Shown here piece by piece: positions 1-64,000 of a DNA stretch of 64,000 nucleotides. This DNA is from Alteromonas stellipolaris (GTDB lineage: Bacteria; Pseudomonadota; Gammaproteobacteria; Enterobacterales; Alteromonadaceae): the NCBI RefSeq assembly GCF_001562115.1, contig NZ_CP013926.1, positions 1,426,001 to 1,490,000 on the forward strand, read 5' to 3'. Position numbers and translations under genes: made by a program. Each line of letters starts with the position of its first letter. Position 1 is the stretch's first letter. The notes beneath the pieces are model-generated. The model was not told where the DNA came from and did no database searches. It saw only the letters and a list, made by a program, of their open reading frames with translations.

Positions 1-980
1 ACAGAATCAGGCGTGAAGGAAGAAAAATCCTGCCCTTCTAGCATTTTGAGAATTTGGTACACGTTAATACCGCCCGAACTTGGCGGTGCCATGCCACAAA
101 TCTGTTTTTCACGATACAAGCCACACACTGGTTCACGTTGAATAGGTTCGTAGGCGGCCAAGTCTTCTGTCGTCATTTGACCTGGGTTGATTGATGCAGA
201 ATTCACCGTTTTAACGATTTTTTCTGCTAATTCGCCTTTATACAGATAATCAGTACCGTTTGCGGCAAGACCTTTCAACGTTTTAGCCAGTTGCTTGTTC
301 TTACGTATCGCGCCTTCTTTTAACGGAAGCCCTGCAGGAAAGAAATACGTAGAACTGGTTGGAAACGTTTTTAAACCTGGGTGGTAGTCAAGGGCAATAA
401 GTTTAGCTAGTCGTGGAGATACACGAAACCCTTCGGTTGCCGTTTTAATAGTATCGTCAAACAGTGTATTCCACGGCAAGTTGCCGAATTCACTTTGTGC
501 AGTTTCTAGCGCTTTAATCGCACCAGGCACACCTACCGATTTTCCGCCTACTACGGCATCCAGCCAACGCATAGGCTTGTTGCCTTCCATAAACCAATGG
601 GCGTTTACGGCTGCAGGCGCGGTTTCTCTGCCATCAAAGGTGTGCAGCACTTTATTTTTGTTGTCCCAATACAATATAAACGCGCCGCCACCAATACCAG
701 AGGACTGTGGTTCAACAAGTGATAACATTGATTGCACTGCAACGGCAGCATCAATGGCGCTTCCACCTTTCGCCAATATGTTTTTGCCTGCCCATGAAGC
801 GTATGGGTTAGCCGCTACCACCATGTAATCTTCAGCAGCAAAGGCTTTTTTATCCACGTATCCAGTGGCCGCCTCTGGCTCCCCTACTTCTCTTACTTGT
901 TGTGCATTAGCAGACACCAACAGGCAGCTTGAAACTGCAATGGCTAAAAACGATGAACTAAACCATGAACCACGTTTCAA
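1..980 (-). CDS. ggt: Gamma-glutamyltransferase, 3' end cut by window edge
   Basis: Periplasmic or secreted enzyme that cleaves and transfers the gamma-glutamyl group of glutathione. Only about 326 N-terminal codons are present, because the gene runs off the left edge. The start is a TTG at 978-980 preceded by the ribosome site AGAGGAAG; it opens a signal peptide (MKRGSWFSSSFLAIAV..., cleavage near SANA-Q). Family signatures seen: the NPYASWAGKNILAKGGSAID block, EPQSSGIGGGAF, and near the cut CGMAPPSSGG. The autocatalytic Thr that begins the small subunit lies beyond the window, so activity cannot be judged. The gene sits just downstream of the crotonase-like gene on the same strand (15 nt apart) and could be co-transcribed with it. 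Family assignment is secure; the substrate is inferred from the family. Confidence 0.9.
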   Translation of the reverse strand, partial: MKRGSWFSSSFLAIAVSSCLLVSANAQQVREVGEPEAATGYVDKKAFAAEDYMVVAANPYASWAGKNILAKGGSAIDAAVAVQSMLSLVEPQSSGIGGGAFILYWDNKNKVLHTFDGRETAPAAVNAHWFMEGNKPMRWLDAVVGGKSVGVPGAIKALETAQSEFGNLPWNTLFDDTIKTATEGFRVSPRLAKLIALDYHPGLKTFPTSSTYFFPAGLPLKEGAIRKNKQLAKTLKGLAANGTDYLYKGELAEKIVKTVNSASINPGQMTTEDLAAYEPIQREPVCGLYREKQICGMAPPSSGGINVYQILKMLEGQDFSSFTPDS

Positions 981-995
981 AATATGACTTCCTCT

Positions 996-1760
996 TTATT
1001 TAAATTTCTCCGGATTGATCGGACGTTTTGACAAAAACGCATCAAACGCTTCACGCGCTGCCTCTGAATCCATAGCTTGACCAAACACATCGAATTCAAT
1101 ATCCATATAATGATGGGTAGATTCCACATCATTCTTTAACAGTGATTTGGTTTGCATCAATGCAAATGAGGGCTTTGCCACCAGCTTTTTACATACCGAT
1201 GCCACTTTTTCGGTTAACACCTCGGCAGAATAGCTACCAGTAATTAACCCAAACTGACAGGCATCTTCTGTGCCAAATGGTTCGCCTAACATCAGCCACT
1301 CACTGGCTTTTACATGTCCTGCCAGTTTCGGAAGAAGATAACTTGAAGCAAATTCAGGAACAAGGCCTAAGTTGATGAATGGTAGAACAAATCGGGTGTT
1401 TGTCTCAGCGTAGATAAAATCACAATGTAAAAGCATAGTCGTGCCTATACCTACAGCCATGCCATGTACTTGAGCCACCACCGGCACTTTGCAATTTATT
1501 AGCCCGCGCATAAATGCCGCCGATTCATTAACATCATCCCCTTCTTTGCGCCCTGCAAAATCACTAATGTCGTTACCTGAAGTGAAGCAGTCCCCTTCAC
1601 CACGAAACAGCACTGTCTTAATGCTATCGTCATTTTCAATACTAAATAATGCATCAGCCATGGCCTGATACATTTCTCGGGTTAAGGCGTTTTTCTTCTC
1701 TGGGCGATTGATGGTGATCGTTAAGATCCCGTTTTTCTTTTCACTTAAAATTAGAGACAT
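996..1760 (-). CDS. Enoyl-CoA hydratase/isomerase family protein, delta3-delta2-enoyl-CoA isomerase-like
   Basis: Crotonase-fold protein of 254 residues, the usual family length. The oxyanion-hole segments are visible (GDCFTSGNDISDF near 57-69, HGMAVGIGTTMLLHCDF near 99-115). The block LGLVPEFASSYLLPKLAG (131-148) closely resembles the catalytic region of ECI2-type delta3,delta2-enoyl-CoA isomerases, where a single glutamate (here Glu136) is the acid/base. A hydratase normally keeps two glutamates, and I do not see the first one. I therefore favour an isomerase that shifts double bonds during unsaturated fatty-acid oxidation, acting in the cytosol. Not part of a recognisable fad operon here; the neighbour downstream is gamma-glutamyltransferase. 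Family certain; exact reaction inferred. Confidence 0.85.
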   Translation of the reverse strand: MSLILSEKKNGILTITINRPEKKNALTREMYQAMADALFSIENDDSIKTVLFRGEGDCFTSGNDISDFAGRKEGDDVNESAAFMRGLINCKVPVVAQVHGMAVGIGTTMLLHCDFIYAETNTRFVLPFINLGLVPEFASSYLLPKLAGHVKASEWLMLGEPFGTEDACQFGLITGSYSAEVLTEKVASVCKKLVAKPSFALMQTKSLLKNDVESTHHYMDIEFDVFGQAMDSEAAREAFDAFLSKRPINPEKFK

Positions 1761-1899
1761 CTGTCACCTCTTGATATTTTTATGATTGTTATATAGGTGG
1801 AAGCCGACGAAAAAAGCAATTTTACCGATAACGCTTTCCACCCTACTGGCAATTTTATGTATCATACCCAGCACACACGGATTACTAAAATAAATAACA

Positions 1900-2487
1900 A
1901 TGATGATGTCACTACCGGTCTCACCTAAGTATAGCGTAGGCCCACTTATTTTAGCGCTTTGCGCTATCGTCGCTTTTTTCTTAGAACCCCTCTCTGGTGA
2001 GTGGTTAGCTTACGATCGTTTCGCCATTCAAGGGCTAGAAACCTGGCGCTTATTGTCTGGCAATATTGTACATACCAATGGGTATCACCTGTTGCTGAAT
2101 TTATCAGGCCTTACCCTACTGTGGGCGCTACACGGCGAACATTACCGAATAGGTCGGTTCTTAAAAGTATTTGTATGGTGCAGCTTAGGCACAAGTGCTG
2201 GCCTTTACCTGTTTTCTGAAGATCTTATTTGGTATGCAGGGTTATCTGGTGCGCTACACGGTATTTTTGTATGGGGCGCATTAATGGATATTATGAATAA
2301 GATGCGCTCTGGCTGGATTTTACTGGGCGGAGTTGCGCTAAAAGTGGTTTATGAGCAAATATCGGGCAGTAGTGCGCAGGTGGCTGCACTGATTGACGCC
2401 AAAGTCGCCATTGATTCGCACTTATTCGGTGCGGTAAGTGGATTGATCATTTTCACGCTTATGTGGTTAACCGCTAAAAAACGATGA
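1900..2487 (+). CDS. rrtA: Rhombosortase, rhomboid-family intramembrane serine protease
   Basis: Small rhomboid-like membrane protease of 195 residues with about six hydrophobic segments. Family marks: HTNGYHLLLNLSG (58-70), the nucleophile loop YAGLSGALHG with Ser116, and the second catalytic motif IDSHLFGAVSG with His174. This short form with an S...H dyad is the rhombosortase subgroup, known to process proteins carrying a C-terminal GlyGly-CTERM sorting tail. No protein in this window shows an evident GlyGly-CTERM tail, so its substrates are elsewhere. Three consecutive ATG codons begin the ORF and no strong ribosome site separates them; the first is used. It converges with the S9 peptidase gene, with a strong terminator in between. 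Confidence 0.85.
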   Translation: MMMSLPVSPKYSVGPLILALCAIVAFFLEPLSGEWLAYDRFAIQGLETWRLLSGNIVHTNGYHLLLNLSGLTLLWALHGEHYRIGRFLKVFVWCSLGTSAGLYLFSEDLIWYAGLSGALHGIFVWGALMDIMNKMRSGWILLGGVALKVVYEQISGSSAQVAALIDAKVAIDSHLFGAVSGLIIFTLMWLTAKKR

Positions 2488-2522
2488 ATATTCAGTTGCC
2501 CGTGTTTATTCCGGGTTAAAAT

Positions 2523-2553
2523 AAAAACGCCCCTGTATAGGGGCGTTTTTTTA
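2523..2553. terminator. Intrinsic terminator between convergent genes
   Basis: Stem AACGCCCC / GGGGCGTT with loop TGTAT, followed by a T run on the plus strand and preceded by A residues. It can therefore terminate rrtA and, on the other strand, anything reading through from the opposite side. Confidence 0.9.
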
Positions 2554-2576
2554 TCTTTATAACCAGCCTTAACTAA

Positions 2577-5114
2577 CTACAAGTTCTCTTCGAACAACTT
2601 ATAGATTCGGCGGTATTCGTCTAACCAAGAACTTGGTTGTACAAAACCATGTGGCTCTACAGGGTAAATAGCCGTTTCAAAGTCTTCTTTTTCTAGCTCA
2701 ATTAAGCGCTGTACTAGTCGAACCGTGTCGTGGAAAAATACATTGTCATCAACCATAGGTGCGTTAATTAACAGTGGCTTCTCTAGCCCTTCTGCAAAAT
2801 AGATAGGTGAACTGCGCTCATAAGCAATAGGGTCTACATCTGGGGTGTTCAGGATATTAGACGTATACCCAATATTATAGTGCGCCCAATCGGTAACTGG
2901 GCGAAGCGCTGCACCAGCTGCAAAAAGATCCGGTGCGTTAAACATAGACATAAAGGTTAAGAAGCCGCCATAAGAGCCTCCATACGTACCTATTCTTTTG
3001 CGATCCACATTAGCGTTTTCTACTAACCAATTAACACCATCACGTAAATCTTGTACTTCAGGCGTACCCATGTTGCGGTATATGGCGGTACGCCAGTCGC
3101 GCCCGTAACCAGCCGAGGCACGGTAGTCCATATCAAGTACCACATACCCTTGTTGCACTAGCATGCTATTAAACATGTATTCTCTGAAATACAAAGACCA
3201 TCCTAAATGGGCATTCTGCAAATAACCTGCACCGTGATTAAAGACTACTGCTTTAAGCGGCTTGTCTGCTTGATAATCTTTCGGTAAGTAAACGCGGGCA
3301 TAAATAGGCGCATCGGTGTGACTAGATGGAATGGCCACCACGTTAGGCACTGCCCAAGGTATTGCGGTAAACGCGTCGCTTACCGTATCGGTAATTTTAG
3401 TCGCTGATTGTGTGCTATCTACTGCTTTAACATAAAGCTCAGGAGGGCGAGACACTTTACCGTGGCTTAACACTAATGTGGTGTTATCTGGGCTAAGTTC
3501 ATACTCTGTTAAACCGTTAAGATTGGTTAGCGCTTCTACTTCGCCGCCTGCTGTCTTAACGCGATAAACTTCGAAAATGCCAGGGTGTTTACTGTTCGCG
3601 GTAAAGTACATCCACATGTCATCATTAGACAACGTAGGGCTATCAGTAATGAACGTACCTTGGGTTAAGGCTTTTGGGGATTGTCCTGGTACTTGCGTAT
3701 AAAGGTGCGCATAGCCTGAGTGCTCAGACTGATAGTACAGGGTTTCGCTGTTATTAAACCAACCAAAGCTGTTAAAACGATAGTTTACCCATGCATCATC
3801 ATGTAAGCGATGTTGGTTCACTAAACGTTGGTTATCTAGGTCTACCGTGGCAATCCAGCGGTCTTTGTTGTCCCACGCTTCCACCATTACCGCAACTTGC
3901 TCACCGTCTTTGTGCCAGCTGATAGAAGGCTTTTGCCAGTTCCAGCTAGACAGCAAGGTAATAGGTCTTGGTAAACGATTCACGTCGTAACGTTCGCCTT
4001 TAGCTTCTGCATTTTCAGCCTTCACGTCGGCTAATACATCGTCGTTATAACCAGGTAAGCTAAAGTAGTTTAGTAGTGACTTTTCACCACTTGCTAAGTC
4101 TAAAAGCCAAAGTTGATGATTAATCGGTTCAGCATCGGCTACTTTTCTACGTACAGGCTTGCTCGCGATGCGGCTGTCTTCCTGAATGTAGTGCGGCATA
4201 ATGTCACTATCATCTCGGGAAGGCGTATCAGGCGTAGTCGCCACAATGGCGAAATTACCTTTCGGAGATACACTCACGCCCACCAACTTATGGGTTTTAT
4301 CAAAATAAAACGCATCAGGTGCAATACTGGTGTTGTTTGCCGCTAGGGTGTTTTGTGCGTTCGCTTTGGCTTCACGGTTTTTAAGCTTTTTAGCAATATA
4401 TTGAATTAATGATTGCTGCTGCTCGGCAATATAATCTTTTGGCGCTGCTACGGCTTCTGGTTCATCACTGAATGACCAACTTACCAATTCTTCTCTGCTA
4501 CCGTTAGTTAGGTCTATGGCAATGGCGCTATTGCCACTTAATGCCATTAAACGTCCATCAGTCATAAAAGATAATGATGATAGAAAACTACCACCACGGG
4601 TAAGTTGCACAACTTCATTATTGGTGAATTGCACGTATACGCTGTCTTTAAATCGATAAGCAATGACACCGTCTTCACGCTCTACCCGCTCATCGTATTT
4701 ATATTGGTGTAATTGAGATAATGGAGCTTTTACACTTTTATCTGCCGCATTAAGACTCGCTATATAAACATCTTTTAGCTTGCTGTTAGGTTGTTCTCTT
4801 TCGTAAACAATGTGGCTACCATCAATTGACCACCCCATATTGGTCGGCGCTCGGCCCAACCATTGTGGGTCTGCCATAATTTGTTTTAAGGTAATCTCAC
4901 CGTTTTCTGAATACTGTACAGGGCCCTGCTCAATGTCGGGAGTGTAGGAAGCAATTGGCTCATTACGGATACTTTTAGGTGCCCTAGATGAAAGGGTGTC
5001 ACTTTGGGCGGAGCTTCTTTTAGCGTTTAATTCAGTAGTTGAATCTGTATTGGCGCATCCGCTAAGCAGGAGCGTAATACTAGAAGCTAAAACAAGGGAA
5101 GAAAATTTCTGCAT
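2577..5114 (-). CDS. Prolyl oligopeptidase-family (S9) serine peptidase, lipoprotein
   Basis: Protein of 845 residues with a lipoprotein signal (MQKFSSLVLASSITLLLSGC, lipobox Cys20), so probably anchored in the outer membrane facing the periplasm. The middle region (about 80-600) looks like a beta-propeller/WD-type substrate-gating domain. The C-terminal 230 residues form the alpha/beta-hydrolase: oxyanion region VVFNHGAGYLQ, nucleophile GTYGGSYGGF (Ser about 714), acid MVDDNVF (Asp about 789-790) and base EPHGF (His about 822). The triad is complete. Members cleave short peptides after Pro or Ala (dipeptidyl-peptidase-like). It stands alone, convergent with rrtA and 250 bp from azoR. Exact specificity cannot be read from the sequence. 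Confidence 0.9.
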   Translation of the reverse strand: MQKFSSLVLASSITLLLSGCANTDSTTELNAKRSSAQSDTLSSRAPKSIRNEPIASYTPDIEQGPVQYSENGEITLKQIMADPQWLGRAPTNMGWSIDGSHIVYEREQPNSKLKDVYIASLNAADKSVKAPLSQLHQYKYDERVEREDGVIAYRFKDSVYVQFTNNEVVQLTRGGSFLSSLSFMTDGRLMALSGNSAIAIDLTNGSREELVSWSFSDEPEAVAAPKDYIAEQQQSLIQYIAKKLKNREAKANAQNTLAANNTSIAPDAFYFDKTHKLVGVSVSPKGNFAIVATTPDTPSRDDSDIMPHYIQEDSRIASKPVRRKVADAEPINHQLWLLDLASGEKSLLNYFSLPGYNDDVLADVKAENAEAKGERYDVNRLPRPITLLSSWNWQKPSISWHKDGEQVAVMVEAWDNKDRWIATVDLDNQRLVNQHRLHDDAWVNYRFNSFGWFNNSETLYYQSEHSGYAHLYTQVPGQSPKALTQGTFITDSPTLSNDDMWMYFTANSKHPGIFEVYRVKTAGGEVEALTNLNGLTEYELSPDNTTLVLSHGKVSRPPELYVKAVDSTQSATKITDTVSDAFTAIPWAVPNVVAIPSSHTDAPIYARVYLPKDYQADKPLKAVVFNHGAGYLQNAHLGWSLYFREYMFNSMLVQQGYVVLDMDYRASAGYGRDWRTAIYRNMGTPEVQDLRDGVNWLVENANVDRKRIGTYGGSYGGFLTFMSMFNAPDLFAAGAALRPVTDWAHYNIGYTSNILNTPDVDPIAYERSSPIYFAEGLEKPLLINAPMVDDNVFFHDTVRLVQRLIELEKEDFETAIYPVEPHGFVQPSSWLDEYRRIYKLFEENL

Positions 5115-5266
5115 AATAACGACTTTATTTTTTAGTTATGCCCACATTATACCCAGAGAATCGAGCAATTGACTATTAGGCTGTAAATCCTAAGTGGAAA
5201 TTACTCAATTCGACAAATCCCTGATATAAAAACCACTGATAAAAATCTCTGAATAAAAAGCCGCGC

Positions 5267-5295
5267 ATAAAAAAGCCCCGCATAATATGCGGGGC
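5267..5295 (-). terminator. Intrinsic terminator of azoR
   Basis: On the minus strand: stem GCCCCGCAT / ATGCGGGGC (5275-5295) followed by a T run (5267-5274). It lies about 70 nt beyond the azoR stop codon. Confidence 0.85.
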
Positions 5296-5366
5296 AATCA
5301 AGCACACTCAACTTGGAACACACTTTAGCTCAAACGCACTCATTGCGTTTTGCTAACTGCATAGAT

Positions 5367-5975
5367 TTAGTCAGCGACTTTTTGGGTTAGTTCAATTATT
5401 TTACCCTTCGCATTAGCGATACTTTCATTAGCACTGTCTTCACCCATACTAAGTCCTTCTGCATAAACAAATTTCACGTCAGTAATACCGATGAAATTTA
5501 AAAAGTGAGTTAAGTATGGTGTTTGTGTATCGTAATCACCGCCTTCGTAAACGCCGCCTCGACTAGCAAATACCTTCGCTTGCTTGCCTTCAAGCAAACC
5601 TACCGGCCCAGTTTCAGTATATTTAAAGGTAATACCCGCCCGTGCAATACGGTCGAAATAGGCTTTAAGTGAAGAAGGAATACCGAAGTTGTACATAGGA
5701 ACTGCTAGCACAATTTCATCTGCCGCTTGAAGTTGTGCAACGAGGTCATCGGAAACCGCAGCTAAACGCTTTTGTGAAGAAGTACGCTCGCTAGCGTCTG
5801 TCATCCACGCTTGCATTTCTTCACCGGTTAGATGTGCCAACGCTAGTTCTGCTACATCAACTTTTGTAACCGATGTTTCGCTGCCCTCACGTGACTGAAG
5901 ATAATAGTCAGCGAGCTCGGTTGATTTACTGTTTTCGCCATTAAGGCTTGAATACACAACAAGAATAGACGTCAT
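5367..5975 (-). CDS. azoR: FMN-dependent NADH:quinone oxidoreductase / azoreductase
   Basis: Flavodoxin-fold enzyme of 202 residues, essentially the length of E. coli AzoR (201). It reduces quinones and azo dyes by two-electron transfer from NADH using bound FMN, in the cytosol. Matching segments include VPMYNFGIPSSLKAYFDRIA (phosphate and isoalloxazine loop), RAGITFKYTETGPVGLL, and SRGGVYEGG. The C-terminal GITDVKFVYAEGL block is also typical. It is monocistronic, with its own terminator downstream and a 390-bp gene-free stretch upstream. Probably a detoxification gene; no operator recognised. Confidence 0.92.
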   Translation of the reverse strand: MTSILVVYSSLNGENSKSTELADYYLQSREGSETSVTKVDVAELALAHLTGEEMQAWMTDASERTSSQKRLAAVSDDLVAQLQAADEIVLAVPMYNFGIPSSLKAYFDRIARAGITFKYTETGPVGLLEGKQAKVFASRGGVYEGGDYDTQTPYLTHFLNFIGITDVKFVYAEGLSMGEDSANESIANAKGKIIELTQKVAD

Positions 5976-6293
5976 TACATTTCTCCTATTAATTTAATGT
6001 GTAAATAATAAAAGACTGTAAATCGAATATATATTAGGAAAATACCCACCTATCGTTCGAATTTAATTGATGAATGACCCGTGTTATAGAATTCATTAGC
6101 GTAATATGACTAACAGGAATACGGAACGGTAAATTAGACATTGCATGGTTGGAGGGATTTAAATGGAAAGAAAGGGCAAGAAGCTGATCCTCTCACTGCT
6201 AACCCAGAATCAATCGAGTTTGCCACAACACAACTAAGAGAATTAATGCGATGAAAAGGATCTAGCTACTTCTTGCAGAATTGATAATAACAC
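5976..6293. other. Gene-free stretch upstream of azoR, possible decayed ORF
   Basis: No convincing gene. From 6141 to 6254 on the plus strand there is an open frame of 37 codons without a good start or ribosome site; its C-terminal end reads ...NPESIEFATTQLRELMR, which looks protein-like. A second frame over the same bases reads ...LDIAWLEGFKWKERARS before a stop. This could be the eroded 3' end of a lost gene, but I cannot name a family. Confidence 0.3.
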
Positions 6294-6334
6294 CACTTTT
6301 TGTTCGTTACTGCTCCGATGACGAACAAAAAGTG
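6294..6334. repeat. Perfect 14-bp inverted repeat
   Basis: CACTTTTTGTTCGT (6294-6307) and its exact reverse complement (6321-6334) separated by 13 bases. It starts about 30 bases after the stop of the minus-strand PLP-enzyme gene. It could be the hairpin of a terminator, though no T run follows on either strand, or a remnant or operator. Confidence 0.7.
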
Positions 6335-6365
6335 AAATTGACGTTAAATCAATGAAACAGAGAAT

Positions 6366-7619
6366 TTATTCTGCTGCATATTTGCGGTCGAAGGCATTCG
6401 TAAAATCATTAATAAGATCGTCGGTATCTTCAATACCTACCGATATTCTTATCATGGTATCTGAAACGCCCATAGCTTCCCGCTCTTCTGCTGTATTTTC
6501 AAAGTAAATCGTTGGAGCAACAGGCAACGCCAGCGTACGGTTATCACCTAAGTGCGTAGCGCAAATTACCAACTCTAGGGCATTTAAGAATTGAACTGGG
6601 TCAATATCATCAACAAGGGTAAAGCTAAGAATAGCGCCATAGCCTCTTTTTAACTGCTCTCGCGCCATAAAGTGCTGCGGGTGACTAGCCAGCCCAGGAT
6701 AAAATACCTGTTTTACTTTGGGGTGGTTATCTAAAAACATAGCGAGCTTTTGTGAATTCTCACATGCTCGAGCTAAGCGCAAGCTTAACGTTTCCATACC
6801 TAACGCAATGGCGGTTGCAGACTGAGGGGCCAGTGTGGCGCCTAAATCTCGTAACCCTTTTTTCTTAATTTGTGTTAAACCCCATTGGGCTTCATCGGCA
6901 ACTTGGTAAGCACTTTTAATGTTTCCAAAGCCTTTCCAATTGAACAGGCCGGTATCAATAACAGCACCGCCCAACACATTACCATGACCAGAAATGTATT
7001 TGGTCAGTGAGCAAAATATTAACGAGGCTTTTAGTTCTTTGGCGTAAAAAAGCGGTGGCGGTGTCATGGTGTTATCAACCATAAACAAGATATTACGCTC
7101 TTCGCAGTACTGACCGATAGCACGTAGGTCGGCAACTTGGGTTACCGGGTTGGCTACCGTTTCAGTATAGACCCCTTTCGTGTTAGGTAAATAAGCTTCT
7201 TTAACGTTTTGGATATCCGTTACATCAGCAAAGGTAATCTGAACACCATAATCGGCAAGCGTATCGAAGAAGCTTCGCGTATTCCCAAACAGATATTGGC
7301 TAACGATAAGGTGATCGCCAGCTTTTAAAAGCGAAAACAAGGTACTGCTAATGGCAGACATTCCTGTTGAGAAGCATAAAGCCCCAAAGCCGCCCTCAAG
7401 GTCGTTAAGCATATTTTGCAATGCGGCAACCGACGGAGATGATGAGCGCGAATATACGTGAGCTGCACGTTTGCCCTGAAAAGCATCAATGATACCTTGG
7501 GCATCAGAAAATTCGAAAAGTACAGAATTAGAAGTGCTGGTATGCACGCCGCCATGCTCTGGAGTATTGAGCAAACGATCTGCGTGAACCTGCCGGGTTG
7601 TAAATCCCTGTTTTGACAC
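6366..7619 (-). CDS. Cys/Met metabolism PLP-dependent enzyme, cystathionine gamma-synthase family
   Basis: Fold-type I PLP enzyme of 417 residues. The PLP-binding Lys is Lys207 in SLTKYISGHGNVLGG; the cofactor Asp is in FMVDNTMTPP (Asp182); the family Tyr-Arg motif is YSRSSSPSV (57-65). Members perform gamma- or beta-replacement and elimination on homoserine esters, cystathionine or methionine. This subgroup is usually annotated only as cystathionine gamma-synthase family protein, so synthase, gamma-lyase and O-acylhomoserine sulfhydrylase all remain possible. It lies 19 nt downstream of an acyltransferase gene on the same strand and is probably in an operon with it. No metabolic logic for that pairing is evident. 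Confidence 0.85.
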   Translation of the reverse strand: MSKQGFTTRQVHADRLLNTPEHGGVHTSTSNSVLFEFSDAQGIIDAFQGKRAAHVYSRSSSPSVAALQNMLNDLEGGFGALCFSTGMSAISSTLFSLLKAGDHLIVSQYLFGNTRSFFDTLADYGVQITFADVTDIQNVKEAYLPNTKGVYTETVANPVTQVADLRAIGQYCEERNILFMVDNTMTPPPLFYAKELKASLIFCSLTKYISGHGNVLGGAVIDTGLFNWKGFGNIKSAYQVADEAQWGLTQIKKKGLRDLGATLAPQSATAIALGMETLSLRLARACENSQKLAMFLDNHPKVKQVFYPGLASHPQHFMAREQLKRGYGAILSFTLVDDIDPVQFLNALELVICATHLGDNRTLALPVAPTIYFENTAEEREAMGVSDTMIRISVGIEDTDDLINDFTNAFDRKYAAE

Positions 7620-7638
7620 GGGTGAACGCTCCGTTACG

Positions 7639-8244
7639 TTAGCTGGTTATACAGTTTTTTGGATAATGGGCGCAAACGTTAGCATAAAACGCATAAATAG
7701 TTTGCATTTGTTCTTCAATATCGTCGATTTGGTTAATAATTGGACCAAGTACAACGGTTTTCTTGGCGTAATCAAGCCCTAGCAGCTGAATGGGAATATT
7801 GGCCTCTTTAGCAATGTACATAAAACCGGTTTTCCAAGGAAATACGCCTTTTCGTGTCCCTTCTGGTGCCAAGGCCAATACTACTTCTTCGCTGTCTTGT
7901 ATCTGACGTACGATATTATTCACCACCCCATGTGCTTTACTTCGCTCTATGGGTATGCCGCCAAGTTTCCTCACAATATAGCCTAAAGGGGGTGTAAAAA
8001 TGGTGTGTTTGCCAAAAAAGTTAACCTTAATTCTTAACGCAAATACCACCAGTATGCCAATAAAAAAGTCCCAGTTTGAAGTGTGTGGCGCTACCGCTAA
8101 TATCACTTTTCTATCGTTGATGAGTTTGCCTTCTATTCGCCATCCCCGTTTAGTTAAAATAAAACTGCCGCAGGCGCTTAGCCAATGTGGCCATTTGCGT
8201 GGTAACTTATTGCCCACTAACTGATGATGAATCGTTTTTTTCAT
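7639..8244 (-). CDS. PlsC-like 1-acylglycerol-3-phosphate acyltransferase family protein
   Basis: Protein of 201 residues with the acyltransferase signature H-X4-D in VAPHTSNWDF (His54, Asp59) and the glycerol-phosphate-binding motif APEGTRKG. It lacks a long N-terminal membrane anchor but has hydrophobic patches typical of peripheral membrane enzymes. It would transfer an acyl chain to a lyso-phospholipid or related acceptor at the inner membrane face. It is upstream of, and close to, the PLP-enzyme gene (19 nt). The true housekeeping PlsC is usually longer, so this is probably an accessory paralogue. Confidence 0.85.
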   Translation of the reverse strand: MKKTIHHQLVGNKLPRKWPHWLSACGSFILTKRGWRIEGKLINDRKVILAVAPHTSNWDFFIGILVVFALRIKVNFFGKHTIFTPPLGYIVRKLGGIPIERSKAHGVVNNIVRQIQDSEEVVLALAPEGTRKGVFPWKTGFMYIAKEANIPIQLLGLDYAKKTVVLGPIINQIDDIEEQMQTIYAFYANVCAHYPKNCITS

Positions 8245-8373
8245 TCTTGTTATTCTCTTACTACGTTTTAGCGGGTAAGCATAAAAAAGTTAGCGGCAAT
8301 CCACCACCTTTACATGATATTGAATGCGGTTACCGTGTTCATTATTCACAACAGTCAGCGAGTAAAGTTGTAT

Positions 8374-9138
8374 ATGTGCATATTGTTTATTGCAGTAGAC
8401 CAAAGTCAGGAATTCCCTTTGGTTATTGCGGCAAATAGAGATGAATTTCACGCTAGACCCACTGCTGTGTCTGGGTTTTGGAATAATCACCCACATGTGC
8501 TTGCAGGCCATGATTTACAGGCTCACGGCACTTGGATGGGGGTTACGCGTAACGGGAAAGTGGCCGCCTTAACCAATATTAGAGCTCCTGAGACGATAAA
8601 AACCGATGCTATTTCTCGCGGCGGCTTAGTGGCAGATTGGCTTATTGATGAAGCAATGAAACAGCCCACCTACCTTAACGTTTTACGTGCAAACCGGCAC
8701 CAGTATAATGGCTATAATTTGGTTTATGGTGATGTAAAATCACTCGCGGTGTACAACAACTTCGAAGACACCCACGCTACGTTAACCCAAGGAGTTTACG
8801 GTTTATCCAACGCTAACTTAACGACACCTTGGCCGAAAGTCACCAAAGGAATAGCGTCGTTAACCGATTACGTGAGCCAAAATAATCAGCTTGATACTGA
8901 GGCACTTTTCGCCATTTTAAAAGACGAAGACAAAGCATCTGATCATACGCTGCCTAACACAGGCATTGGGTATGAATGGGAAAAACGTTTGTCGTCTATT
9001 TTTATCCAATCACCAGAATATGGTACTCGTACTTCTACTCTGCTTCTTGTAAATAGCCACCAACAAATACATTGGTATGAACGTACTTTTAATACGCGCG
9101 GTGATGTAGTGGGCAACCAACATTTTATTATCGGTTAA
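8374..9138 (+). CDS. NRDE family protein (TANGO2-like)
   Basis: Protein of 254 residues starting Met-Cys at 8374. I chose this ATG over the open frame starting 60 bases upstream because the family invariably begins with MC (the Cys is a candidate N-terminal nucleophile) followed by the name-giving motif AANRDEFHARP (NRDE at 21-24). Further family blocks are GHDLQAHGTWMGVTRNGKVA and the C-terminal RTSTLLLVN region. Bacterial members have no settled reaction; the human relative TANGO2 is implicated in membrane or haem and lipid handling. The gene is divergent from the acyltransferase. Function left open. Confidence 0.85.
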   Translation: MCILFIAVDQSQEFPLVIAANRDEFHARPTAVSGFWNNHPHVLAGHDLQAHGTWMGVTRNGKVAALTNIRAPETIKTDAISRGGLVADWLIDEAMKQPTYLNVLRANRHQYNGYNLVYGDVKSLAVYNNFEDTHATLTQGVYGLSNANLTTPWPKVTKGIASLTDYVSQNNQLDTEALFAILKDEDKASDHTLPNTGIGYEWEKRLSSIFIQSPEYGTRTSTLLLVNSHQQIHWYERTFNTRGDVVGNQHFIIG

Positions 9139-9345
9139 GTCGTGTTCTGCCTAGCACTACACACATAGGCGCCAGTGACGCGCATCTGAAGAGTATTAAC
9201 TGACACGTAATTTTGTGATGTGTATTTCGTTTTACACCACAAATACCAATTTAATGACATATTTTCTACTATAAAGGGTCGTTTTTTCTACCATCGGTGG
9301 CATAATGCGTGCCTGCTATTTTTTGCATTGCAACGAGGAAATATC

Positions 9346-10536
9346 GTGTTTGAAGTATTACCCCATCTCGCCCCAGACCCAATACTTGGTTTGTCAGCTG
9401 CTTATCGTGAAGATTTAAATTCTCATAAAATCGACTTAGGTGTCGGTGTTTATAAAGATGAGCAAGGTAATACCCCTATTCTTACTAGCGTAGCGAAAGC
9501 GCAACAACTGTTGTTAGAACGTGAAACCAGCAAAACCTATATTACGCCGCAAGGTAATCAGGGTTACATCGACAACATGCTTACTTTGCTTTTAGGCAAG
9601 AGCAGCCCTGTATTACTTGCTGACCGTGTTGCCGCGGTTCAAGCGCCAGGTGGTTGTGGTGCACTTCGCATTCTTTCAGAATTACTGGTTCGTTGTAACG
9701 AGAACGCTAAAGTATGGGTAAGCGACCCAACATGGGCCAACCACATTCCATTAATTGGCTCGGCTGGTCTTAAAATTGAAACCTACCCGTACTTCGATAA
9801 AGCGTCTGCTAGCATTCGCTTCGATGCCATGATGGATACCCTTCGCGGTGCAGCGAAAGGCGATATCGTGTTACTTCACGGTTGCTGCCACAACCCAACG
9901 GGTGCAGATTTAACGAATGCACAGTGGGACGAAGTACTAGCGGTTGCTAAAGAGCGTGAGTTCCTACCTTTCATTGATGTGGCTTACTTAGGTTTCGGTG
10001 AAGGCTTAGATGAAGATGCGTATGGCCTTCGTCTATTGGTTGAAAACCTACCAGAAGTGATTGTTGCGGCATCTTGCTCTAAAAACTTCGGTTTATACCG
10101 TGAGCGTGTTGGTCTTGCTGCCATCATTACTGCTGATACCAGCACACGCAAAATTGCTCAAGGCCAAATTCAATCTATTGCTCGTGGTATTTACTCTATG
10201 CCACCTAGCTACGGCGGTGCGTTGGTTGATATTATCTTGTCTGACGAAGCGCTTAATCAAGAATGGGTAAATGAAGTAGATGAAATGCGTAACCGTATGA
10301 AGTCTCTACGTGCCATGCTGGTTAAGAATCTTCACGACAATGGTTCGCCAAAAGACTTCAGCTTCGTTAACGATCAGAAAGGCATGTTCTCGTTCTTGTG
10401 TATTACACCAGAGCAAGTACGTGAAGTGCGCGAAAAGCATAGTGTTTATTTCGTTGACTCTAGCCGCGTGAACATTGCGGGTATTAACTCAGAGAACGTT
10501 GAAACATTAGCGAAAGCCTTAGTCTCAGTATTGTAA
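9346..10536 (+). CDS. Aspartate/aromatic amino acid aminotransferase
   Basis: PLP enzyme of 396 residues, identical in length to E. coli AspC. The start is taken as GTG at 9346, preceded by GAGGA, because it gives the family N-terminus MFEVLPHLAPDPILGL; an open frame extends 42 codons upstream but has no homology-like content. The PLP Lys is Lys246 in CSKNFGLYRERVGL, and the cofactor region CHNPTGADLT and DVAYLGFGEG are classical. It interconverts aspartate, tyrosine or phenylalanine and their 2-oxoacids with glutamate. I cannot decide between an AspC and a TyrB role from sequence alone. Monocistronic with a strong terminator. Confidence 0.92.
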   Translation: MFEVLPHLAPDPILGLSAAYREDLNSHKIDLGVGVYKDEQGNTPILTSVAKAQQLLLERETSKTYITPQGNQGYIDNMLTLLLGKSSPVLLADRVAAVQAPGGCGALRILSELLVRCNENAKVWVSDPTWANHIPLIGSAGLKIETYPYFDKASASIRFDAMMDTLRGAAKGDIVLLHGCCHNPTGADLTNAQWDEVLAVAKEREFLPFIDVAYLGFGEGLDEDAYGLRLLVENLPEVIVAASCSKNFGLYRERVGLAAIITADTSTRKIAQGQIQSIARGIYSMPPSYGGALVDIILSDEALNQEWVNEVDEMRNRMKSLRAMLVKNLHDNGSPKDFSFVNDQKGMFSFLCITPEQVREVREKHSVYFVDSSRVNIAGINSENVETLAKALVSVL

Positions 10537-10585
10537 GAACTCGGTATTATAAGACTCAGTACGGTAAGCTTTACCTCATAAATAC

Positions 10586-10617
10586 AAAAGGGCTGCGTGA
10601 AAACGCAGCCCTTTTTT
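10586..10617 (+). terminator. Intrinsic terminator after the aminotransferase gene
   Basis: Stem GGGCTGCGT / ACGCAGCCC with GAAA tetraloop, then six T residues. The A run on the 5' side makes it usable on the other strand too. Confidence 0.92.
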
Positions 10618-10622
10618 GATTC

Positions 10623-10674
10623 GGTGTAGTTATTAGGTGCACTTATTAGGTGTAGTTATTAGGTGTACTTATTA
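10623..10674. repeat. Four tandem copies of a 13-bp unit
   Basis: Units GGTGTAGTTATTA, GGTGCACTTATTA, GGTGTAGTTATTA, GGTGTACTTATTA lie head to tail between the aminotransferase terminator and the stop of yaiI. Each copy contains TTATTA, placing stop codons in the repeat on both strands. Confidence 0.9.
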
Positions 10675-10694
10675 ACGCTATGACTAACTCATCG

Positions 10695-11144
10695 TTAGCG
10701 CGTGCCTGCGGTAATCATCCTATCTAACGCATTGGCGAAATTCTGTTTGTCTCGCTGAGAGAATGCTTTAGGCCCGCCCGTGTGTTCACCACTTGAGCGC
10801 ATAGTATCCATAAAATCTCGCATAGTGAGCGCGGCGCGGATGGACGACTTGTCGTACTCATCGCCTCGTGTATTCATAGCTTTGGCGTTCTTAGCCAAAA
10901 TATCGGCCGCCAAAGGAATATCTCCGGTTATCACTAAATCACCGGCTTCTATCTTTTCAACAATGTAATCATCTGCTGCATCAAAACCAGAGGGCACGAT
11001 AGTAAGGGTAATGTGTTTATCTGGTGGAACAGACATAGAATGATTGGCAACTAAAGACAAAGGCAGACCGGTACGTCGGGCTGCCTTAAAAAGAATGTCT
11101 TTAATCACACTGGGACACGCATCTGCGTCAACCCATATATGCAT
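10695..11144 (-). CDS. yaiI: YaiI/YqxD family (DUF188) protein
   Basis: Protein of 149 residues (E. coli YaiI has 152). Typical opening MHIWVDADACPSVIKDIL with the acidic cluster of a PIN/NYN-like nuclease fold, then GDLVITGDIPLAADILAK and the RDFMDTMRSSGEHTGGPKAF tail. A nuclease activity is suspected from the fold but has not been demonstrated to my knowledge. It is 21 nt downstream of an SDR gene on the same strand and could be transcribed with it. Confidence 0.9.
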   Translation of the reverse strand: MHIWVDADACPSVIKDILFKAARRTGLPLSLVANHSMSVPPDKHITLTIVPSGFDAADDYIVEKIEAGDLVITGDIPLAADILAKNAKAMNTRGDEYDKSSIRAALTMRDFMDTMRSSGEHTGGPKAFSQRDKQNFANALDRMITAGTR

Positions 11145-11165
11145 GGTAAAATCTCGTTAGCGTTT

Positions 11166-11927
11166 TTACGCTAGCATACCACCATCAACCACCACTGTCG
11201 TGCCTGTGGTGTAGCTAGATGCGTCAGATACTAAGTACAATACCGTACCTGCCATTTCATCCGGATCGGCAACACGGCCTAGTGGGATCACTTTAAGCGC
11301 GTGCTTTAAAATTTGATCGTTTGAAGTAAGTGCTGAAGCAAACTTGGTATCGGTCAAACCTGGTAATAGCGCGTTAACACGTATATTTAAGCTACCGCAC
11401 TCTTTTGCGAATGATTTCGTCATGCTGATAACCGCGGCTTTCGTAATAGAGTAAATACCCTGCATGTCACCCGGTGTTACACCATTAACTGACGCTGTAT
11501 TAAGGATGACACCGCCGCCCTGCTCTTTCATCATTTTGCCCGCTTCAATAGACATAAAGAAGTAACCACGAATGTTCACATCTACTGTCTTGTCGTAAGC
11601 ACCTAAATCGGTATCTAGGATATGGCCAAAGTACGGATTAGCTGCGGCATTGTTCACTAAAATATCTAGCTTACCGAAGTCGCTTTTAATCGCAGCAAAT
11701 GCGTTCGTAATTTGCTCCATATCGCCAACATGACATGCAAGTGCTGTTGCTTTACCACCTGCATCGCGAATTGACGAGGCAACCGCTTCACAGCCATCAA
11801 TTTTACGGCTAGAAACGATAACGTGTGCGCCATATTGTGCCAACAAACGGGCGATCGATTCGCCAATACCGCGGCTAGCACCTGTTACTAACGCTACCTT
11901 GCCAGTTAAATCGAATAAGTTTTTCAT
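11166..11927 (-). CDS. Short-chain dehydrogenase/reductase (SDR), first of two
   Basis: Classical SDR of 253 residues. Cofactor motif TGASRGIG (16-23), NNAA motif LVNNAAANPYFG, catalytic Ser in NTASVNG and the Tyr-x-x-x-Lys in GIYSITKAAV. The Gly-rich loop followed by SSRK suggests NADP(H) or NAD(H), undecided. Substrate is unknown: 3-oxoacyl, 3-hydroxyacyl or a small alcohol are all possible. It follows a second SDR and an acyl-CoA dehydrogenase on the same strand, which suggests a role in acyl-CoA oxidation. Confidence 0.88.
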   Translation of the reverse strand: MKNLFDLTGKVALVTGASRGIGESIARLLAQYGAHVIVSSRKIDGCEAVASSIRDAGGKATALACHVGDMEQITNAFAAIKSDFGKLDILVNNAAANPYFGHILDTDLGAYDKTVDVNIRGYFFMSIEAGKMMKEQGGGVILNTASVNGVTPGDMQGIYSITKAAVISMTKSFAKECGSLNIRVNALLPGLTDTKFASALTSNDQILKHALKVIPLGRVADPDEMAGTVLYLVSDASSYTTGTTVVVDGGMLA

Positions 11928-12003
11928 AATAGTTTTCCCTTTGTAAATCTGTCGCGCTCTTATCTAACGCAAGAACTTTTATCAAACGCATGAAATTGAG
12001 TGT

Positions 12004-12768
12004 TTAAGCCAACATGCCGCCATCAAGTACTACCGATTGCCCTGTCATGAATGAAGATTCGTCACTGCACAACCATGCTATCGCATTCGCTATTTCTTCA
12101 GGTTTACCTAAACGCTTCATTGGGTTTGCACCTACCATGGCTTTTTGTCCGCGCTCGTCTAATTTAGACAGCACGCCCTGCACCATCGGCGTATCAACAA
12201 AGCTTGGGCACACCGCATTAATGCGAATATTCGCACGGGCATATTCCACCGCTGCCGATTTAGTTAGGCCAATAACACCGTGTTTAGATGCACTGTAAGC
12301 ACTGATCATAGGCGCCGAGCGTAAGCCCGCCACTGACGCTATATTGATAATATGACCACCACCATTGACCGTCATATGTTTAAGCGCATTTTTCATGCAA
12401 TACCACACGCCCGCTAGATTCACCTGAATGTTCTTCATGAACATGGCATCGTCTACTTCAGTAAGGGGTGCTGGAAAATGGTCTATACCCGCGTTATTAA
12501 TGATTACGTCGAGTTTAGCTTGCTGTGAAAACGCCGCTTCAAACATGGCATTCACTTCATCGGGCTCAGTAACATCCACTTTTACTGCATAGGCATTACC
12601 GCCCGCTTCTTTGAGCTCATGCACTAAAGCTTCAGCAGCTTCTATATTCAAATCGGCAACACCGACCAATGCCCCGCGCTCACATAAGGTCTTGGCCGAA
12701 GCCGCGCCAATACCTGAACCGCCACCGGTGATAAGGATATGTTTCCCTTCTACGTTTGATGCCACCAT
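12004..12768 (-). CDS. Short-chain dehydrogenase/reductase (SDR), second of two
   Basis: SDR of 254 residues with TGGGSGIG (14-21), an Asp at the end of the second strand (GVADLN), which favours NAD+, IINNAGIDHF, catalytic NIASVAG and AYSASKHGVIG. The acidic residue suggests an oxidative direction, for example 3-hydroxyacyl-CoA or hydroxybutyrate oxidation. It lies between the acyl-CoA dehydrogenase (75 nt upstream) and the other SDR (76 nt downstream), a likely single transcript. It is only distantly similar to its neighbour, so this does not look like a recent duplication. Confidence 0.88.
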   Translation of the reverse strand: MVASNVEGKHILITGGGSGIGAASAKTLCERGALVGVADLNIEAAEALVHELKEAGGNAYAVKVDVTEPDEVNAMFEAAFSQQAKLDVIINNAGIDHFPAPLTEVDDAMFMKNIQVNLAGVWYCMKNALKHMTVNGGGHIINIASVAGLRSAPMISAYSASKHGVIGLTKSAAVEYARANIRINAVCPSFVDTPMVQGVLSKLDERGQKAMVGANPMKRLGKPEEIANAIAWLCSDESSFMTGQSVVLDGGMLA

Positions 12769-12843
12769 TGTTATTGCCCTACCTTAATGTTTACTGCTAT
12801 TTGCCGTTGTTGATTTGTCATTTTTATGTCCTTTAAGCCGGTA

Positions 12844-14646
12844 TTAGAAATAACTGGCTTTCACATTTTCACAAGTTGGTTCTTGTGACGTAATGACTTC
12901 TATATCGCGTTTTACTAGCGGTAATTCCCAATTAAGGAAGTATTCAGCTGCTGCCATTTTTCCTTCATAGAAATCGCCGTCTTGGCCACTTGCGCCGTTA
13001 AGCAATGCTTGCTCGGCAACATTTGCTTGGCGTAACCATATCCAACTCACTACGCAGGCCGAAAATACATTCAAAAAGCAGCTTGCGTTGGTAAGTAACA
13101 CGGCTTGTTTGTCTGAACGTAAGTCACCAGCCGCTTGCTGAATAAGTCCGCCAAGTTGATCAAGATAAGGTTTAAGTTTCGCCGCTAACACTTGAGCCCG
13201 CGGTGTTGTAGCCGCTTTCATGTCGCCAGATACACGTGCGAGTAACACTTGAAGCCCTTTTCCTTCGCTTTGCCATAATTTACGACCGAGTAAATCTAGC
13301 GCTTGAATACCGTTTGTACCTTCATGAATAGGGTTCAAACGGTTATCACGCCAGCACTGCTCTACGGGGTATTCACGGGTATAACCAGCGCCACCTAGAA
13401 TTTGGATGGCTAAGTCGTTAGCTTTAGGGCCAAATTCAGAAGGCCACGCTTTAAATACTGGGGTAAGTAGCTCGAGCAATTGGGAAATTTCGGTACGTTT
13501 CGCGGTGTCTTCTTCCGTTTCTAACGCATCAATTAAGGTACTACCGTATAAACAAAGTGCCATGCCGCCTTCACAATACGACTTCTGCGCTAACAACATG
13601 CGACGCACGTCACCATGGTTAATAATTGGCGTAGCCTCATCTTCTGGGGCTAATTTTGGCGCTGCACGGCCTTGAGTTCTGTCTTTTGCATACTCAAGAG
13701 AATAGCGATAGCCGCGATAACCAATCATAGCAGCACCGTAACCTACACCAATACGCGCCTCGTTCATCATCATAAACATATAACGCAAGCCTTGGTGCGG
13801 CTCACCCACTAGGTAACCATGACAATCACCGTTCTCACCAAACGTAAGCGCGGTAGAAGTCGTCCCGCGATAACCCATCTTGTGTATTAGCCCAGCTAGC
13901 GTAACGTCGTTACGGGGGCCTGGGTTGCCGTCTTCATCTAAACGGTACTTAGGGACAACAAATAACGAAATACCTTTTACGCCCGCAGGACCGCCTGGAA
14001 TTTTCGCTAAGACCAAATGAACAATGTTGTCCGATAATTCGTGTTCGCCAGCAGAGATATAAAGCTTGCTGCCCTTCACGCGATACGTACCATCTTCGTT
14101 AAGGGTCGCCGACGTGCGAATATCTGCTAGTCCAGAGCCGGCATGAGGCTCAGTTAATGCCATAGTGCCGGTAAAATCACCTGTGAGCATTTTAGGCAAA
14201 AAGGCTTGCTTGGTTTCTTCGTTGGCAAAATGCTTAACCACATTTGCGGCGGCAGCAGTAAGAAAAGGATACGCAGTAGTGGAAGGGTTGGCGGCTAAGA
14301 AGTAACCAGCACATGCATTCATAATGGTAACGGGTAACTGCATTCCGCCATCTTCGTAATCGAAGTGACCCGCAATAAAGCCCGACTCACGATAAGTATC
14401 AAAGGCTTTTTTAACCTCACCTATCATGGTGACCTTTTTGCCATCGAAAGTAGGCTCATCTTTATCGGCGATAGCGTTATGAGGTAGAAACAGCTCTTCA
14501 GCCATTTTTTCTGCCATATCAATAACGGCATTAAACGTTTCAACGTTATGTTCCTCAAAACGGGCCTTTTCACACAAAGACTGGGTATTTAATACTTCGT
14601 AAAGTTGGAATTGCATTTCCCGACGGGGAATAAGTTGGTCAGCCAT
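12844..14646 (-). CDS. Acyl-CoA dehydrogenase, about 600-residue type
   Basis: Flavin enzyme that introduces the alpha-beta double bond in acyl-CoA and hands electrons to ETF. The start is ATG at 14646 (MADQLIPRREMQFQLYEVL), matching the usual N-terminus of this long subfamily; the open frame extends 34 codons upstream through the operator region without ribosome sites. Features: N-terminal helical domain, middle domain with MALTEPHAGSGLADIRTSA, the catalytic-base region near HEGTNGIQALDLLGRKL, and an extra C-terminal helical domain typical of 590-600 residue members. Chain-length preference unknown. First gene of a probable operon with two SDRs, divergent from a GlxA-type regulator. EtfAB and ETF-QO, its electron acceptors, are also in this window. 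Confidence 0.9.
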   Translation of the reverse strand: MADQLIPRREMQFQLYEVLNTQSLCEKARFEEHNVETFNAVIDMAEKMAEELFLPHNAIADKDEPTFDGKKVTMIGEVKKAFDTYRESGFIAGHFDYEDGGMQLPVTIMNACAGYFLAANPSTTAYPFLTAAAANVVKHFANEETKQAFLPKMLTGDFTGTMALTEPHAGSGLADIRTSATLNEDGTYRVKGSKLYISAGEHELSDNIVHLVLAKIPGGPAGVKGISLFVVPKYRLDEDGNPGPRNDVTLAGLIHKMGYRGTTSTALTFGENGDCHGYLVGEPHQGLRYMFMMMNEARIGVGYGAAMIGYRGYRYSLEYAKDRTQGRAAPKLAPEDEATPIINHGDVRRMLLAQKSYCEGGMALCLYGSTLIDALETEEDTAKRTEISQLLELLTPVFKAWPSEFGPKANDLAIQILGGAGYTREYPVEQCWRDNRLNPIHEGTNGIQALDLLGRKLWQSEGKGLQVLLARVSGDMKAATTPRAQVLAAKLKPYLDQLGGLIQQAAGDLRSDKQAVLLTNASCFLNVFSACVVSWIWLRQANVAEQALLNGASGQDGDFYEGKMAAAEYFLNWELPLVKRDIEVITSQEPTCENVKASYF

Positions 14647-14675
14647 AATAAAGTCCATGAGCAAATTGTTAATGC

Positions 14676-14723
14676 ATTGTGTCATATTCGTTATCATGCC
14701 ATTATTGTCATTTATGACACAAT
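14676..14723. promoter_or_regulatory. Operator-like array of TGTCAT half-sites in divergent promoter
   Basis: ATTGTGTCATA (14676-14686) and its exact reverse complement (14713-14723) form an 11-bp inverted repeat. A third half-site, TGTCAT at 14706-14711, forms a second palindrome TGTCAT-TT-ATGACA with the right arm. The array sits between the acyl-CoA dehydrogenase start (14646) and the GlxA regulator start (14785), so it probably binds a regulator of one or both. Confidence 0.55.
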
Positions 14724-14784
14724 CATGGCCATTTACGCCAACAATCACTGTTAGTTATCGTATCTAATAAACTGTATTATTTTT

Positions 14785-15774
14785 ATGAATAAACCACCTT
14801 TCGTCGTTACCGTATTAGGGTTTGATCAAGCACTGGCTTCTGCCATCACTGGCGCACTCGATGTATTCGCGTTCGCTGGCATCAGTTGGCAGCGCATTCA
14901 TAACCAGCCCACCACCCCTAAATTCAAAGTTCAGCTAGCGAGTTTCCATGGCAAACCTTTTCACTGTACTAACCAGTTACTACTCACCCCTAACATTGCC
15001 ATTGAGGATGTCACCGAAACCCACATCTTGCTGATCCCCACTATTGGCGGCGATATCGATACGGTTTTACAAGAAAACGCGAATCAACTTGTGCATATTA
15101 AGCGACTGCAAAAGCAAGGGGCAGATATTGCGGGTAACTGCACAGGGACTTTCTTATTAGCAGAGTCAGGATTACTCGATAACAAAGTTGCCACTACCCA
15201 TTGGGGGTACGCAGATAAGTTTCGCTCTCGATACCCTGCTGTTAATTTGCAATCTGAAAAGATGGTAACTGAACAAGATGCTATTTTTTGTGCAGGTGGC
15301 GGTATGGCGTGGATAGATTTGGCCATTTTGCTCATAGAACGCTATTGCGGTCATCAAGTGGCGAGCGATACTGCTAAGTCACATGTGCTCGACTTTTCTC
15401 GGCCTAACCAAACGGTGTATGCAAGCAGTCGGCAACACAAATTCCATCAAGATAAAGATGTTTTGGCGGTGCAAAATTACTTGGAAGATCATTTTACAAA
15501 ACGGCTCACGCTGAAACATGTGGCTCATGAACACAATATGACTGAACGCACATTAATAAGGCGTTTCAAGCAAGCCTGTGCAATAACGCCTATCCAATAT
15601 CTACAAGGTTTACGATTAGAACAAGCAAGAAAAATTTTAGAAACGTCTATGTCTCCTCTTGAATCAATTGTTAATAGTGTGGGCTATGAAGACCTCAGTT
15701 CTTTCACCCGGCTTTTCAAAAAGAATACCGGTTTATCGCCTTCACAGTACCGCGCCAAGTTCATAAGAAAATAA
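14785..15774 (+). CDS. GlxA-type AraC-family transcriptional regulator
   Basis: Protein of 329 residues. The N-terminal part (about 5-195) is a DJ-1/PfpI-like domain with the nucleophile-elbow Cys119 in IAGNCTGTFLLAESGLLD and the characteristic ATTHWGYADKF; in these regulators the domain senses a ligand and is not a protease. The C-terminal 100 residues carry two AraC helix-turn-helix motifs (LTLKHVAHEHNMTERTLIRR and SVGYEDLSSFTRLFKKNTGL). It faces the acyl-CoA dehydrogenase operon across a region with TGTCAT half-sites and is followed by a TonB-dependent receptor, so both are candidate targets. Ligand unknown. Confidence 0.9.
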   Translation: MNKPPFVVTVLGFDQALASAITGALDVFAFAGISWQRIHNQPTTPKFKVQLASFHGKPFHCTNQLLLTPNIAIEDVTETHILLIPTIGGDIDTVLQENANQLVHIKRLQKQGADIAGNCTGTFLLAESGLLDNKVATTHWGYADKFRSRYPAVNLQSEKMVTEQDAIFCAGGGMAWIDLAILLIERYCGHQVASDTAKSHVLDFSRPNQTVYASSRQHKFHQDKDVLAVQNYLEDHFTKRLTLKHVAHEHNMTERTLIRRFKQACAITPIQYLQGLRLEQARKILETSMSPLESIVNSVGYEDLSSFTRLFKKNTGLSPSQYRAKFIRK

Positions 15775-15896
15775 TTATTTACAACAAAGATAAGTTTTTG
15801 TTACTTAGTTTGTGTAAAATGCCACGCCGCGTACAGACCGCTTTTTCTGTACCAAAAAACACTACAAAAGTATAATCTAAAACTCTTGGTGGACAC

Positions 15897-18146
15897 ATGA
15901 GAACACATAAACTTGCCTCACTGGCGCTTGCAGTTAGTGCAGCGTTCAGTACTTCTATCGTTGCTCAAGAAGCAGAAACAATACAAAAGAAAGAAACTGC
16001 GCTTGAACAAATTACCGTAACGGCTCAAAAACGTACCCAGTCAATACAGGAAGTGCCTATTTCTGTAGCGACCCTAAGTGGCGAAAAGTTTGAAAGCTTG
16101 TTTTCAGGTGGTGAAGATATCCTTGCATTGGCTGTTCGCGTGCCTGGTCTTTACGCTGAATCGTCAAACGGTCGCGTAGCACCACGTTTTTATATTCGTG
16201 GCCTAGGTAACACTGACTTTGACTTGGCTGCCTCGCAGCCTGTTTCTATTATCATGGATGAAGTGGTAATGGAAAATGTGGTACTGAAAAGCTTCCCACT
16301 TTTTGATGTTCAACAAGTTGAAGTATTACGTGGCCCACAAGGAACCTTGTTTGGCCGTAACACGACAGCCGGTATCATTAAGTTCGATACAGTAAAACCT
16401 ACGCAAGATTTAGAAGGTTACGCTAAGGCCGGTTTTGGTTCTTATGGCACCATGAACTTCGAAGGTGCTATTAGTGGCGGTTTAACTGATGAGCTATCAG
16501 CCCGTTTATCATTGTTATCGCAAGAGCGTGATGATTACATCGACAATGCTTTTACCGGCGAAAACGATGCGATTGGTGGCTTTGATGAAAAAGCATACCG
16601 TTTACAGCTTCTTTGGGAGCCGTCAGACGATTTCTCAGCTCTATTAAATGTTCACGGCAGAGAATTAGATGGCACAGCTTCAATTTTCCGCGCTAACGTT
16701 TTCGATGTTGGCAGCAATAACCTAAATGCAAATTACGACCGAGATACCATTTATTATGATGGTGATATCGACGGCAACGGTGCTGACAATAACCCTCAAG
16801 AATATGACGGTTTCGGCGCATCACTAAAACTTGAATACGATATGGATGATGTGACATTCACGTCAATCTCAGCAATGGAGACTGCTGAAGGTTCGAGCCT
16901 TGGTGACATTGATGGTGGTTTCAACAACGCTGATGGCACATCTGGCCCAGGCTTCATTCCATTTTCTGCTGTTACTCAAGATAATCTAGACGACCTTGAG
17001 CAATATACACAGGAATTCCGTTTATCAAGCAACACCACAGACGCGATGAACTGGCAATTAGGCGCATTCTATTATGATGCGTCTTTCAACGTGACTAGTG
17101 TTGATGGTTTCTTTGGAGCAACTACCGTTTACCATGAAAACAGAACATGGGCGGTATTTGGTCAAACTTCTTACCAAGTTAATGAGAAGCTAAATATTAC
17201 CGGTGGTCTTCGTTATACCCATGACGAGAAATCATTGATTGTTGGCGATCAAAACGTAGATGGCTTCGCTGTTGTTATTGGTGCAGCTAGCCTACAAGAT
17301 TATGATCCAATCAACGTTGATGATGGGCAAACCAGTTTCGAACTTAGCGCTAACTACCGTATCACAGACGATATGTCTGCTTACGCTCGCTACTCAAATG
17401 GTTTCCGTGCTCAAACTATTCAAGGTCGCGATGTAGCGTTTGAAAGCTCACCATCTGTGGCTGACGCTGAAACTATTAACTCTTATGAGGTTGGTTTTAA
17501 ATCTGATTTGCTAGATGGAACACTTCGCCTGAACGGTGCAGCGTTCTACTACACGGTTGATGATATGCAACTGTCAGCCATTGGTGGTGGTAACAACTTT
17601 ACCGCACTCGTCAATGCAGATGAAGGCGAAGCCTACGGTTTTGAAATTGACTCTCAATGGTTAGCTACTGATGAACTAACCTTTACTGCTGGCTATAGCT
17701 ATAACCATACCGAAATTAAAGATGACACATTGACGGTTGGCGGTTGTGGTTCTTGTACCATTACTGATCCAGTAGCAGATGATGGTAACTACATTGTGAA
17801 CGGTAACCCGTTCCCACAAGCGCCAGAGTCAATCTTTAACTTTACCGCACGCTACACTGTGCCTATGGGCGACAACGGTGAATTCTTCGTATTTACCGAT
17901 TGGGCATTCCAAGGTGAAACTAACATCTTCTTATATGAGTCTGTAGAGTTCCAAACAGACGACAACTTTGAAGGAGGCTTGCGCATAGGTTACGAAAACT
18001 TTGAGCATAACTACACAGTAGCCTTGTTTGGTCGTAACATTACCGATGAAGATAACGTTAAAGGGGCTATCGACTTTAACAACCTTACCGGTATTGTGAA
18101 CGAGCCACGTATTCTTGGTGTTGAAGTGAAGTACTCTTTCTACTAA
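15897..18146 (+). CDS. TonB-dependent outer membrane receptor
   Basis: Protein of 749 residues with a signal peptide (MRTHKLASLALAVSAAFSTS, cleavage near VAQ-EAE), a TonB-box-like ITVTAQKR near 40-47, a plug domain with LRGPQGTLFGRNTTAG, and a 22-strand-type barrel ending in an aromatic residue (KYSFY). It imports an uncommon nutrient across the outer membrane powered by TonB-ExbBD. The VTAQKRTQSIQEVP N-terminus is the type widespread in Alteromonas and sphingomonads and not restricted to siderophores. The substrate may relate to the adjacent acyl-CoA oxidation genes and the GlxA regulator, but that is inference. No clear Fur box was found upstream. Confidence 0.92.
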   Translation: MRTHKLASLALAVSAAFSTSIVAQEAETIQKKETALEQITVTAQKRTQSIQEVPISVATLSGEKFESLFSGGEDILALAVRVPGLYAESSNGRVAPRFYIRGLGNTDFDLAASQPVSIIMDEVVMENVVLKSFPLFDVQQVEVLRGPQGTLFGRNTTAGIIKFDTVKPTQDLEGYAKAGFGSYGTMNFEGAISGGLTDELSARLSLLSQERDDYIDNAFTGENDAIGGFDEKAYRLQLLWEPSDDFSALLNVHGRELDGTASIFRANVFDVGSNNLNANYDRDTIYYDGDIDGNGADNNPQEYDGFGASLKLEYDMDDVTFTSISAMETAEGSSLGDIDGGFNNADGTSGPGFIPFSAVTQDNLDDLEQYTQEFRLSSNTTDAMNWQLGAFYYDASFNVTSVDGFFGATTVYHENRTWAVFGQTSYQVNEKLNITGGLRYTHDEKSLIVGDQNVDGFAVVIGAASLQDYDPINVDDGQTSFELSANYRITDDMSAYARYSNGFRAQTIQGRDVAFESSPSVADAETINSYEVGFKSDLLDGTLRLNGAAFYYTVDDMQLSAIGGGNNFTALVNADEGEAYGFEIDSQWLATDELTFTAGYSYNHTEIKDDTLTVGGCGSCTITDPVADDGNYIVNGNPFPQAPESIFNFTARYTVPMGDNGEFFVFTDWAFQGETNIFLYESVEFQTDDNFEGGLRIGYENFEHNYTVALFGRNITDEDNVKGAIDFNNLTGIVNEPRILGVEVKYSFY

Positions 18147-18167
18147 GCACTACCTTGATTTAGGTTG

Positions 18168-18195
18168 AAAGTGCAGATCTAGCCTGCACTTTTGT
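18168..18195 (+). terminator. First terminator after the TonB-dependent receptor gene
   Basis: Stem AAAGTGCAG / CTGCACTTT with a seven-base loop, starting about 20 nt after the stop codon; short T run. Confidence 0.75.
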
Positions 18196-18236
18196 TCTTA
18201 GCCTTATCAAGTACTGCATTTAAGAATGATAAACAT

Positions 18237-18277
18237 AAAAAAGCGAAGGTGTCGTTTTAACGCCCCTTCGCTTTTTT
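18237..18277. terminator. Second, stronger hairpin after the receptor gene
   Basis: AAAAAGCGAAGG and CCTTCGCTTTTTT flank a 15-base loop. Symmetrical A and T runs make it usable from both directions; it may also stop the minus-strand gene at 18466-18891. Confidence 0.85.
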
Positions 18278-18465
18278 GTTCTCTATTTTTAGCTTATGCC
18301 TTTGGCCTTTCATCTTTATCTTATATTTCGCCAGTTTGCCCTTGCCCATTAGCACGTTTGGCCGTTACTAGTTAGTGACTTAGTGACACTTGCCTTAAGT
18401 CATTGATGCCATAGCTCTACACTTTAGCTACACACTTTAGCTACACACTTTAGCTACACAAGTGA
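18278..18465. repeat. Gene-free stretch with a 13-bp tandem repeat at its right end (18417-18460)
   Basis: CTAC--ACTTTAG (18417-18427), CTACACACTTTAG (18428-18440), the same unit again (18441-18453) and a partial CTACACA (18454-18460). The array ends five bases before the stop codon of the minus-strand gene. The rest of this stretch shows nothing I can name. Confidence 0.85.
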
Positions 18466-18891
18466 TTAGGCCGCAAATTGCTCAGTCTGCGCCCACTCTC
18501 TGTCTTTTTGTTGCCTGTTCTGCTGTAGCATTCCTTGGGATGCCTTTTCACTCAGGCCCTTTTCTTCCAAGAGAAGACGCTGCAACTTTCGGCAAACATT
18601 CACCATACGAGACAACTTAGTAAAATAAACCTGCTCTATTAATTCACCTTTTTCATTAAACATGAAACTGGCTAACTTGCAGTTTTTGTGGGGCAAATAA
18701 AAATGATGGATTGTGAACCGACGAGATACAGGCGCGCCCATCACTTTTTGATACATACAAAAAGGCAACGAGTCCGCCCGTTTATCACCACCAAATAAAT
18801 ACGTTAAGCGCTGGAACTTATCTTGCCCTGGCGAAGATAATATTCCGAACTTTTCAATAAGTTGATCAACTGCTTTAACACCTGTAGTCAT
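18466..18891 (-). CDS. Uncharacterised protein behind a LexA-type operator
   Basis: Cytosolic-looking protein of 141 residues with no signal peptide, no membrane segment and no domain I recognise. The open frame extends 28 codons further upstream, but that part runs through the LexA box, the promoter and the terminator of the RND gene, so I start at ATG 18891 (MTTGVKAVDQLIEKFG). GTG 18900 is an alternative. The central part (PVSRRFTIHHFYLPHKNCKL) is basic and rich in His, and the C-terminal 35 residues are Gln-, Lys- and Glu-rich (MLQQNRQQKDREWAQTEQ). Three cysteines are present. The promoter context implies induction on DNA damage; the function is unknown. Confidence 0.7.
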   Translation of the reverse strand: MTTGVKAVDQLIEKFGILSSPGQDKFQRLTYLFGGDKRADSLPFCMYQKVMGAPVSRRFTIHHFYLPHKNCKLASFMFNEKGELIEQVYFTKLSRMVNVCRKLQRLLLEEKGLSEKASQGMLQQNRQQKDREWAQTEQFAA

Positions 18892-18905
18892 CGCGTTCAC
18901 CCATT

Positions 18906-18949
18906 CACTGTTTATTTGTACAGTATATGGCAAATCGTACAAAATGCAA
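18906..18949 (-). promoter_or_regulatory. SOS promoter with LexA box
   Basis: On the minus strand TACTGTACAAATAAACAGTG (18906-18925) matches the enterobacterial LexA consensus at 16 of 20 positions, including both CTGT and ACAG half-sites at the correct spacing. A promoter overlaps it: -35 TTGCAT (18944-18949), 16-bp spacer, -10 TATACT (18922-18927). Repressor binding would block the -10 element. Confidence 0.75.
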
Positions 18950-18951
18950 AC

Positions 18952-18987
18952 AAAAACACCGCATTGGCGAACCAATGCGGTGTTTTT
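18952..18987. terminator. Intrinsic terminator of the RND operon
   Basis: Perfect stem ACACCGCATTGG / CCAATGCGGTGT with loop CGAA and A/T runs on both sides. It lies about 50 nt after the stop of the minus-strand RND gene and immediately upstream of the SOS promoter, insulating it from read-through. Confidence 0.92.
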
Positions 18988-19037
18988 ATAATCCGTATAG
19001 CGAACTAGACGGGAGTTTTTGAATTTATTAGCCCGTG

Positions 19038-22000
19038 TTACTGTTGCTCTATCGATGCAGAACCTACTGATTCAGTATGCTTTCTACCTTTGAATACATT
19101 TTTAATGTCGTTCAATATTAGGTACAAGGCCGGTACTAATAGCAGAGTAATAACCGTTGCAAACAAAATGCCGAACGCCAATGAAATTGCCATAGGAATA
19201 ACAATTTGTGCCTGAAGACTTCGCTCAAATACAATTGGCATTAGCCCCATAAAGGTGGTTAACGACGTTAATATAATTGCGCGGAAACGCTGGGTACCTG
19301 CGCTAATTGCTGCGCGCATTAATGAATGGCCTTCTTGGCGGGCACGGTTAACAAAGTCCACCATAATCAAGCTGTCGTTAACCACAACACCTGATAACGC
19401 AATAATGCCGCAAATCGACAGCACACTCACCGCCATGCCTAATACTAGGTGCCCAATAATGGCACCCACCACACCAAAAGGTATGACTGACATGATGATA
19501 AATGGTTGGCTGTAAGATTTAAGAGGAATTGCCAATAGCGCGTAAATCGCAAATAAGGCAAACAACAAGCCCTGCGCCAAACTCATCATAGCGTCAGCTT
19601 GTTCTTTTGCGTTTCCTTGTAACTGGAAATCAACTTTAGGGTAGCGTGCCAACAAATCAGGCATGACAGAGTCGATAACCTCACCTGTAATTTCAGACGG
19701 ATCCATTAATGCCTTGTCTACCACAGCAGTTACCGTAACAGAACGGCTGCCATCTACACGAATGATAGAATCAAAGCCTTCGCCCACGGTGAAGCTAGCC
19801 ACTTGCTGGAAAGGTATCTCTTGTCCGTTTGGCGCACGAATACGCATATTTTCTAAATGCTCAATTGAGCTACGCTCTGCTCTTGGGTAACGCACCATGA
19901 CTTTAATTTCTTCATCGTCACGTTGAATACGCTGTACTTCCGCACCGTAAAAGCCAAAACGTACTTGCTGCCCAAGTTGTTGTAGCGTAATACCTAATGC
20001 ATCGGCTTGAGGTTTCAATGCTAATTGAATCTCTTCACTACCACCTGAGAAGGTATCGTTAATGTCGGTTACACCATCGTAACCCGACAAGATGCTTTTT
20101 AGTTCATCACTTACGGCTCTTAACGACCTAATATCACCAGAACTAAATTCGAAGCTAAGATCAGCACCACCACCTGGGCCACCAGGGGCGCCAATACTGA
20201 ACGTCTTAACGCCTGGAATTTCAGACATTTCATCACGCCACAACTGATGAATTTCATAATCGGCCATGGTACGAGTTTCACCTTTGGTCAGTTCGGCGAA
20301 CACCTCCCCGCCCAAGTCACCGTTATCAAACGCCATGGAATGTTTAATTACACCTTCACCAGTATCGTCACGCACCTTTTCATCCATACGCATCATGCCT
20401 TCACGTAATGCTGTAAGCACTTCGTCTCGCTGTTTTAGCGAAGAGCCTGGCTCTAACTCAAAACTTGCAAACATGAAGTCGCTAGGAATACTGGGGAAGA
20501 AAACAAATCGAACAATGCCGCCACCAAACAAACCAATAGTAAGGATTAGCATGGCTAAGAAAACGGATACCGTGGTGTAACGGTTACGTATGGTCTTTTC
20601 TAAAAATGGCGCGTAAACATTGTGTATGAAACGCTTAATACCTTCACTGAAAAAGTCTCTAAACTTTTGAAGTTTATTTGCCTTCGCAGGATCGTAAGGC
20701 TTTAGTTTCATATGCACTAAATGTGCAGGCAAAATAAGCTTCGACTCAATTAATGAAAACACCAAACAAATGATCACCACTAGCCCAATGGTTTTCCAAA
20801 TAACACCAAAGGGACCAGATACCATTAGCATAGGAGAGAATGCCGCTATGGTAGTAAGCACCCCAAAGGTGGCTGGCATAGCCACTTTCTTAACACCAGC
20901 AATCACGTTTTCAGTGCTGTGCCCTTTTTGATCAATTTCGGAATAGGCCGATTCTCCCATTATGATGGCATCGTCCACCACTATTCCAAGCACCAAAATA
21001 AAGGCAAATAAACTCAGCATATTGATAGACACACCAAGCATATCGATAGGCATAACCAGTAGCGTACCCAAAAAACACACAGGCAAGCCAACGATAACCC
21101 AGAACGCCAGCTTTATTCTTAAGAACAACGACAGTACCAAGAACACCAACAAGCCACCAAAAAACATATTTTCTAGCATCATGTTCAATCTATCCGCTAG
21201 ATAAAACGAACTATCTCCCCATGTGTCGGCGGAAATATGAGCTGGAAAGTCATTCTTTTTCTCGTCGATGTAGCCGTTTACTTGTTCTGATATCTCTAAT
21301 GCATTTTGATCACCCACCGCTTGCACACGAAGGCTAACCGCTGGCTTTCCATCGAATAATGCATATTGGTTGTTCTCAATAAAACCATCATTTATATAAG
21401 CAACATCGCCTAACGTTACCCGTGTACCATCAGAATTGGTAACCAACACTATTTGAGAGAAATCCCAACCCGTGTAAGCCTGCCCTTTGGTTCTAAGCAG
21501 AATGTCACCATTTTCTGTACGAATAGAACCACCAGGTAAATCGATACTCGATTGACTTAAACGACTAACCGCGTCGGCAAAAGTCAGGTTATATTTTTGT
21601 AAGTCGACCTCAGACAGTTCAACCGAAATTTCGTAGTCTCTGGCACCAACAACTTGCACACTCGAAATACCGGGAAGGTTTGCAACATCATCGCGAATGT
21701 CTTTTGCAAACTCTTTTAGTTCACGTTCACTGGCATCGCCAAACACAGATATCCAAATAACATCTTGCTGAATTTTTTGGCGATAGATAACCGGCTTTTC
21801 TGTATCGGCTGGGAAAAGAGGTATGGCATCAACTTGCACCTTCACTTCATCAAGTAAAGATTGGATATCGTAATCTTCTTCAACTTGAATGCTCACCGTA
21901 CCCATCCCCTCTACCGCAGTAGAGGTGACTTGTTTAATGCCTTCTAAATTCTTAATCGACTCTTCTATCTTGAGAATTACGCCCTCTTCTACTTCTTGAG

Positions 22001-22187
22001 GCGCAGCACCCAAATACGGTACGCGAACGTTGATGATATCTATTTCAAAACTAGGGAAAACTTGCTTTTGAATACTAAAGGCACCAAATAGCCCGCCAAC
22101 GATTAACAACCACATCAACAGGTTTGCCGCAACACTGTTGCGCGCAAACCAAGCGATTAACCCTTTTTCCGTATCAATTTGACTCAT
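19038..22187 (-). CDS. RND efflux transporter, inner-membrane permease
   Basis: Protein of 1049 residues with the two-fold RND architecture: TM1 (about 15-35), first periplasmic porter domain, TM2-6 (about 335-540), second porter domain, TM8-12 (about 860-1030). The proton-relay motif in TM4 is intact (VVDDAIIMGE, double Asp). It exports amphipathic compounds with proton uptake, normally as a trimer with an adaptor and a TolC-like channel. The adaptor gene directly precedes it: the adaptor stop and this start share a base (TAATG). No outer-membrane factor is encoded nearby. The lysine/arginine and serine-rich C-terminal tail is short. Substrates unknown. Confidence 0.93.
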   Translation of the reverse strand: MSQIDTEKGLIAWFARNSVAANLLMWLLIVGGLFGAFSIQKQVFPSFEIDIINVRVPYLGAAPQEVEEGVILKIEESIKNLEGIKQVTSTAVEGMGTVSIQVEEDYDIQSLLDEVKVQVDAIPLFPADTEKPVIYRQKIQQDVIWISVFGDASERELKEFAKDIRDDVANLPGISSVQVVGARDYEISVELSEVDLQKYNLTFADAVSRLSQSSIDLPGGSIRTENGDILLRTKGQAYTGWDFSQIVLVTNSDGTRVTLGDVAYINDGFIENNQYALFDGKPAVSLRVQAVGDQNALEISEQVNGYIDEKKNDFPAHISADTWGDSSFYLADRLNMMLENMFFGGLLVFLVLSLFLRIKLAFWVIVGLPVCFLGTLLVMPIDMLGVSINMLSLFAFILVLGIVVDDAIIMGESAYSEIDQKGHSTENVIAGVKKVAMPATFGVLTTIAAFSPMLMVSGPFGVIWKTIGLVVIICLVFSLIESKLILPAHLVHMKLKPYDPAKANKLQKFRDFFSEGIKRFIHNVYAPFLEKTIRNRYTTVSVFLAMLILTIGLFGGGIVRFVFFPSIPSDFMFASFELEPGSSLKQRDEVLTALREGMMRMDEKVRDDTGEGVIKHSMAFDNGDLGGEVFAELTKGETRTMADYEIHQLWRDEMSEIPGVKTFSIGAPGGPGGGADLSFEFSSGDIRSLRAVSDELKSILSGYDGVTDINDTFSGGSEEIQLALKPQADALGITLQQLGQQVRFGFYGAEVQRIQRDDEEIKVMVRYPRAERSSIEHLENMRIRAPNGQEIPFQQVASFTVGEGFDSIIRVDGSRSVTVTAVVDKALMDPSEITGEVIDSVMPDLLARYPKVDFQLQGNAKEQADAMMSLAQGLLFALFAIYALLAIPLKSYSQPFIIMSVIPFGVVGAIIGHLVLGMAVSVLSICGIIALSGVVVNDSLIMVDFVNRARQEGHSLMRAAISAGTQRFRAIILTSLTTFMGLMPIVFERSLQAQIVIPMAISLAFGILFATVITLLLVPALYLILNDIKNVFKGRKHTESVGSASIEQQ

Positions 22188-23443
22188 TACTTACCCCCAG
22201 AAGAAGCAGGGCTAGTTACAGTAGTATCGTCTTTAACGTCTACTGATTGAGTGTCTGACTCTTTATCGTTCTCTGCTTCTGGTGGCATGGCAGGCTCATC
22301 ACCTGGAAGTCTGACTTTCATACCATTATAAGGATTTGGAACTGCGCTGGTCACCACTAACGCGCCACTGTTTAAGCCACTGCCAATGAAGGCTTCATCT
22401 GCCGTGGTACGTACTACGTCTACCGGTACAATTTCAATTTCGCGGTTATCATTTACGGTGAGCACTGTGTTATCAAGGCGCAATATCGAGCGCGGCAATA
22501 CGGTTAAGTCTTGCTTTTGATGAGAAACAATTTTGGCTTGAACGAACTGACCAAAACGAAGTGGCGCATTATCACCACCGTTAAATTGATAAGGGTCTTT
22601 AACTTCAACCACGGCATAAAGAACACGGCTTCCAGAATCCAAAATACCTTCTGAGCGAACTAACTTACCTGTCCAAGTTCTATTTTTGCCGCCTACTGTC
22701 GCGTTTAACGTCACGTCAGATTGATTGCTTGATTGGTTACCAATATCAACAAACATTAAGTCTTTGTCGGTGATGGGTAAGCGTACCTCTGCAGTGTCAG
22801 TTGAATAAACGGTGCTTACCGTGGCCCCTGCTGATACAAATTGACCCAAATCGATGTTTCGCTCAACTACAATGCCATTGTAGGGCGCTCTAATTAATGT
22901 GCGGTCAAGGTTACGGTTGGCACGCTCTAATTTTGCCTCTGAAGCTTTAACATTTGCCTGCTCTTTTGCTAGTTGAGGCTTACGCAAACCTAGCTCTGGC
23001 GGCACAACACTGCTGACTGAACGCCATTCTTGTTCTGCTACCTTGCCTCTTGCTAGTTCTTCTTCAAGAGCAGCACGAGCTTGAGCTAGTTCGGCTTCGG
23101 CCAACTTTACTTCGGTGCGGTAGTCATCTTGTTCAAGGGTGATTAGCACATCCCCCTTTTGGAACATACCCCCAACAATGAATTTATCAGACAAACTCAC
23201 GACGCGGCCGCTAACTTGTGCGCTAAGTGATGTTTTGTTGCGAGGTACTACGTTGCCCTGTGAGTCAACCACAAAGCTAACAGGTTGGTATTCCATTGGT
23301 TTGGCATCAACAAGGAAGGCTTGCGTTTCAACGGGGATTTGCTCTGGCGGCTTACGAGAGGAAATCATAATTGCCGCAATAACAAACGCGACCAGAATGA
23401 TGATAAGAGGTATACCGCTTTTGATCCAAATGGAGTTTTTCAT
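22187..23443 (-). CDS. RND efflux periplasmic adaptor (membrane fusion protein)
   Basis: Protein of 418 residues: N-terminal membrane anchor (about 8-28), lipoyl/barrel-sandwich halves (SLSAQVSGRVVSLSDKF and APYNGIVVERNIDLGQFV) separated by a coiled-coil hairpin (about 110-180), then beta-barrel and membrane-proximal domains. The C-terminus is an acidic, Ser/Thr-rich tail beyond about residue 380. It links the RND pump at 19038-22187 to an outer-membrane channel. Translationally coupled to the pump gene through TAATG. No lipobox, so it is anchored by its N-terminal helix. Confidence 0.92.
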   Translation of the reverse strand: MKNSIWIKSGIPLIIILVAFVIAAIMISSRKPPEQIPVETQAFLVDAKPMEYQPVSFVVDSQGNVVPRNKTSLSAQVSGRVVSLSDKFIVGGMFQKGDVLITLEQDDYRTEVKLAEAELAQARAALEEELARGKVAEQEWRSVSSVVPPELGLRKPQLAKEQANVKASEAKLERANRNLDRTLIRAPYNGIVVERNIDLGQFVSAGATVSTVYSTDTAEVRLPITDKDLMFVDIGNQSSNQSDVTLNATVGGKNRTWTGKLVRSEGILDSGSRVLYAVVEVKDPYQFNGGDNAPLRFGQFVQAKIVSHQKQDLTVLPRSILRLDNTVLTVNDNREIEIVPVDVVRTTADEAFIGSGLNSGALVVTSAVPNPYNGMKVRLPGDEPAMPPEAENDKESDTQSVDVKDDTTVTSPASSGGK

Positions 23444-23804
23444 TATTTTCCCTATAAAACGTAGTACTGATGCTTAACCTTTGAACCGAGACTCACCTAT
23501 TTGCATAAGTGAAATGTGTCTGGCGAACAATGGGTTAAAGCTATACGTGATTTATTATTTTTTTATTGGTTCTAGTGTAATGTGTTTCAACGTGAAGCGC
23601 TTGTCTTCGTTTGTTAAAAATTGTGAATTATTCAACTAATTATTGCGCTACTCAACGTAATATAAAAAAATCCGCCTAGAATTAAAATGTAAGATTGCCA
23701 AATGAGCAATAATCGTTGATTATTTAAACACCTGCACACTTGCAGGAAAAGTTGCACTTATCGATGCAACAACGAATTTGTTACGCTAAAAGGGATGACC
23801 TGTC
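23444..23804. other. Gene-free divergent promoter region
   Basis: AT-rich stretch between the adaptor gene (minus) and the E-set protein gene (plus). It contains a small palindrome CCTGCA-CACT-TGCAGG (23731-23746) about 60 bases before the plus-strand gene. I see no ORF or RNA gene that I can support. Confidence 0.5.
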
Positions 23805-24113
23805 ATGAGCCTAAAAAAGCAATACCTGAAATCTAAACCCGTTTGTAAAGTAACATTCCGCCTTTCCGCTGAAGAAGCAAAAAATGCTGACGAAGCTAGC
23901 CTTGTGGGCGACTTTACCGAGTGGGACAAGCAACCTCTGACGATGAAAAAACTAAAGAGCGGCGATTTTACGCTGACTATTAACCTAGAAACTGATCATG
24001 AGTACCAATTTCGCTATCTACTCGATGGTGATATGTGGGAAAACGATTGGGCCGCCGATGCTTATCTCCCTTCTAGCATTGGAAGTGAAGATAATTCTGT
24101 GGTTCGTGTTTAA
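23805..24113 (+). CDS. Stand-alone isoamylase N-terminal E-set (CBM48-like) protein
   Basis: Small protein of 102 residues made only of the immunoglobulin-like early-set domain found at the N-terminus of glycogen branching and debranching enzymes: CKVTFRLSAEEA, ASLVGDFTEWD, LTMKKLKSGDFTLTINL, YQFRYLLDGDMWENDW. No catalytic domain follows. The homologous domain in AMP-activated kinase beta subunits binds glycogen; here binding to a glucan or a regulatory partner is inferred. The gene is preceded by a ribosome site (AAAGGGATG region) and followed by a shared terminator. No glycogen genes are nearby. Confidence 0.88.
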   Translation: MSLKKQYLKSKPVCKVTFRLSAEEAKNADEASLVGDFTEWDKQPLTMKKLKSGDFTLTINLETDHEYQFRYLLDGDMWENDWAADAYLPSSIGSEDNSVVRV

Positions 24114-24154
24114 CACTGCCCTCGTCAGCGGTTTCTAACTGTTTATACGAGCAT

Positions 24155-24187
24155 TAAAAAAGGCTGCGTTTAAAGGCAGCCTTTTTT
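24155..24187. terminator. Bidirectional terminator between E-set gene and etfA
   Basis: AAAAAAGGCTGC and GCAGCCTTTTTT around a short loop; A and T runs on both sides suit both converging transcripts. Confidence 0.92.
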
Positions 24188-24209
24188 GACTTTGATAAAA
24201 GCGTTGTAT

Positions 24210-25136
24210 TTACAGTGTGTTTTCTAGTTCAGGCAACACATCAAACAAGTCACCCACCAAGCCGTAATCTGCAACTTGGAAAATAGGCGCTTCTTCGTCT
24301 TTGTTAATAGCAACAATGACTTTAGAGTCTTTCATACCGGCAAGGTGCTGAATGGCACCTGAAATACCTACGGCAATATATAGCTGCGGTGCAACGATTT
24401 TACCCGTTTGACCTACCTGCATGTCATTCGGTACGAAGCCCGCATCAACTGCAGCACGTGATGCACCAATAGCAGCACCTAGCTTGTCAGCAATACCTTC
24501 AAGTAACTTGAAGTTTTCACCGTTTTGCATACCACGACCACCAGAAATAACCACTTCAGCAGCGGTCAACTCAGGGCGCTCTGACTCAGTAAGCTCTTCA
24601 GATACAAAGCTAGATTTTTCGCTTACTTTAACCACATCTAGTGTCGTTACTTCAGCGCTTCCGCCTGTAGTTGCAGCATCAAAAGAAGCGGCACGTACGG
24701 TAATCACCTTTTTGCTATCAGACGATTGTACTGTCGCAATAGCGTTACCAGCATAAATAGGTCTAATAAAGGTATCTTCGCTTTCAACACCAATGATGTC
24801 AGAAATTTGAGCAACATCTAAAAGTGCAGCAACACGAGGCATGAAGTTCTTACCTGTTGTAGTAGCTGCGGCTAATAAATGACTGTAATCATCAGCAAGT
24901 GATAACACTAAATCAGCTACGTTTTCAGCAAGCTGGTATTTGTACACTGCATTGTCGATAAGCAATACTTTGCTTACACCTTCAATTTTTGCAGCACTGT
25001 CAGCAACGGCCTGACAACCTTCACCCGCTACAAGCACGTGAATATCGCCACCCATTTTCGCTGCAGCATGAACCATTTTTGCAGTTTCCGACTTCAAACT
25101 AGCATTGTCGTGCTCGGCATATACAAGAACTGTCAT
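24210..25136 (-). CDS. etfA: Electron transfer flavoprotein alpha subunit
   Basis: Protein of 308 residues that binds FAD in its C-terminal domain: [54 protein letters not shown] and [10 protein letters not shown] are all present. With EtfB it collects electrons from acyl-CoA and other dehydrogenases in the cytosol and passes them to ETF-ubiquinone oxidoreductase. It starts within the end of etfB (ATGA overlap), so the subunits are translationally coupled. The N-terminal domain (1-185) has the usual adenine-nucleotide alpha-hydrolase-like fold. Confidence 0.97.
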
Positions 25137-25885
25137 GAGATCACCTTTGCTTCATTCTTAAGTTTTTCCACCAACTCTGCAACATCCGCAACTTTCACTC
25201 CACCTTCACGTTGAGGTGGCGGTGTTACTTTGAGCACTTTGACGTTAGATTCAAGTGCCACACCAAAGTCGGCAGCTGATTTAACATCTAGCGGCTTACG
25301 TTTCGCTTTCATAATGTTTGGTAGCGAAGCATAGCGTGGTTCATTCAAACGTAAATCGGTCGTTACAACGGCTGGCAACGTTAAGGCTACCGTTTGTAAA
25401 CCTCCATCTACTTCACGGGTAACGTTGACGCTTGTTCCATCTACCGCTACTTCTGATGCAAAGGTGCCTTGAGGCATACCGGTTAATGCAGCAAGCATTT
25501 GTCCGGTTTGGTTGTTGTCTGAATCGATACTTTGTTTACCCAATACCACCAACTGAGGCTGTTCTTCTTCAACAACTTTAGCAAGCAATTTAGCCACTTG
25601 AAGAGAATCTAGGTTTTGGTCTGTATCAATTTGAATACCGCGGTCGGCGCCTAGTGCTAACGCAGTACGAATTTGTTCTTGGCAGCTTTTATCGCCAATA
25701 GAAACCACAATGATTTCTGTCGCTATCCCTTTCTCTTTTAGTCTTACTGCTTCTTCAACAGCAATTTCGCAAAAAGGGTTAATGGCCATTTTAGCGTTAG
25801 TAAGATCGACGCCAGAGTTATCGGCCTTCACTCTTACTTTAACGTTGTAATCGATCGCGCGTTTGACCGGGACGAGTATTTTCAT
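25133..25885 (-). CDS. etfB: Electron transfer flavoprotein beta subunit
   Basis: Protein of 250 residues, standard length. Opening [20 protein letters not shown], then [19 protein letters not shown] and the AMP-binding [12 protein letters not shown] with the later [14 protein letters not shown] segment. It partners EtfA to form the heterodimer. First gene of the etfBA operon, with a 365-bp divergent region toward ETF-QO that contains operator-like palindromes. The conserved recognition loop [17 protein letters not shown] contains the Leu that contacts partner dehydrogenases. Confidence 0.97.
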
Positions 25886-26250
25886 ATTTACCTCAATTGT
25901 TGAGTTCGTCGGTGTATGTTGCTATTCCATGCTAAAAAGCAGTTAAGAAAACAGCGTTACTTCACCACGCATTCTGAAACTTAAACAATGTGCTTTACGC
26001 TAACTTTGCGTAGCGGCGAAGACATTTTCAAAAGGCTAGACCCAAAATATCATTAACACCGCGTTTACTTGCACAGTATTTGTGCTGCTAGTTAACGTTA
26101 ACGTAAACTCCCTGCAATGTACTTACTGTTGACGTAAACGTCAACCTAGATTACCTTTCAGGGCGACAATTAATTTACATGTTTTTGACACATCGCATTA
26201 TTTGTTTCATCAATAGTGCACTATAAAAAACCGAACATAAGGAGCCACCC
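25886..26250. promoter_or_regulatory. Divergent etfBA / ETF-QO promoter region with two operator-like palindromes
   Basis: Site 1, GTTAACGTTAACGTAAAC (26091-26108), and site 2, GTTGACGTAAACGTCAAC (26128-26145, perfect 8-bp arms with AA spacer), are 37 bp apart. They resemble what I recall of operators for LiuR, a MerR-family regulator of branched-chain amino acid and fatty acid oxidation genes in Alteromonadales. Both lie nearer the ETF-QO gene. The remainder shows no gene. Confidence 0.6.
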
Positions 26251-27900
26251 GTGGAACGAGAATCGATGGAGTTTGACGTAGTCATCGTCGGTGCCGGCCC
26301 AGCTGGACTATCAACCGCCTGCAAGCTTATGCAGCTTGCCAATGAAAACAACCAAGAACTCATGGTCTGTGTTGTCGAAAAAGGCTCTGAAGTGGGTGCA
26401 CATATTCTCTCAGGTGCGGTATTTGAGCCTAGAGCAATGAACGAACTTTTTCCAGATTGGAAGGAAAAAGGCGCACCTTTGAACACCCCAGTGACCGAAG
26501 ATCATATTTATTTATTGAATAGTGAATCATCATCAAAACGCCTACCAAACGCAATTACCCCTAAAACCATGCATAACGATGGTAACTATATTGTGTCGAT
26601 GGGTAATGTCTGTCGCTGGTTAGCTGAGCAAGCGGAACAACTCGGTGTGGAAGTTTTTCCAGGCTTTGCGGCTTCAGAGGTCATTTATAATGACGACGGC
26701 AGTGTTGGTGGTGTACTAACAGGCGACATGGGTGTTGGCGTAGATGGACAACCAAAAGATGGCTATATGCCAGGTATGGAACTTCGTGCGAAATACACGG
26801 TATTTGCTGAAGGTTGCCGTGGGCATTTAGGTAAAGACCTTATCGAGCACTTTTCGCTTGATAAAGACGCCTCGCCTCAACATTACGCAATAGGCTTTAA
26901 AGAGATTTGGGATATCGACCCTGCTAAGCATCAACCTGGATTAGTAGTACACAGTGCTGGTTGGCCGCTAAACGACGCAACTGGCGGTAGCTATTTATAT
27001 CACGCAGAAGATAATCAGGTATTTGTAGGTCTTATTGTTGATTTGAACTACAGCAACCCATACTTGAGCCCGTTTGATGAATTCCAGCAGTTAAAGCATC
27101 ACCCTGTGTTTAAACAATATTTGGAAGGCGGTAAGCGTGTTTCTTACGGAGCCCGTGCTATTGCAAAAGGTGGTTTTAATTCTTTACCTAAAATGACGTT
27201 TCCGGGTGGAATATTAGTAGGTTGTGAAGCAGGGACACTTAACTTTGCTAAAATTAAAGGCAACCATACAGCCATGAAATCAGGCATGTTAGCTGCTGAA
27301 TCAATTATTGAAGCATTAGCGAAAGATGTCGAGGTACCTGAAAGTGAATTAACTAGCTATACCGATAAATTTAAAAATTCGTGGGTATATGATGAATTAT
27401 TCCGTTCACGTAATTTCGGACCCGCTATTCATAAATTAGGTAATTTCTGGGGTGGCGCATTTAATACCCTAGAGCAGAACTTCTTTAATGGTAATTTGTT
27501 TTTCACTATGAAAGACGAACATAAAGATTATGCCCAACTTGATTTGGCTTCTGATGCAAAAGAAATTGCCTATCCTAAACCGGATGGCGTTTTAAGTTTT
27601 GATAAACTTTCTTCGGTATTTTTATCAAACACCAATCATGAAGAAGAGCAGCCTTGTCATTTACAATTAAAAGATGCCTCTATTCCTTTAGAAGTAAACT
27701 TCCCTAAATACGCAGAGCCTGCGCAGCGCTACTGCCCCGCCGGTGTTTACGAAATAATTGAAGAAGAAGGGTCTAAACGTTTTCAAATTAATGCGCAAAA
27801 CTGTGTGCATTGTAAAACCTGCGATATTAAAGATCCTTCACAAAATATTCGTTGGGTTGTGCCTGAAGGTGCCGGTGGTCCAAATTACCCGAACATGTAA
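26251..27900 (+). CDS. Electron transfer flavoprotein-ubiquinone oxidoreductase
   Basis: Protein of 549 residues with an N-terminal FAD-binding motif (VVIVGAGPAGLSTACKLM), the GAVFEPRAMNELFPDW region, a membrane-associating segment, and a C-terminal 4Fe-4S cluster with Cys in YCPAGVY and NCVHCKTCDIKDP. It oxidises reduced ETF and reduces ubiquinone at the inner membrane. The GTG at 26251 is chosen because AAGGAG lies six bases upstream; a second in-frame ATG is five codons later. It is divergent from etfBA, forming one functional electron-transfer unit with the acyl-CoA dehydrogenases, and is followed by a terminator. Confidence 0.96.
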   Translation: MERESMEFDVVIVGAGPAGLSTACKLMQLANENNQELMVCVVEKGSEVGAHILSGAVFEPRAMNELFPDWKEKGAPLNTPVTEDHIYLLNSESSSKRLPNAITPKTMHNDGNYIVSMGNVCRWLAEQAEQLGVEVFPGFAASEVIYNDDGSVGGVLTGDMGVGVDGQPKDGYMPGMELRAKYTVFAEGCRGHLGKDLIEHFSLDKDASPQHYAIGFKEIWDIDPAKHQPGLVVHSAGWPLNDATGGSYLYHAEDNQVFVGLIVDLNYSNPYLSPFDEFQQLKHHPVFKQYLEGGKRVSYGARAIAKGGFNSLPKMTFPGGILVGCEAGTLNFAKIKGNHTAMKSGMLAAESIIEALAKDVEVPESELTSYTDKFKNSWVYDELFRSRNFGPAIHKLGNFWGGAFNTLEQNFFNGNLFFTMKDEHKDYAQLDLASDAKEIAYPKPDGVLSFDKLSSVFLSNTNHEEEQPCHLQLKDASIPLEVNFPKYAEPAQRYCPAGVYEIIEEEGSKRFQINAQNCVHCKTCDIKDPSQNIRWVVPEGAGGPNYPNM

Positions 27901-27925
27901 TTTAAAGCCATTTATCTTAAAAAAT

Positions 27926-27955
27926 TAAAAAGCGGACTTTCTCCGCTTTTTTTTT
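27926..27955 (+). terminator. Intrinsic terminator of the ETF-QO gene
   Basis: Stem AGCGGA / TCCGCT with loop CTTTC followed by nine T residues. Confidence 0.9.
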
Positions 27956-28014
27956 GTGCTAAATTTAATTATGATTCGCCCGAAAAATCCACTACGAAAC
28001 GCTAAGGTTATTAA

Positions 28015-28416
28015 ATGAACGAATTTTTAGATATTTTAACCCATGGAAGACGTTTACAAGGTGCTGTAAAGGAATTAAGCATTCAAGAGCTAGAAACTGT
28101 GCAAGAAAAACTTGCAAACATTATTGATAAAAGAAAAGAAAAAGCGCTTGAAGAAGAAAAAATCGGTCAAGAAAAACGCGCCAAGCTTGAAGAAATCAAA
28201 AAACAAATGGAAGAAGCGGGTTTAAACTTCGAAGACTTACAATCATTAAATGAAGACACTCCTAAAAAGGTGGGTAAAAAGCGTCCAGTTAAATACAAAT
28301 TAACGGATAGCGAAGGTGTTACCCACCCTTGGACAGGCATTGGTCGTATGCCTCGCGTATACAAAGAAGCACTTGAAAGCGGAAAGTCGTTGGAAGACTA
28401 TTCAGTAAACGCGTAG
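28015..28416 (+). CDS. hns: H-NS family nucleoid-associated protein
   Basis: Protein of 133 residues. The N-terminal two thirds form the charged coiled-coil oligomerisation region (LETVQEKLANIIDKRKEKAL...), and the C-terminal 45 residues are the H-NS DNA-binding domain (VKYKLTDSEGVTHPWTGIGR then MPRVYKEALESGKSLEDY). The minor-groove loop reads IGRMP where E. coli H-NS has QGRTP, a modest variant that keeps the key Gly-Arg. It silences AT-rich and horizontally acquired DNA. Own promoter expected, monocistronic. Confidence 0.93.
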   Translation: MNEFLDILTHGRRLQGAVKELSIQELETVQEKLANIIDKRKEKALEEEKIGQEKRAKLEEIKKQMEEAGLNFEDLQSLNEDTPKKVGKKRPVKYKLTDSEGVTHPWTGIGRMPRVYKEALESGKSLEDYSVNA

Positions 28417-28535
28417 TGTTAATGCTATAAAGTGGGTTAGCAGTGAGTTAGTTTACTGCTAACCACCCTATCTCTTGTCATTTTTAAATTTCCCCCCACT
28501 ACTAGTCTTAATTACTATTTTTAATAGGGTATAAA

Positions 28536-29318
28536 GTGTCTTTGCATTTCAAATTATCCGAAGCCCAGAAAAATTCACCATGGCTAGTGTTAGTTCATGG
28601 TTTGTTTGGTAGTGCTGACAATTTAGCAGGCGTTAAGCGCCATTTCGAAAGCACTTATAATATTATTAGTATAGATTTACCTGATCATGGGCAATCCCCT
28701 TGGACTGACGGATTTACGTTGGAAGCCGCAGTAACGGGAATCGTTGAAATACTCGATAATAACCAGGTTGATAAAGCTGCCTTTTTAGGGCATTCCTTAG
28801 GCGGTAAAGTGGTAATGCAATTTGCGTTATTAAACCCTGACCGTGTTAGCCATTTAATAGTGGCAGATATTGCCCCCGTCAAATATTCACATAGTCATCA
28901 AGCGGTGTTTGATGGCCTCAAAAACGTTCCTCTAGACACGATAAGTGATAGGAAAGAGGCACAAACCGCTCTTTCTGAATATGTTAAAGAACCTGGTGTA
29001 CAGCAGTTCTTACTTAAAAGCTTATACCAAACTGAAAACAGCGAGTGGCAATGGCGCTTTAATGTTGATGGATTAATTGAAAGTTATTCACGAATACTTG
29101 ATTGGCCTCAAAGTAATTTGACCTTTGAAGGGATAACCTTGTTTATTAAAGGAGCCGAGTCGGATTACATTAATAATTCTTATAGGAAGGAAATTGCAAA
29201 ATACTTTCCTCGTGCCAAGGCTCACATTATTGAGGGTACAGGGCACTGGCTACATGCTGAGAAACCAAGTATTTTTAATGCAATTGTGGCTCGCACATTA
29301 GAAAAGGCAACAAGTTAA
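28536..29318 (+). CDS. ybfF: YbfF-like alpha/beta-hydrolase (esterase)
   Basis: Protein of 260 residues with HGLFGSADNL (oxyanion hole), nucleophile GHSLGGKVVMQF, candidate acid in KGAESDYI and the base His in GTGHWLHAEKP. The IDLPDHGQSPW block is typical of the YbfF group, esterases active on short acyl chains and acyl-CoA in E. coli. GTG start at 28536 with AGGG seven bases upstream. It opens the ybfF / DUF2788 / fldA run that also occurs near fur in relatives. Confidence 0.88.
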   Translation: MSLHFKLSEAQKNSPWLVLVHGLFGSADNLAGVKRHFESTYNIISIDLPDHGQSPWTDGFTLEAAVTGIVEILDNNQVDKAAFLGHSLGGKVVMQFALLNPDRVSHLIVADIAPVKYSHSHQAVFDGLKNVPLDTISDRKEAQTALSEYVKEPGVQQFLLKSLYQTENSEWQWRFNVDGLIESYSRILDWPQSNLTFEGITLFIKGAESDYINNSYRKEIAKYFPRAKAHIIEGTGHWLHAEKPSIFNAIVARTLEKATS

Positions 29319-29428
29319 CGCCATCTAAGATGCGAATGACTATTATTACTTTTTTTTGACCCTTTTTGACTCTGCTAGGCGTATATACTGTGATATAGTT
29401 GCGCCAGATTTTTTCCAATAAAGACACT

Positions 29429-29647
29429 ATGCTTGCAGAAAACTTTGAGCTAATTGAAACCATCATGCTGTACGGCGGTTTATTTATACTATTTGTATTG
29501 ATGAGCTTTGCGGTACACGATGTCCTATCGAAAAATAATGTGCCGTTAATTGGGCGTGTTGTGACCTATGGGGTATTAGGCTTAGGGGCCATTGGTTTCC
29601 TAGCAAAGGGAATCATTGAATGGTTCTGGCTAAGCACAGGTGTATAG
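29429..29647 (+). CDS. DUF2788 small membrane protein
   Basis: Protein of 72 residues with two hydrophobic helices (about 12-30 and 45-65) and a short cytosolic or periplasmic linker HDVLSKNNVPLIGR. The start is ATG 29429 (MLAENFELIE); the open frame extends ten codons upstream from a TTG without support. This family is typically encoded beside fldA in Vibrio, Shewanella and Alteromonas. Function unknown. It ends 29 nt before fldA, so both are probably on one transcript. Confidence 0.85.
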   Translation: MLAENFELIETIMLYGGLFILFVLMSFAVHDVLSKNNVPLIGRVVTYGVLGLGAIGFLAKGIIEWFWLSTGV

Positions 29648-29676
29648 TAACTAGTAACGAATAATAGAGGTTTGAT

Positions 29677-30201
29677 ATGGCAAGCGTTGGCCTGTTTTTC
29701 GGAAGTGACACCGGTAATACCGAACATGTTGCGAAAATGATCCAGAAGGAACTGGGTAAACAGCTAATTGATGTAAAAGACATTGCCAAGAGCAGCAAAG
29801 AAGATATAGCAGAGTTTGATTTGCTTATTTTCGGGATCCCTACTTGGTACTACGGTGAAGCGCAGTGTGACTGGGATGATTTCTTCCCAGAACTAGAAGA
29901 CATTGATTTTACCGACAAGCTCGTGGCTATTTTTGGCTGTGGCGATCAGGAAGACTATGCAGAATACTTCCTTGACGCTATGGGTATGGTTCGCGATATC
30001 GTTGAAGGCCGTGGCGCCATCTTAGTAGGACAATGGCCTACCGAGAGTTACGATTTCGAAGCATCTAAAGGTATGGCAGACGACAATCACTTTGTGGGCT
30101 TAGGTATTGATGAAGACCGTCAGCCAGAGCTTACCGAGTCGCGTGTTAAGTCATGGTGTAAGCAAATTCACGACGAACTGTGTTTGTCTGAGCTAGCCTA
30201 A
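29677..30201 (+). CDS. fldA: Flavodoxin FldA
   Basis: Long-chain flavodoxin of 174 residues. Phosphate loop GSDTGNTEHVA, the FMN-stacking loop IPTWYYGEAQCDWDDFF and the second aromatic loop FGCGDQEDYAEYF are intact. It carries single electrons in the cytosol, for example to methionine synthase, biotin synthase and ribonucleotide reductase activase, and substitutes for ferredoxin when iron is short. Acidic overall. Ribosome site AATAGAGG precedes the ATG. Followed by a strong terminator and, on the other strand, a chemoreceptor that separates it from fur. Confidence 0.96.
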   Translation: MASVGLFFGSDTGNTEHVAKMIQKELGKQLIDVKDIAKSSKEDIAEFDLLIFGIPTWYYGEAQCDWDDFFPELEDIDFTDKLVAIFGCGDQEDYAEYFLDAMGMVRDIVEGRGAILVGQWPTESYDFEASKGMADDNHFVGLGIDEDRQPELTESRVKSWCKQIHDELCLSELA

Positions 30202-30227
30202 TTCATCAGCTTCATGCCTATGAGTAA

Positions 30228-30258
30228 TAAAAACGCCGCTTATATTAGCGGCGTTTTT
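30228..30258. terminator. Terminator between fldA and the chemoreceptor gene
   Basis: Stem AAACGCCGCT / AGCGGCGTTT with loop TATATT, flanked by A and T runs; serves both converging genes. Confidence 0.93.
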
Positions 30259-30297
30259 GTTGGCGTATTTTAAATAACTCTTAAATACTCGACAGGG

Positions 30298-32310
30298 TTA
30301 AAGCTGAAAACGCTCTACCGCTCTTCTAAGGCTGTCAGTTTGAGCATCTAGCATCATAGTCGACTCATTGGCTTGACGGGTACTTTGGGCACTAGAATCA
30401 GCCAATGTAACAATGGTATTCAAGCTAGACGCAACATCTGCAAGCAATACATCTTGCTGCTGGGTATCTGAAACAATATGCTCATTTATCTGACTTAAAC
30501 GAGCAATAATTTCTCGAATACTTTCAACCTGCTGCGACACCTGTTGGGTAATTTCTACCCCTTCCTGGGCTTGTTCCCTACCCGCGTTTATCGCTTTCAC
30601 CGCCTTCTCGGCATCTTTTTGAAGATTGCCAATCATAGACTCAATTTCTTCTGTCGAGTTATGCGTACGGTTTGCCAAGGTGCGCACTTCATCGGCTACC
30701 ACAGCGAAGCCTCTGCCTTGCTCTCCTGCTCTAGCTGCTTCAATCGCGGCGTTAAGCGCCAACAAGTTAGTTTGCTCAGCAATGGTTTTAATTACATCCA
30801 GTATGCTGCCAATACTGCGTGAGTGTCCATCTAATCGATTTATAATATCTGCGGACTCTTCAGCCTGACGGGCTTGACTGTTTACTTGATTGCGGTTTTG
30901 GACAACCAGCACACTAATTTCTTCGCTTTGAGCGGTTACCGTATGCAGTGCTTCCATGGCATCATTTATCTGCCTCAAATTGCTACGGCTTGTATTTTGA
31001 ACATCCTGGGTATTGGTAGAAATCACCGTTACCTGTTTACGTTGTTCATCCACTCCTTGTAAGCTCTTTTCACCTAATGCGACACTCTCTTTAGTAATGG
31101 TAATTAAGCGTTTTTCTTGCTCTAAAATATTCCCTACTAACTCTCGCAAGCTATTGGTTAAGCTATTCACTTTAACAGAAAGCGCAGTAAACTCATCATT
31201 CCCTATTTCAGGCAGCGTGTGACTTAAATCCCCTTTACTTAGTTGAGTTAACCCTTCATTAATTCTTCCAAGAGGTGTAGAGATACTGCGTGTTGCTAGA
31301 ACAGCTAACGTAATTGCTGCAATCAGGCCGATAACGGCCACAATAAAGTTTTTGACTAAGTTGGTTTGCACTGATTCAAGAATAGCATTTTGCCCTTGAA
31401 TAGATTCAGACTGCACACTATCAAACAGTGTATTAATGCTGCTTAACGCTAACTGCAAGGCCGTTAATGCTTCATCCTTTTTTACCTGTGCTAAGGCGAT
31501 TTCATTTAATTTTTTTTGTTGCAATGCAATTAAACCACTAGCGCCATTAACGTTCTCGGTGACTAACGCAAATTGCTCGTTAAAAGCGGCGACCGTGCCC
31601 CCATCATCAATATCAAGTATAAGGCGATTTATGTAATCTTTATCTACCGTAATATTACTAATTTGATATTTTATATCGTCAATAATATTGGCGGTGTCTT
31701 GTTCGTCCTCACTGGCAGCTAGTTCGCTGAACGAATCAGTGGTTGTGAGCAGCTTATTGTCAATATTAGTACCTGCACCAATCAAAGTGTCTAGGCTTGG
31801 ACTATCTGAATCTAAGTAGGACAAATCTAGCATTAAAGCGCTTGCTTCATCTGCTGCGCTTAATACCTCATTTAGTTTGTCCTCTAACGCGCTTTCCAAC
31901 GCCATTCGCTTCGCTAAGGCGGTATACATACCATGACTGTTTGCTACGTAAGCTAAGCTTGCCTCTACTGCTTCTACCGCAATGGAATTGCCTGGAAGAA
32001 TAATGGTTAGGTTATCGAGATCGGCAACAAACTCATTCGACAAAGATTCGAACTCTTTTTGATTTTGAGACAAAGCGGCAGGCGTATTTTCGTGAAAACC
32101 ATTTGCTGTAACGACAGATAACGACAGGATCTCGGTTTTCACTTTAAGCATACTGGTTTGGGCTGGCATTTTGCGTTCAACCACGTCTTCTGCTGAACCC
32201 CTAATGTCGTTTAAACCGAAATAAGAAAGAATACTTGTGAGAAGTAACAAACAACCAAAAAGGCCAAAACCGATTTTTATTTTATTTATAACTGTTAATT
32301 GCATTGGCAT
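30298..32310 (-). CDS. Methyl-accepting chemotaxis protein
   Basis: Receptor of 670 residues. TM1 at about 10-32, a large helical periplasmic sensor (about 33-318, four-helix-bundle type by composition), TM2 at about 321-340, HAMP domain (about 341-393, beginning [14 protein letters not shown]), and a long cytoplasmic signalling helix hairpin whose tip is [20 protein letters not shown] followed by [12 protein letters not shown]. It controls CheA kinase in response to an unknown ligand. No CheR/CheB-binding pentapeptide is seen at the C-terminus (ends ERFQL). The third codon is a second ATG (32304) and may be the real start. Confidence 0.93.
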
Positions 32311-32618
32311 AGTTCAAGGTACGCGATGAAATCTACGTACCAACCTCGTTTTACCATTATTGCAACAAGTTTAACAGAATGTTAAAAATATGCACTTTAA
32401 GTTTAGATAGATATCATTAATTATTAACAATAACTGGCACTTACAAACTGGTCTGTCCTCAAAAAATAAAATAGTCAGCAGCAAGCTACTTCGGTCAAAA
32501 TTATTAATTCGTTCGAATTTCCATCGTACCGCACAAGAAACAGTAGTTTTACTTTTAAATCCTGACGAGTTACCTATAATAGCTCCATTGATAAACATCT
32601 CGTTCTCAGTAGGTTGTA
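32311..32618. promoter_or_regulatory. Gene-free divergent region with fur promoter
   Basis: AT-rich stretch between the chemoreceptor (minus) and fur (plus). A consensus -10 element TATAAT at 32575-32580 lies about 38 bases before the fur start; its -35 is poor. The palindrome-like AATTCGTTCGAATT at 32506-32519 may be an operator, but it is not a recognisable Fur box. An open frame on the minus strand (32371-32598) is not credible as a gene. Confidence 0.45.
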
Positions 32619-33044
32619 ATGGATCAGAATAAAGAACTTAAAAAAGCAGGTTTAAAAGTAACCCTGCCACGTCTCAAGATTTTGCAAATTTTGCAAGAAC
32701 CTCAAAATCAACACATCAGTGCCGAGGACGTGTATAAGATTCTGATCGAACAGGAAGAAGAGATTGGTCTTGCAACAGTGTATCGCGTGTTAAACCAATT
32801 CGATGATGCGGGTATATTGAATCGCCATCACTTTGAAGGCGGCAAATCAGTTTTTGAAATAAGCCACAAAGAACATCACGATCACTTAGTATGTCTTAAA
32901 TGCGGCAAGGTAATTGAGTTTGAAGACGATATTATCGAACAGCGCCAAGACATGATTGCGAAAAAACATAATATTAAGCTTACCCACCATAGTCTGTACC
33001 TTTATGGTGAATGTACAGATGGCAATTGCGAAGGTAACGACTAA
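32619..33044 (+). CDS. fur: Ferric uptake regulator Fur
   Basis: Protein of 141 residues with the winged-helix DNA-binding half (ISAEDVYKILIEQEEEIGLA then TVYRVLNQFDDAGIL) and the metal-binding/dimerisation half (HHDHLVCLKCGKVIEFED, and the second Cys pair CTDGNC). Fe(II)-loaded Fur represses iron-uptake genes. It is close to fldA as in E. coli, but here a chemoreceptor on the opposite strand lies between them. Ends in a terminator. Confidence 0.97.
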   Translation: MDQNKELKKAGLKVTLPRLKILQILQEPQNQHISAEDVYKILIEQEEEIGLATVYRVLNQFDDAGILNRHHFEGGKSVFEISHKEHHDHLVCLKCGKVIEFEDDIIEQRQDMIAKKHNIKLTHHSLYLYGECTDGNCEGND

Positions 33045-33076
33045 TTATCGCAACATAATTAATTTTGCATATCAAT

Positions 33077-33109
33077 AAGGCCCTTCAATGTAAATTGAAG
33101 GGCCTTTTT
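33077..33109. terminator. Intrinsic terminator of fur
   Basis: AAGGCCCTTCAAT and ATTGAAGGGCCTT around loop GTAA, followed by T residues. Confidence 0.93.
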
Positions 33110-33345
33110 AGTTTGAAGAATTACATCGCATTGTGTCGTACCAATTTCGCCTCAACTAGGTTAGAGCTTTAATCATCATTTAAATTGCTACCCATTACAG
33201 CGAGTTTGTTCAATACCGTGGTCTACCCCATCGGATAAAAAACATTCTTTTTAAAAAAACCGGTTTCCTGAACAAATGCAGAAATAGTCCATATCCCCCC
33301 CCCTTTAAGACAGGTTGGGTATTTGTATTTATTGATGAGTGAGTA
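33110..33345. promoter_or_regulatory. Fur-gntP intergenic with AACCGGTT palindrome and C9 tract
   Basis: AAACCGGTTT at 33257-33266 (part of AACCGGTTTCC) repeats exactly the 11-mer found in the gntP/gntK divergent promoter. It lies downstream of the gntP stop, an unusual place for an operator. A run of nine C residues follows at 33295-33303. Confidence 0.5.
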
Positions 33346-34686
33346 TTAGACGAACATGGCTAAGAGGAGTGTTAGCATCAGCCCGACAACGCCAATGATA
33401 GTTGCCATGCAGGTCCAAGAAATTAAGGTATTTTTTACTGAGATATCGAAATATCGGTTAATGATCCAAAACCCCGTATCGTTTACGTGAGACATAGCTG
33501 TTGCACCAGCAGCGATAGAGATGGTCATTAGCGCTAATAAAGACGGTGATAACGACAGTGCATTTACCACGGGTGCCATCAGACCTGCAGCCGTTAACAT
33601 TGCAACCGTTGCCGAGCCTTGAATGATTCTTACAGAAATGGCAATAAGAAACCCAGCCATAAGCGGTGGTAAGGGTGAAAGCGCCACCACATCAGCAAAA
33701 GCTTGTCCTGCCCCCGAATCGATTAATACTTGTTTAAACATACCACCCGCACCTGTCACTAATATCACAAGTGCTACTGGCTCTAACCCTTTCGATGCCA
33801 CATTTCTCACTTGATCTGCACTTAAGCCTTGGTTTTTACCCAGCCACTTAAAACATGCCAAAGTCGCGATGGTGAGTGCGATAAATGGATGTCCAACAAA
33901 AATAAATACCTGTTTTACTATTCCGTCGGCTAACACAAATTTAGCAATTGACCCGATGAGGATCACTACCAGAGGAAAGAATAACAATGCGGCCACTAAT
34001 GAAAACGAGGGCAATGCTTCTACTGGCCTAGCCTCGATATTTCTAATATGTTCCGGCACTGGCACGTAGATTTTTTTGGCGATATACGATGCGTAAATTG
34101 GGCCAGCAATACAGGCACATGGCACACCAACAATAAAACCAAATAAAATCACTAGGCCTATATCAGCATTCAAAATAGACGCCACGGCAACTGGCCCAGG
34201 CGTGGGGGGAATAAAGGCATGGGTAACCGCAAGCCCAGCAGCTAAAGGAATGCCATAATAAATTAATGACTTACCGGTTTTTTGCGCCATTGAGTATATC
34301 AAGGGCATTAATATAATGAGTCCTACCTCAAAAAACACAGGTATCGCCACAAGGAAACCGGTTATTACCAGTGCCCATTGGCTATTTTTTTCACCGAACT
34401 TCTGTTTGATGGTTAGCGCCAGTCTATCCACACCACCCGACTCTTCTAAGAATTGCCCGAACATTGCGCCTAGCCCCACTATGGTGGCAACAAATCCAAG
34501 GGTATTTCCCATACCGGTTTGCATTGAATTGAGCACTTCTGTGGCGTCCATTCCCGTGCCTAATCCTACAAAAGCTGCTGCAATAATAATGGCAATAAAT
34601 GCATGTACTTTTTTAGCAATAACCAAATAGGCAAGCAGCACAATGCTGATGATGGCGAAAAAAAGAAGTGAAAAAGTATCTGACAT
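33346..34686 (-). CDS. gntP: Gluconate:H+ symporter, GntP family
   Basis: Inner-membrane permease of 446 residues with about 12-14 hydrophobic helices. The TNP family pattern is visible: VGLGTGMDATEVLNSMQTGM near 40-60, GAMFGQFLEESGGVDRLA, the conserved AFIPPTPGPVAVASIL loop, and MSHVNDTGFWIINRYF near the end. It takes up gluconate or a related aldonate. Divergent from gntK and the LacI-type regulator with an operator-like palindrome between them. Substrate assignment as gluconate rests on the neighbouring gluconokinase. Confidence 0.93.
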   Translation of the reverse strand: MSDTFSLLFFAIISIVLLAYLVIAKKVHAFIAIIIAAAFVGLGTGMDATEVLNSMQTGMGNTLGFVATIVGLGAMFGQFLEESGGVDRLALTIKQKFGEKNSQWALVITGFLVAIPVFFEVGLIILMPLIYSMAQKTGKSLIYYGIPLAAGLAVTHAFIPPTPGPVAVASILNADIGLVILFGFIVGVPCACIAGPIYASYIAKKIYVPVPEHIRNIEARPVEALPSFSLVAALLFFPLVVILIGSIAKFVLADGIVKQVFIFVGHPFIALTIATLACFKWLGKNQGLSADQVRNVASKGLEPVALVILVTGAGGMFKQVLIDSGAGQAFADVVALSPLPPLMAGFLIAISVRIIQGSATVAMLTAAGLMAPVVNALSLSPSLLALMTISIAAGATAMSHVNDTGFWIINRYFDISVKNTLISWTCMATIIGVVGLMLTLLLAMFV

Positions 34687-34970
34687 GTTTCTTCCCTATA
34701 AACCTGCACTTAAGTCCGTACTTGAACCTGCAATTAGCGGCACGTAAAAATCTGAGGTACACGATTATAATTTTTATTATTTAGTAAACAGAGAACACCT
34801 CTGGCAACCCGTTGTTATTCCACGCAACGCTACGTTAACAAATTGTTTATTCGCCGTAACAATATTATAAAGAAATCTTGAACGCAACCGGTTTCCGAAT
34901 TATGCTTATTTTAAATTAATCAATGTAGTGTCGGGCTCATTGCTTAGCATTGAATCAAAAAGGTAGATGA
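34687..34970. promoter_or_regulatory. Divergent gnt promoter region with GntR-like operator
   Basis: AACCGGTT (34886-34893) lies inside CAACCGGTTTCCG, a palindrome with the CpG centre typical of LacI-family operators. The E. coli GntR operator also has a TTACCGGTAA-like core as I recall it. It lies about 78 bases before gntK and about 193 bases before gntP. Confidence 0.6.
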
Positions 34971-35564
34971 ATGACTGCAAATACCGTTTTCTTTATTACT
35001 GGGGTTTCAGGCACAGGGAAATCTACCATCGGCGAGCGTGTAGCTTCTCAACTGGGACTCGTTTTTGAGGAAGGTGATAGTTATCACCCTGCCGCTAGCG
35101 TAGAAAAAATGTCTGCTGGTATTCCGTTAGAAGATGCTGACAGATGGGACTGGCTAACCCATTTGAATAAAATTGCCAAAGATCATTTGGCAAATAATCA
35201 AAGCGCTATTATTTCTTGTTCAGCGCTTAAAGCATCCTACCGAGCCAGACTATGTGAAGGCATGGGTGAAGGCATGGGTGAAGGGCTAACAGGAAAACTA
35301 GCTGAAGAGAAAACAAGTCCATTAGCTAAAGGCGTTCAATCAAATGTAAGGTTCATCTACTTACATGGCTCTACCGATACCATTGGCCAGAGGCTTAAAC
35401 AAAGACAGCATTTTTTTGTGGGCGATGATATGCTCAAAAGTCAGTTTTCTACCCTTGAGGTACCCACTAAAGATGAGGCTTTCTTTGTAGACGTGACACA
35501 AAGTGTCGATGAGGTAGTGGCTACCTGTAAAACGTTTATAAGCTCAGTGACAGAGGCGACATAA
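34971..35564 (+). CDS. gntK: Gluconokinase, with internal insertion
   Basis: P-loop kinase of 197 residues that phosphorylates gluconate to 6-phosphogluconate for the Entner-Doudoroff or pentose phosphate route. Walker A GVSGTGKST (11-19), EEGDSYHPAASVEKM substrate region, and CSALKASYR. E. coli GntK has 175 residues; the excess is an insertion at about residues 96-118 that begins with a duplicated 12-bp DNA unit (35255-35278, coding GMGEGMGEG). The insertion precedes the FIYLHG strand and probably loops out. Function is expected to be kept. Ribosome site AGGTAG upstream. Confidence 0.93.
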   Translation: MTANTVFFITGVSGTGKSTIGERVASQLGLVFEEGDSYHPAASVEKMSAGIPLEDADRWDWLTHLNKIAKDHLANNQSAIISCSALKASYRARLCEGMGEGMGEGLTGKLAEEKTSPLAKGVQSNVRFIYLHGSTDTIGQRLKQRQHFFVGDDMLKSQFSTLEVPTKDEAFFVDVTQSVDEVVATCKTFISSVTEAT

Positions 35565-35660
35565 CCCAAAAATTAAAGTCCCTTTTATACAGCCGTATAG
35601 CGCCCTCATCACGGCTTAAAATGTAAACTGCGCACAAGTAATAAAAATTGAATATACCCT

Positions 35661-36668
35661 ATGAAAAATATAAAAAAACGTACAACCATTTCAGATATCG
35701 CAGCACATTTAGGTATTCACAAAACTACGGTTTCCCGCGCACTTAAAGATTCAAGTAGTATTTCTAAAGCGTTATCGCTGAAAATAAAGAAAGCGGCTAA
35801 GGACTTAAATTACATCCCCAACCGTGCAGCACAAAGTTTATCTATTCAAAACAATAAAACGATTGCGTTACTACTCCCTTCATTTGGAAACAATGTTTTT
35901 AATGATGTAGTTTCAGGCGTGAAAGCCGTTGCTGATGAACTTGGCTATGCATTAATGATTGGTGACGCTACCTATTCAGAATTAGGAGAGGAACGTATTG
36001 TTGAATCTTATATTCAACAAGCGGTTTCAGGTTTTATTCTCACTTCTAGTCGCCACACCGACGAAACCATAAAAATGTTAAAAACCACCGATGCACCGGT
36101 GGCGGAAATTATGGATATGTCGGATTCTACTTTTGATATCAACTATGGTGTAGATCATTTCAATGCGGGAAAAGAAATGACTGACTATTTAGTAAACGTA
36201 AAGGGCAGAAAGAAAATTGCTTTTTGTTCATTGCTGCTTGATTGGCGTGCTGTACTTAGAAAACGAGGCTGGGAGCAAGCCCTTCATAATGCACAGTTGC
36301 AAGATGATATGTGCCTTCAGTCACGTGCTGATGCCTCATTTCAAGCGGGCGCTGAATTGCTAGTGGAATCGCTTCACAAATGGCCAGACTTAGATGCCAT
36401 ATTTTTTGTTAGTGATGAACTTGCAGCCGGAGCTGTAATGGAATGCAATCGCCGGGGGATCAAACCGGGAAAAGACATTGATATATGTGGTTTCAACGAT
36501 TTGAGCTTTGCGAAAGCTATTTACCCTTCCCTTACCACGGTATCCACACCAAGAAGGGAGATGGCTGAATTAGCCACCCGTTCATTGATATCAGTTATTG
36601 AAGGTAAAAGTGTAAGCGAAACAAGTAAAGTGTTTCCTTACCATATTAAAATTAGGGAAACCGCCTAG
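35661..36668 (+). CDS. gntR: LacI-family repressor, GntR-like
   Basis: Regulator of 335 residues: N-terminal LacI helix-turn-helix (TISDIAAHLGIHKTTVSRAL), hinge helix IPNRAAQSLS, and a periplasmic-binding-protein-like effector domain (TIALLLPSFGNNVFNDVVSG onward, ending SVIEGKSVSE). It most likely binds the AACCGGTT palindromes and is released by gluconate or 6-phosphogluconate. It is 96 nt downstream of gntK on the same strand, completing a compact gluconate unit. Identity as GntR is from context. Confidence 0.88.
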   Translation: MKNIKKRTTISDIAAHLGIHKTTVSRALKDSSSISKALSLKIKKAAKDLNYIPNRAAQSLSIQNNKTIALLLPSFGNNVFNDVVSGVKAVADELGYALMIGDATYSELGEERIVESYIQQAVSGFILTSSRHTDETIKMLKTTDAPVAEIMDMSDSTFDINYGVDHFNAGKEMTDYLVNVKGRKKIAFCSLLLDWRAVLRKRGWEQALHNAQLQDDMCLQSRADASFQAGAELLVESLHKWPDLDAIFFVSDELAAGAVMECNRRGIKPGKDIDICGFNDLSFAKAIYPSLTTVSTPRREMAELATRSLISVIEGKSVSETSKVFPYHIKIRETA

Positions 36669-36804
36669 GCATTTTGCCTGCTTGCGCTTCCCTACCCTTC
36701 ATTTTACAGCAGTGTTACAGGCTTAGATTCAGGCTTCAAACATCAAGCGTTTCGTTTTAAGCCCTAAGTTTGAGCTTTTAACGTAAGTTTTTTAACTCTG
36801 TTAC

Positions 36805-37671
36805 CTAAGCCTCAAACTTATAATTGTGATAAGCCTTTATGGCTTTTTCCCACATCTGCCCTACTTCACCAATACCAATGGTTTTACCATCAACTTCAAT
36901 TACAGGGGCAATTTCTTTGCTTGAAGATGTTAACCACACTTCGTCTGCATTGAATAAATCTTCCGTGGTGAACCACTTTTCTTCTACTACCAAGCCCGCT
37001 TGTTTAAATGCTTCTAACGCTATTTGGCGGGTGATCCCGGGTAAAAGTTGGTTATCTAAAGGTGGGGTGAAAATAGCATTATCTTTTACCATGAAAACGT
37101 TACATGAACTTGCCTCAGTGATAATACCGTCACTATTGTGCAAAATAGTTTCTTGCACACCACTTTCTACCCCCGCTTGAAAGTGCATGACATTACCTAA
37201 CAATGACGTTGATTTGATATGGCATCGCTGCCAACGCTTATCTTCTTCAAGCGCTACTTTGAACGGTTTAACTTTATCTGCTTCTAGCGGTTGAGCGGGT
37301 GCAATTTCAAATGCAAAACCAAATACGGTGGGCGTAATATTTTGCGGGTAGGCATGATAACGCTTGGTGTCCGTGCCTCTACTAATATGAAAATACACGC
37401 CAATATTTCCGCTTGGAAAATGGCTGGCATTGGCGTCAATAAGCCCATCTAAGTTTTGCTGCCACTGCTTTGCACTATAAGGGTTAGTGATAGAAATTGC
37501 AGCTAATCCATCGCGCATTCTGCTTAAGTGCCCTGTCATGCCCACTGCCTTCCCATGATAAGTGGGTATCACTTCATAAATGCCATCCCCGAACAAAAAG
37601 CCTCGGTCCATGGGGGATATTTTAGCTTCTGATAACGGCATGAATTCGCCGTTTAAAAATGCAATGGTCAC
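36805..37671 (-). CDS. Class IV PLP aminotransferase, D-amino-acid transaminase-like
   Basis: Protein of 288 residues. The start is GTG at 37671 with AGGAG eight bases upstream; the open frame reaches 12 codons further into pxpC without support. Fold-type IV marks: FLNGEFMPLSEAKISPMDRG then FLFGDGIYEV, the PLP Lys in CHIKSTSLLGNVMHFQ, and ITEASSCNVFMVKD. D-alanine transaminase, branched-chain transaminase and aminodeoxychorismate lyase share this fold; the FLFGDGIYEV and HIKSTSLLGN segments favour D-amino acid aminotransferase. It begins two bases after the pxpC stop, so it belongs to the 5-oxoproline operon and may handle D-glutamate or a related product. Confidence 0.87.
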   Translation of the reverse strand: MTIAFLNGEFMPLSEAKISPMDRGFLFGDGIYEVIPTYHGKAVGMTGHLSRMRDGLAAISITNPYSAKQWQQNLDGLIDANASHFPSGNIGVYFHISRGTDTKRYHAYPQNITPTVFGFAFEIAPAQPLEADKVKPFKVALEEDKRWQRCHIKSTSLLGNVMHFQAGVESGVQETILHNSDGIITEASSCNVFMVKDNAIFTPPLDNQLLPGITRQIALEAFKQAGLVVEEKWFTTEDLFNADEVWLTSSSKEIAPVIEVDGKTIGIGEVGQMWEKAIKAYHNYKFEA

Positions 37672-37673
37672 TC

Positions 37674-38606
37674 TTATTCTCCTGTAAGGCGAAGTCGTTT
37701 TTGCCAATTCAATAAAAATGCGGCGCGAGCATCGTCGTAGTGCTGACTTATGAAAGTAACAGTCTCCCCCGGCACCGCTTGTGCTAAACGATTAACATCA
37801 AGCAAACTTACACTGCCAAGCTTGGGGTAGCCTCCTAAGGTTTGTCTATCTCGCATCATCACAATAGGTTGTCCATCGGGCGGAATTTGCATCGCGCCAA
37901 TGTGTATTGCTTCTGAGCGCATTTTAGTAATGTGGCTATGTATGGGGGCACCAGACAATCGATAGCCCATACGATTAATATTGGTTGTTACCGTGTAATC
38001 ATTTAAAAACAACCGCCCTTTTTCAGAAGCGTTAAATTTGTCTTCTTGGTAACCAAGAATTAACGATATGGGTTGGTTCAAGTCGTAACGCGGCCAGTGC
38101 TTCGATGCCAGCGCTCTGTGAGCGCTTCGTAATGCTGGGGTTTCAATATCGATAGCATCGCCAACCCCTAACGGTGCACCTTTGTTTTCAAGGCCGCCTA
38201 TCCCCTCGCGCAAAACCGTGCACGCACTGCCTAAAGGTAATGGCACTTGCCACCGCCCTTGTATAGCTAGATAGGCTTTGCTGCCCATGTGTTCACTGTC
38301 GATGGATACCCTATCACCAGCTTTAACAAAGATGGTTTCAAATGGGGAAACCGATTGACCATTGACCAAGCAAACCACATTGCGACCGGTAGCCGCCAAC
38401 TGCCCGTTGGTATCAAATACAAATACTGCGCAGCCTATAATTTCAATACAAGGCGTATTTTCTTGGTTACCAGCTAGATAATTCGCCCACCAATATGCTT
38501 CTTCATCCATTGGGCCTGACTGACAAAAGCCTTGATGCTGTTTACCTTGCCGACCGCTGTCGATAATTAGGCTCAGCAAACCGTTCTGTTCAACACTAAC
38601 CTTCAT
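37674..38606 (-). CDS. pxpC: 5-oxoprolinase subunit C (biotin-dependent carboxyltransferase-like)
   Basis: Protein of 310 residues of the allophanate hydrolase subunit 2 family: GRQGKQHQGFCQSGPMDEEA near 18-37, AVFVFDTNGQLAATG, MGYRLSGAPI and the C-terminal TLGGYPKLGSVSLLDVNRLA. With PxpA and PxpB it forms the ATP-dependent bacterial 5-oxoprolinase that opens 5-oxo-L-proline (pyroglutamate), a damage product of glutamine, to L-glutamate. It overlaps pxpB by 11 bases, implying translational coupling. Confidence 0.93.
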   Translation of the reverse strand: MKVSVEQNGLLSLIIDSGRQGKQHQGFCQSGPMDEEAYWWANYLAGNQENTPCIEIIGCAVFVFDTNGQLAATGRNVVCLVNGQSVSPFETIFVKAGDRVSIDSEHMGSKAYLAIQGRWQVPLPLGSACTVLREGIGGLENKGAPLGVGDAIDIETPALRSAHRALASKHWPRYDLNQPISLILGYQEDKFNASEKGRLFLNDYTVTTNINRMGYRLSGAPIHSHITKMRSEAIHIGAMQIPPDGQPIVMMRDRQTLGGYPKLGSVSLLDVNRLAQAVPGETVTFISQHYDDARAAFLLNWQKRLRLTGE

Positions 38607-39300
38607 GCAAGTCTCTAAATTCCTGTTCTGAAATAGGTGCGAACTTTACATTATCACCTACTTTTAAAAGCGCGTTATGGCTAGTATCAACTAAGTTTAG
38701 TGGGCATAGACCCAACAAGTGCCAGCCACCAGGCGATGACGAGGGGTAAATAGCGGTTTGCGCATCGGCAATGGCAACCGCCCCTTTTGGTACCTGCTTT
38801 CGTGGCGTTTCTAATCTAGCGCAGTGCAAGGTAGCGGGCACGTTCCCCATATAAGCAAAGCCCGGCGCGAAGCCTACAGCGTAAACTTTGTAAGTCATGC
38901 TGATGTGAGCATCAATAATATCCTGCTCGCTTAAGCCCGTTTTCTGACTAACCAACGCTAAGTCGTTAGCCGTTTCTGCGCCGTACCACACGGGTATTTC
39001 ATGAGTTTTCACACTAACACCGTCAGTACCATTTATCCTTATCTTTGGATCTTGCGCTGCCAGTGAGCGAAGCATCTGATAAACATAATGGCTATCCACT
39101 TTGTGGGCATCAAAAACCAGCAGCAACGAATCGTATGCCGGCACGCATTCTTTTAGCCATGGAAACGCCAAGTTCGTAATGGCATGCAACCAATGCTGAC
39201 ATCGCGCATTGGCAGCATCTACCGTGTCGCCCGCGAAATACAAAAGTATGGCATCTAAACCAGCAGGTACAATCTGCTTAATATCCCCAAAGGGATGCAT
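38596..39300 (-). CDS. pxpB: 5-oxoprolinase subunit B
   Basis: Protein of 234 residues of the KipI / allophanate hydrolase subunit 1 family. Key block VYAVGFAPGFAYMGNVPATL followed by PRKQVPKGAVAIADAQTAIY and SSPGGWHLLGLCPL. It lies between pxpA and pxpC. Works with those subunits in the cytosol on 5-oxoproline. Confidence 0.93.
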   Translation of the reverse strand: MHPFGDIKQIVPAGLDAILLYFAGDTVDAANARCQHWLHAITNLAFPWLKECVPAYDSLLLVFDAHKVDSHYVYQMLRSLAAQDPKIRINGTDGVSVKTHEIPVWYGAETANDLALVSQKTGLSEQDIIDAHISMTYKVYAVGFAPGFAYMGNVPATLHCARLETPRKQVPKGAVAIADAQTAIYPSSSPGGWHLLGLCPLNLVDTSHNALLKVGDNVKFAPISEQEFRDLHEG

Positions 39301-39411
39301 AGTAATATCCTTAATAAAAAGGGTGAAATTGTGGCGATGTTAAGGCATTTGCGTGATTTATTAAGTAAAGAATGAATACGCTTAGCGCTATTGCTTATGC
39401 CTTCATGCCGT

Positions 39412-40140
39412 CTATTTCATGCATACACGAATTTGTTGCGCAATTTCAACTGCACCGGCAGTATCGCCATGCACGCACAGTGTGTCAGCCTGTAATGGCA
39501 ATCTTTGCCCGCTAACAGTAATGACTTCCCCATCTTCAATCAAAAGCTTTGCTTGCGTTAACGCTTCTGCGGCAGTTAACACCGCGCCTTCTTGTGAGCG
39601 GGGCTGCAAAAAACCTTCATCGGTATAACGACGGTCGGAAAACGCTTCGAATATTAGCGACAATCCATATTCTTGCGCTTCAAGCAACAGCGCTTCATTG
39701 TGCGCATGAGATTGCACCATCAGCCCCAAGCGACCTTTATTAATACTACCCACAGCTTGCATAACTGCAGTGCGCACTTGAGGGTCAAGCATCATATCGT
39801 TGTATAACGCACCATGGGGTTTCACATAACTCACTGGCACGCCAACGATACTGGCCATGCCCATCAATGCACTTACTTGATATTGAACACAGGCTATCAG
39901 TTCTTTTATTGGCATAGCGAGACTTCGACGTCCAAACCCTTGTAAATCGGGATAAGAAGGATGCGCGCCTATTTCTACATTACTGTTTTTTGCCAGATAC
40001 AAAGCTTGTTTCATCACCACGGGATCGCCAGCATGAAAGCCGCACGCAATGTTAGCTTGGTCTATAAATTTCATAATGTCGGCATCTACAGGCATTTGCC
40101 ATGCACCGAAACTTTCACCTAAATCGCAATTTAACTTCAT
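39412..40140 (-). CDS. pxpA: 5-oxoprolinase subunit A (LamB/YcsF family)
   Basis: Protein of 242 residues. Opening MKLNCDLGESFGAWQMPVDA and the metal- and substrate-binding patches NIACGFHAGDPVVMKQAL, IGAHPSYPDLQGFGRRS, YVKPHGALYN and FEAFSDRRYTDEGFLQPR are all typical. It is the first gene of the pxpABC plus transaminase operon, separated from pxpB by 111 bases. Confidence 0.94.
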   Translation of the reverse strand: MKLNCDLGESFGAWQMPVDADIMKFIDQANIACGFHAGDPVVMKQALYLAKNSNVEIGAHPSYPDLQGFGRRSLAMPIKELIACVQYQVSALMGMASIVGVPVSYVKPHGALYNDMMLDPQVRTAVMQAVGSINKGRLGLMVQSHAHNEALLLEAQEYGLSLIFEAFSDRRYTDEGFLQPRSQEGAVLTAAEALTQAKLLIEDGEVITVSGQRLPLQADTLCVHGDTAGAVEIAQQIRVCMK

Positions 40141-40205
40141 AAGTGTTTAGCTCTTAACCTCAATCCGATATCATGTTACCTGTTCTTTTTTAAAAGTCAG
40201 TGTTA

Positions 40206-41078
40206 ATGATAAATATTGGAAAAATTAATACATTAAAAGTGGTAGCGGAATATCCGTTCGGCTATGCATTAGCGCCACTTACCGATAATGTAGATTCAAC
40301 CGACTACAGTAGTGAAGATATGCCTACTGTAACCTTACCTCACGATGAAGTAACCACACCGCTGGAAGTGGAACAAACCTTAGATGTGTTTGTGGCTACC
40401 GATCAGCGCGGCGATTTGTTTGCTACCTTGAAGCCACCGCGCATACAAGTAGGTGAAACCAAGGTACTTAAAGCGGTCTCTGCTACACACTTTGGTGCTT
40501 TCTTCGACTGGGGCTTAGAGAACGACTTACTCATACCCGCCGATTATCAAGAATCGCCTATCGATCCCGGTATGTATTACGTTGTTCACGCTTTCTTTGA
40601 TGAAAAAACAAATCGAATTTTAGGGGCAACCCGTTTGCATTACTTCCTTAAAGAAGGCAGCGCCTATCTTAGTGAAGGTGAAAATGTAAGTTGCTTAGTT
40701 TATGCCAAGTCTGACTTAGGCTTTAAAGTGGTATTGAACGAAAGAGCCTTGGGCCTAATATTTCATAGTGATGCATTTAAACCGCTTAAAGTAGGGCAAT
40801 CTACTGATGGCGTAGTTAAAACCATCCGTGAAGATGGCAAGATTGACGTGGTGTTACAACGTCATGATAAGGAAACTCGTGATGCCTTGCAGCAAGCCAT
40901 CTTAGATGATTTGGAAGCCCACGGTGGTATTTCAACACTCACGGATAAAAGTCCGCCCGATGCTATTTACCAGCATTTTAATGTGAGTAAAGCCGCGTAT
41001 AAAAAAGCATTAGGCGCGTTGTATAAGCAAAAGAAAATCACCATTGGCGCAGACGCCGTTCGTCTCACCCAATCGTAA
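40206..41078 (+). CDS. CvfB-like S1 RNA-binding protein
   Basis: Protein of about 290 residues (start ATG 40206; GTG 40200 is two codons earlier). Tandem S1-like beta-barrels: DQRGDLFATLKPPRIQVGE, FGAFFDWGLENDLLIP, LGFKVVLNERALGLIFHSD, VGQSTDGVVKTIREDGKIDV, then a C-terminal winged helix (DAIYQHFNVSKAAYKKALGA then LYKQKKI). The architecture matches CvfB of Staphylococcus and the YitL family, whose RNA-binding role affects virulence gene expression. Targets in this organism unknown. Divergent from pxpA. Confidence 0.88.
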   Translation: MINIGKINTLKVVAEYPFGYALAPLTDNVDSTDYSSEDMPTVTLPHDEVTTPLEVEQTLDVFVATDQRGDLFATLKPPRIQVGETKVLKAVSATHFGAFFDWGLENDLLIPADYQESPIDPGMYYVVHAFFDEKTNRILGATRLHYFLKEGSAYLSEGENVSCLVYAKSDLGFKVVLNERALGLIFHSDAFKPLKVGQSTDGVVKTIREDGKIDVVLQRHDKETRDALQQAILDDLEAHGGISTLTDKSPPDAIYQHFNVSKAAYKKALGALYKQKKITIGADAVRLTQS

Positions 41079-41104
41079 GTAGGAAGTAATAGGTAGGAAG
41101 TACA

Positions 41105-41512
41105 ATGAAAGCACAAGTTTCATGGGATAAAGACCTCACTTTCACCGGTACAACAGACAGTGGGTATAAAACCGTCATGGACGGTAGTGGAAATGCGGTA
41201 TCACCAATGGAATCAGTATTGATGGCCGTTGGCGCATGTTCCAGTATTGATGTGGTAGACATCCTTAAGAAAGGTCGTCACGAAATTGAAAGCTGTGAAT
41301 GCGAATTAGAAGCCGATCGTGCTGATGACGCCCCACGGGTGTTTACAAAAATTCATGCTCACTACACAGTGGTAGCAAGCAGCGTGACCGAGAAAGCATT
41401 AGCACGTGCGGTACAACTTTCTACTGAAAAGTATTGCTCAGTAATGTTGATGCTAACCGGCAATGTGGAGATCACCACCAGCTATACTTTAGTTGAATCC
41501 ACACAGAATTAG
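41105..41512 (+). CDS. OsmC/YhfA family protein
   Basis: Protein of 135 residues with the two conserved cysteines of OsmC-type peroxide reductases: one in MAVGACSSIDVVDILKKGR and one in STEKYCSVMLML. These proteins reduce organic hydroperoxides, though the YhfA-like branch is not biochemically settled. It is 26 nt downstream of the S1 protein gene, so co-transcription is likely, and is followed by a terminator. Confidence 0.9.
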   Translation: MKAQVSWDKDLTFTGTTDSGYKTVMDGSGNAVSPMESVLMAVGACSSIDVVDILKKGRHEIESCECELEADRADDAPRVFTKIHAHYTVVASSVTEKALARAVQLSTEKYCSVMLMLTGNVEITTSYTLVESTQN

Positions 41513-41535
41513 GCTAATACACCATCTATTAGTGT

Positions 41536-41567
41536 AAAGGGCTATCAGTGATTGATGGCCCTTTTTT
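41536..41567 (+). terminator. Intrinsic terminator after the OsmC gene
   Basis: AAAGGGC-T-ATCA pairs with TGAT-G-GCCCTTT, then a run of T residues. Confidence 0.88.
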
Positions 41568-41705
41568 ATTTCCTCACCAAAACCAAGCTAACCACCTGAT
41601 TATTAACATATAAATATCTTCTTACATTTACTGGCATGGTTGCTGCTGTATGTTGCTAATAAGCTAATAATCTAATAATTAACGACAACAATCAGGTATT
41701 TGACC

Positions 41706-42782
41706 ATGGACGCTTCGTTTAACACTCTTCGCACACTGTCCCTTACGGGCGGCATACTCTCATTATCTTTGCTACTAGGTGCGTGTACCGACGCCGATGC
41801 TATAAACCCCACAGAAGAAATTTCTGAAGCGGTGATAGCCATTCCGGTAGAAGCCGCTGCAGTAACCAATGGTTCAATTAGCTCTACTTATACAACCACC
41901 GCCATTCTGGAAGCGAGAGAAGAAGCGTTTGTGGTTGCAAGAGCGTCAGGCATTATTGAACAGATAGTGGTAGAAGAAGGTGACTACGTTGAAAAAGGCC
42001 AAATTCTGGCGCAATTAGATAAACGCAGATATGAACTTAACCTTGCTAAGGCAAAGGCAGATTTAACCGGTTTAGAGCGAGAGTTAGATAAAGTAAACAA
42101 AGTTTATTCTAAAAACCTTATCAGTGTAGATACCTACGACAAACTGACTGCTCAATATGAATCTGCCCAAGCGTCGGTTCATCTTGCTGAATTAGATTTA
42201 AAAGAAACCACCATTACTGCCCCCATCAGCGGTTTTATTGCTTCTCGAAATGCAAAAGTAGGAAACCTAACGGAATCTTTCCAGCGTGAGCGCATGTTCC
42301 ATATTGTGCAACAGCAGAATTTACAAGGTGTGGTGTATTTACCTGAGAATGAATTGCAAAATGTGGCGGTAGGTCAACCCGCAACTCTTATTGTTGCTGC
42401 ACTAGGTAATAAATCGTTAACTGCATCTGTCGAGCGAATTAGCCCTGTTATTGATGCTGCCACTGGCACATTCAAAGTGACCCTTGCGGTGCCAAATGAA
42501 AAACACGTATTAAAAGCGGGCATGTTTACCGACGTGGCGCTCGAATATGCACTCCACAATAGCGCTACGCTACTTCCACGTCGTGCCCTTATCACGATGG
42601 ACAATCAACATAGCGTCTTTGTTGTTAAAGACAACATAGCCACAAAAGTCGACATTGTTACCGGCTTTGAACAAGACGAAATGATTGAAGTGTTAAGCGG
42701 GCTTCAAGGTGACGAGAAAGTCGTTACCGCTGGACACCAAAACTTAAAAGACCAAGCCCCTGTAGATGTAGTCAACGGCTAA
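41706..42782 (+). CDS. RND efflux adaptor, lipoprotein
   Basis: Protein of 358 residues starting at ATG 41706 (a TTG two codons earlier is less well placed to the AGG). Lipoprotein signal with lipobox LLGAC (Cys29). Barrel-sandwich halves GIIEQIVVEEGDYVEKGQIL and APISGFIASRNAKVG are separated by a coiled-coil hairpin (about 115-170), followed by beta-barrel and membrane-proximal domains. It is the periplasmic adaptor for the two RND genes that follow (24 nt to the first). No TolC-like gene is nearby. Confidence 0.92.
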   Translation: MDASFNTLRTLSLTGGILSLSLLLGACTDADAINPTEEISEAVIAIPVEAAAVTNGSISSTYTTTAILEAREEAFVVARASGIIEQIVVEEGDYVEKGQILAQLDKRRYELNLAKAKADLTGLERELDKVNKVYSKNLISVDTYDKLTAQYESAQASVHLAELDLKETTITAPISGFIASRNAKVGNLTESFQRERMFHIVQQQNLQGVVYLPENELQNVAVGQPATLIVAALGNKSLTASVERISPVIDAATGTFKVTLAVPNEKHVLKAGMFTDVALEYALHNSATLLPRRALITMDNQHSVFVVKDNIATKVDIVTGFEQDEMIEVLSGLQGDEKVVTAGHQNLKDQAPVDVVNG

Positions 42783-42806
42783 GCCCGCTATAAGAAGGAA
42801 AATACC

Positions 42807-45800
42807 ATGCGTATTGTTGATATAGCGGTTAAACGCCCGGTTGCCGTGTCTATGTTTACTTTTGCTGTGCTGTTGTTTGGTATGGTTTCATTAGGTCGAT
42901 TATCAGTTAATTTACTGCCCGACCTCTCCTACCCCACGTTAACTATTCGAACCGATTATACGGGAGCTGCCCCAGGCGAAGTGGAACAACTTGTCTCTAA
43001 GCCTATTGAAGAAGCTATTGGCGTAGTAAAAGGGGTAAGAAAAGTCACCTCTACTTCACGTGCCGGTCAATCAGACGTGGTAATGGCGTTTAGATGGGGC
43101 ACCGACATGGATTTCGCGAGCTTAGAAGTACGGGAAAAACTTGATGTACTTCAACTCCCTCTCGATATTGAGAAGCCTCGCCTGTTGCGCTTTAACCCAA
43201 GTTTAGATCCAGTCATCAAGCTGGGGCTTACTGAAGATGTGCTCTCGGGGCAACTGTCTACCGCCCAAATGAAAAGGCTACGGTTATACGGCGAGCAGCA
43301 AGTGAAACGGGCCCTCGAATCTGTTGAAGGTGTTGCCGCTGTGCGTGTTGGCGGTGGTCTTGAAAACGAAGTGCACATTCTTATCGACCAACGTAAAGCC
43401 AGTCAGTTATCTATCCCTATTACTCGTATTATCGATCGCATTAAAGCCGAAAATGTAAATGCTGCGGGTGGTCGTATTGAAGGCGATGCTCAAGCATTCT
43501 TAGTGCGCACTCTGAATCAATTTGAAAACCTAACAGAGATTGAAAACCTTTTTATTGGCCGTTTCGAAGATAGAAATATTCAATTGAAAGATGTCGCTAC
43601 TGTAGAAAGTGCGTATAAAGATCGTAGTGTGGTAACTCGCTTCAATGGTAATGAAGGGGTTGAGATTGCGATATACAAAGAAGGCGATGCGAATGCGGTT
43701 GATGTAGCAAAGAAAATAGCTTCTCGTCTTAGTGAAATTGAAAATGACATTCCTGCGAATTACACACTGACGCAAATATACGATCAGAGTGTATTTATTA
43801 AGCAAGCCATTGATAATGTTAAATCTGCAGCAATAATGGGCGGTCTGCTTGCTATGTTAGTGCTGTACCTATTCCTTAGAGATTTTTGGACTACAGTTAT
43901 CATCTCTGTATCAATTCCAGTATCGGTTATTGCCACCTTTAATCTAATGTACGCCAATGATATCAGCCTAAATATGATGAGTTTAGGGGGAATTGCGTTG
44001 GCTGTGGGTTTGCTTGTCGACAACAGTATTGTGGTGTTAGAAAACATCGACCGCCATAAAAAGCGTAAGCAAGCCAAGCTGGCAAACGATACTGTTGCTG
44101 ATAATGATACTATTAGTGCAAACGCCTTAACTGATGATCCAGCTGCATCGGGCACTAAGGAAGTATCAGGCGCCATTGTCGCTTCTACATTAACCACAAT
44201 GGCCGTTTTTGTGCCGCTTATTTTTGTAGAAGGCATTGCAGGCCAACTGTTTAAAGATCAAGCCCTCACCGTAAGCTTTGCACTTGCCGCCTCGTTGGTT
44301 GTGGCACTTACCCTTATTCCCGCCATGGCACGAAGAAAGCAAAAAACAAAGCTTGCTCACGAAGATACTTTTTTATCGCCCGCCAAAACCCGCCCCACTA
44401 GCTTGCTAGGGAAAATTGGCTATTTTATAAAATGGCCTTTTTCAATGATACTTCGCTTTGTGTTTGTGTATTTGCCTGCTGCGCTAATTACCTTAGTAAT
44501 TGGTGCATGGCATATTCTTGCAAAGGGCTTGTCGCTATTATTTACGCCCTTGGTGTGGGTATTTAATAAGGGCTTTAATGGCCTGGAGAAAGCATATCAC
44601 GGTGCCCTAATTGCTAGCTTAAAGGCCAGAACGCTTGTGGTCGTAGTAGCCTTAGTGTCAGCGGCTGGTGCACTACTTCTTGTTCCTAAATTAGGTATGG
44701 AGCTTATTCCTACGATGTCGCAAGGTGAATTCTCGGTAGATATTACTCTACCAGCGGGAACACCACTGAGTACGACAGATGCGACATTATCAAACTTATC
44801 GGCAATAGCAGCGGCAGATTCAAACGTAGCAAGAACTTACGCTATGTCGGGTACCGGAAGTTTGATTAGTGCCGCGCCTAGCCAAGGGGGCGATCATTGG
44901 GGAAGACTCAATATTGTAATGAACCCTAATGCTGATACCAGCGCGAGCGAAAACACAAATGCGAGTAGCAATATGGATAAGGTAAAGGCCGCTCTACGCG
45001 ATGCACTTAACCGTTACCCTAATGTTCAAGCTACCTTTACTGAGCCTGAACTTTTTACATTTGCTTCGCCTATTCAAGTTGAAGTGAGTGGTTATGATTT
45101 ACGCCAACTTCAAACCTATAGCGATAAAATTGCCCACGAATTAGGTACACACGATAACTTCACCGATATTGCTACCAGTATTCGTGAAGGTAACCCAGAA
45201 CTAAAAATTGAGTTTCATCATGCCAAGTTATCTCGTTTAGGCCTTGATGCTGCCACGGTGTCGTCTTTAATTGCAGCTAAAATTGGTGGCCGAGTTGCCA
45301 CACAATATAGCCTTGAAGATAGAAAAGTTGATGTACTGGTAAGAACCAAAGACAGCCAGCGCGACAACATAAACGATGTACGCGCCATTGTCGTAAACCC
45401 TGATTCATCACAACCTACTCCCCTTGGTGCCGTTGCCGATGTTTACATGAGCGTTGGCCCCAGTGAAATTACGCGCATTGGCCAACAGCGAGTAGCATTA
45501 ATTTCAGCCAATTTAGCAAAAGGGAAGCTGGATGAAGCTGTTTCCTTAGTCAATAAGGTGTTGGACAACACGCAACTTCCCTTGTCGATGGATGCAACGG
45601 TGACTGGGCAAAGTGAAGATATGCAAGATAGCTTTAGGTCGCTGCAATTTGCCTTAGCGCTGGCTATTTTTATGGTGTACTTGGTGATGGCGTCGCAATT
45701 TGAATCACTACTGCATCCACTGCTTATACTGTTTGCGGTTCCCTTAGCTGGTGCGGGTTCGGTGTATGGCCTATGGCTTACCAATACGCCATTAAACGTG

Positions 45801-46184
45801 GTGGTGTTCATTGGGCTTATTATGCTGTGCGGTATAGTGGTTAACAACGCCATTGTGCTGGTCGATCGCATTAACCAATTGCGTGCTAACGGCATGGAAA
45901 AAACCGCAGCCATCATCGATGCAGGAAAAACCCGTTTACGCCCCATTGTGATGACAACCCTTACCACCATTTTAGGCTTGATGCCCATGGCATTCGGATT
46001 GGGTGAAGGCGCTGAAATACGCACACCTATGGCCATTACCGTAATCTTCGGATTGCTATTTTCTAGCTTGCTTACCCTAATACTGCTGCCGGTGCTTTAT
46101 AGCCTTTTCGATAAAAAGGCATCAACCGTGGTTGTTAAAAATCAAGACTCAGCGGTTTCGGGAGGTACGTATGAAAACGCCTAA
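42807..46184 (+). CDS. RND efflux permease with two insertions, first of a tandem pair
   Basis: Protein of 1125 residues, about 80-100 longer than typical HAE1 pumps. Standard two-fold layout with 12 core helices. Insertion 1 (about 415-450, after VLENIDRHKKRKQ) is a hydrophilic Asp/Ala-rich cytosolic loop. Insertion 2 (about 507-590) adds hydrophobic stretches (MILRFVFVYLPAALITLVIG and LSLLFTPLVWVF) before the second porter domain. The TM4 motif reads LVDNSIVVLEN, with Asn where AcrB has its second Asp. The gene overlaps the next pump by 14 bases, so the two may form a mixed trimer like MdtB/MdtC. Confidence 0.92.
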   Translation: MRIVDIAVKRPVAVSMFTFAVLLFGMVSLGRLSVNLLPDLSYPTLTIRTDYTGAAPGEVEQLVSKPIEEAIGVVKGVRKVTSTSRAGQSDVVMAFRWGTDMDFASLEVREKLDVLQLPLDIEKPRLLRFNPSLDPVIKLGLTEDVLSGQLSTAQMKRLRLYGEQQVKRALESVEGVAAVRVGGGLENEVHILIDQRKASQLSIPITRIIDRIKAENVNAAGGRIEGDAQAFLVRTLNQFENLTEIENLFIGRFEDRNIQLKDVATVESAYKDRSVVTRFNGNEGVEIAIYKEGDANAVDVAKKIASRLSEIENDIPANYTLTQIYDQSVFIKQAIDNVKSAAIMGGLLAMLVLYLFLRDFWTTVIISVSIPVSVIATFNLMYANDISLNMMSLGGIALAVGLLVDNSIVVLENIDRHKKRKQAKLANDTVADNDTISANALTDDPAASGTKEVSGAIVASTLTTMAVFVPLIFVEGIAGQLFKDQALTVSFALAASLVVALTLIPAMARRKQKTKLAHEDTFLSPAKTRPTSLLGKIGYFIKWPFSMILRFVFVYLPAALITLVIGAWHILAKGLSLLFTPLVWVFNKGFNGLEKAYHGALIASLKARTLVVVVALVSAAGALLLVPKLGMELIPTMSQGEFSVDITLPAGTPLSTTDATLSNLSAIAAADSNVARTYAMSGTGSLISAAPSQGGDHWGRLNIVMNPNADTSASENTNASSNMDKVKAALRDALNRYPNVQATFTEPELFTFASPIQVEVSGYDLRQLQTYSDKIAHELGTHDNFTDIATSIREGNPELKIEFHHAKLSRLGLDAATVSSLIAAKIGGRVATQYSLEDRKVDVLVRTKDSQRDNINDVRAIVVNPDSSQPTPLGAVADVYMSVGPSEITRIGQQRVALISANLAKGKLDEAVSLVNKVLDNTQLPLSMDATVTGQSEDMQDSFRSLQFALALAIFMVYLVMASQFESLLHPLLILFAVPLAGAGSVYGLWLTNTPLNVVVFIGLIMLCGIVVNNAIVLVDRINQLRANGMEKTAAIIDAGKTRLRPIVMTTLTTILGLMPMAFGLGEGAEIRTPMAITVIFGLLFSSLLTLILLPVLYSLFDKKASTVVVKNQDSAVSGGTYENA

Positions 46185-49100
46185 TGAAGGTACGATAAAG
46201 GGTATTGGCGCATCATTAGCACGCTTTGCATTAAACCGCCCGGTGACCATAGGCATGGTGTTTATCTCCATGCTGCTGTTCGGCGCAGTATCTGGAAAGT
46301 TACTGCCACTAGAAAAATTCCCTGGCATCGATATTCCTGAAATGGTGGTTGAGGTTCCCTACCCCGATGCCACGCCGGTAGAAATTGAAACCATGATCAC
46401 GCGTCCGGTGGAAGAAGCCATCGCCACCATGTCGGGTATTAAGCGATTACGGGCAAGGTCGTATGAAAACAAAGCGGAAATAATCGTTGAGTTTGATTGG
46501 GATGAGAACCTTAAAGCCAAAAGTGTAGAAGCTAGAGAAAAAATTGATGCTATCCGTCACTTGCTTCCTGCAGATGTAGAGCGTGTCATGGTGTACAAGT
46601 TCAACACCAATGATATGCCTATTTTCCAGCTACGGGTATCGAGCGATCGTGATTTATCGCTCGCGTATGACTTACTAGAGCGCAACTTAAAGCGCCCTAT
46701 TGAGCGTGTAGCAGGCGTATCTAAGGTTGAACTCTACGGCACACTTAAAAGGCAAATTACTATTCGGTTAGATCCGAAATTAATGACCGCCTATCAAGTT
46801 GATGTCACTGCCTTAGGGCAAAAGCTGCAAGACGCCAACTTTTCGTTAACCGCAGGCTATATGTACGACAACGGCGAGAAAATACTGGTTAATCCCGTTG
46901 GGGAATTTACCGACATGGCCGATTTCGAAAACATGTGGGTATCACCCAATGTGCGACTGTCCGATATTGCCACCATCAATTTCGAATTGCCGGAGCAAAG
47001 CGAAGGTCGTCACCTAGATAGAACCTTTGCAGTAGGCTTTAATATTTTCAGAGAGTCTGGCAGTAACTTAGTTGAGGTCTCATCTGCCGTGATGGAGGTG
47101 ATAGAGGAAGCCAAGTCTGACCCTGCGTTTACCGGTATTAACTTGTTTGTTATGGACGATGTGGCAAAAAGTGTAACCTCGTCACTGTCTGATTTACTAA
47201 GTGCTGGGTTGTTAGGCGCATTACTTTCTATCGTGGTGCTGTATTTATTTTTACGCCAACTGACTACGACATTAATTGTGGTACTTTCGGTCCCCTTCTC
47301 CATTTGCATCACTTTAGGGGTAATGTACTTATTGGGCTACACCCTAAATATTTTATCCTTAATGGGGTTAATGTTAGCGGTGGGGATGTTGGTTGATAAT
47401 GCGGTGGTTATTACCGAAAGTATCTTTCAAGAACGACAGCAAGATAACAACATTAGCCGCGCCACCCAGCGTGGGGTTAACAATGTTAGCTTGGCGGTTA
47501 TTGCAGGAACCGCCACAACGGCCATTGTATTTTTACCCAATATTGTTGGAGTGAAAATTGACGTCACGATATTTTTAGAGCACGTCGCCATCGCCATTTG
47601 TATCTCGCTTTTCGCCTCGTTATTTATTGCTAAAACCTTGATCCCTTTGCTGACTACAAAAATAGCGATTCCCGAAGCTAAGGAAAACAGTACTCCAGGC
47701 TATATTTCGAGATATGGTCGAATTCTGTCGTGGGTAATGGTAAATCAAGGAAAAACATCACTGATTGCTTTGGGTATTTTGCTCTCTACTATCATTCCTA
47801 TGCAGGTCGTCACCTCTGATGATGAAGGTAACGATAACCAAGAACGTATATGGCTTAATTATCACGTTACTCAAAACTACACCCTTGATGAAGTAGAAAA
47901 AACGGTGGATAAAATGGAGGCGTTTTTATATGAAAACCAAGAACGCTTCCATATCAAGCAGGTTTATACCTACTTCACACCAGGTCATGCGGTAAGTGGA
48001 ATAACGTTAAACGACGATCTTCCTGTCAGTCTAGGGGCTATTAAAGAAGATATTCGGGAAAACATGCCTGCCTTCGTAAGAGCTCGCCCCTCATTTCAAT
48101 GGGACAGTGGCAATGGTGGAGGTGTACGCATTACCTTGTTGGGTGAATCTTCAGATACCCTACTAGAAATCTCAGAGCGTCTGATTCCTATACTTGCCAA
48201 TATTGACGGACTTACTGACGTAAAAGCTGATACTGGCTCTAAACGTGACGAGCTTCAAATTCGAATAGATAGAGAAAAAGCAAACCGCTTAGGTATTCAG
48301 GTGAGTGACGTCGCCCAGCTTGTGGCTACTGCACTACGAGGTGCTAATTTACGTACATTTAGGTATGGTGATGCGGGTGAAGTTAATGTTCAACTTCGCT
48401 ATGGCAGCGATGTTCAAAAATCCTTGGATGCACTTAAGCATATCAATATTGGTTTCAATCAAGAGCGGGCAATTACCCTTGCTATGGTGGCAGACTTTTC
48501 GGTTGTGCAGCAACTTTCGCAAATTAATCGAAGTTACCGACAAACGGCGTTAGATATTGGTGCCAATTTACAAGACGATGCCACCATAGAAGACGCGAAA
48601 GTACGTATTCAACAAGCCCTAGCGCACATAGAGTTACCTACTGGTTACCAGTGGACGCTTGATGGCAGTTTTTCACGTCAAGATGAGGCTAACGGGGTGA
48701 TGCAAATGAATATGCTGCTCGCCTTGTGCATGATATATGTGGTGATGGCTGCGCTATTTGAATCGCTAGTACTTCCTACCTCGGTAATTACGTCGCTACT
48801 CTTTTCATTTACCGGCGTCTTTTGGGCGTTTATGGTCACGGGGACACCCATGTCGGTAATGGGCATGATAGGTATGCTAATTCTTATGGGAATTGTCGTG
48901 AATAACGGTATTGTTTTGGTTGATAGAATTAACCAGTTGGTGAATGAGGGAATAACCCTTTACGACGCGGTTGTGCAAGGGGCACAATCTCGTATTAGAC
49001 CCATTCTGATGACAGTGGCTACAACCGTACTCGGCCTAGTACCGCTGGCAATGGGTGCAACAAGAATAGGTGGCGACGGACCGCCTTATTCGCCAATGGC

Positions 49101-49251
49101 AATTGCCATTATTGGTGGGCTAGTGTTCTCCACCATGACCAGTTTATTTTTGGTGCCGCTTGCTTATGTGTTACTACTGAAACTGCGGTTTAATACTCAG
49201 CGAATGATAGTGAACGGGCAAGCTAGAATAGCTAAACTTATTAAAATTTGA
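46171..49251 (+). CDS. RND efflux permease, second of a tandem pair
   Basis: Protein of 1026 residues. ATG 46171 is chosen because GGGAGG lies five bases upstream; the open frame extends 13 codons earlier inside the preceding gene. Typical start region LARFALNRPVTIGMVFISML, TM4 motif AVGMLVDNAVVITESIF (again a single Asp followed by Asn), second-half motif GIVVNNGIVLVDRINQL. No large insertion. Operon order adaptor, pump, pump resembles mdtABC, but these sequences look more like general HAE1 pumps and the channel gene is missing. Substrates unknown. Confidence 0.92.
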   Translation: MKTPNEGTIKGIGASLARFALNRPVTIGMVFISMLLFGAVSGKLLPLEKFPGIDIPEMVVEVPYPDATPVEIETMITRPVEEAIATMSGIKRLRARSYENKAEIIVEFDWDENLKAKSVEAREKIDAIRHLLPADVERVMVYKFNTNDMPIFQLRVSSDRDLSLAYDLLERNLKRPIERVAGVSKVELYGTLKRQITIRLDPKLMTAYQVDVTALGQKLQDANFSLTAGYMYDNGEKILVNPVGEFTDMADFENMWVSPNVRLSDIATINFELPEQSEGRHLDRTFAVGFNIFRESGSNLVEVSSAVMEVIEEAKSDPAFTGINLFVMDDVAKSVTSSLSDLLSAGLLGALLSIVVLYLFLRQLTTTLIVVLSVPFSICITLGVMYLLGYTLNILSLMGLMLAVGMLVDNAVVITESIFQERQQDNNISRATQRGVNNVSLAVIAGTATTAIVFLPNIVGVKIDVTIFLEHVAIAICISLFASLFIAKTLIPLLTTKIAIPEAKENSTPGYISRYGRILSWVMVNQGKTSLIALGILLSTIIPMQVVTSDDEGNDNQERIWLNYHVTQNYTLDEVEKTVDKMEAFLYENQERFHIKQVYTYFTPGHAVSGITLNDDLPVSLGAIKEDIRENMPAFVRARPSFQWDSGNGGGVRITLLGESSDTLLEISERLIPILANIDGLTDVKADTGSKRDELQIRIDREKANRLGIQVSDVAQLVATALRGANLRTFRYGDAGEVNVQLRYGSDVQKSLDALKHINIGFNQERAITLAMVADFSVVQQLSQINRSYRQTALDIGANLQDDATIEDAKVRIQQALAHIELPTGYQWTLDGSFSRQDEANGVMQMNMLLALCMIYVVMAALFESLVLPTSVITSLLFSFTGVFWAFMVTGTPMSVMGMIGMLILMGIVVNNGIVLVDRINQLVNEGITLYDAVVQGAQSRIRPILMTVATTVLGLVPLAMGATRIGGDGPPYSPMAIAIIGGLVFSTMTSLFLVPLAYVLLLKLRFNTQRMIVNGQARIAKLIKI

Positions 49252-49298
49252 GTAGAGTAGTTGCAATGACTAAGCCGTAAATAGTGTAAAAACATTAC

Positions 49299-49340
49299 TT
49301 ACGTAGCGGGTGTTTCTGCTGATAAAAACGTAACAGCGCA
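49299..49340. terminator. Long imperfect hairpin between RND operon and DUF3718 gene
   Basis: TAGCGGGTG and CACCCGCTA pair across a loop of about 30 bases that itself contains complementary CTGCTG/CAGCGCAG segments; further out TTACT pairs with AGTAA. No strong T run, so a terminator role is only probable. Confidence 0.5.
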
Positions 49341-49368
49341 GCCACCCGCTAACTTAGTAAACGCACAA

Positions 49369-49689
49369 TTAACTACGTGACGTTAGGTATTCGTGAACTG
49401 AGTTGGCATCACGCTCAACAGAGAACTTAATTAAGTTAACACCGTTACATGTTAAACCGTCTTCTGCAGTAACCATGCGTAATACTTCACGTTGGCTAGC
49501 GCCAATACGACCTACGTTGCGGGCAAGGTTTGAACGCAATACTTTAATATCATCAAGTACAACCGCTTTACAGAAACCAGAAAATTGTGTTTCGCCTACA
49601 AAACGAACGTCTTTTTCTGGGGCAGCGTTAGCGTTAACAGCAAAAGCTAGTGCAGCAGTAGCCGCTAAAGTTTTAAGTAATTTCATCAT
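49369..49689 (-). CDS. DUF3718-type small exported protein
   Basis: Protein of 106 residues with a clear signal peptide (MMKLLKTLAATAALAFAVNA, cleavage near NANA-AP). The mature part contains two cysteines (GFCKAV, LTCNGV) likely to form a disulfide in the periplasm, and the block VLRSNLARNVGRIGASQREV. Domain name is from memory of Alteromonadales and Shewanella annotations; function unknown. GAGG lies five bases before the first ATG. Monocistronic. Confidence 0.75.
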   Translation of the reverse strand: MMKLLKTLAATAALAFAVNANAAPEKDVRFVGETQFSGFCKAVVLDDIKVLRSNLARNVGRIGASQREVLRMVTAEDGLTCNGVNLIKFSVERDANSVHEYLTSRS

Positions 49690-49988
49690 TAGATCCTCAA
49701 AGGTTTTGGCAAACTCATTAAAAGCAGTACAAGGAAGGTGTTCCCTGAGTGCCCTTTATTTATGACCTAAAATGGAAATTAATGCTGTTTAAAGATTGTA
49801 TAAGGTGAGTAAACTAACGGTAAATCAGAATGTTACTAAGTCTTTAACAAACTATACGCCTGATTTATATAGACTTATTAGTTTGGATTATAACGGTTCG
49901 TTATAGGTGAGGAGTTTTTACTATTAAAAAGGTCTAATACTTTCGTCTATCACTGTACGAAAAAAAGCCTTTTGTATGAAATTTTCAC
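49690..49988. other. Gene-free AT-rich stretch
   Basis: Upstream region of the DUF3718 gene. Contains short AT-rich tracts and the direct or inverted fragments around 49858-49905 (TTATATAGACTTATTAG, ATTATAACGGTTCGTTATAG), the latter an imperfect palindrome. Nothing that I can support as a gene. Confidence 0.4.
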
Positions 49989-50036
49989 AAAAAAAGACGG
50001 ATTAACTTGATGTAATCAGGTCAAGCCGCCTTATTT
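49989..50036 (-). terminator. Terminator of the DUF2189 gene
   Basis: On the minus strand AAGGCGG pairs with CCGTCTT; inside, CTTGA pairs with TCAAG. A run of seven T residues follows. Confidence 0.8.
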
Positions 50037-50056
50037 TGTTGTAATAAAACTACATT

Positions 50057-50851
50057 TTAATCATATTTTCTTGCGCGTTTTGTAGAAATGGCGTCAATGT
50101 AAGCATGCCATGATGCATATCCGATAAGTGGCATTAATATGATAAAGCCGACGAACCCGGTAACAAAACCAATAGCGACTGCCGTAAATATAATTGCACC
50201 CCATATAAGCATGGGAACTTTGTTTACCCATACTGCGTTAACACTAGTCAGTAACGCCGTGGCCAAATCGACTTTTCGTTCCATTAATATAGGTTGAGTG
50301 AACGCAGTCACAAATAACATGGCTAAGGTGAAACCCGCACCGACTATTGAACCCAGTACCAGAAATGGCATCAAACTCTCAAGGGTGGTTTCAATGTTCG
50401 AAGGGTACAATGCGTGAATAAGTGATGCTACACGTAGCCAAAAAATCATCATCACCATTAGCAATATGCCAAACCCCCACTCATTCACAGCGTTTCTTCG
50501 CATCGCTCGCAATGAATGCATAAAGGTAGGCTTGTGCCCTTTCTCCAACTCCCAGCTTACATCATATAAACCTGCAGCTAAGAAAGGACCAATCAACATG
50601 AAACACACAATGGCAGGCATTATCACTAGATGCCAACCTGTCATTTCTACCAAGTACATTATGAACCAAGGGATCACGGCAAACATAACACCATACACCG
50701 CGGTTAAAATAGGTGTACGCATTGCGTCACGTAAACCAAGTGAGAGCCATTTTATAGGATCGCCTATATCGAGTTCCTTACAAGGGATCACCCTTGCAAT
50801 ACCACTTTGAGTTATCGCATTTTCTGGGGTTTCTTTAAAATGGTGCGACAT
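50057..50851 (-). CDS. DUF2189 integral membrane protein
   Basis: Protein of 264 residues with about six transmembrane helices. Family pattern: an N-terminal amphipathic part ending WLSLGLRDAMRTPILTAVYG, the GPFLAAGLYDVSWELEKGHK loop, and the C-terminal FVGFIILMPLIGYASWHAYI block. Members often sit near respiratory or transport genes, and no activity is known to me. Monocistronic with its own terminator and a long AT-rich upstream region. Confidence 0.87.
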   Translation of the reverse strand: MSHHFKETPENAITQSGIARVIPCKELDIGDPIKWLSLGLRDAMRTPILTAVYGVMFAVIPWFIMYLVEMTGWHLVIMPAIVCFMLIGPFLAAGLYDVSWELEKGHKPTFMHSLRAMRRNAVNEWGFGILLMVMMIFWLRVASLIHALYPSNIETTLESLMPFLVLGSIVGAGFTLAMLFVTAFTQPILMERKVDLATALLTSVNAVWVNKVPMLIWGAIIFTAVAIGFVTGFVGFIILMPLIGYASWHAYIDAISTKRARKYD

Positions 50852-51213
50852 AATGAGAACTACCTCTGCTATTACACGTAAAAGGTGTTGGCGCGCCCAT
50901 CCTAATGCGCCGTACTTATACGATAGGACGATTCACTTAATTTTACAATTAATTAACAAGATTTTAGCGTTTTTGATAAGTTTTTATTTCTAATTGGCTG
51001 TTAATTGGTGACTTTAATTTATGAAGTTTTTTTTAATATTGTGTTTAACGATCAATTTTTAGGTGTTTTCAGTCAGTTTTATGATGTAAACCACAATTAG
51101 CCGTACACTTTTCAACCAAATCGAAATATTTTTCACGTTTAGCGCTAAATTAGGCTTCGCAAGGGTATGTGGTTTACGTTAACCTCAAGGTCTGTAAATT
51201 AACCAGATAGACC
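50852..51213. promoter_or_regulatory. Gene-free divergent region upstream of alaA
   Basis: Very AT-rich. Contains a perfect 12-bp palindrome TTTAGCGCTAAA (51138-51149) and GGTTTACGTTAACC (51171-51184), 30 bases before alaA. The inner GTTTACGTTAAC (51172-51183) is identical, on the opposite strand, to 12 bases of site 1 between etfBA and ETF-QO. Both are candidate operators. Confidence 0.5.
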
Positions 51214-52434
51214 ATGAAAACTGTATCTCGCTCACACAAATTAGATAACGTTTGTTATGACATTCGCGGCCCCATTGCGGCACAAGCTAAAAAAATGGAA
51301 GATGAAGGCCACCGTATTTTAAAACTAAATATTGGTAACCCTGCCCCATTTGGCTTTGAAGCCCCCGACGATATTCTTAAAGACGTTATTCATAACCTGC
51401 CCACTTCTCAAGGATATTCAGATTCAACGGGAATTTACGCAGCACGTGTGGCCGTCATGCAGTACTACCAGCAGCGCAACATTCAGCATATTCGTGTAGA
51501 CGATGTATACATTGGTAACGGCGTTAGCGAATTGATAATGATGGCCATGCAAGCGCTACTTAATCATGGCGACGAAGTACTGATCCCGAGCCCTGATTAT
51601 CCACTGTGGACCGCCGCTGTAAGTTTGTCATCAGGCTCTCCAGTACATTATCGTTGTGATGAACAAGCTGGCTGGTTCCCTGACTTAGACGACATCAAAA
51701 GCAAAATCACCAGCAAGACACGGGCTATTGTATTAATTAATCCCAATAACCCTACTGGCGCTGTTTACGATAAAGCCTTGTTGCAAGACGTAGTCAATTT
51801 GGCAAGAGAACATGGCTTGGTTGTTTTCAGTGATGAAATTTACGATAAAATTCTATACGACGATGCCGAACATACCTGTATTGCCTCTCTTGCTGACGAT
51901 GTATTTTTCGTTACCTTTGGTGGCCTGTCTAAAAACTACCGCGTAGCAGGGTTTCGCTCTGGTTGGCTAGTGGTAAGCGGCAACAAACGCCTAGCAAAAG
52001 ATTATATTGAAGGCTTAAATATTCTTTCTTCAATGCGAATGTGTGCAAACGTGCCTTGCCAAAGTGCAATTCAAACGGCGTTAGGTGGGTATCAGAGCAT
52101 TAATGACCTAGTGAAAGACACGGGTCGTCTGCGTATTCAGCGTGATGTTGCGGTAGACATGCTTAACAGTATTGATGGAATACACTGCGTTAAACCCAAA
52201 GGCGCGATGTATTGTTTTGCCCGAGTTGATGAGAAAAAATTCAACATAAACAATGATGAGCAGATGATTTTAGATTTGCTCCGCGCTGAAAAGATTCTAT
52301 TAGTACACGGTAAAGCGTTTAATCTGACTGACGGCGTTTATTTCCGTTTAGTGTTTTTACCGCATAGTGATGTGCTAGTTCCGGCGCTTCACCGTATAGG
52401 TAACTTCTTTCAACACTATCAACAAGGCGCTTAA
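51214..52434 (+). CDS. alaA: Alanine transaminase AlaA
   Basis: PLP aminotransferase of 406 residues, closely similar throughout to E. coli AlaA/YfbQ (405). PLP Lys240 in [56 protein letters not shown] and [16 protein letters not shown] are shared. It makes L-alanine from pyruvate and glutamate. First gene of the alaA-yfbR-dgt transcript; yfbR starts one base after its stop. Upstream palindromes may be operators. Confidence 0.96.
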
Positions 52435-52435
52435 T

Positions 52436-53035
52436 GTGTCAGATAAAAGTCATTTTTTTGCTCACCTTGCCCGATTAAAGCTTATTAATCGCTGGCCACT
52501 TATGCACAATGTACGTACTGAAAACGTTCAGGAGCATAGCTTACAAGTGGCCATGGTGGCTCACGCCCTCGCCTTAATAAAGAACAAGTTTTTTGGCGGA
52601 ACATTAAATGCAGAACGCATCGCCACTATCGCCATGTTTCACGATGTGTCTGAAGTGCTAACGGGCGATTTACCAACACCGGTAAAATACTATAATCCAG
52701 ACATCAAGCACGAATACAAAAAGATTGAAAAGATAGCCGAAAATATTTTAATCGACATGGCACCAGACGCATTCAAAGAAGATTACGCTTCACTTATTGA
52801 TGCTAATTTTCATACTGAAGAAGAAGCTTTTATTGTTAAAGCTGCCGATGTGCTGTGTGCCTACTTGAAAACTTTAGAAGAACTTTCAGCAGGAAACCAA
52901 GAATTCAAACTGGCTAAAAAGCGGTTAGATAAGATTTTAAAAGAATATCACTCAGATGAAGTCGATTATTTCTTAACCCGCTATGTACCTAGCTTTTCGC
53001 TTAGCTTAGACGAAATTACCCAGGAAGAAATTTAA
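52436..53035 (+). CDS. yfbR: 5'-deoxynucleotidase YfbR
   Basis: HD-domain phosphohydrolase of 199 residues, same length as E. coli YfbR, which dephosphorylates deoxynucleoside 5'-monophosphates. Metal ligands: His34 (EHSLQVA), His69-Asp70 ([14 protein letters not shown]) and Asp138 (AADVLCAY). GTG start one base after alaA. Order alaA-yfbR is conserved with E. coli; here a dGTPase-type gene follows 14 nt later, giving two adjacent deoxynucleotide-degrading HD enzymes. Confidence 0.96.
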
Positions 53036-53049
53036 AAAAGGAACACACT

Positions 53050-54393
53050 GTGACAGTACAAAAGTGGGAACAAGAATTACACGCACGCAGACTGCCGCGC
53101 AGTGTTTCTCGAGATGGTGATCATCGTAATCCCTACCAGCGAGATAAAGCTCGCGTACTGCACAGTGCCGCTTTTCGACGTTTACAAGCCAAAACCCAAG
53201 TATTAGGTGTTGGCCTAAGTGACTTTTATCGCACTCGTCTTACTCATTCTTTAGAGGCTGCGCAAATAGGCACTGGCATTACCGCCCAATTAATCGGTAA
53301 GTTTCCAGATATCGCCAGCAAATTAGCCCTTGATGCCACGCTTATTGAAACCCTATGCTTGGCTCATGATATCGGCCACCCGCCATTTGGTCACGGTGGT
53401 GAAATTGCCCTTCATTATATGATGCACGAACATGGCGGCTTTGAAGGCAACGGCCAAACTTTTCGCATAATTACTCAATTAGAGCCCTACACCGCCGAAC
53501 ATGGCATGAACCTATGCCGCCGAAGTGTACTGGGCCTTGTAAAGTACCCTAATTTTATTGATTCTTTAACAGCCCCTAAGGTTTACGGTGAACGCCCCGC
53601 TTCATTACGCCAAGTAAAAGCCAGCCAGTGGCATCCCCCTAAAGGCTTGTTTCGCTGTGACGAACCTTTATTCGATTGGTTACTAGCGCCGTTTAGCGCC
53701 TCTGACAAAGACAGGTTAATGTCTTTCAATCAGTTTGATACCAAGCACAGTAAAACCCGCTTTAAGTCGTTTGATTGCTCAATTATGGAACTTGCGGATG
53801 ATATTGCCTACGGCATCCACGATTTAGAAGATGCGATTGTGATGGATATGGTGAATCGACAAGATTTTATTAGTGATGTCACCGTTCCGCTAAAAACACT
53901 AGAGATAAAATGGTTGTCAGATAACATTGATGAACTTACCGATAAGCTTTTCAGCAAAGCTCATCACGAGCGTAAAAACGCCATTGGTGCTCTGGTAAAC
54001 AGTTTTATTACGGCCATAGAAATAGCCGATGTAGAAGGCTTTGAGCATCCACTGCTTGCTTATAATGCCAAAATGCCTACCGACTTTGAAAGTGGCTTAG
54101 AACTATTTAAGCGTTTTGTGTATAAAAAAGTGATTCGTCGCCCTGATGTACAACAGCTTGAATATAAAGGTCAAATGGTAGTAATGGAGCTACTAGAAGC
54201 CTTTAGTTCTGATCCCGAACGCTTATTGCCAGAAAACACGCAAGAGCGCTGGTTGAAAGCATGCGAACAAAGCAACGGCATGCGAGTGCTTGCTGATTAT
54301 ATTTCCGGTATGACAGATGAGTTTGCCTCACGGTTATATGGAACACTTTTTTCCCCTCGACAAGGTGGTATTCAAGACAGCTTCCATATTTAG
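53050..54393 (+). CDS. dgt: dGTPase-family deoxynucleotide triphosphohydrolase
   Basis: HD-domain enzyme of 447 residues that removes triphosphate from dNTPs. Ligands: His66 in RTRLTHSLEAAQIG, His106-Asp107 in LAHDIGHPPFGHGG, and the Asp of ELADDIAYGIHDLEDA. The motif GHGGEIALHYMMHEHGGFEGN (112-132) identifies the dGTPase branch. GTG start, AAGGA eight bases upstream. Third gene of the alaA operon. E. coli Dgt prefers dGTP and can limit phage; the exact preference of this clade (sometimes called dGTPase-like) is not known from sequence. Confidence 0.92.
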   Translation: MTVQKWEQELHARRLPRSVSRDGDHRNPYQRDKARVLHSAAFRRLQAKTQVLGVGLSDFYRTRLTHSLEAAQIGTGITAQLIGKFPDIASKLALDATLIETLCLAHDIGHPPFGHGGEIALHYMMHEHGGFEGNGQTFRIITQLEPYTAEHGMNLCRRSVLGLVKYPNFIDSLTAPKVYGERPASLRQVKASQWHPPKGLFRCDEPLFDWLLAPFSASDKDRLMSFNQFDTKHSKTRFKSFDCSIMELADDIAYGIHDLEDAIVMDMVNRQDFISDVTVPLKTLEIKWLSDNIDELTDKLFSKAHHERKNAIGALVNSFITAIEIADVEGFEHPLLAYNAKMPTDFESGLELFKRFVYKKVIRRPDVQQLEYKGQMVVMELLEAFSSDPERLLPENTQERWLKACEQSNGMRVLADYISGMTDEFASRLYGTLFSPRQGGIQDSFHI

Positions 54394-54435
54394 CGTTAGA
54401 TGTGGAATAAGGTTATTAAGGTATGTTGCGCAAGG

Positions 54436-55485
54436 CTAATCTTTAACCGCATCAGCAACAGTTTTTGCAGTTACAACTTGGTTCACGCTCCCTTGAATAA
54501 CTACGGTGGCTGATATTTTATCCTGAATGGCCTGTCTGTTTGGATCCCAGTAAACCTGTAAAAAGCCTAATAGCCCCGTCGCAAAACCGGCTCCGTAGCC
54601 GCCGTACCGGCCAAAGCAATCAAGCATGCCAAGTGGCTCTCCGCTTAGCGAAACCACGCGAATATTACATACTTTTTTACCTGGAGTTTGTCCGCGCCAA
54701 AGTAACGAGAACAAGGTAAAGTAAACAGCAGCCCAACCAAAACCTAGACCTAAGTCTTGTATAATGCCTTTGCCCCACTGCAAAATACTGGTTACAGGTG
54801 TTGTGTTGCTTTCATTGGTAACTTCGTCCGAAATGCTCTCTGGCGCTAAATCTAAATTTTTAACACCATCACCTGCTGCTATAGCTTCACCATCTGCTAT
54901 GACCATTAAGTGCAAAAGCGCTCGAGTAACTTGACTATTTCCAACGTCTTCAATTTCAGCAAGCTCAGGCAATTGAGTAACTAATTTAGCACTAGCAGCA
55001 CTTTGGCAGATATCATCGCAGTTTTTATCGTCGTCTGTTTGCGCTAAATATGTGCGTATTATTGATTTATCATGCTCACTTAACTCCTCTTTTTGTTCTG
55101 CTTTGTTTATTTGTGTTCCTTGTATGGTGCTATCGCCTTCAAAGAAGTCTATTGCTAACGAGAGTACCGTTAGCGAGCTTACAAATAAAAAGCTTGCTGC
55201 AAAAAGCTTTAGGGCTCTGCGCCAAAACGACGACATTTTAGGAAGGTATTGTTGTGCTGTGCCTTTATAAAAAGCCATAGCAGCAACAAAGGCAATTAAC
55301 GTTGCGCTAAGCTTTGCAGCCATAAATATTAAAATGACATCAATAACCATTGCCATCGCGCGTTTAACAGGTGGGGCCAAAGGAATACCTAATAGCGCTT
55401 GGTCAACTTTGAAGGCATACGGGGTGATCACATCTCTGGTTTCAGAATCTGATAACGCTAACTGCTCTATTTCGTCGGCTTTCAT
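54436..55485 (-). CDS. RDD family membrane protein with a large hydrophilic insertion
   Basis: Protein of 349 residues. RDD-type core: PVKRAMAMVIDVILIFMAAK (first helix with Arg and Asp), later helices around FGWAAVYFTLFSLLWRGQTPG then KKVCNIRVVSLSG, and DPNRQAIQDKISATVV at the end. Between helix groups (about residues 125-225) lies an acidic insertion with two cysteines (DKNCDDICQSAAS). The ordinary RDD domain has no such segment; it is probably periplasmic and may form a disulfide. Function unknown; convergent with dgt. Confidence 0.85.
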   Translation of the reverse strand: MKADEIEQLALSDSETRDVITPYAFKVDQALLGIPLAPPVKRAMAMVIDVILIFMAAKLSATLIAFVAAMAFYKGTAQQYLPKMSSFWRRALKLFAASFLFVSSLTVLSLAIDFFEGDSTIQGTQINKAEQKEELSEHDKSIIRTYLAQTDDDKNCDDICQSAASAKLVTQLPELAEIEDVGNSQVTRALLHLMVIADGEAIAAGDGVKNLDLAPESISDEVTNESNTTPVTSILQWGKGIIQDLGLGFGWAAVYFTLFSLLWRGQTPGKKVCNIRVVSLSGEPLGMLDCFGRYGGYGAGFATGLLGFLQVYWDPNRQAIQDKISATVVIQGSVNQVVTAKTVADAVKD

Positions 55486-55874
55486 TTTTATACTTGTTAT
55501 TACAATGAGTAAACCACTTAAGTTACGCGCTTTTCATTTTTAGCTCAAGCTAAAGCTATTGATTACTAAGCATAAAAAGGCATAATGAGTTTAATTGGTA
55601 TCACTTATTACCATAGTGTCTCATTGTGTTCTTTTTAATTCATGAAATTTTATTCTTATTAAATGGGTCTTTATTTATACGCGTCGAATCTGTAGTTACT
55701 TATTTATAAAATTCGCGTGTGTAATACCGTGTAATACTGCACGTGTAATACATGGTGCAATCTTAAAACCTTGCCTTCACGTAAGTAGTGTAACCTCGGT
55801 GCCTTCGCGCGAAGTCGGCGTAACCTACTTTTCAGTTTTAATGTCTAAGCGCGCTCAATAATTATGGTGTAAGT
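55486..55874. repeat. Gene-free stretch with short direct repeats
   Basis: GTGTAATAC occurs three times (55719-55727, 55729-55737, 55743-55751), and GTAACCT occurs at about 55790 and 55820 around the palindrome CTTCGCGCGAAG (55803-55814). It lies upstream of msrP and downstream (in the 5' sense) of the RDD gene. No gene seen. Confidence 0.55.
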
Positions 55875-56885
55875 ATGTCTAAACCGTTCAAGCCTTCAGT
55901 AAAGCTAACCGACAATCATGTAACCCATGAAAATGTTTACCTTAATCGTCGTACGTTACTAAAGTCTCTTGGCTTTGTCGGTGCTTCCGCGTTGCTTTCA
56001 AACTCTGCAAATGCAGCGGGGTGGTTTTGGGAAGACGATGAAGAACAAGCCGCGGCATTCAAAACCCAAGCGCTTAAATTTAGTCAGCCTGAAAAGTACC
56101 AAATTAGCGAAACCCAAACCCCAGAATCCAAAGCGATTTCTTATAATAACTTTTATGAGTTTGGCACTGCCAAAGATGAGCCGGTTAAAAACGCGCAAGA
56201 ATTCGATACATCTGAGTGGACATTAAAAGTCGATGGGCTGGTGAACAAACCACTCACGCTGAATCTTGATGATCTAACGAAACGTTTTCCACTTGAAGAG
56301 CGAATCTATCGTCTTCGCTGTGTAGAAGCCTGGTCTATGGTTATTCCTTGGATTGGTTATGAGTTAGGCGCTTTGTTAAAAGCGGCTGATCCTCTTTCGT
56401 CAGCTAAATATGTGGCCTTTGAAACCTTATACGAGCCCAAGCAAATGCCAGGTCAGCGAAACCGCTTCCTTGGTGGTGGAATTGAATACCCTTATGTTGA
56501 AGGTCTGCGTTTAGATGAAGCTATGCACCCACTTACCCTAATGTCGGTAGGGTTGTATGGTAAAACCCTTCCGCCACAAAATGGCGCGCCTGTTCGTTTA
56601 GTGGTGCCATGGAAATACGGTTTTAAAAGTATTAAGTCGATTGTGCGCATTCGATTGACCGATAAACAGCCCCCTACTACGTGGAACCGTTTAGCGTCTA
56701 ACGAATATGGCTTTTACGCTAATGTGAACCCAGATGTATCACACCCTCGTTGGAGCCAAGCTAGCGAACGCCGTATTACCACCGGTGGCTTGCTATCACG
56801 TAATAGAATACCTACCGAAATGTACAATGGTTACAGCGAAGTGGCGCCGCTTTATGCCAACATGGATTTAAGCCGTCACTTCTAA
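55875..56885 (+). CDS. msrP: Protein-methionine-sulfoxide reductase catalytic subunit MsrP
   Basis: Periplasmic molybdenum enzyme of 336 residues. Twin-arginine signal ([18 protein letters not shown], Arg25-Arg26), the molybdenum-ligating Cys149 in [17 protein letters not shown], and the sulfite-oxidase-fold segments [19 protein letters not shown]. It repairs oxidised methionine residues in periplasmic proteins with electrons from MsrQ. Its stop overlaps the msrQ start by one base (TAATG). The stretch [20 protein letters not shown] is family-typical. Confidence 0.96.
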
Positions 56886-57541
56886 TGAAATTATTTAAAA
56901 AACCAGTTCGTGTTTCAAATTTAGCTCGCAGGTCATTAAAAGGTGTCATTCACTTACTGGCACTTGGGTATCTCGTTGGCCTTTTTTACGCGGGCGTAAC
57001 CGATAATTTGGGCCCCGATCCTGTTGATACCTTGCTGAATGAAACCGGTATATGGGCAATACACCTTTTGCTTATTACGCTGATGTTGAGTCCATTAGCA
57101 AAAATACTGCCTAGCCCTGAGCCAATTAAGTTTAGGCGAATGCTAGGGATATATAGCTTTGTCTATGCGTTGTCACATTTTGCGACTTACATTCTATTCG
57201 AATTGCAACTGGACATGAGTTTGATTGCTACCGAGCTGGTTAAGCGCCCCTATATTGTAGTAGGGCTAGCCGCCTTGCTTTTACTCTTCGTATTAACAAT
57301 AACGTCTTTTCAAAAAATACGTCGAAGCATGGGTAAGCGTTGGCAGGTTTTACACAACAGTATTTATTTGATAGTACCTTTGGCGTTGCTTCATTTTTCG
57401 TGGTCACAAAAAACAATATGGCAAGAACCCATATGGTATTGGCTGTTTGCCTTTGTATTGTTATTCAACCGAATTAAAGGATTGGTGACTACAGCGCTTA
57501 AAAAGCATTCTCGCAGTAAAAATCGGAAACACGCGACTTAG
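56885..57541 (+). CDS. msrQ: MsrQ, haem-containing membrane subunit of the MsrPQ system
   Basis: Inner-membrane protein of 218 residues with six helices of the ferric-reductase-like fold. Haem-ligand candidates: His in WAIHLLLITLM, in SHFATYI and in LHNSIYLIVPLALLHFSW; LGIYSFVYALSHF is a family signature. It takes electrons from the quinone pool or a flavin reductase and delivers them to MsrP. Translationally coupled to msrP. Confidence 0.94.
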   Translation: MKLFKKPVRVSNLARRSLKGVIHLLALGYLVGLFYAGVTDNLGPDPVDTLLNETGIWAIHLLLITLMLSPLAKILPSPEPIKFRRMLGIYSFVYALSHFATYILFELQLDMSLIATELVKRPYIVVGLAALLLLFVLTITSFQKIRRSMGKRWQVLHNSIYLIVPLALLHFSWSQKTIWQEPIWYWLFAFVLLFNRIKGLVTTALKKHSRSKNRKHAT

Positions 57542-57564
57542 GTTTAACGCGTGCTCGGGTGGCA

Positions 57565-57999
57565 TTAGCGAGTGATAAAAAATAACAGCGCGGCATATCG
57601 CGCTGTTTTGCTAATTCCTACTATCAATACGAAAAACCAAAAACGCGTACGTAAGGTACCGGCTAACAGAGTTAATGGGTCGCCAATGACTGGCACCCAG
57701 GCCAATAGTAAAGACCATTTCCCCCATTTCCTATACATGACTTCGGCCCGCATAAAGGTAACGTGGGAAACGCGCAGTAATTTAGTTGCTACCAATTGGC
57801 CGTAGCGAAAGCCCAATACGTAATTGACGATTGAGCCCAATATATTGCCTAAAGATGCAACGACTAGTAAAACTAATGCAGAAGAACCGCTTAGCGCCAA
57901 GGTGGTTAATACAAGCTCAGAACTTAAAGGTAATATTGTGGCGGCAAGAAATGCTGAAACAAACATACCTATATACCCTAGTGTTATTAAACTGCTCAC
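57565..57999 (-). CDS. yqaA: YqaA family (DedA/SNARE-associated-like) membrane protein
   Basis: Protein of 144 residues with three to four hydrophobic helices; GNILGSIVNYVLGFRYGQ and WVPVIGDPLTLLAGTLRTRF match the short YqaA branch of the DedA-like superfamily, whose larger members flip phospholipid carriers. GTG start. The 3' end of its coding region contains a terminator-like hairpin for the converging msrPQ operon (57584-57609). Role unproven. Confidence 0.9.
   Translation of the reverse strand: MSSLITLGYIGMFVSAFLAATILPLSSELVLTTLALSGSSALVLLVVASLGNILGSIVNYVLGFRYGQLVATKLLRVSHVTFMRAEVMYRKWGKWSLLLAWVPVIGDPLTLLAGTLRTRFWFFVLIVGISKTARYAALLFFITR
57584..57609 (+). terminator. msrPQ terminator-like hairpin inside the 3' end of yqaA
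   Basis: AACAGCGCG / CGCGCTGTT around GCATAT, followed by TTTT on the plus strand. It starts about 43 bases after the msrQ stop but is part of the last 15 codons of yqaA on the other strand. Confidence 0.7.
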
Positions 58000-58270
58000 C
58001 GAAAATTACGCCTTATTTTTTGCTGCTAGGTTCACCCCGACGTGTTTAACCTAGTGAAATTCTGTGCGGCTGTAGTTTACCTAAGTCACAAAGTTAGTCA
58101 TTAAGTTTGCTTACCTATTGATGGCAGTACTCTTGACCTCTAGCAGCTATGCACTGAAGACATTGATATTGCGACATTTATGCGCAAATAACTCCCCCTC
58201 GTTAAATCGCAATTTCAATTCAAAAGTATTTAAGAAGTAAGCATTGTGTGAAAAAAACACAATTTAATGC
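58000..58270. other. Gene-free stretch between yqaA and the SOS promoter
   Basis: Nothing recognisable; contains the yqaA promoter region in its left part. Plus-strand open frames here are incidental. Confidence 0.4.
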
Positions 58271-58328
58271 TTGCAATCCTTTTAACTTAAAACTACTGTA
58301 TACACATACACACTGTATATATAGCCAG
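58271..58328 (+). promoter_or_regulatory. SOS promoter with two overlapping LexA boxes
   Basis: -35 TTGCAA (58271-58276), 17-bp spacer, -10 TACTGT (58294-58299). Box 1 TACTGTATACACATACACAC (58294-58313) matches the LexA consensus at 15 of 20 positions, and box 2 CACTGTATATATAGCCAGTC (58311-58330) at 16 of 20. Each has an intact CTGT half-site and one mismatch in the ACAG half-site. Confidence 0.75.
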
Positions 58329-58358
58329 TCAAAAGATAACTTACGAAAAGGTAACGCT

Positions 58359-58787
58359 ATGAACACTTCACCAATTGCACGTTTACAGGCATTACGTACC
58401 TCAGTGACCAATAAGTCTGTTTCAAGCACCGCTATTTCTAACGTTGTACAACTCCCCTTACCTTTCGAAGGTTATCCAGGCGAAGGGAAAGGTGGCACAA
58501 GTAAAGGTTGGAATTATCTATTAGCCGATTCAGTGTCATTTTCAAAAGAAGTCGACCACGCCATTCGTATTCAAAAACCTGAAAAGGAAAAAATGCCAGA
58601 GTGGATAAGCAAGCTAATAACCGGCGGTCAGTGTAAAACACTGTATGTTGAAAATATTGATTTAGATTTACAGCCTACCGACAGTGATATGATCAGAAAG
58701 CTTTGCGAACTTTATTCAGTATGTCTGGTAAATGTAAGAGTGGATTCAGCTTTAAATGAAGGCAACCTTGCAGTAGGACCATGGTAA
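58359..58787 (+). CDS. sulA: SulA-like SOS cell division inhibitor
   Basis: Protein of 142 residues. Start is ATG 58359 with AAAAGG upstream; the open frame extends 37 codons upstream through the LexA boxes and is not translated. The C-terminal block WISKLITGGQCKTLYVENID then the segment ending LYSVCLVNVRV aligns by eye with the E. coli SulA region [20 protein letters not shown]...GFIMRP that contacts FtsZ. The N-terminal part is divergent, with a glycine-rich GYPGEGKGGTSKGW. It probably blocks FtsZ polymerisation after DNA damage. Twin LexA boxes support this. Divergence makes SulA identity likely but not certain; it could be another SOS factor. Confidence 0.75.
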   Translation: MNTSPIARLQALRTSVTNKSVSSTAISNVVQLPLPFEGYPGEGKGGTSKGWNYLLADSVSFSKEVDHAIRIQKPEKEKMPEWISKLITGGQCKTLYVENIDLDLQPTDSDMIRKLCELYSVCLVNVRVDSALNEGNLAVGPW

Positions 58788-58862
58788 TTCGCTTAATTTA
58801 CCGTTAGCATTGCGCCCGCGTATGTATTCAATAGCGCCCTACTGACTTGGTTGTAAAAAATT

Positions 58863-59390
58863 ATGCGATGTTATTGCTGTTCAAATTTACCATTTTCTTC
58901 ATGTTGTGAACCTTTTTTGAAAGGGCAAGCTAAACCACAAACTGCTGCTCAGTTAATGCGGTCTCGTTTTTCTGCCTATGCCAGTAAGCAATTCGAATAT
59001 GTACTGGCTACCTACACAAAGGAGCGTCAACCTGAATTAAGTGTTGATGAATTGACTGCTAATGCAGCTAATGCCACGTGGTTTGCACTGGAAGTGGGTG
59101 AAACTGAAAATGTTTCTCTTATTGCCCAAGCTGAAGGGGTGGCTGAGGTCGCAACACAAAATAATGAAGGGGCGACAGATACTGTCGATTTCACCGCTTA
59201 TTATTTTGAAAACAAAAATCTTTATCAGTTACATGAAACTTCGAACTTTATTGTTGAAGATGGCCAGTGGCGCTACCACGACGGTATACTTCACGATGAT
59301 TGCGGCAAGGTAAAATACGGTCGTAACTTACCCTGCCTTTGCGGTAGCGGGAAAAAATTTAAGCAATGCTGTGCAACGAAATCACGGTAG
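58863..59390 (+). CDS. ychJ: YchJ family SEC-C motif protein
   Basis: Protein of 175 residues with a zinc-binding SEC-C-like motif at each end: CYCCSNLPFSSCCEPFL (N-terminal) and CLCGSGKKFKQCC (C-terminal). In between is the YchJ domain (RSRFSAYASKQFEYVLATY, DFTAYYF). E. coli YchJ has 152 residues; the extra length is in a loop about residues 80-105. Function unknown; the motif is shared with SecA C-terminus where it binds SecB and ribosomes. Seventy-five bases downstream of the SOS gene. Confidence 0.92.
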   Translation: MRCYCCSNLPFSSCCEPFLKGQAKPQTAAQLMRSRFSAYASKQFEYVLATYTKERQPELSVDELTANAANATWFALEVGETENVSLIAQAEGVAEVATQNNEGATDTVDFTAYYFENKNLYQLHETSNFIVEDGQWRYHDGILHDDCGKVKYGRNLPCLCGSGKKFKQCCATKSR

Positions 59391-59855
59391 TGGCTGCTTA
59401 AGCACCGGAGTGGTCACCTAAGCCGCGTTGCAGCCCATTCAGCGTTAATTCAAAACGTTGTTTCCAGCTGATTAGCTGGCACCTCATTTTATTTAATGAT
59501 ATCCAAAGCCTGAAGCAATTGAACCTGTTAGCTCGGGACTTTAGACCGTTTAATTCCATTCTTTTTATTCAAAGTTTTCACCTTTTATATCGCTTCGTAC
59601 AAGTAGATTGCTTCTACGGCTGAACAATTATAAATATTTTAAAATTGAAAGTCATGAGTAAATCTCATCGATTTATGAAATTAAATCATTTTTATTCATC
59701 AATAAATCTGCGTATAAAACCCACTCTGCTCGACACAACTAATGTATTGCATTCGTTTTTAATTAGCCGCTACGGGCTTAATTGGAAAATACAGAACAGT
59801 TGTACTGAGCAAAAAAATTTGGGTTTATGTTTACACTATGGAATGTCAGATCACC
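59391..59855. promoter_or_regulatory. 465-bp leader upstream of mesXD with possible RNA structure
   Basis: No credible gene. At its left end GGCTGC (59395-59400) pairs with GCAGCC (59430-59435) around CTTAAGCACC...CACCTAAG, giving a branched stem possible in RNA. Another imperfect hairpin, AATTAGCC-GCTAC-GGGCTTAATT, is at 59761-59782. I recognise no SAM, SAH or cobalamin riboswitch consensus and no MetJ box. Its length is unusual for this gene-dense window. Confidence 0.4.
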
Positions 59856-60833
59856 ATGAATAACACTTTTACTTTTTCGCTTAAGCGCGTTTGTTTCGAT
59901 GAGAATTACCGTCCATCTGACAACACGCGTATCACTACTAATTTTGCCAACTTAGCAAGAGGTAATCGACGCCAAGATAATCTTCGAAACGCATTACAGA
60001 TGATAGACAATCGTTTCAATGCACTAGCGTATTGGGACAATGTTAACGGCGATCGTTATTCGGCAAAGCTTGAAATCATTTCGGTTGATATTGACGTTGA
60101 AGGTAACGGTTGTACCTTCCCCACCATTGAAATACTAAAAACAAATATTCTTGATCGCAAAACCAATACAACCATCGAAGGAATTGTGGGGAACAATTTC
60201 TCGTCTTATGTTCGAGACTACGATTTTAGCGTGCTCTTATCTGAGCACAATAAAAACCAAACCCAATTTAGCATTCCGAATAATTTTGGTGATTTACACG
60301 GGAAGTTGTTTAAAGCATTCGTAAATTCAGACGTTTACAAAGAAAACTTCAGTAAATCGCCTGTTATTTGCCTAAGTGTTTCTGAAAACAAAACTTATCA
60401 AAGAACTGAAAATCAGCACCCTGTATTAGGTTTTGAGTATCTACCTGATGGCTCGTCGTTAACCGAGCAGTATTTCCAAAAAATGGGGCTACAGGTTCGC
60501 TATTTTATGCCACCTAACAGCGTTGCACCTTTGGCATTCTATCATTTTGGCGATCTACTAAACGATTACACCAATCTCGAGTTGATAAGCACGATTAGCA
60601 CCATGGAAACCTTCCAAAAGATTTATCGCCCTGAGATTTATAACGCTAATGCGGTCGCCGGTAGAGTGTATCAACCAAACTTGAAACACCAAGATCACTC
60701 ACTCACACAAATAGAGTATGACCGAGAAGAACGTAATCACTTAGCGGCTCAACAAGGTAAATTTGTTGAAGAGAATTTCATCAAGCCTTACCACAATATT
60801 CTTCAACAGTGGTCTGCAAACTGCGCCCTTTAA
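59856..60833 (+). CDS. mesX: MesX, DUF1852 protein required for methionine synthase MesD
   Basis: Protein of about 325 residues (start ATG 59856, MNNTFTFSLKRVCFDENYRP; an ATG six codons upstream is possible). It is the DUF1852 family, recognised by the N-terminal segment and its location beside the MetE-like core gene 25 bases downstream. Published genetic work on aerobic bacteria showed that MesD needs this protein and oxygen to make methionine without methyl-folate or cobalamin; the chemistry and methyl donor were not identified, as I recall. No obvious cofactor motif. Cytosolic. It contains LYSEHNKNQTQ-like polar blocks and few cysteines (VCFDENY, GNGCTF, VICLSV). Confidence 0.88.
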   Translation: MNNTFTFSLKRVCFDENYRPSDNTRITTNFANLARGNRRQDNLRNALQMIDNRFNALAYWDNVNGDRYSAKLEIISVDIDVEGNGCTFPTIEILKTNILDRKTNTTIEGIVGNNFSSYVRDYDFSVLLSEHNKNQTQFSIPNNFGDLHGKLFKAFVNSDVYKENFSKSPVICLSVSENKTYQRTENQHPVLGFEYLPDGSSLTEQYFQKMGLQVRYFMPPNSVAPLAFYHFGDLLNDYTNLELISTISTMETFQKIYRPEIYNANAVAGRVYQPNLKHQDHSLTQIEYDREERNHLAAQQGKFVEENFIKPYHNILQQWSANCAL

Positions 60834-60858
60834 CTCATTCAAACGTGTAGTACATATT

Positions 60859-61887
60859 ATGAAAAAATTATTACCTACTTCTATTGCCGGCAGCTTACCT
60901 AAGCCTTCATGGTTGGCGCAGCCTGAAACACTATGGTCACCTTGGAAATTAAACGGTGAGGAACTGATCCAGGGTAAACAAGATGCGTTACGCTTGTCGT
61001 TACTTAACCAGCGACAATCAGGTGTTGATATTATCAGCGATGGTGAACAAACTCGCCAACACTTCGTCACCACCTTTATCGAGCATTTGAATGGCGTTGA
61101 TTTTGAGCAGCGTAAAACGGTAAAAATTCGCGATAGATACGATGCCAGTGTGCCTATGGTAGTAGGTGAAGTAACTCGCCAAAAAGCTGTTTTTGTTAAT
61201 GACGCTAAATTTTTGCGCCAACAAACTGATCAACCGATTAAATGGGCTCTTCCTGGCCCCATGACCATGGTAGATACCCTTTATGACAGTCATTATAAAA
61301 GTCGCGAAAAGCTCGCATGGGAATTTGCGAAAATATTAAACCAAGAAGCCAAAGAGTTGGAAGCTGCAGGGGTTGATATTATTCAGTTTGACGAACCTGC
61401 ATTTAATGTCTTTTTCGATGAAGTGAATGATTGGGGTATAGCGGCACTTGAACGTGCTGCTGAGGGGCTTAAGTGTGAAACTGCCGTTCATATTTGCTAT
61501 GGCTATGGCATTAAAGCCAACACCGACTGGAAAAAATCATTGGGCGCTGAGTGGAGGCAATACGAAGAGATTTTTCCAAAACTTCAATCGTCTTCCATCG
61601 ACCTAATTTCACTAGAGTGTCAAAACTCGCGTGTTCCCATGGAATTGATTGAGCTCCTTCGTGGCAAAAAAGTCATGGTTGGTGCCATTGATGTAGCGAC
61701 CAATGCTATTGAAACACCAGAAGACGTAGCTAACACGCTCAGAAAGGCCTTACAGTTTGTTGATGCCGATAAACTATACCCTTGCACTAACTGTGGCATG
61801 GTGCCGTTGTCGCAACATGTAACACGCGGAAAACTTAACGCGTTGAGTGCAGGTGCTGAAATTATTAGGCAAGAACTGACGCGTTAA
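60859..61887 (+). CDS. mesD: MesD, core methionine synthase lacking the folate-binding domain
   Basis: Protein of 342 residues corresponding to only the C-terminal catalytic barrel of cobalamin-independent methionine synthase (MetE is about 750). Start ATG 60859; the open frame extends 32 codons upstream inside mesX. Zinc ligands expected by analogy to MetE: His211 and Cys213 (HICYGYG), Glu253 (SLECQNS) and Cys312 (CTNCGMVPL). GVDIIQFDEPAF binds homocysteine in the family. It methylates homocysteine to methionine. The pairing with mesX in one operon marks the MesD family, which does not use methyltetrahydrofolate. Methyl donor unknown. Confidence 0.9.
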   Translation: MKKLLPTSIAGSLPKPSWLAQPETLWSPWKLNGEELIQGKQDALRLSLLNQRQSGVDIISDGEQTRQHFVTTFIEHLNGVDFEQRKTVKIRDRYDASVPMVVGEVTRQKAVFVNDAKFLRQQTDQPIKWALPGPMTMVDTLYDSHYKSREKLAWEFAKILNQEAKELEAAGVDIIQFDEPAFNVFFDEVNDWGIAALERAAEGLKCETAVHICYGYGIKANTDWKKSLGAEWRQYEEIFPKLQSSSIDLISLECQNSRVPMELIELLRGKKVMVGAIDVATNAIETPEDVANTLRKALQFVDADKLYPCTNCGMVPLSQHVTRGKLNALSAGAEIIRQELTR

Positions 61888-61910
61888 TGGTAACGTCCTC
61901 ATTGCTATTA

Positions 61911-61965
61911 CAGAGCTGACACTAAGTTTGCATTTACGCTTACTCAACCTAGTTTGTCAGCTCTG
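61911..61965. terminator. 11-bp perfect inverted repeat between mesD and the DUF4350 gene
   Basis: CAGAGCTGACA (61911-61921) and TGTCAGCTCTG (61955-61965) enclose a 33-base loop and extend imperfectly through CTA/TAG. It ends one base before the stop codon of the minus-strand gene. Likely a bidirectional transcript end or mRNA stabiliser; no T run. Confidence 0.55.
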
Positions 61966-61966
61966 C

Positions 61967-62998
61967 TTAGCCCGCTAGCCAATGAATAACATTAAGTAAA
62001 AAACGTTCGTTTTGCTGAGCTCCTATCGACCTCATACCATGCTTCTTACCTGTTCGAGTATCGATTTGAGAAGAAAACATCATGCCTTCAGAAAACACCG
62101 CAACGCGCCCCTTACCCAATTCCAACAAGGCACCTTGACTCCAGCCTTCGATAGCTCTTCGAGGCGTGCTTGACGTTATTTCAAAAGGAACTTCTGGCTC
62201 AATAGATACCGCATGTGGCCCAAGGGTTAACAATGAAGTGGCCGCTTCTGGTGGTAAAAAGGCAGCGCCGCCAAATGTTTTAACTTGAGTCACTTCTTTA
62301 GTGTGAAACTGACTGTTTAATACTGATGTAAACGCGCCATTTTGACTTTCTTGCATAAAAACGGGAAGTTCGACATGGTTTGGGGGTTTGGCTCTAGGGT
62401 TGTCCTCAGAGTTGGCTTTGGCGCTAGAATCATCGTGTGCATGGCTTTCTGCATAGCTTACTGTATGGCTCCCTAGGGTACCCGTTGCTTTGTTAAACAG
62501 TGTTGCCTTAACGTGGCCATTGGTAAACGTGAAGCCCAGCGCTGTTGCTAGGCTATCAATCACTTTAGGAAAAGGTGCGTGATCAGCAATAAGAAAAAGA
62601 GAACCGCCGTTACGTACCCACTCAACCACATCAGTCACTTCCTCATTAGTTAGCGCTTGGTTAAACGGGGGTTGCCAGTTGCTTCGCTTTTTATCAAGGG
62701 CGTTGGCGATAACAAGAATATCTACATTTTTAAGGGCCTGTTGGCTGAAACTTACCTTGTTTGATTCAACCGTAACTCCGTCGCTGAGCAACACCTGGGC
62801 AAAGGGTTTGAAGCGATTATTAATGTTAAGAAAATTGTGGTGAGCTTCATCAACCAACACTACTGGGCTGACATTTGCGGTGTAAGTCGCTGTTCGCCTG
62901 TAGGGTTCAAATGTCGCGTCTGCTTGCTGAGGGCTGTCAGTGCACGAAACCACTAAAAGCACATTGAAAAGAATAGCTATTCTCGCCATAGCTCTCAT
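61967..62998 (-). CDS. DUF4350-type lipoprotein
   Basis: Protein of 343 residues starting at ATG 62998 (AAGGA seven bases upstream; GTG two codons earlier is less well placed). Lipoprotein signal with lipobox LLVVSC. The body resembles the glutamine amidotransferase-like fold of DUF4350 proteins: VVLVDEAHHNF, VDILVIANAL, VVEWVRNGGSLFLIADHAPF, and the C-terminal GRVAVFSEGMMFSSQI. A catalytic Cys is not evident, so it may be a sugar-binding or sensing protein. Domain name is tentative. Confidence 0.7.
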   Translation of the reverse strand: MRAMARIAILFNVLLVVSCTDSPQQADATFEPYRRTATYTANVSPVVLVDEAHHNFLNINNRFKPFAQVLLSDGVTVESNKVSFSQQALKNVDILVIANALDKKRSNWQPPFNQALTNEEVTDVVEWVRNGGSLFLIADHAPFPKVIDSLATALGFTFTNGHVKATLFNKATGTLGSHTVSYAESHAHDDSSAKANSEDNPRAKPPNHVELPVFMQESQNGAFTSVLNSQFHTKEVTQVKTFGGAAFLPPEAATSLLTLGPHAVSIEPEVPFEITSSTPRRAIEGWSQGALLELGKGRVAVFSEGMMFSSQIDTRTGKKHGMRSIGAQQNERFLLNVIHWLAG

Positions 62999-63185
62999 TA
63001 ACACGTCCTTATGGATTGCTTCTAAAGTAAAAAGAATAAAATAAAGCTAAATATTTCATAGCATTAAAGTCATTTCCGACTGTAATTAGATTATTTTACA
63101 ATCGTTTTGTAATTTTTATTTTTTACCCGTGACTATAGCTTTGAAGGTTAATTAATAATCACCAAAGCATACACAGGGATTCACA

Positions 63186-63980
63186 ATGACGGCACAAACT
63201 TCAGTAAATCAAAATGAGTTAGCGTTACAAGCCACTGATTCATACCAAAACGATGCTTGTGGAAACAGTACTTATGGAAAAAAAAGCAACGCGACTAGTA
63301 CCTACAAGAATCATAAAGCGCATTTAAATACCAATGTGTGGTTCAAACAAGGTTGGCAGCTATTTAAGCAGGCCCCTTTTTCGTTATTTGCTCTTATGTT
63401 GAGTCCGTTAATTATTGAAGGTCTGCTGCAGCTACTAGCTGGCCCCATAGCGCTAGTTCTATCAAAATGGATAATGGTGCCAGTTATTGGCGCTACTTGG
63501 CTTTGCATTCATAACTTGGCAACAAAAGGAAAAGTATGGTCATTCTCTGCAATAAGCAATGCATCATGGGGAAAATTTTTACTTATTAGCCCTCTCCTTT
63601 TGCTCCCTTTTTTAAGTCAGCTTATGTTTTCTTGGTTATTACTTGGAAGTAGCGGTGTAGATTTACTTTTATTCCAACAGTTTATTGATATAAGCGCACA
63701 TACATTAGGCTTAATATTCTCATCGGCAGTCCCACTCATTATGTTATTGCTTTTTGTTGCGCCACTAATGCTAATAGCTAAGCGTTCTTTCAAACAAAGC
63801 ATGACAACAACCTTTTCGATTGTTTCTGCGCAGCCTACATCTTTCGCCATATTGTTCGCACTAAACACCTTGGTTATTTACTTTGCGCCCCACACCTTTG
63901 GTTTGTCTGTATTACTTGCAAGCCCAGTGATAGCTTGTATCCACTATGGCGCTGTTAAGGCACATCTAAGCCATATTTAA
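63186..63980 (+). CDS. Multi-pass membrane protein, BPSS1780-like
   Basis: Protein of 264 residues. A polar, Asn/Thr-rich N-terminal segment of about 50 residues precedes GWQLFKQAPFSLFALMLSPL, the start of a membrane domain with about six helices, resembling the BPSS1780 family of bacterial inner-membrane proteins. The fold may be distantly related to the DUF2189 protein at 50057-50851 (same helix count, both with GWxLF/AxRTP-type entry), but I cannot show homology. Function unknown. It ends 20 bases before the right edge. Confidence 0.6.
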   Translation: MTAQTSVNQNELALQATDSYQNDACGNSTYGKKSNATSTYKNHKAHLNTNVWFKQGWQLFKQAPFSLFALMLSPLIIEGLLQLLAGPIALVLSKWIMVPVIGATWLCIHNLATKGKVWSFSAISNASWGKFLLISPLLLLPFLSQLMFSWLLLGSSGVDLLLFQQFIDISAHTLGLIFSSAVPLIMLLLFVAPLMLIAKRSFKQSMTTTFSIVSAQPTSFAILFALNTLVIYFAPHTFGLSVLLASPVIACIHYGAVKAHLSHI

Positions 63981-64000
63981 ATGATAAATAGCCTTTAAAT

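Follow-up and report, generated by a model that had tools for sequence, protein, structure and literature searches.

The window analysed here, a 64,000-nucleotide stretch of the Alteromonas stellipolaris genome, contains two adjacent genes in the order mesX–mesD, which are preceded by two MetR-type dyads and a promoter-like element. The features are as follows:

59655..59667, + strand: TGAGTAAATCTCA, first MetR-type dyad (TGAA-N5-TTCA-like), putative operator
59676..59688, + strand: TGAAATTAAATCA, second MetR-type dyad, 21 bp after the first
59709..59718, + strand: TGCGTATAAA, inferred promoter −10-like element, kept in the genus alignment
59856..60833, + strand: mesX, 325 aa, DUF1852/Putative oxygenase MesX (PF08908, 597 bits)
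60859..61887, + strand: mesD, 342 aa, core methionine synthase (PRK09121, 696 bits; PDB 3RPD, 670 bits; residues; tree)

Identity of the gene pair

The mesX gene runs from an ATG at 59856 to a stop codon ending at 60833 and mesD from an ATG at 60859 to a stop codon ending at 61887, with a gap of 25 bases (60834–60858) between them. The longest open reading frame of mesX begins at 59838, and the PF08908 domain starts at residue 1 of the product initiated at 59856. MesX matches the Pfam model PF08908, now named 'Putative oxygenase MesX', far above the cut-off of 25 bits, and the match spans the whole model. The sole Pfam match of MesD is PF01717, the MetE catalytic domain. Against the NCBIfam models, MesD scored highest with PRK09121 ('methionine synthase', cut-off 392), followed by PRK04326 with 220 bits (cut-off 406), and reached 108 and 103 bits with two full MetE models whose cut-offs are 541 and 930. 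Its nearest solved structure, 3RPD, is counted as a MesD in section 11 of PMC7857596. The match scores of MesX and MesD leave no room for chance.

A mesD gene was paired with mesX in all 141 mesX loci, two of which (L001 and L002) come from the host genome itself. In 138 of them, the two matches lie on one strand less than 150 bases apart; the three exceptions are L008, where the mesD match is partial, and L026 and L030, where the distance is about 150–160 bases. The zinc ligands of MesD (H211, C213, E253 and C312) and its homocysteine residues (S12, E63 and D178) are identical in all 142 loci aligned over sufficient length, and the latter three correspond, at a constant offset of 10, to Ser22, Glu73 and Asp188 of 3RPD given in PMC7857596.

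Nine MesDs and six C-terminal halves of MetE, four of the latter from the genus and two from the order, were placed in a maximum-likelihood tree. The window protein grouped with the MesDs, and a single branch split the MesD and MetE groups at 100/100. Its sequence identity is 54–83% to the MesDs, including 82% to that of an A. lwoffii plasmid, and 21–25% to the MetE C-terminal halves. The relation to MesA-C was judged from profile scores only, in which the other core models gave at most 220 bits and stayed under their cut-offs. On an Acidovorax plasmid, MesD (L138:7025-8125) is 54% and MesX 65% identical to the window proteins, and an FMN reductase gene annotated as msuE precedes mesX.

The curated models, the nearest structure and the tree support the assignment of this predicted operon to MesX–MesD. 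The gene pair is a published system (function in 2021; genomics in 2011 and 2014), of which the window provides a further member. The initial annotation had proposed the same identity for a 342-residue MetE-like core without the folate half, 25 bases after a DUF1852 gene, and had read its zinc ligands as conserved; layout, identity and ligands are all borne out, as is the placement of the core with MesD in the alignment and phylogeny that it had suggested, with MetE C-terminal halves as the comparison. The MesD biology that it cited, a need for MesX and oxygen and none for methyl-folate or B12, agrees with sections 10–13 of PMC7857596. Its remark that such genes are usually annotated as metE is only loosely right: mesD is called 'methionine synthase' in all eight annotated plasmid records, in which mesX is labelled 'DUF1852 domain-containing protein' (six) or 'putative oxygenase MesX' (two).

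Upstream sequences and gene neighbourhood

The tandem dyads in the window match two copies of TGAA-N5-TTCA at 13 of 16 positions. Tandem dyads with at least 13/16 matches were found in 92 of 129 mesX upstream regions, in none of 129 coding controls and in 1.55% of Markov-randomised sequences; the 129 regions are a non-redundant set (143 before near-copy removal) from related species and are not independent rows. An alignment of 22 upstream regions from the genus, near-copies among them, still shows both dyads and TGCGTATAAA, whereas the flanking sequence diverges. A promoter consensus scan did not pick up the putative −10-like element at 59709–59718. The consensus ATGAA-N5-TTCAT, the inclusion of PF08908–metE2 in the MetR regulon and the response of MetR to homocysteine were described in PMC4239095 (2014); thus, the MetR–PF08908 link was already published, and the putative operator in the window extends it to this genome.

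An A. baumannii locus (L077) carries a MetR-type motif with 15/16 matches. In two A. baumannii strains, DUF1852 transcripts drop under B12 by log2 8.3 and 8.1 (PMC12892962). A homocysteine–MetR loop could explain this fall, but PMC4239095 reports that no MetR was found in Moraxellaceae. Metbox-like tandem sites (13–14/16) are present in 7 of 141 mesX upstream regions (L052, L053, L048, L061, L072, L078 and L079), where PMC3228920 (2011) reports no metboxes for this group, MetE1 with pfam08908; none lies upstream of mesX in the window.

Cobalamin riboswitches (RF00174) precede mesX in other lineages. We scanned nine loci outside the gammaproteobacteria, betaproteobacteria and actinobacteria, namely five named alphaproteobacterial plasmid records, a Curvivirga locus (whose class is our presumption) and three loci from a single class of the phylum. 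Five of the nine (L088, L135, L140, L143 and L147) have an RF00174 match on the mesX strand about 100–380 bases upstream. In L139, the match lies about 2 kb upstream and heads a thioesterase–LysR–mesX–mesD run; it is on the opposite strand in L137, and no match was found in L036 and L146. The other 28 loci scanned, of which 25 are gammaproteobacterial or from viral contigs, two betaproteobacterial and one actinobacterial, showed no RF00174 match, and there is none upstream of mesX in the window. Our searches of the open-access PMC literature brought up no report of a cobalamin riboswitch before mesX; the word 'riboswitch' does not occur in the available text of PMC7857596, nor 'B12 riboswitch' in that of PMC4239095.

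The neighbourhood was surveyed in 90 loci of at least 8 kb, in 89 of which mesX was called. Of the 90, 38 contain a TauE/SafE gene (PF01925), which in 21 of them lies directly upstream in divergent orientation; TauE goes unmentioned in the available part of PMC7857596. A LysR cluster was found in 19 of the 90 loci, a flavin reductase in only six, against the neighbourhood hint of PMC7857596, and other families in seven at most. Neither a TauE/SafE nor a flavin reductase gene lies beside the window operon, whose neighbours are a YchJ-like gene upstream and, downstream, a convergent gene for a protein with a sub-threshold Pfam match only.

Several plasmids with mesXD carry further genes of interest. 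Genes for QueH (L136), for NrdHIEF behind its own riboswitch (L139) and for AcnD–PrpF and PrpC (L138 and L143), which we take to be B12-free replacement enzymes, lie nearby, and these plasmids look as if they were gathering B12-free isoenzymes. An annotated acyl-CoA thioesterase gene is found near mesXD on three alphaproteobacterial plasmids (L135:4438-5202, L139:4071-4877 and L143:8285-8629), with a cobalamin riboswitch ahead of it in L135 and L139. An A. lwoffii plasmid encodes, near mesXD, a MetF-like protein (L136:2068-3459) without the MTHFR domain start and with DUF5981, which resembles the ACIAD1783 case of PMC7857596.

Methionine synthesis in the host and its relatives

The host genome (4.90 Mb in two contigs, completeness 100) encodes a MesX whose closest named relatives are those of Alteromonas sp. 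MMG017 (98%) and A. lipotrueae (95%). Its single PF01717 protein is MesD, and the MetE N-terminal domain PF08267 has no match across the whole genome. MetH and MetF are present. CobS was not found in the genome by a search whose control was positive in 10 of 14 cases, which suggests that MetH relies on imported cobalamin or its precursors. By these profile searches, MesXD is the only recognised B12-independent methionine synthase of the genome. The genome search for metE and metH called for in the initial annotation thus returned MetH with MetF and no MetE, and the proposed role as a B12-sparing backup fits this gene content.

MetH of the host is encoded by two separate genes beside metA, one for a homocysteine-domain protein of 355 aa and one for the remaining 874 aa (L144:6696-9320, 9329-10396). 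Two LysR genes adjoin metH, and the best NCBIfam model of one of them is MetR, with a score of 191 bits where the cut-off is 382. Across the genus (59 genomes), the MetH activation domain mostly belongs to an open frame of about 860–890 aa; in G438, the frame has only 351 aa. A few kilobases upstream of mesXD in the window (55875–57541), there is a gene for an MsrP-type methionine sulfoxide reductase, followed by a membrane-protein gene that is presumably MsrQ-like.

MesX is encoded in 46 of the 59 genomes of the genus (the host included), the MetE N-terminal domain in 7, MetH in all 59 and CobS in 6. MesX and MetE never occur together: MesX is absent from each of the seven genomes with MetE, and a further six carry neither (Fisher p 5e-6, uncorrected for ancestry). 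MetE exchange is no general rule, however, because 20 of the 44 MesX genomes in a phylum sample of 398 also have MetE, which was found in 107 genomes of that sample (105 above the cut-off). In a sample of the class of G277, MesX is present in 3 of 289 genomes. In the plasmid collection, 209 records carry MesX; some of these are of chromosome length.

Split or additional mesX copies occur within the genus. G401 has an extra fragment with a stop codon, and in G434 mesX is in two pieces in different frames; in G411 and G429, one copy was matched as two pieces within one frame. The gene is also present in two Acinetobacter phage records (H61 and H62) and in two virus-labelled IMG/VR contigs (L132 and L133), either as a gene carried by the virus or as part of host DNA.

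Source of the methyl group

Complementation of E. coli, together with tests of oxygen and of MetF, showed that MesD of relatives needs MesX and oxygen but neither MetF nor B12 (PMC7857596). N2O toxicity seems to spare two strains that carry MesD (PMC13059711). The window operon shares with MesD/MesX of A. baylyi and S. koreensis (PMC7857596) the gene pair and its order, the zinc and homocysteine residues, the absence of the folate half and a MetH alongside; it differs in its Alteromonas-type marine host, in having no adjacent flavin reductase and in being known from sequence. It also shares the gene pair with PF08908–metE2 of the MetR regulon (PMC4239095) and MetE1–pfam08908 (PMC3228920), with tandem MetR-type sites upstream. 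MesD and MetE have their catalytic domain family and their zinc and homocysteine residues in common and occupy the same slot in the genus, but MesD lacks the folate-binding half, is only 21–25% identical to MetE and, judging from relatives, needs MesX and oxygen.

We consider it probable that MesD acts as a zinc enzyme with MetE-type catalysis and would place a methyl group on homocysteine, and that MesX would supply this group by an oxygen-requiring reaction independent of methyl-folate and cobalamin. We infer that the operon works in the present strain as in its relatives. Under this scheme, MetH would be idle when B12 is lacking, homocysteine would rise, and MetR with homocysteine would switch mesXD on. 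As a working guess, MesX may oxidatively cleave a small acid of central metabolism or the corresponding CoA ester; the site could include the invariant histidines H148 and H188 and an invariant carboxylate such as E194, with C172 perhaps serving as a methyl carrier.

Across 91 MesX sequences, 92 of the 325 positions are invariant, polar ones included; at position 148, a single one of 143 loci has N instead of H. The predicted structure of MesX is a confident model, and its comparison with solved structures revealed no clear structural relative among enzymes and no oxygenase fold. This leaves some room for the idea that MesX is not the methyl supplier and instead acts on MesD itself, maturing, activating or reducing it, for instance by loading or repairing the zinc thiolate site in aerobic cells, with the methyl group coming from elsewhere. 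Neither the methyl donor nor the reaction has ever been demonstrated (PMC7857596, section 13). We nevertheless regard such a maturation role as unlikely, because the many invariant positions suit an active site and because MesD without a folate half, together with the dispensability of MetF in relatives, calls for some methyl donor. Less likely still is a specific proposal that MesX is a far-diverged GNAT/p300-like acyl-CoA-binding fold turned into an oxygen-using enzyme. Its ligand, a small acid or a common CoA ester, would sit close to the β4–α3 junction (invariant GNN-SSY), and the methyl carbon would pass to MesD by way of a side chain or a carrier, while the co-localised TauE/SafE protein would export the leaving anion.

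That a corrinoid protein or methylcobalamin donates the methyl group to MesD, as is thought for MesA-C, would make the operon B12-dependent in this host. Although other families of MetE-core enzymes accept methylcobalamin in vitro (PMC7857596), we consider this very improbable: relatives function without B12 (PMC7857596), the genome lacks CobS, and in relatives mesX lies behind cobalamin riboswitches and falls with B12 (PMC12892962), which is the opposite of what a B12 user would show. The PF01717 match would also suit a degraded or split MetE fragment with mesX as an unrelated neighbour. This reading is contradicted by the full-length PRK09121 match, the invariable pairing with mesX, the absence of PF08267 from the genome, the higher identity to MesDs and the 100/100 branch in the tree, and we give it almost no credence.

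The MesX–MesD system would thus provide methionine without methyl-folate or cobalamin and is apparently a stand-in for the B12-dependent MetH. The present analysis makes modest additions to this picture: MetE and MesX alternate inside the genus, riboswitches stand ahead of mesX in other lineages, TauE recurs nearby, and no solved structure is a clear fold relative of MesX. If the GNAT/p300-like proposal were true, the methyl group of methionine would be formed without folate, cobalamin or S-adenosylmethionine. The riboswitches provide a handle on regulation, as does the recurrent TauE/SafE neighbour, which may also provide one on the by-product. The genus is a clean natural setting, with MetH in 59 of 59 genomes, MetE and MesX swapping and six genomes with neither; against this constant MetH background, the idea of a B12 backup is directly testable in marine bacteria.
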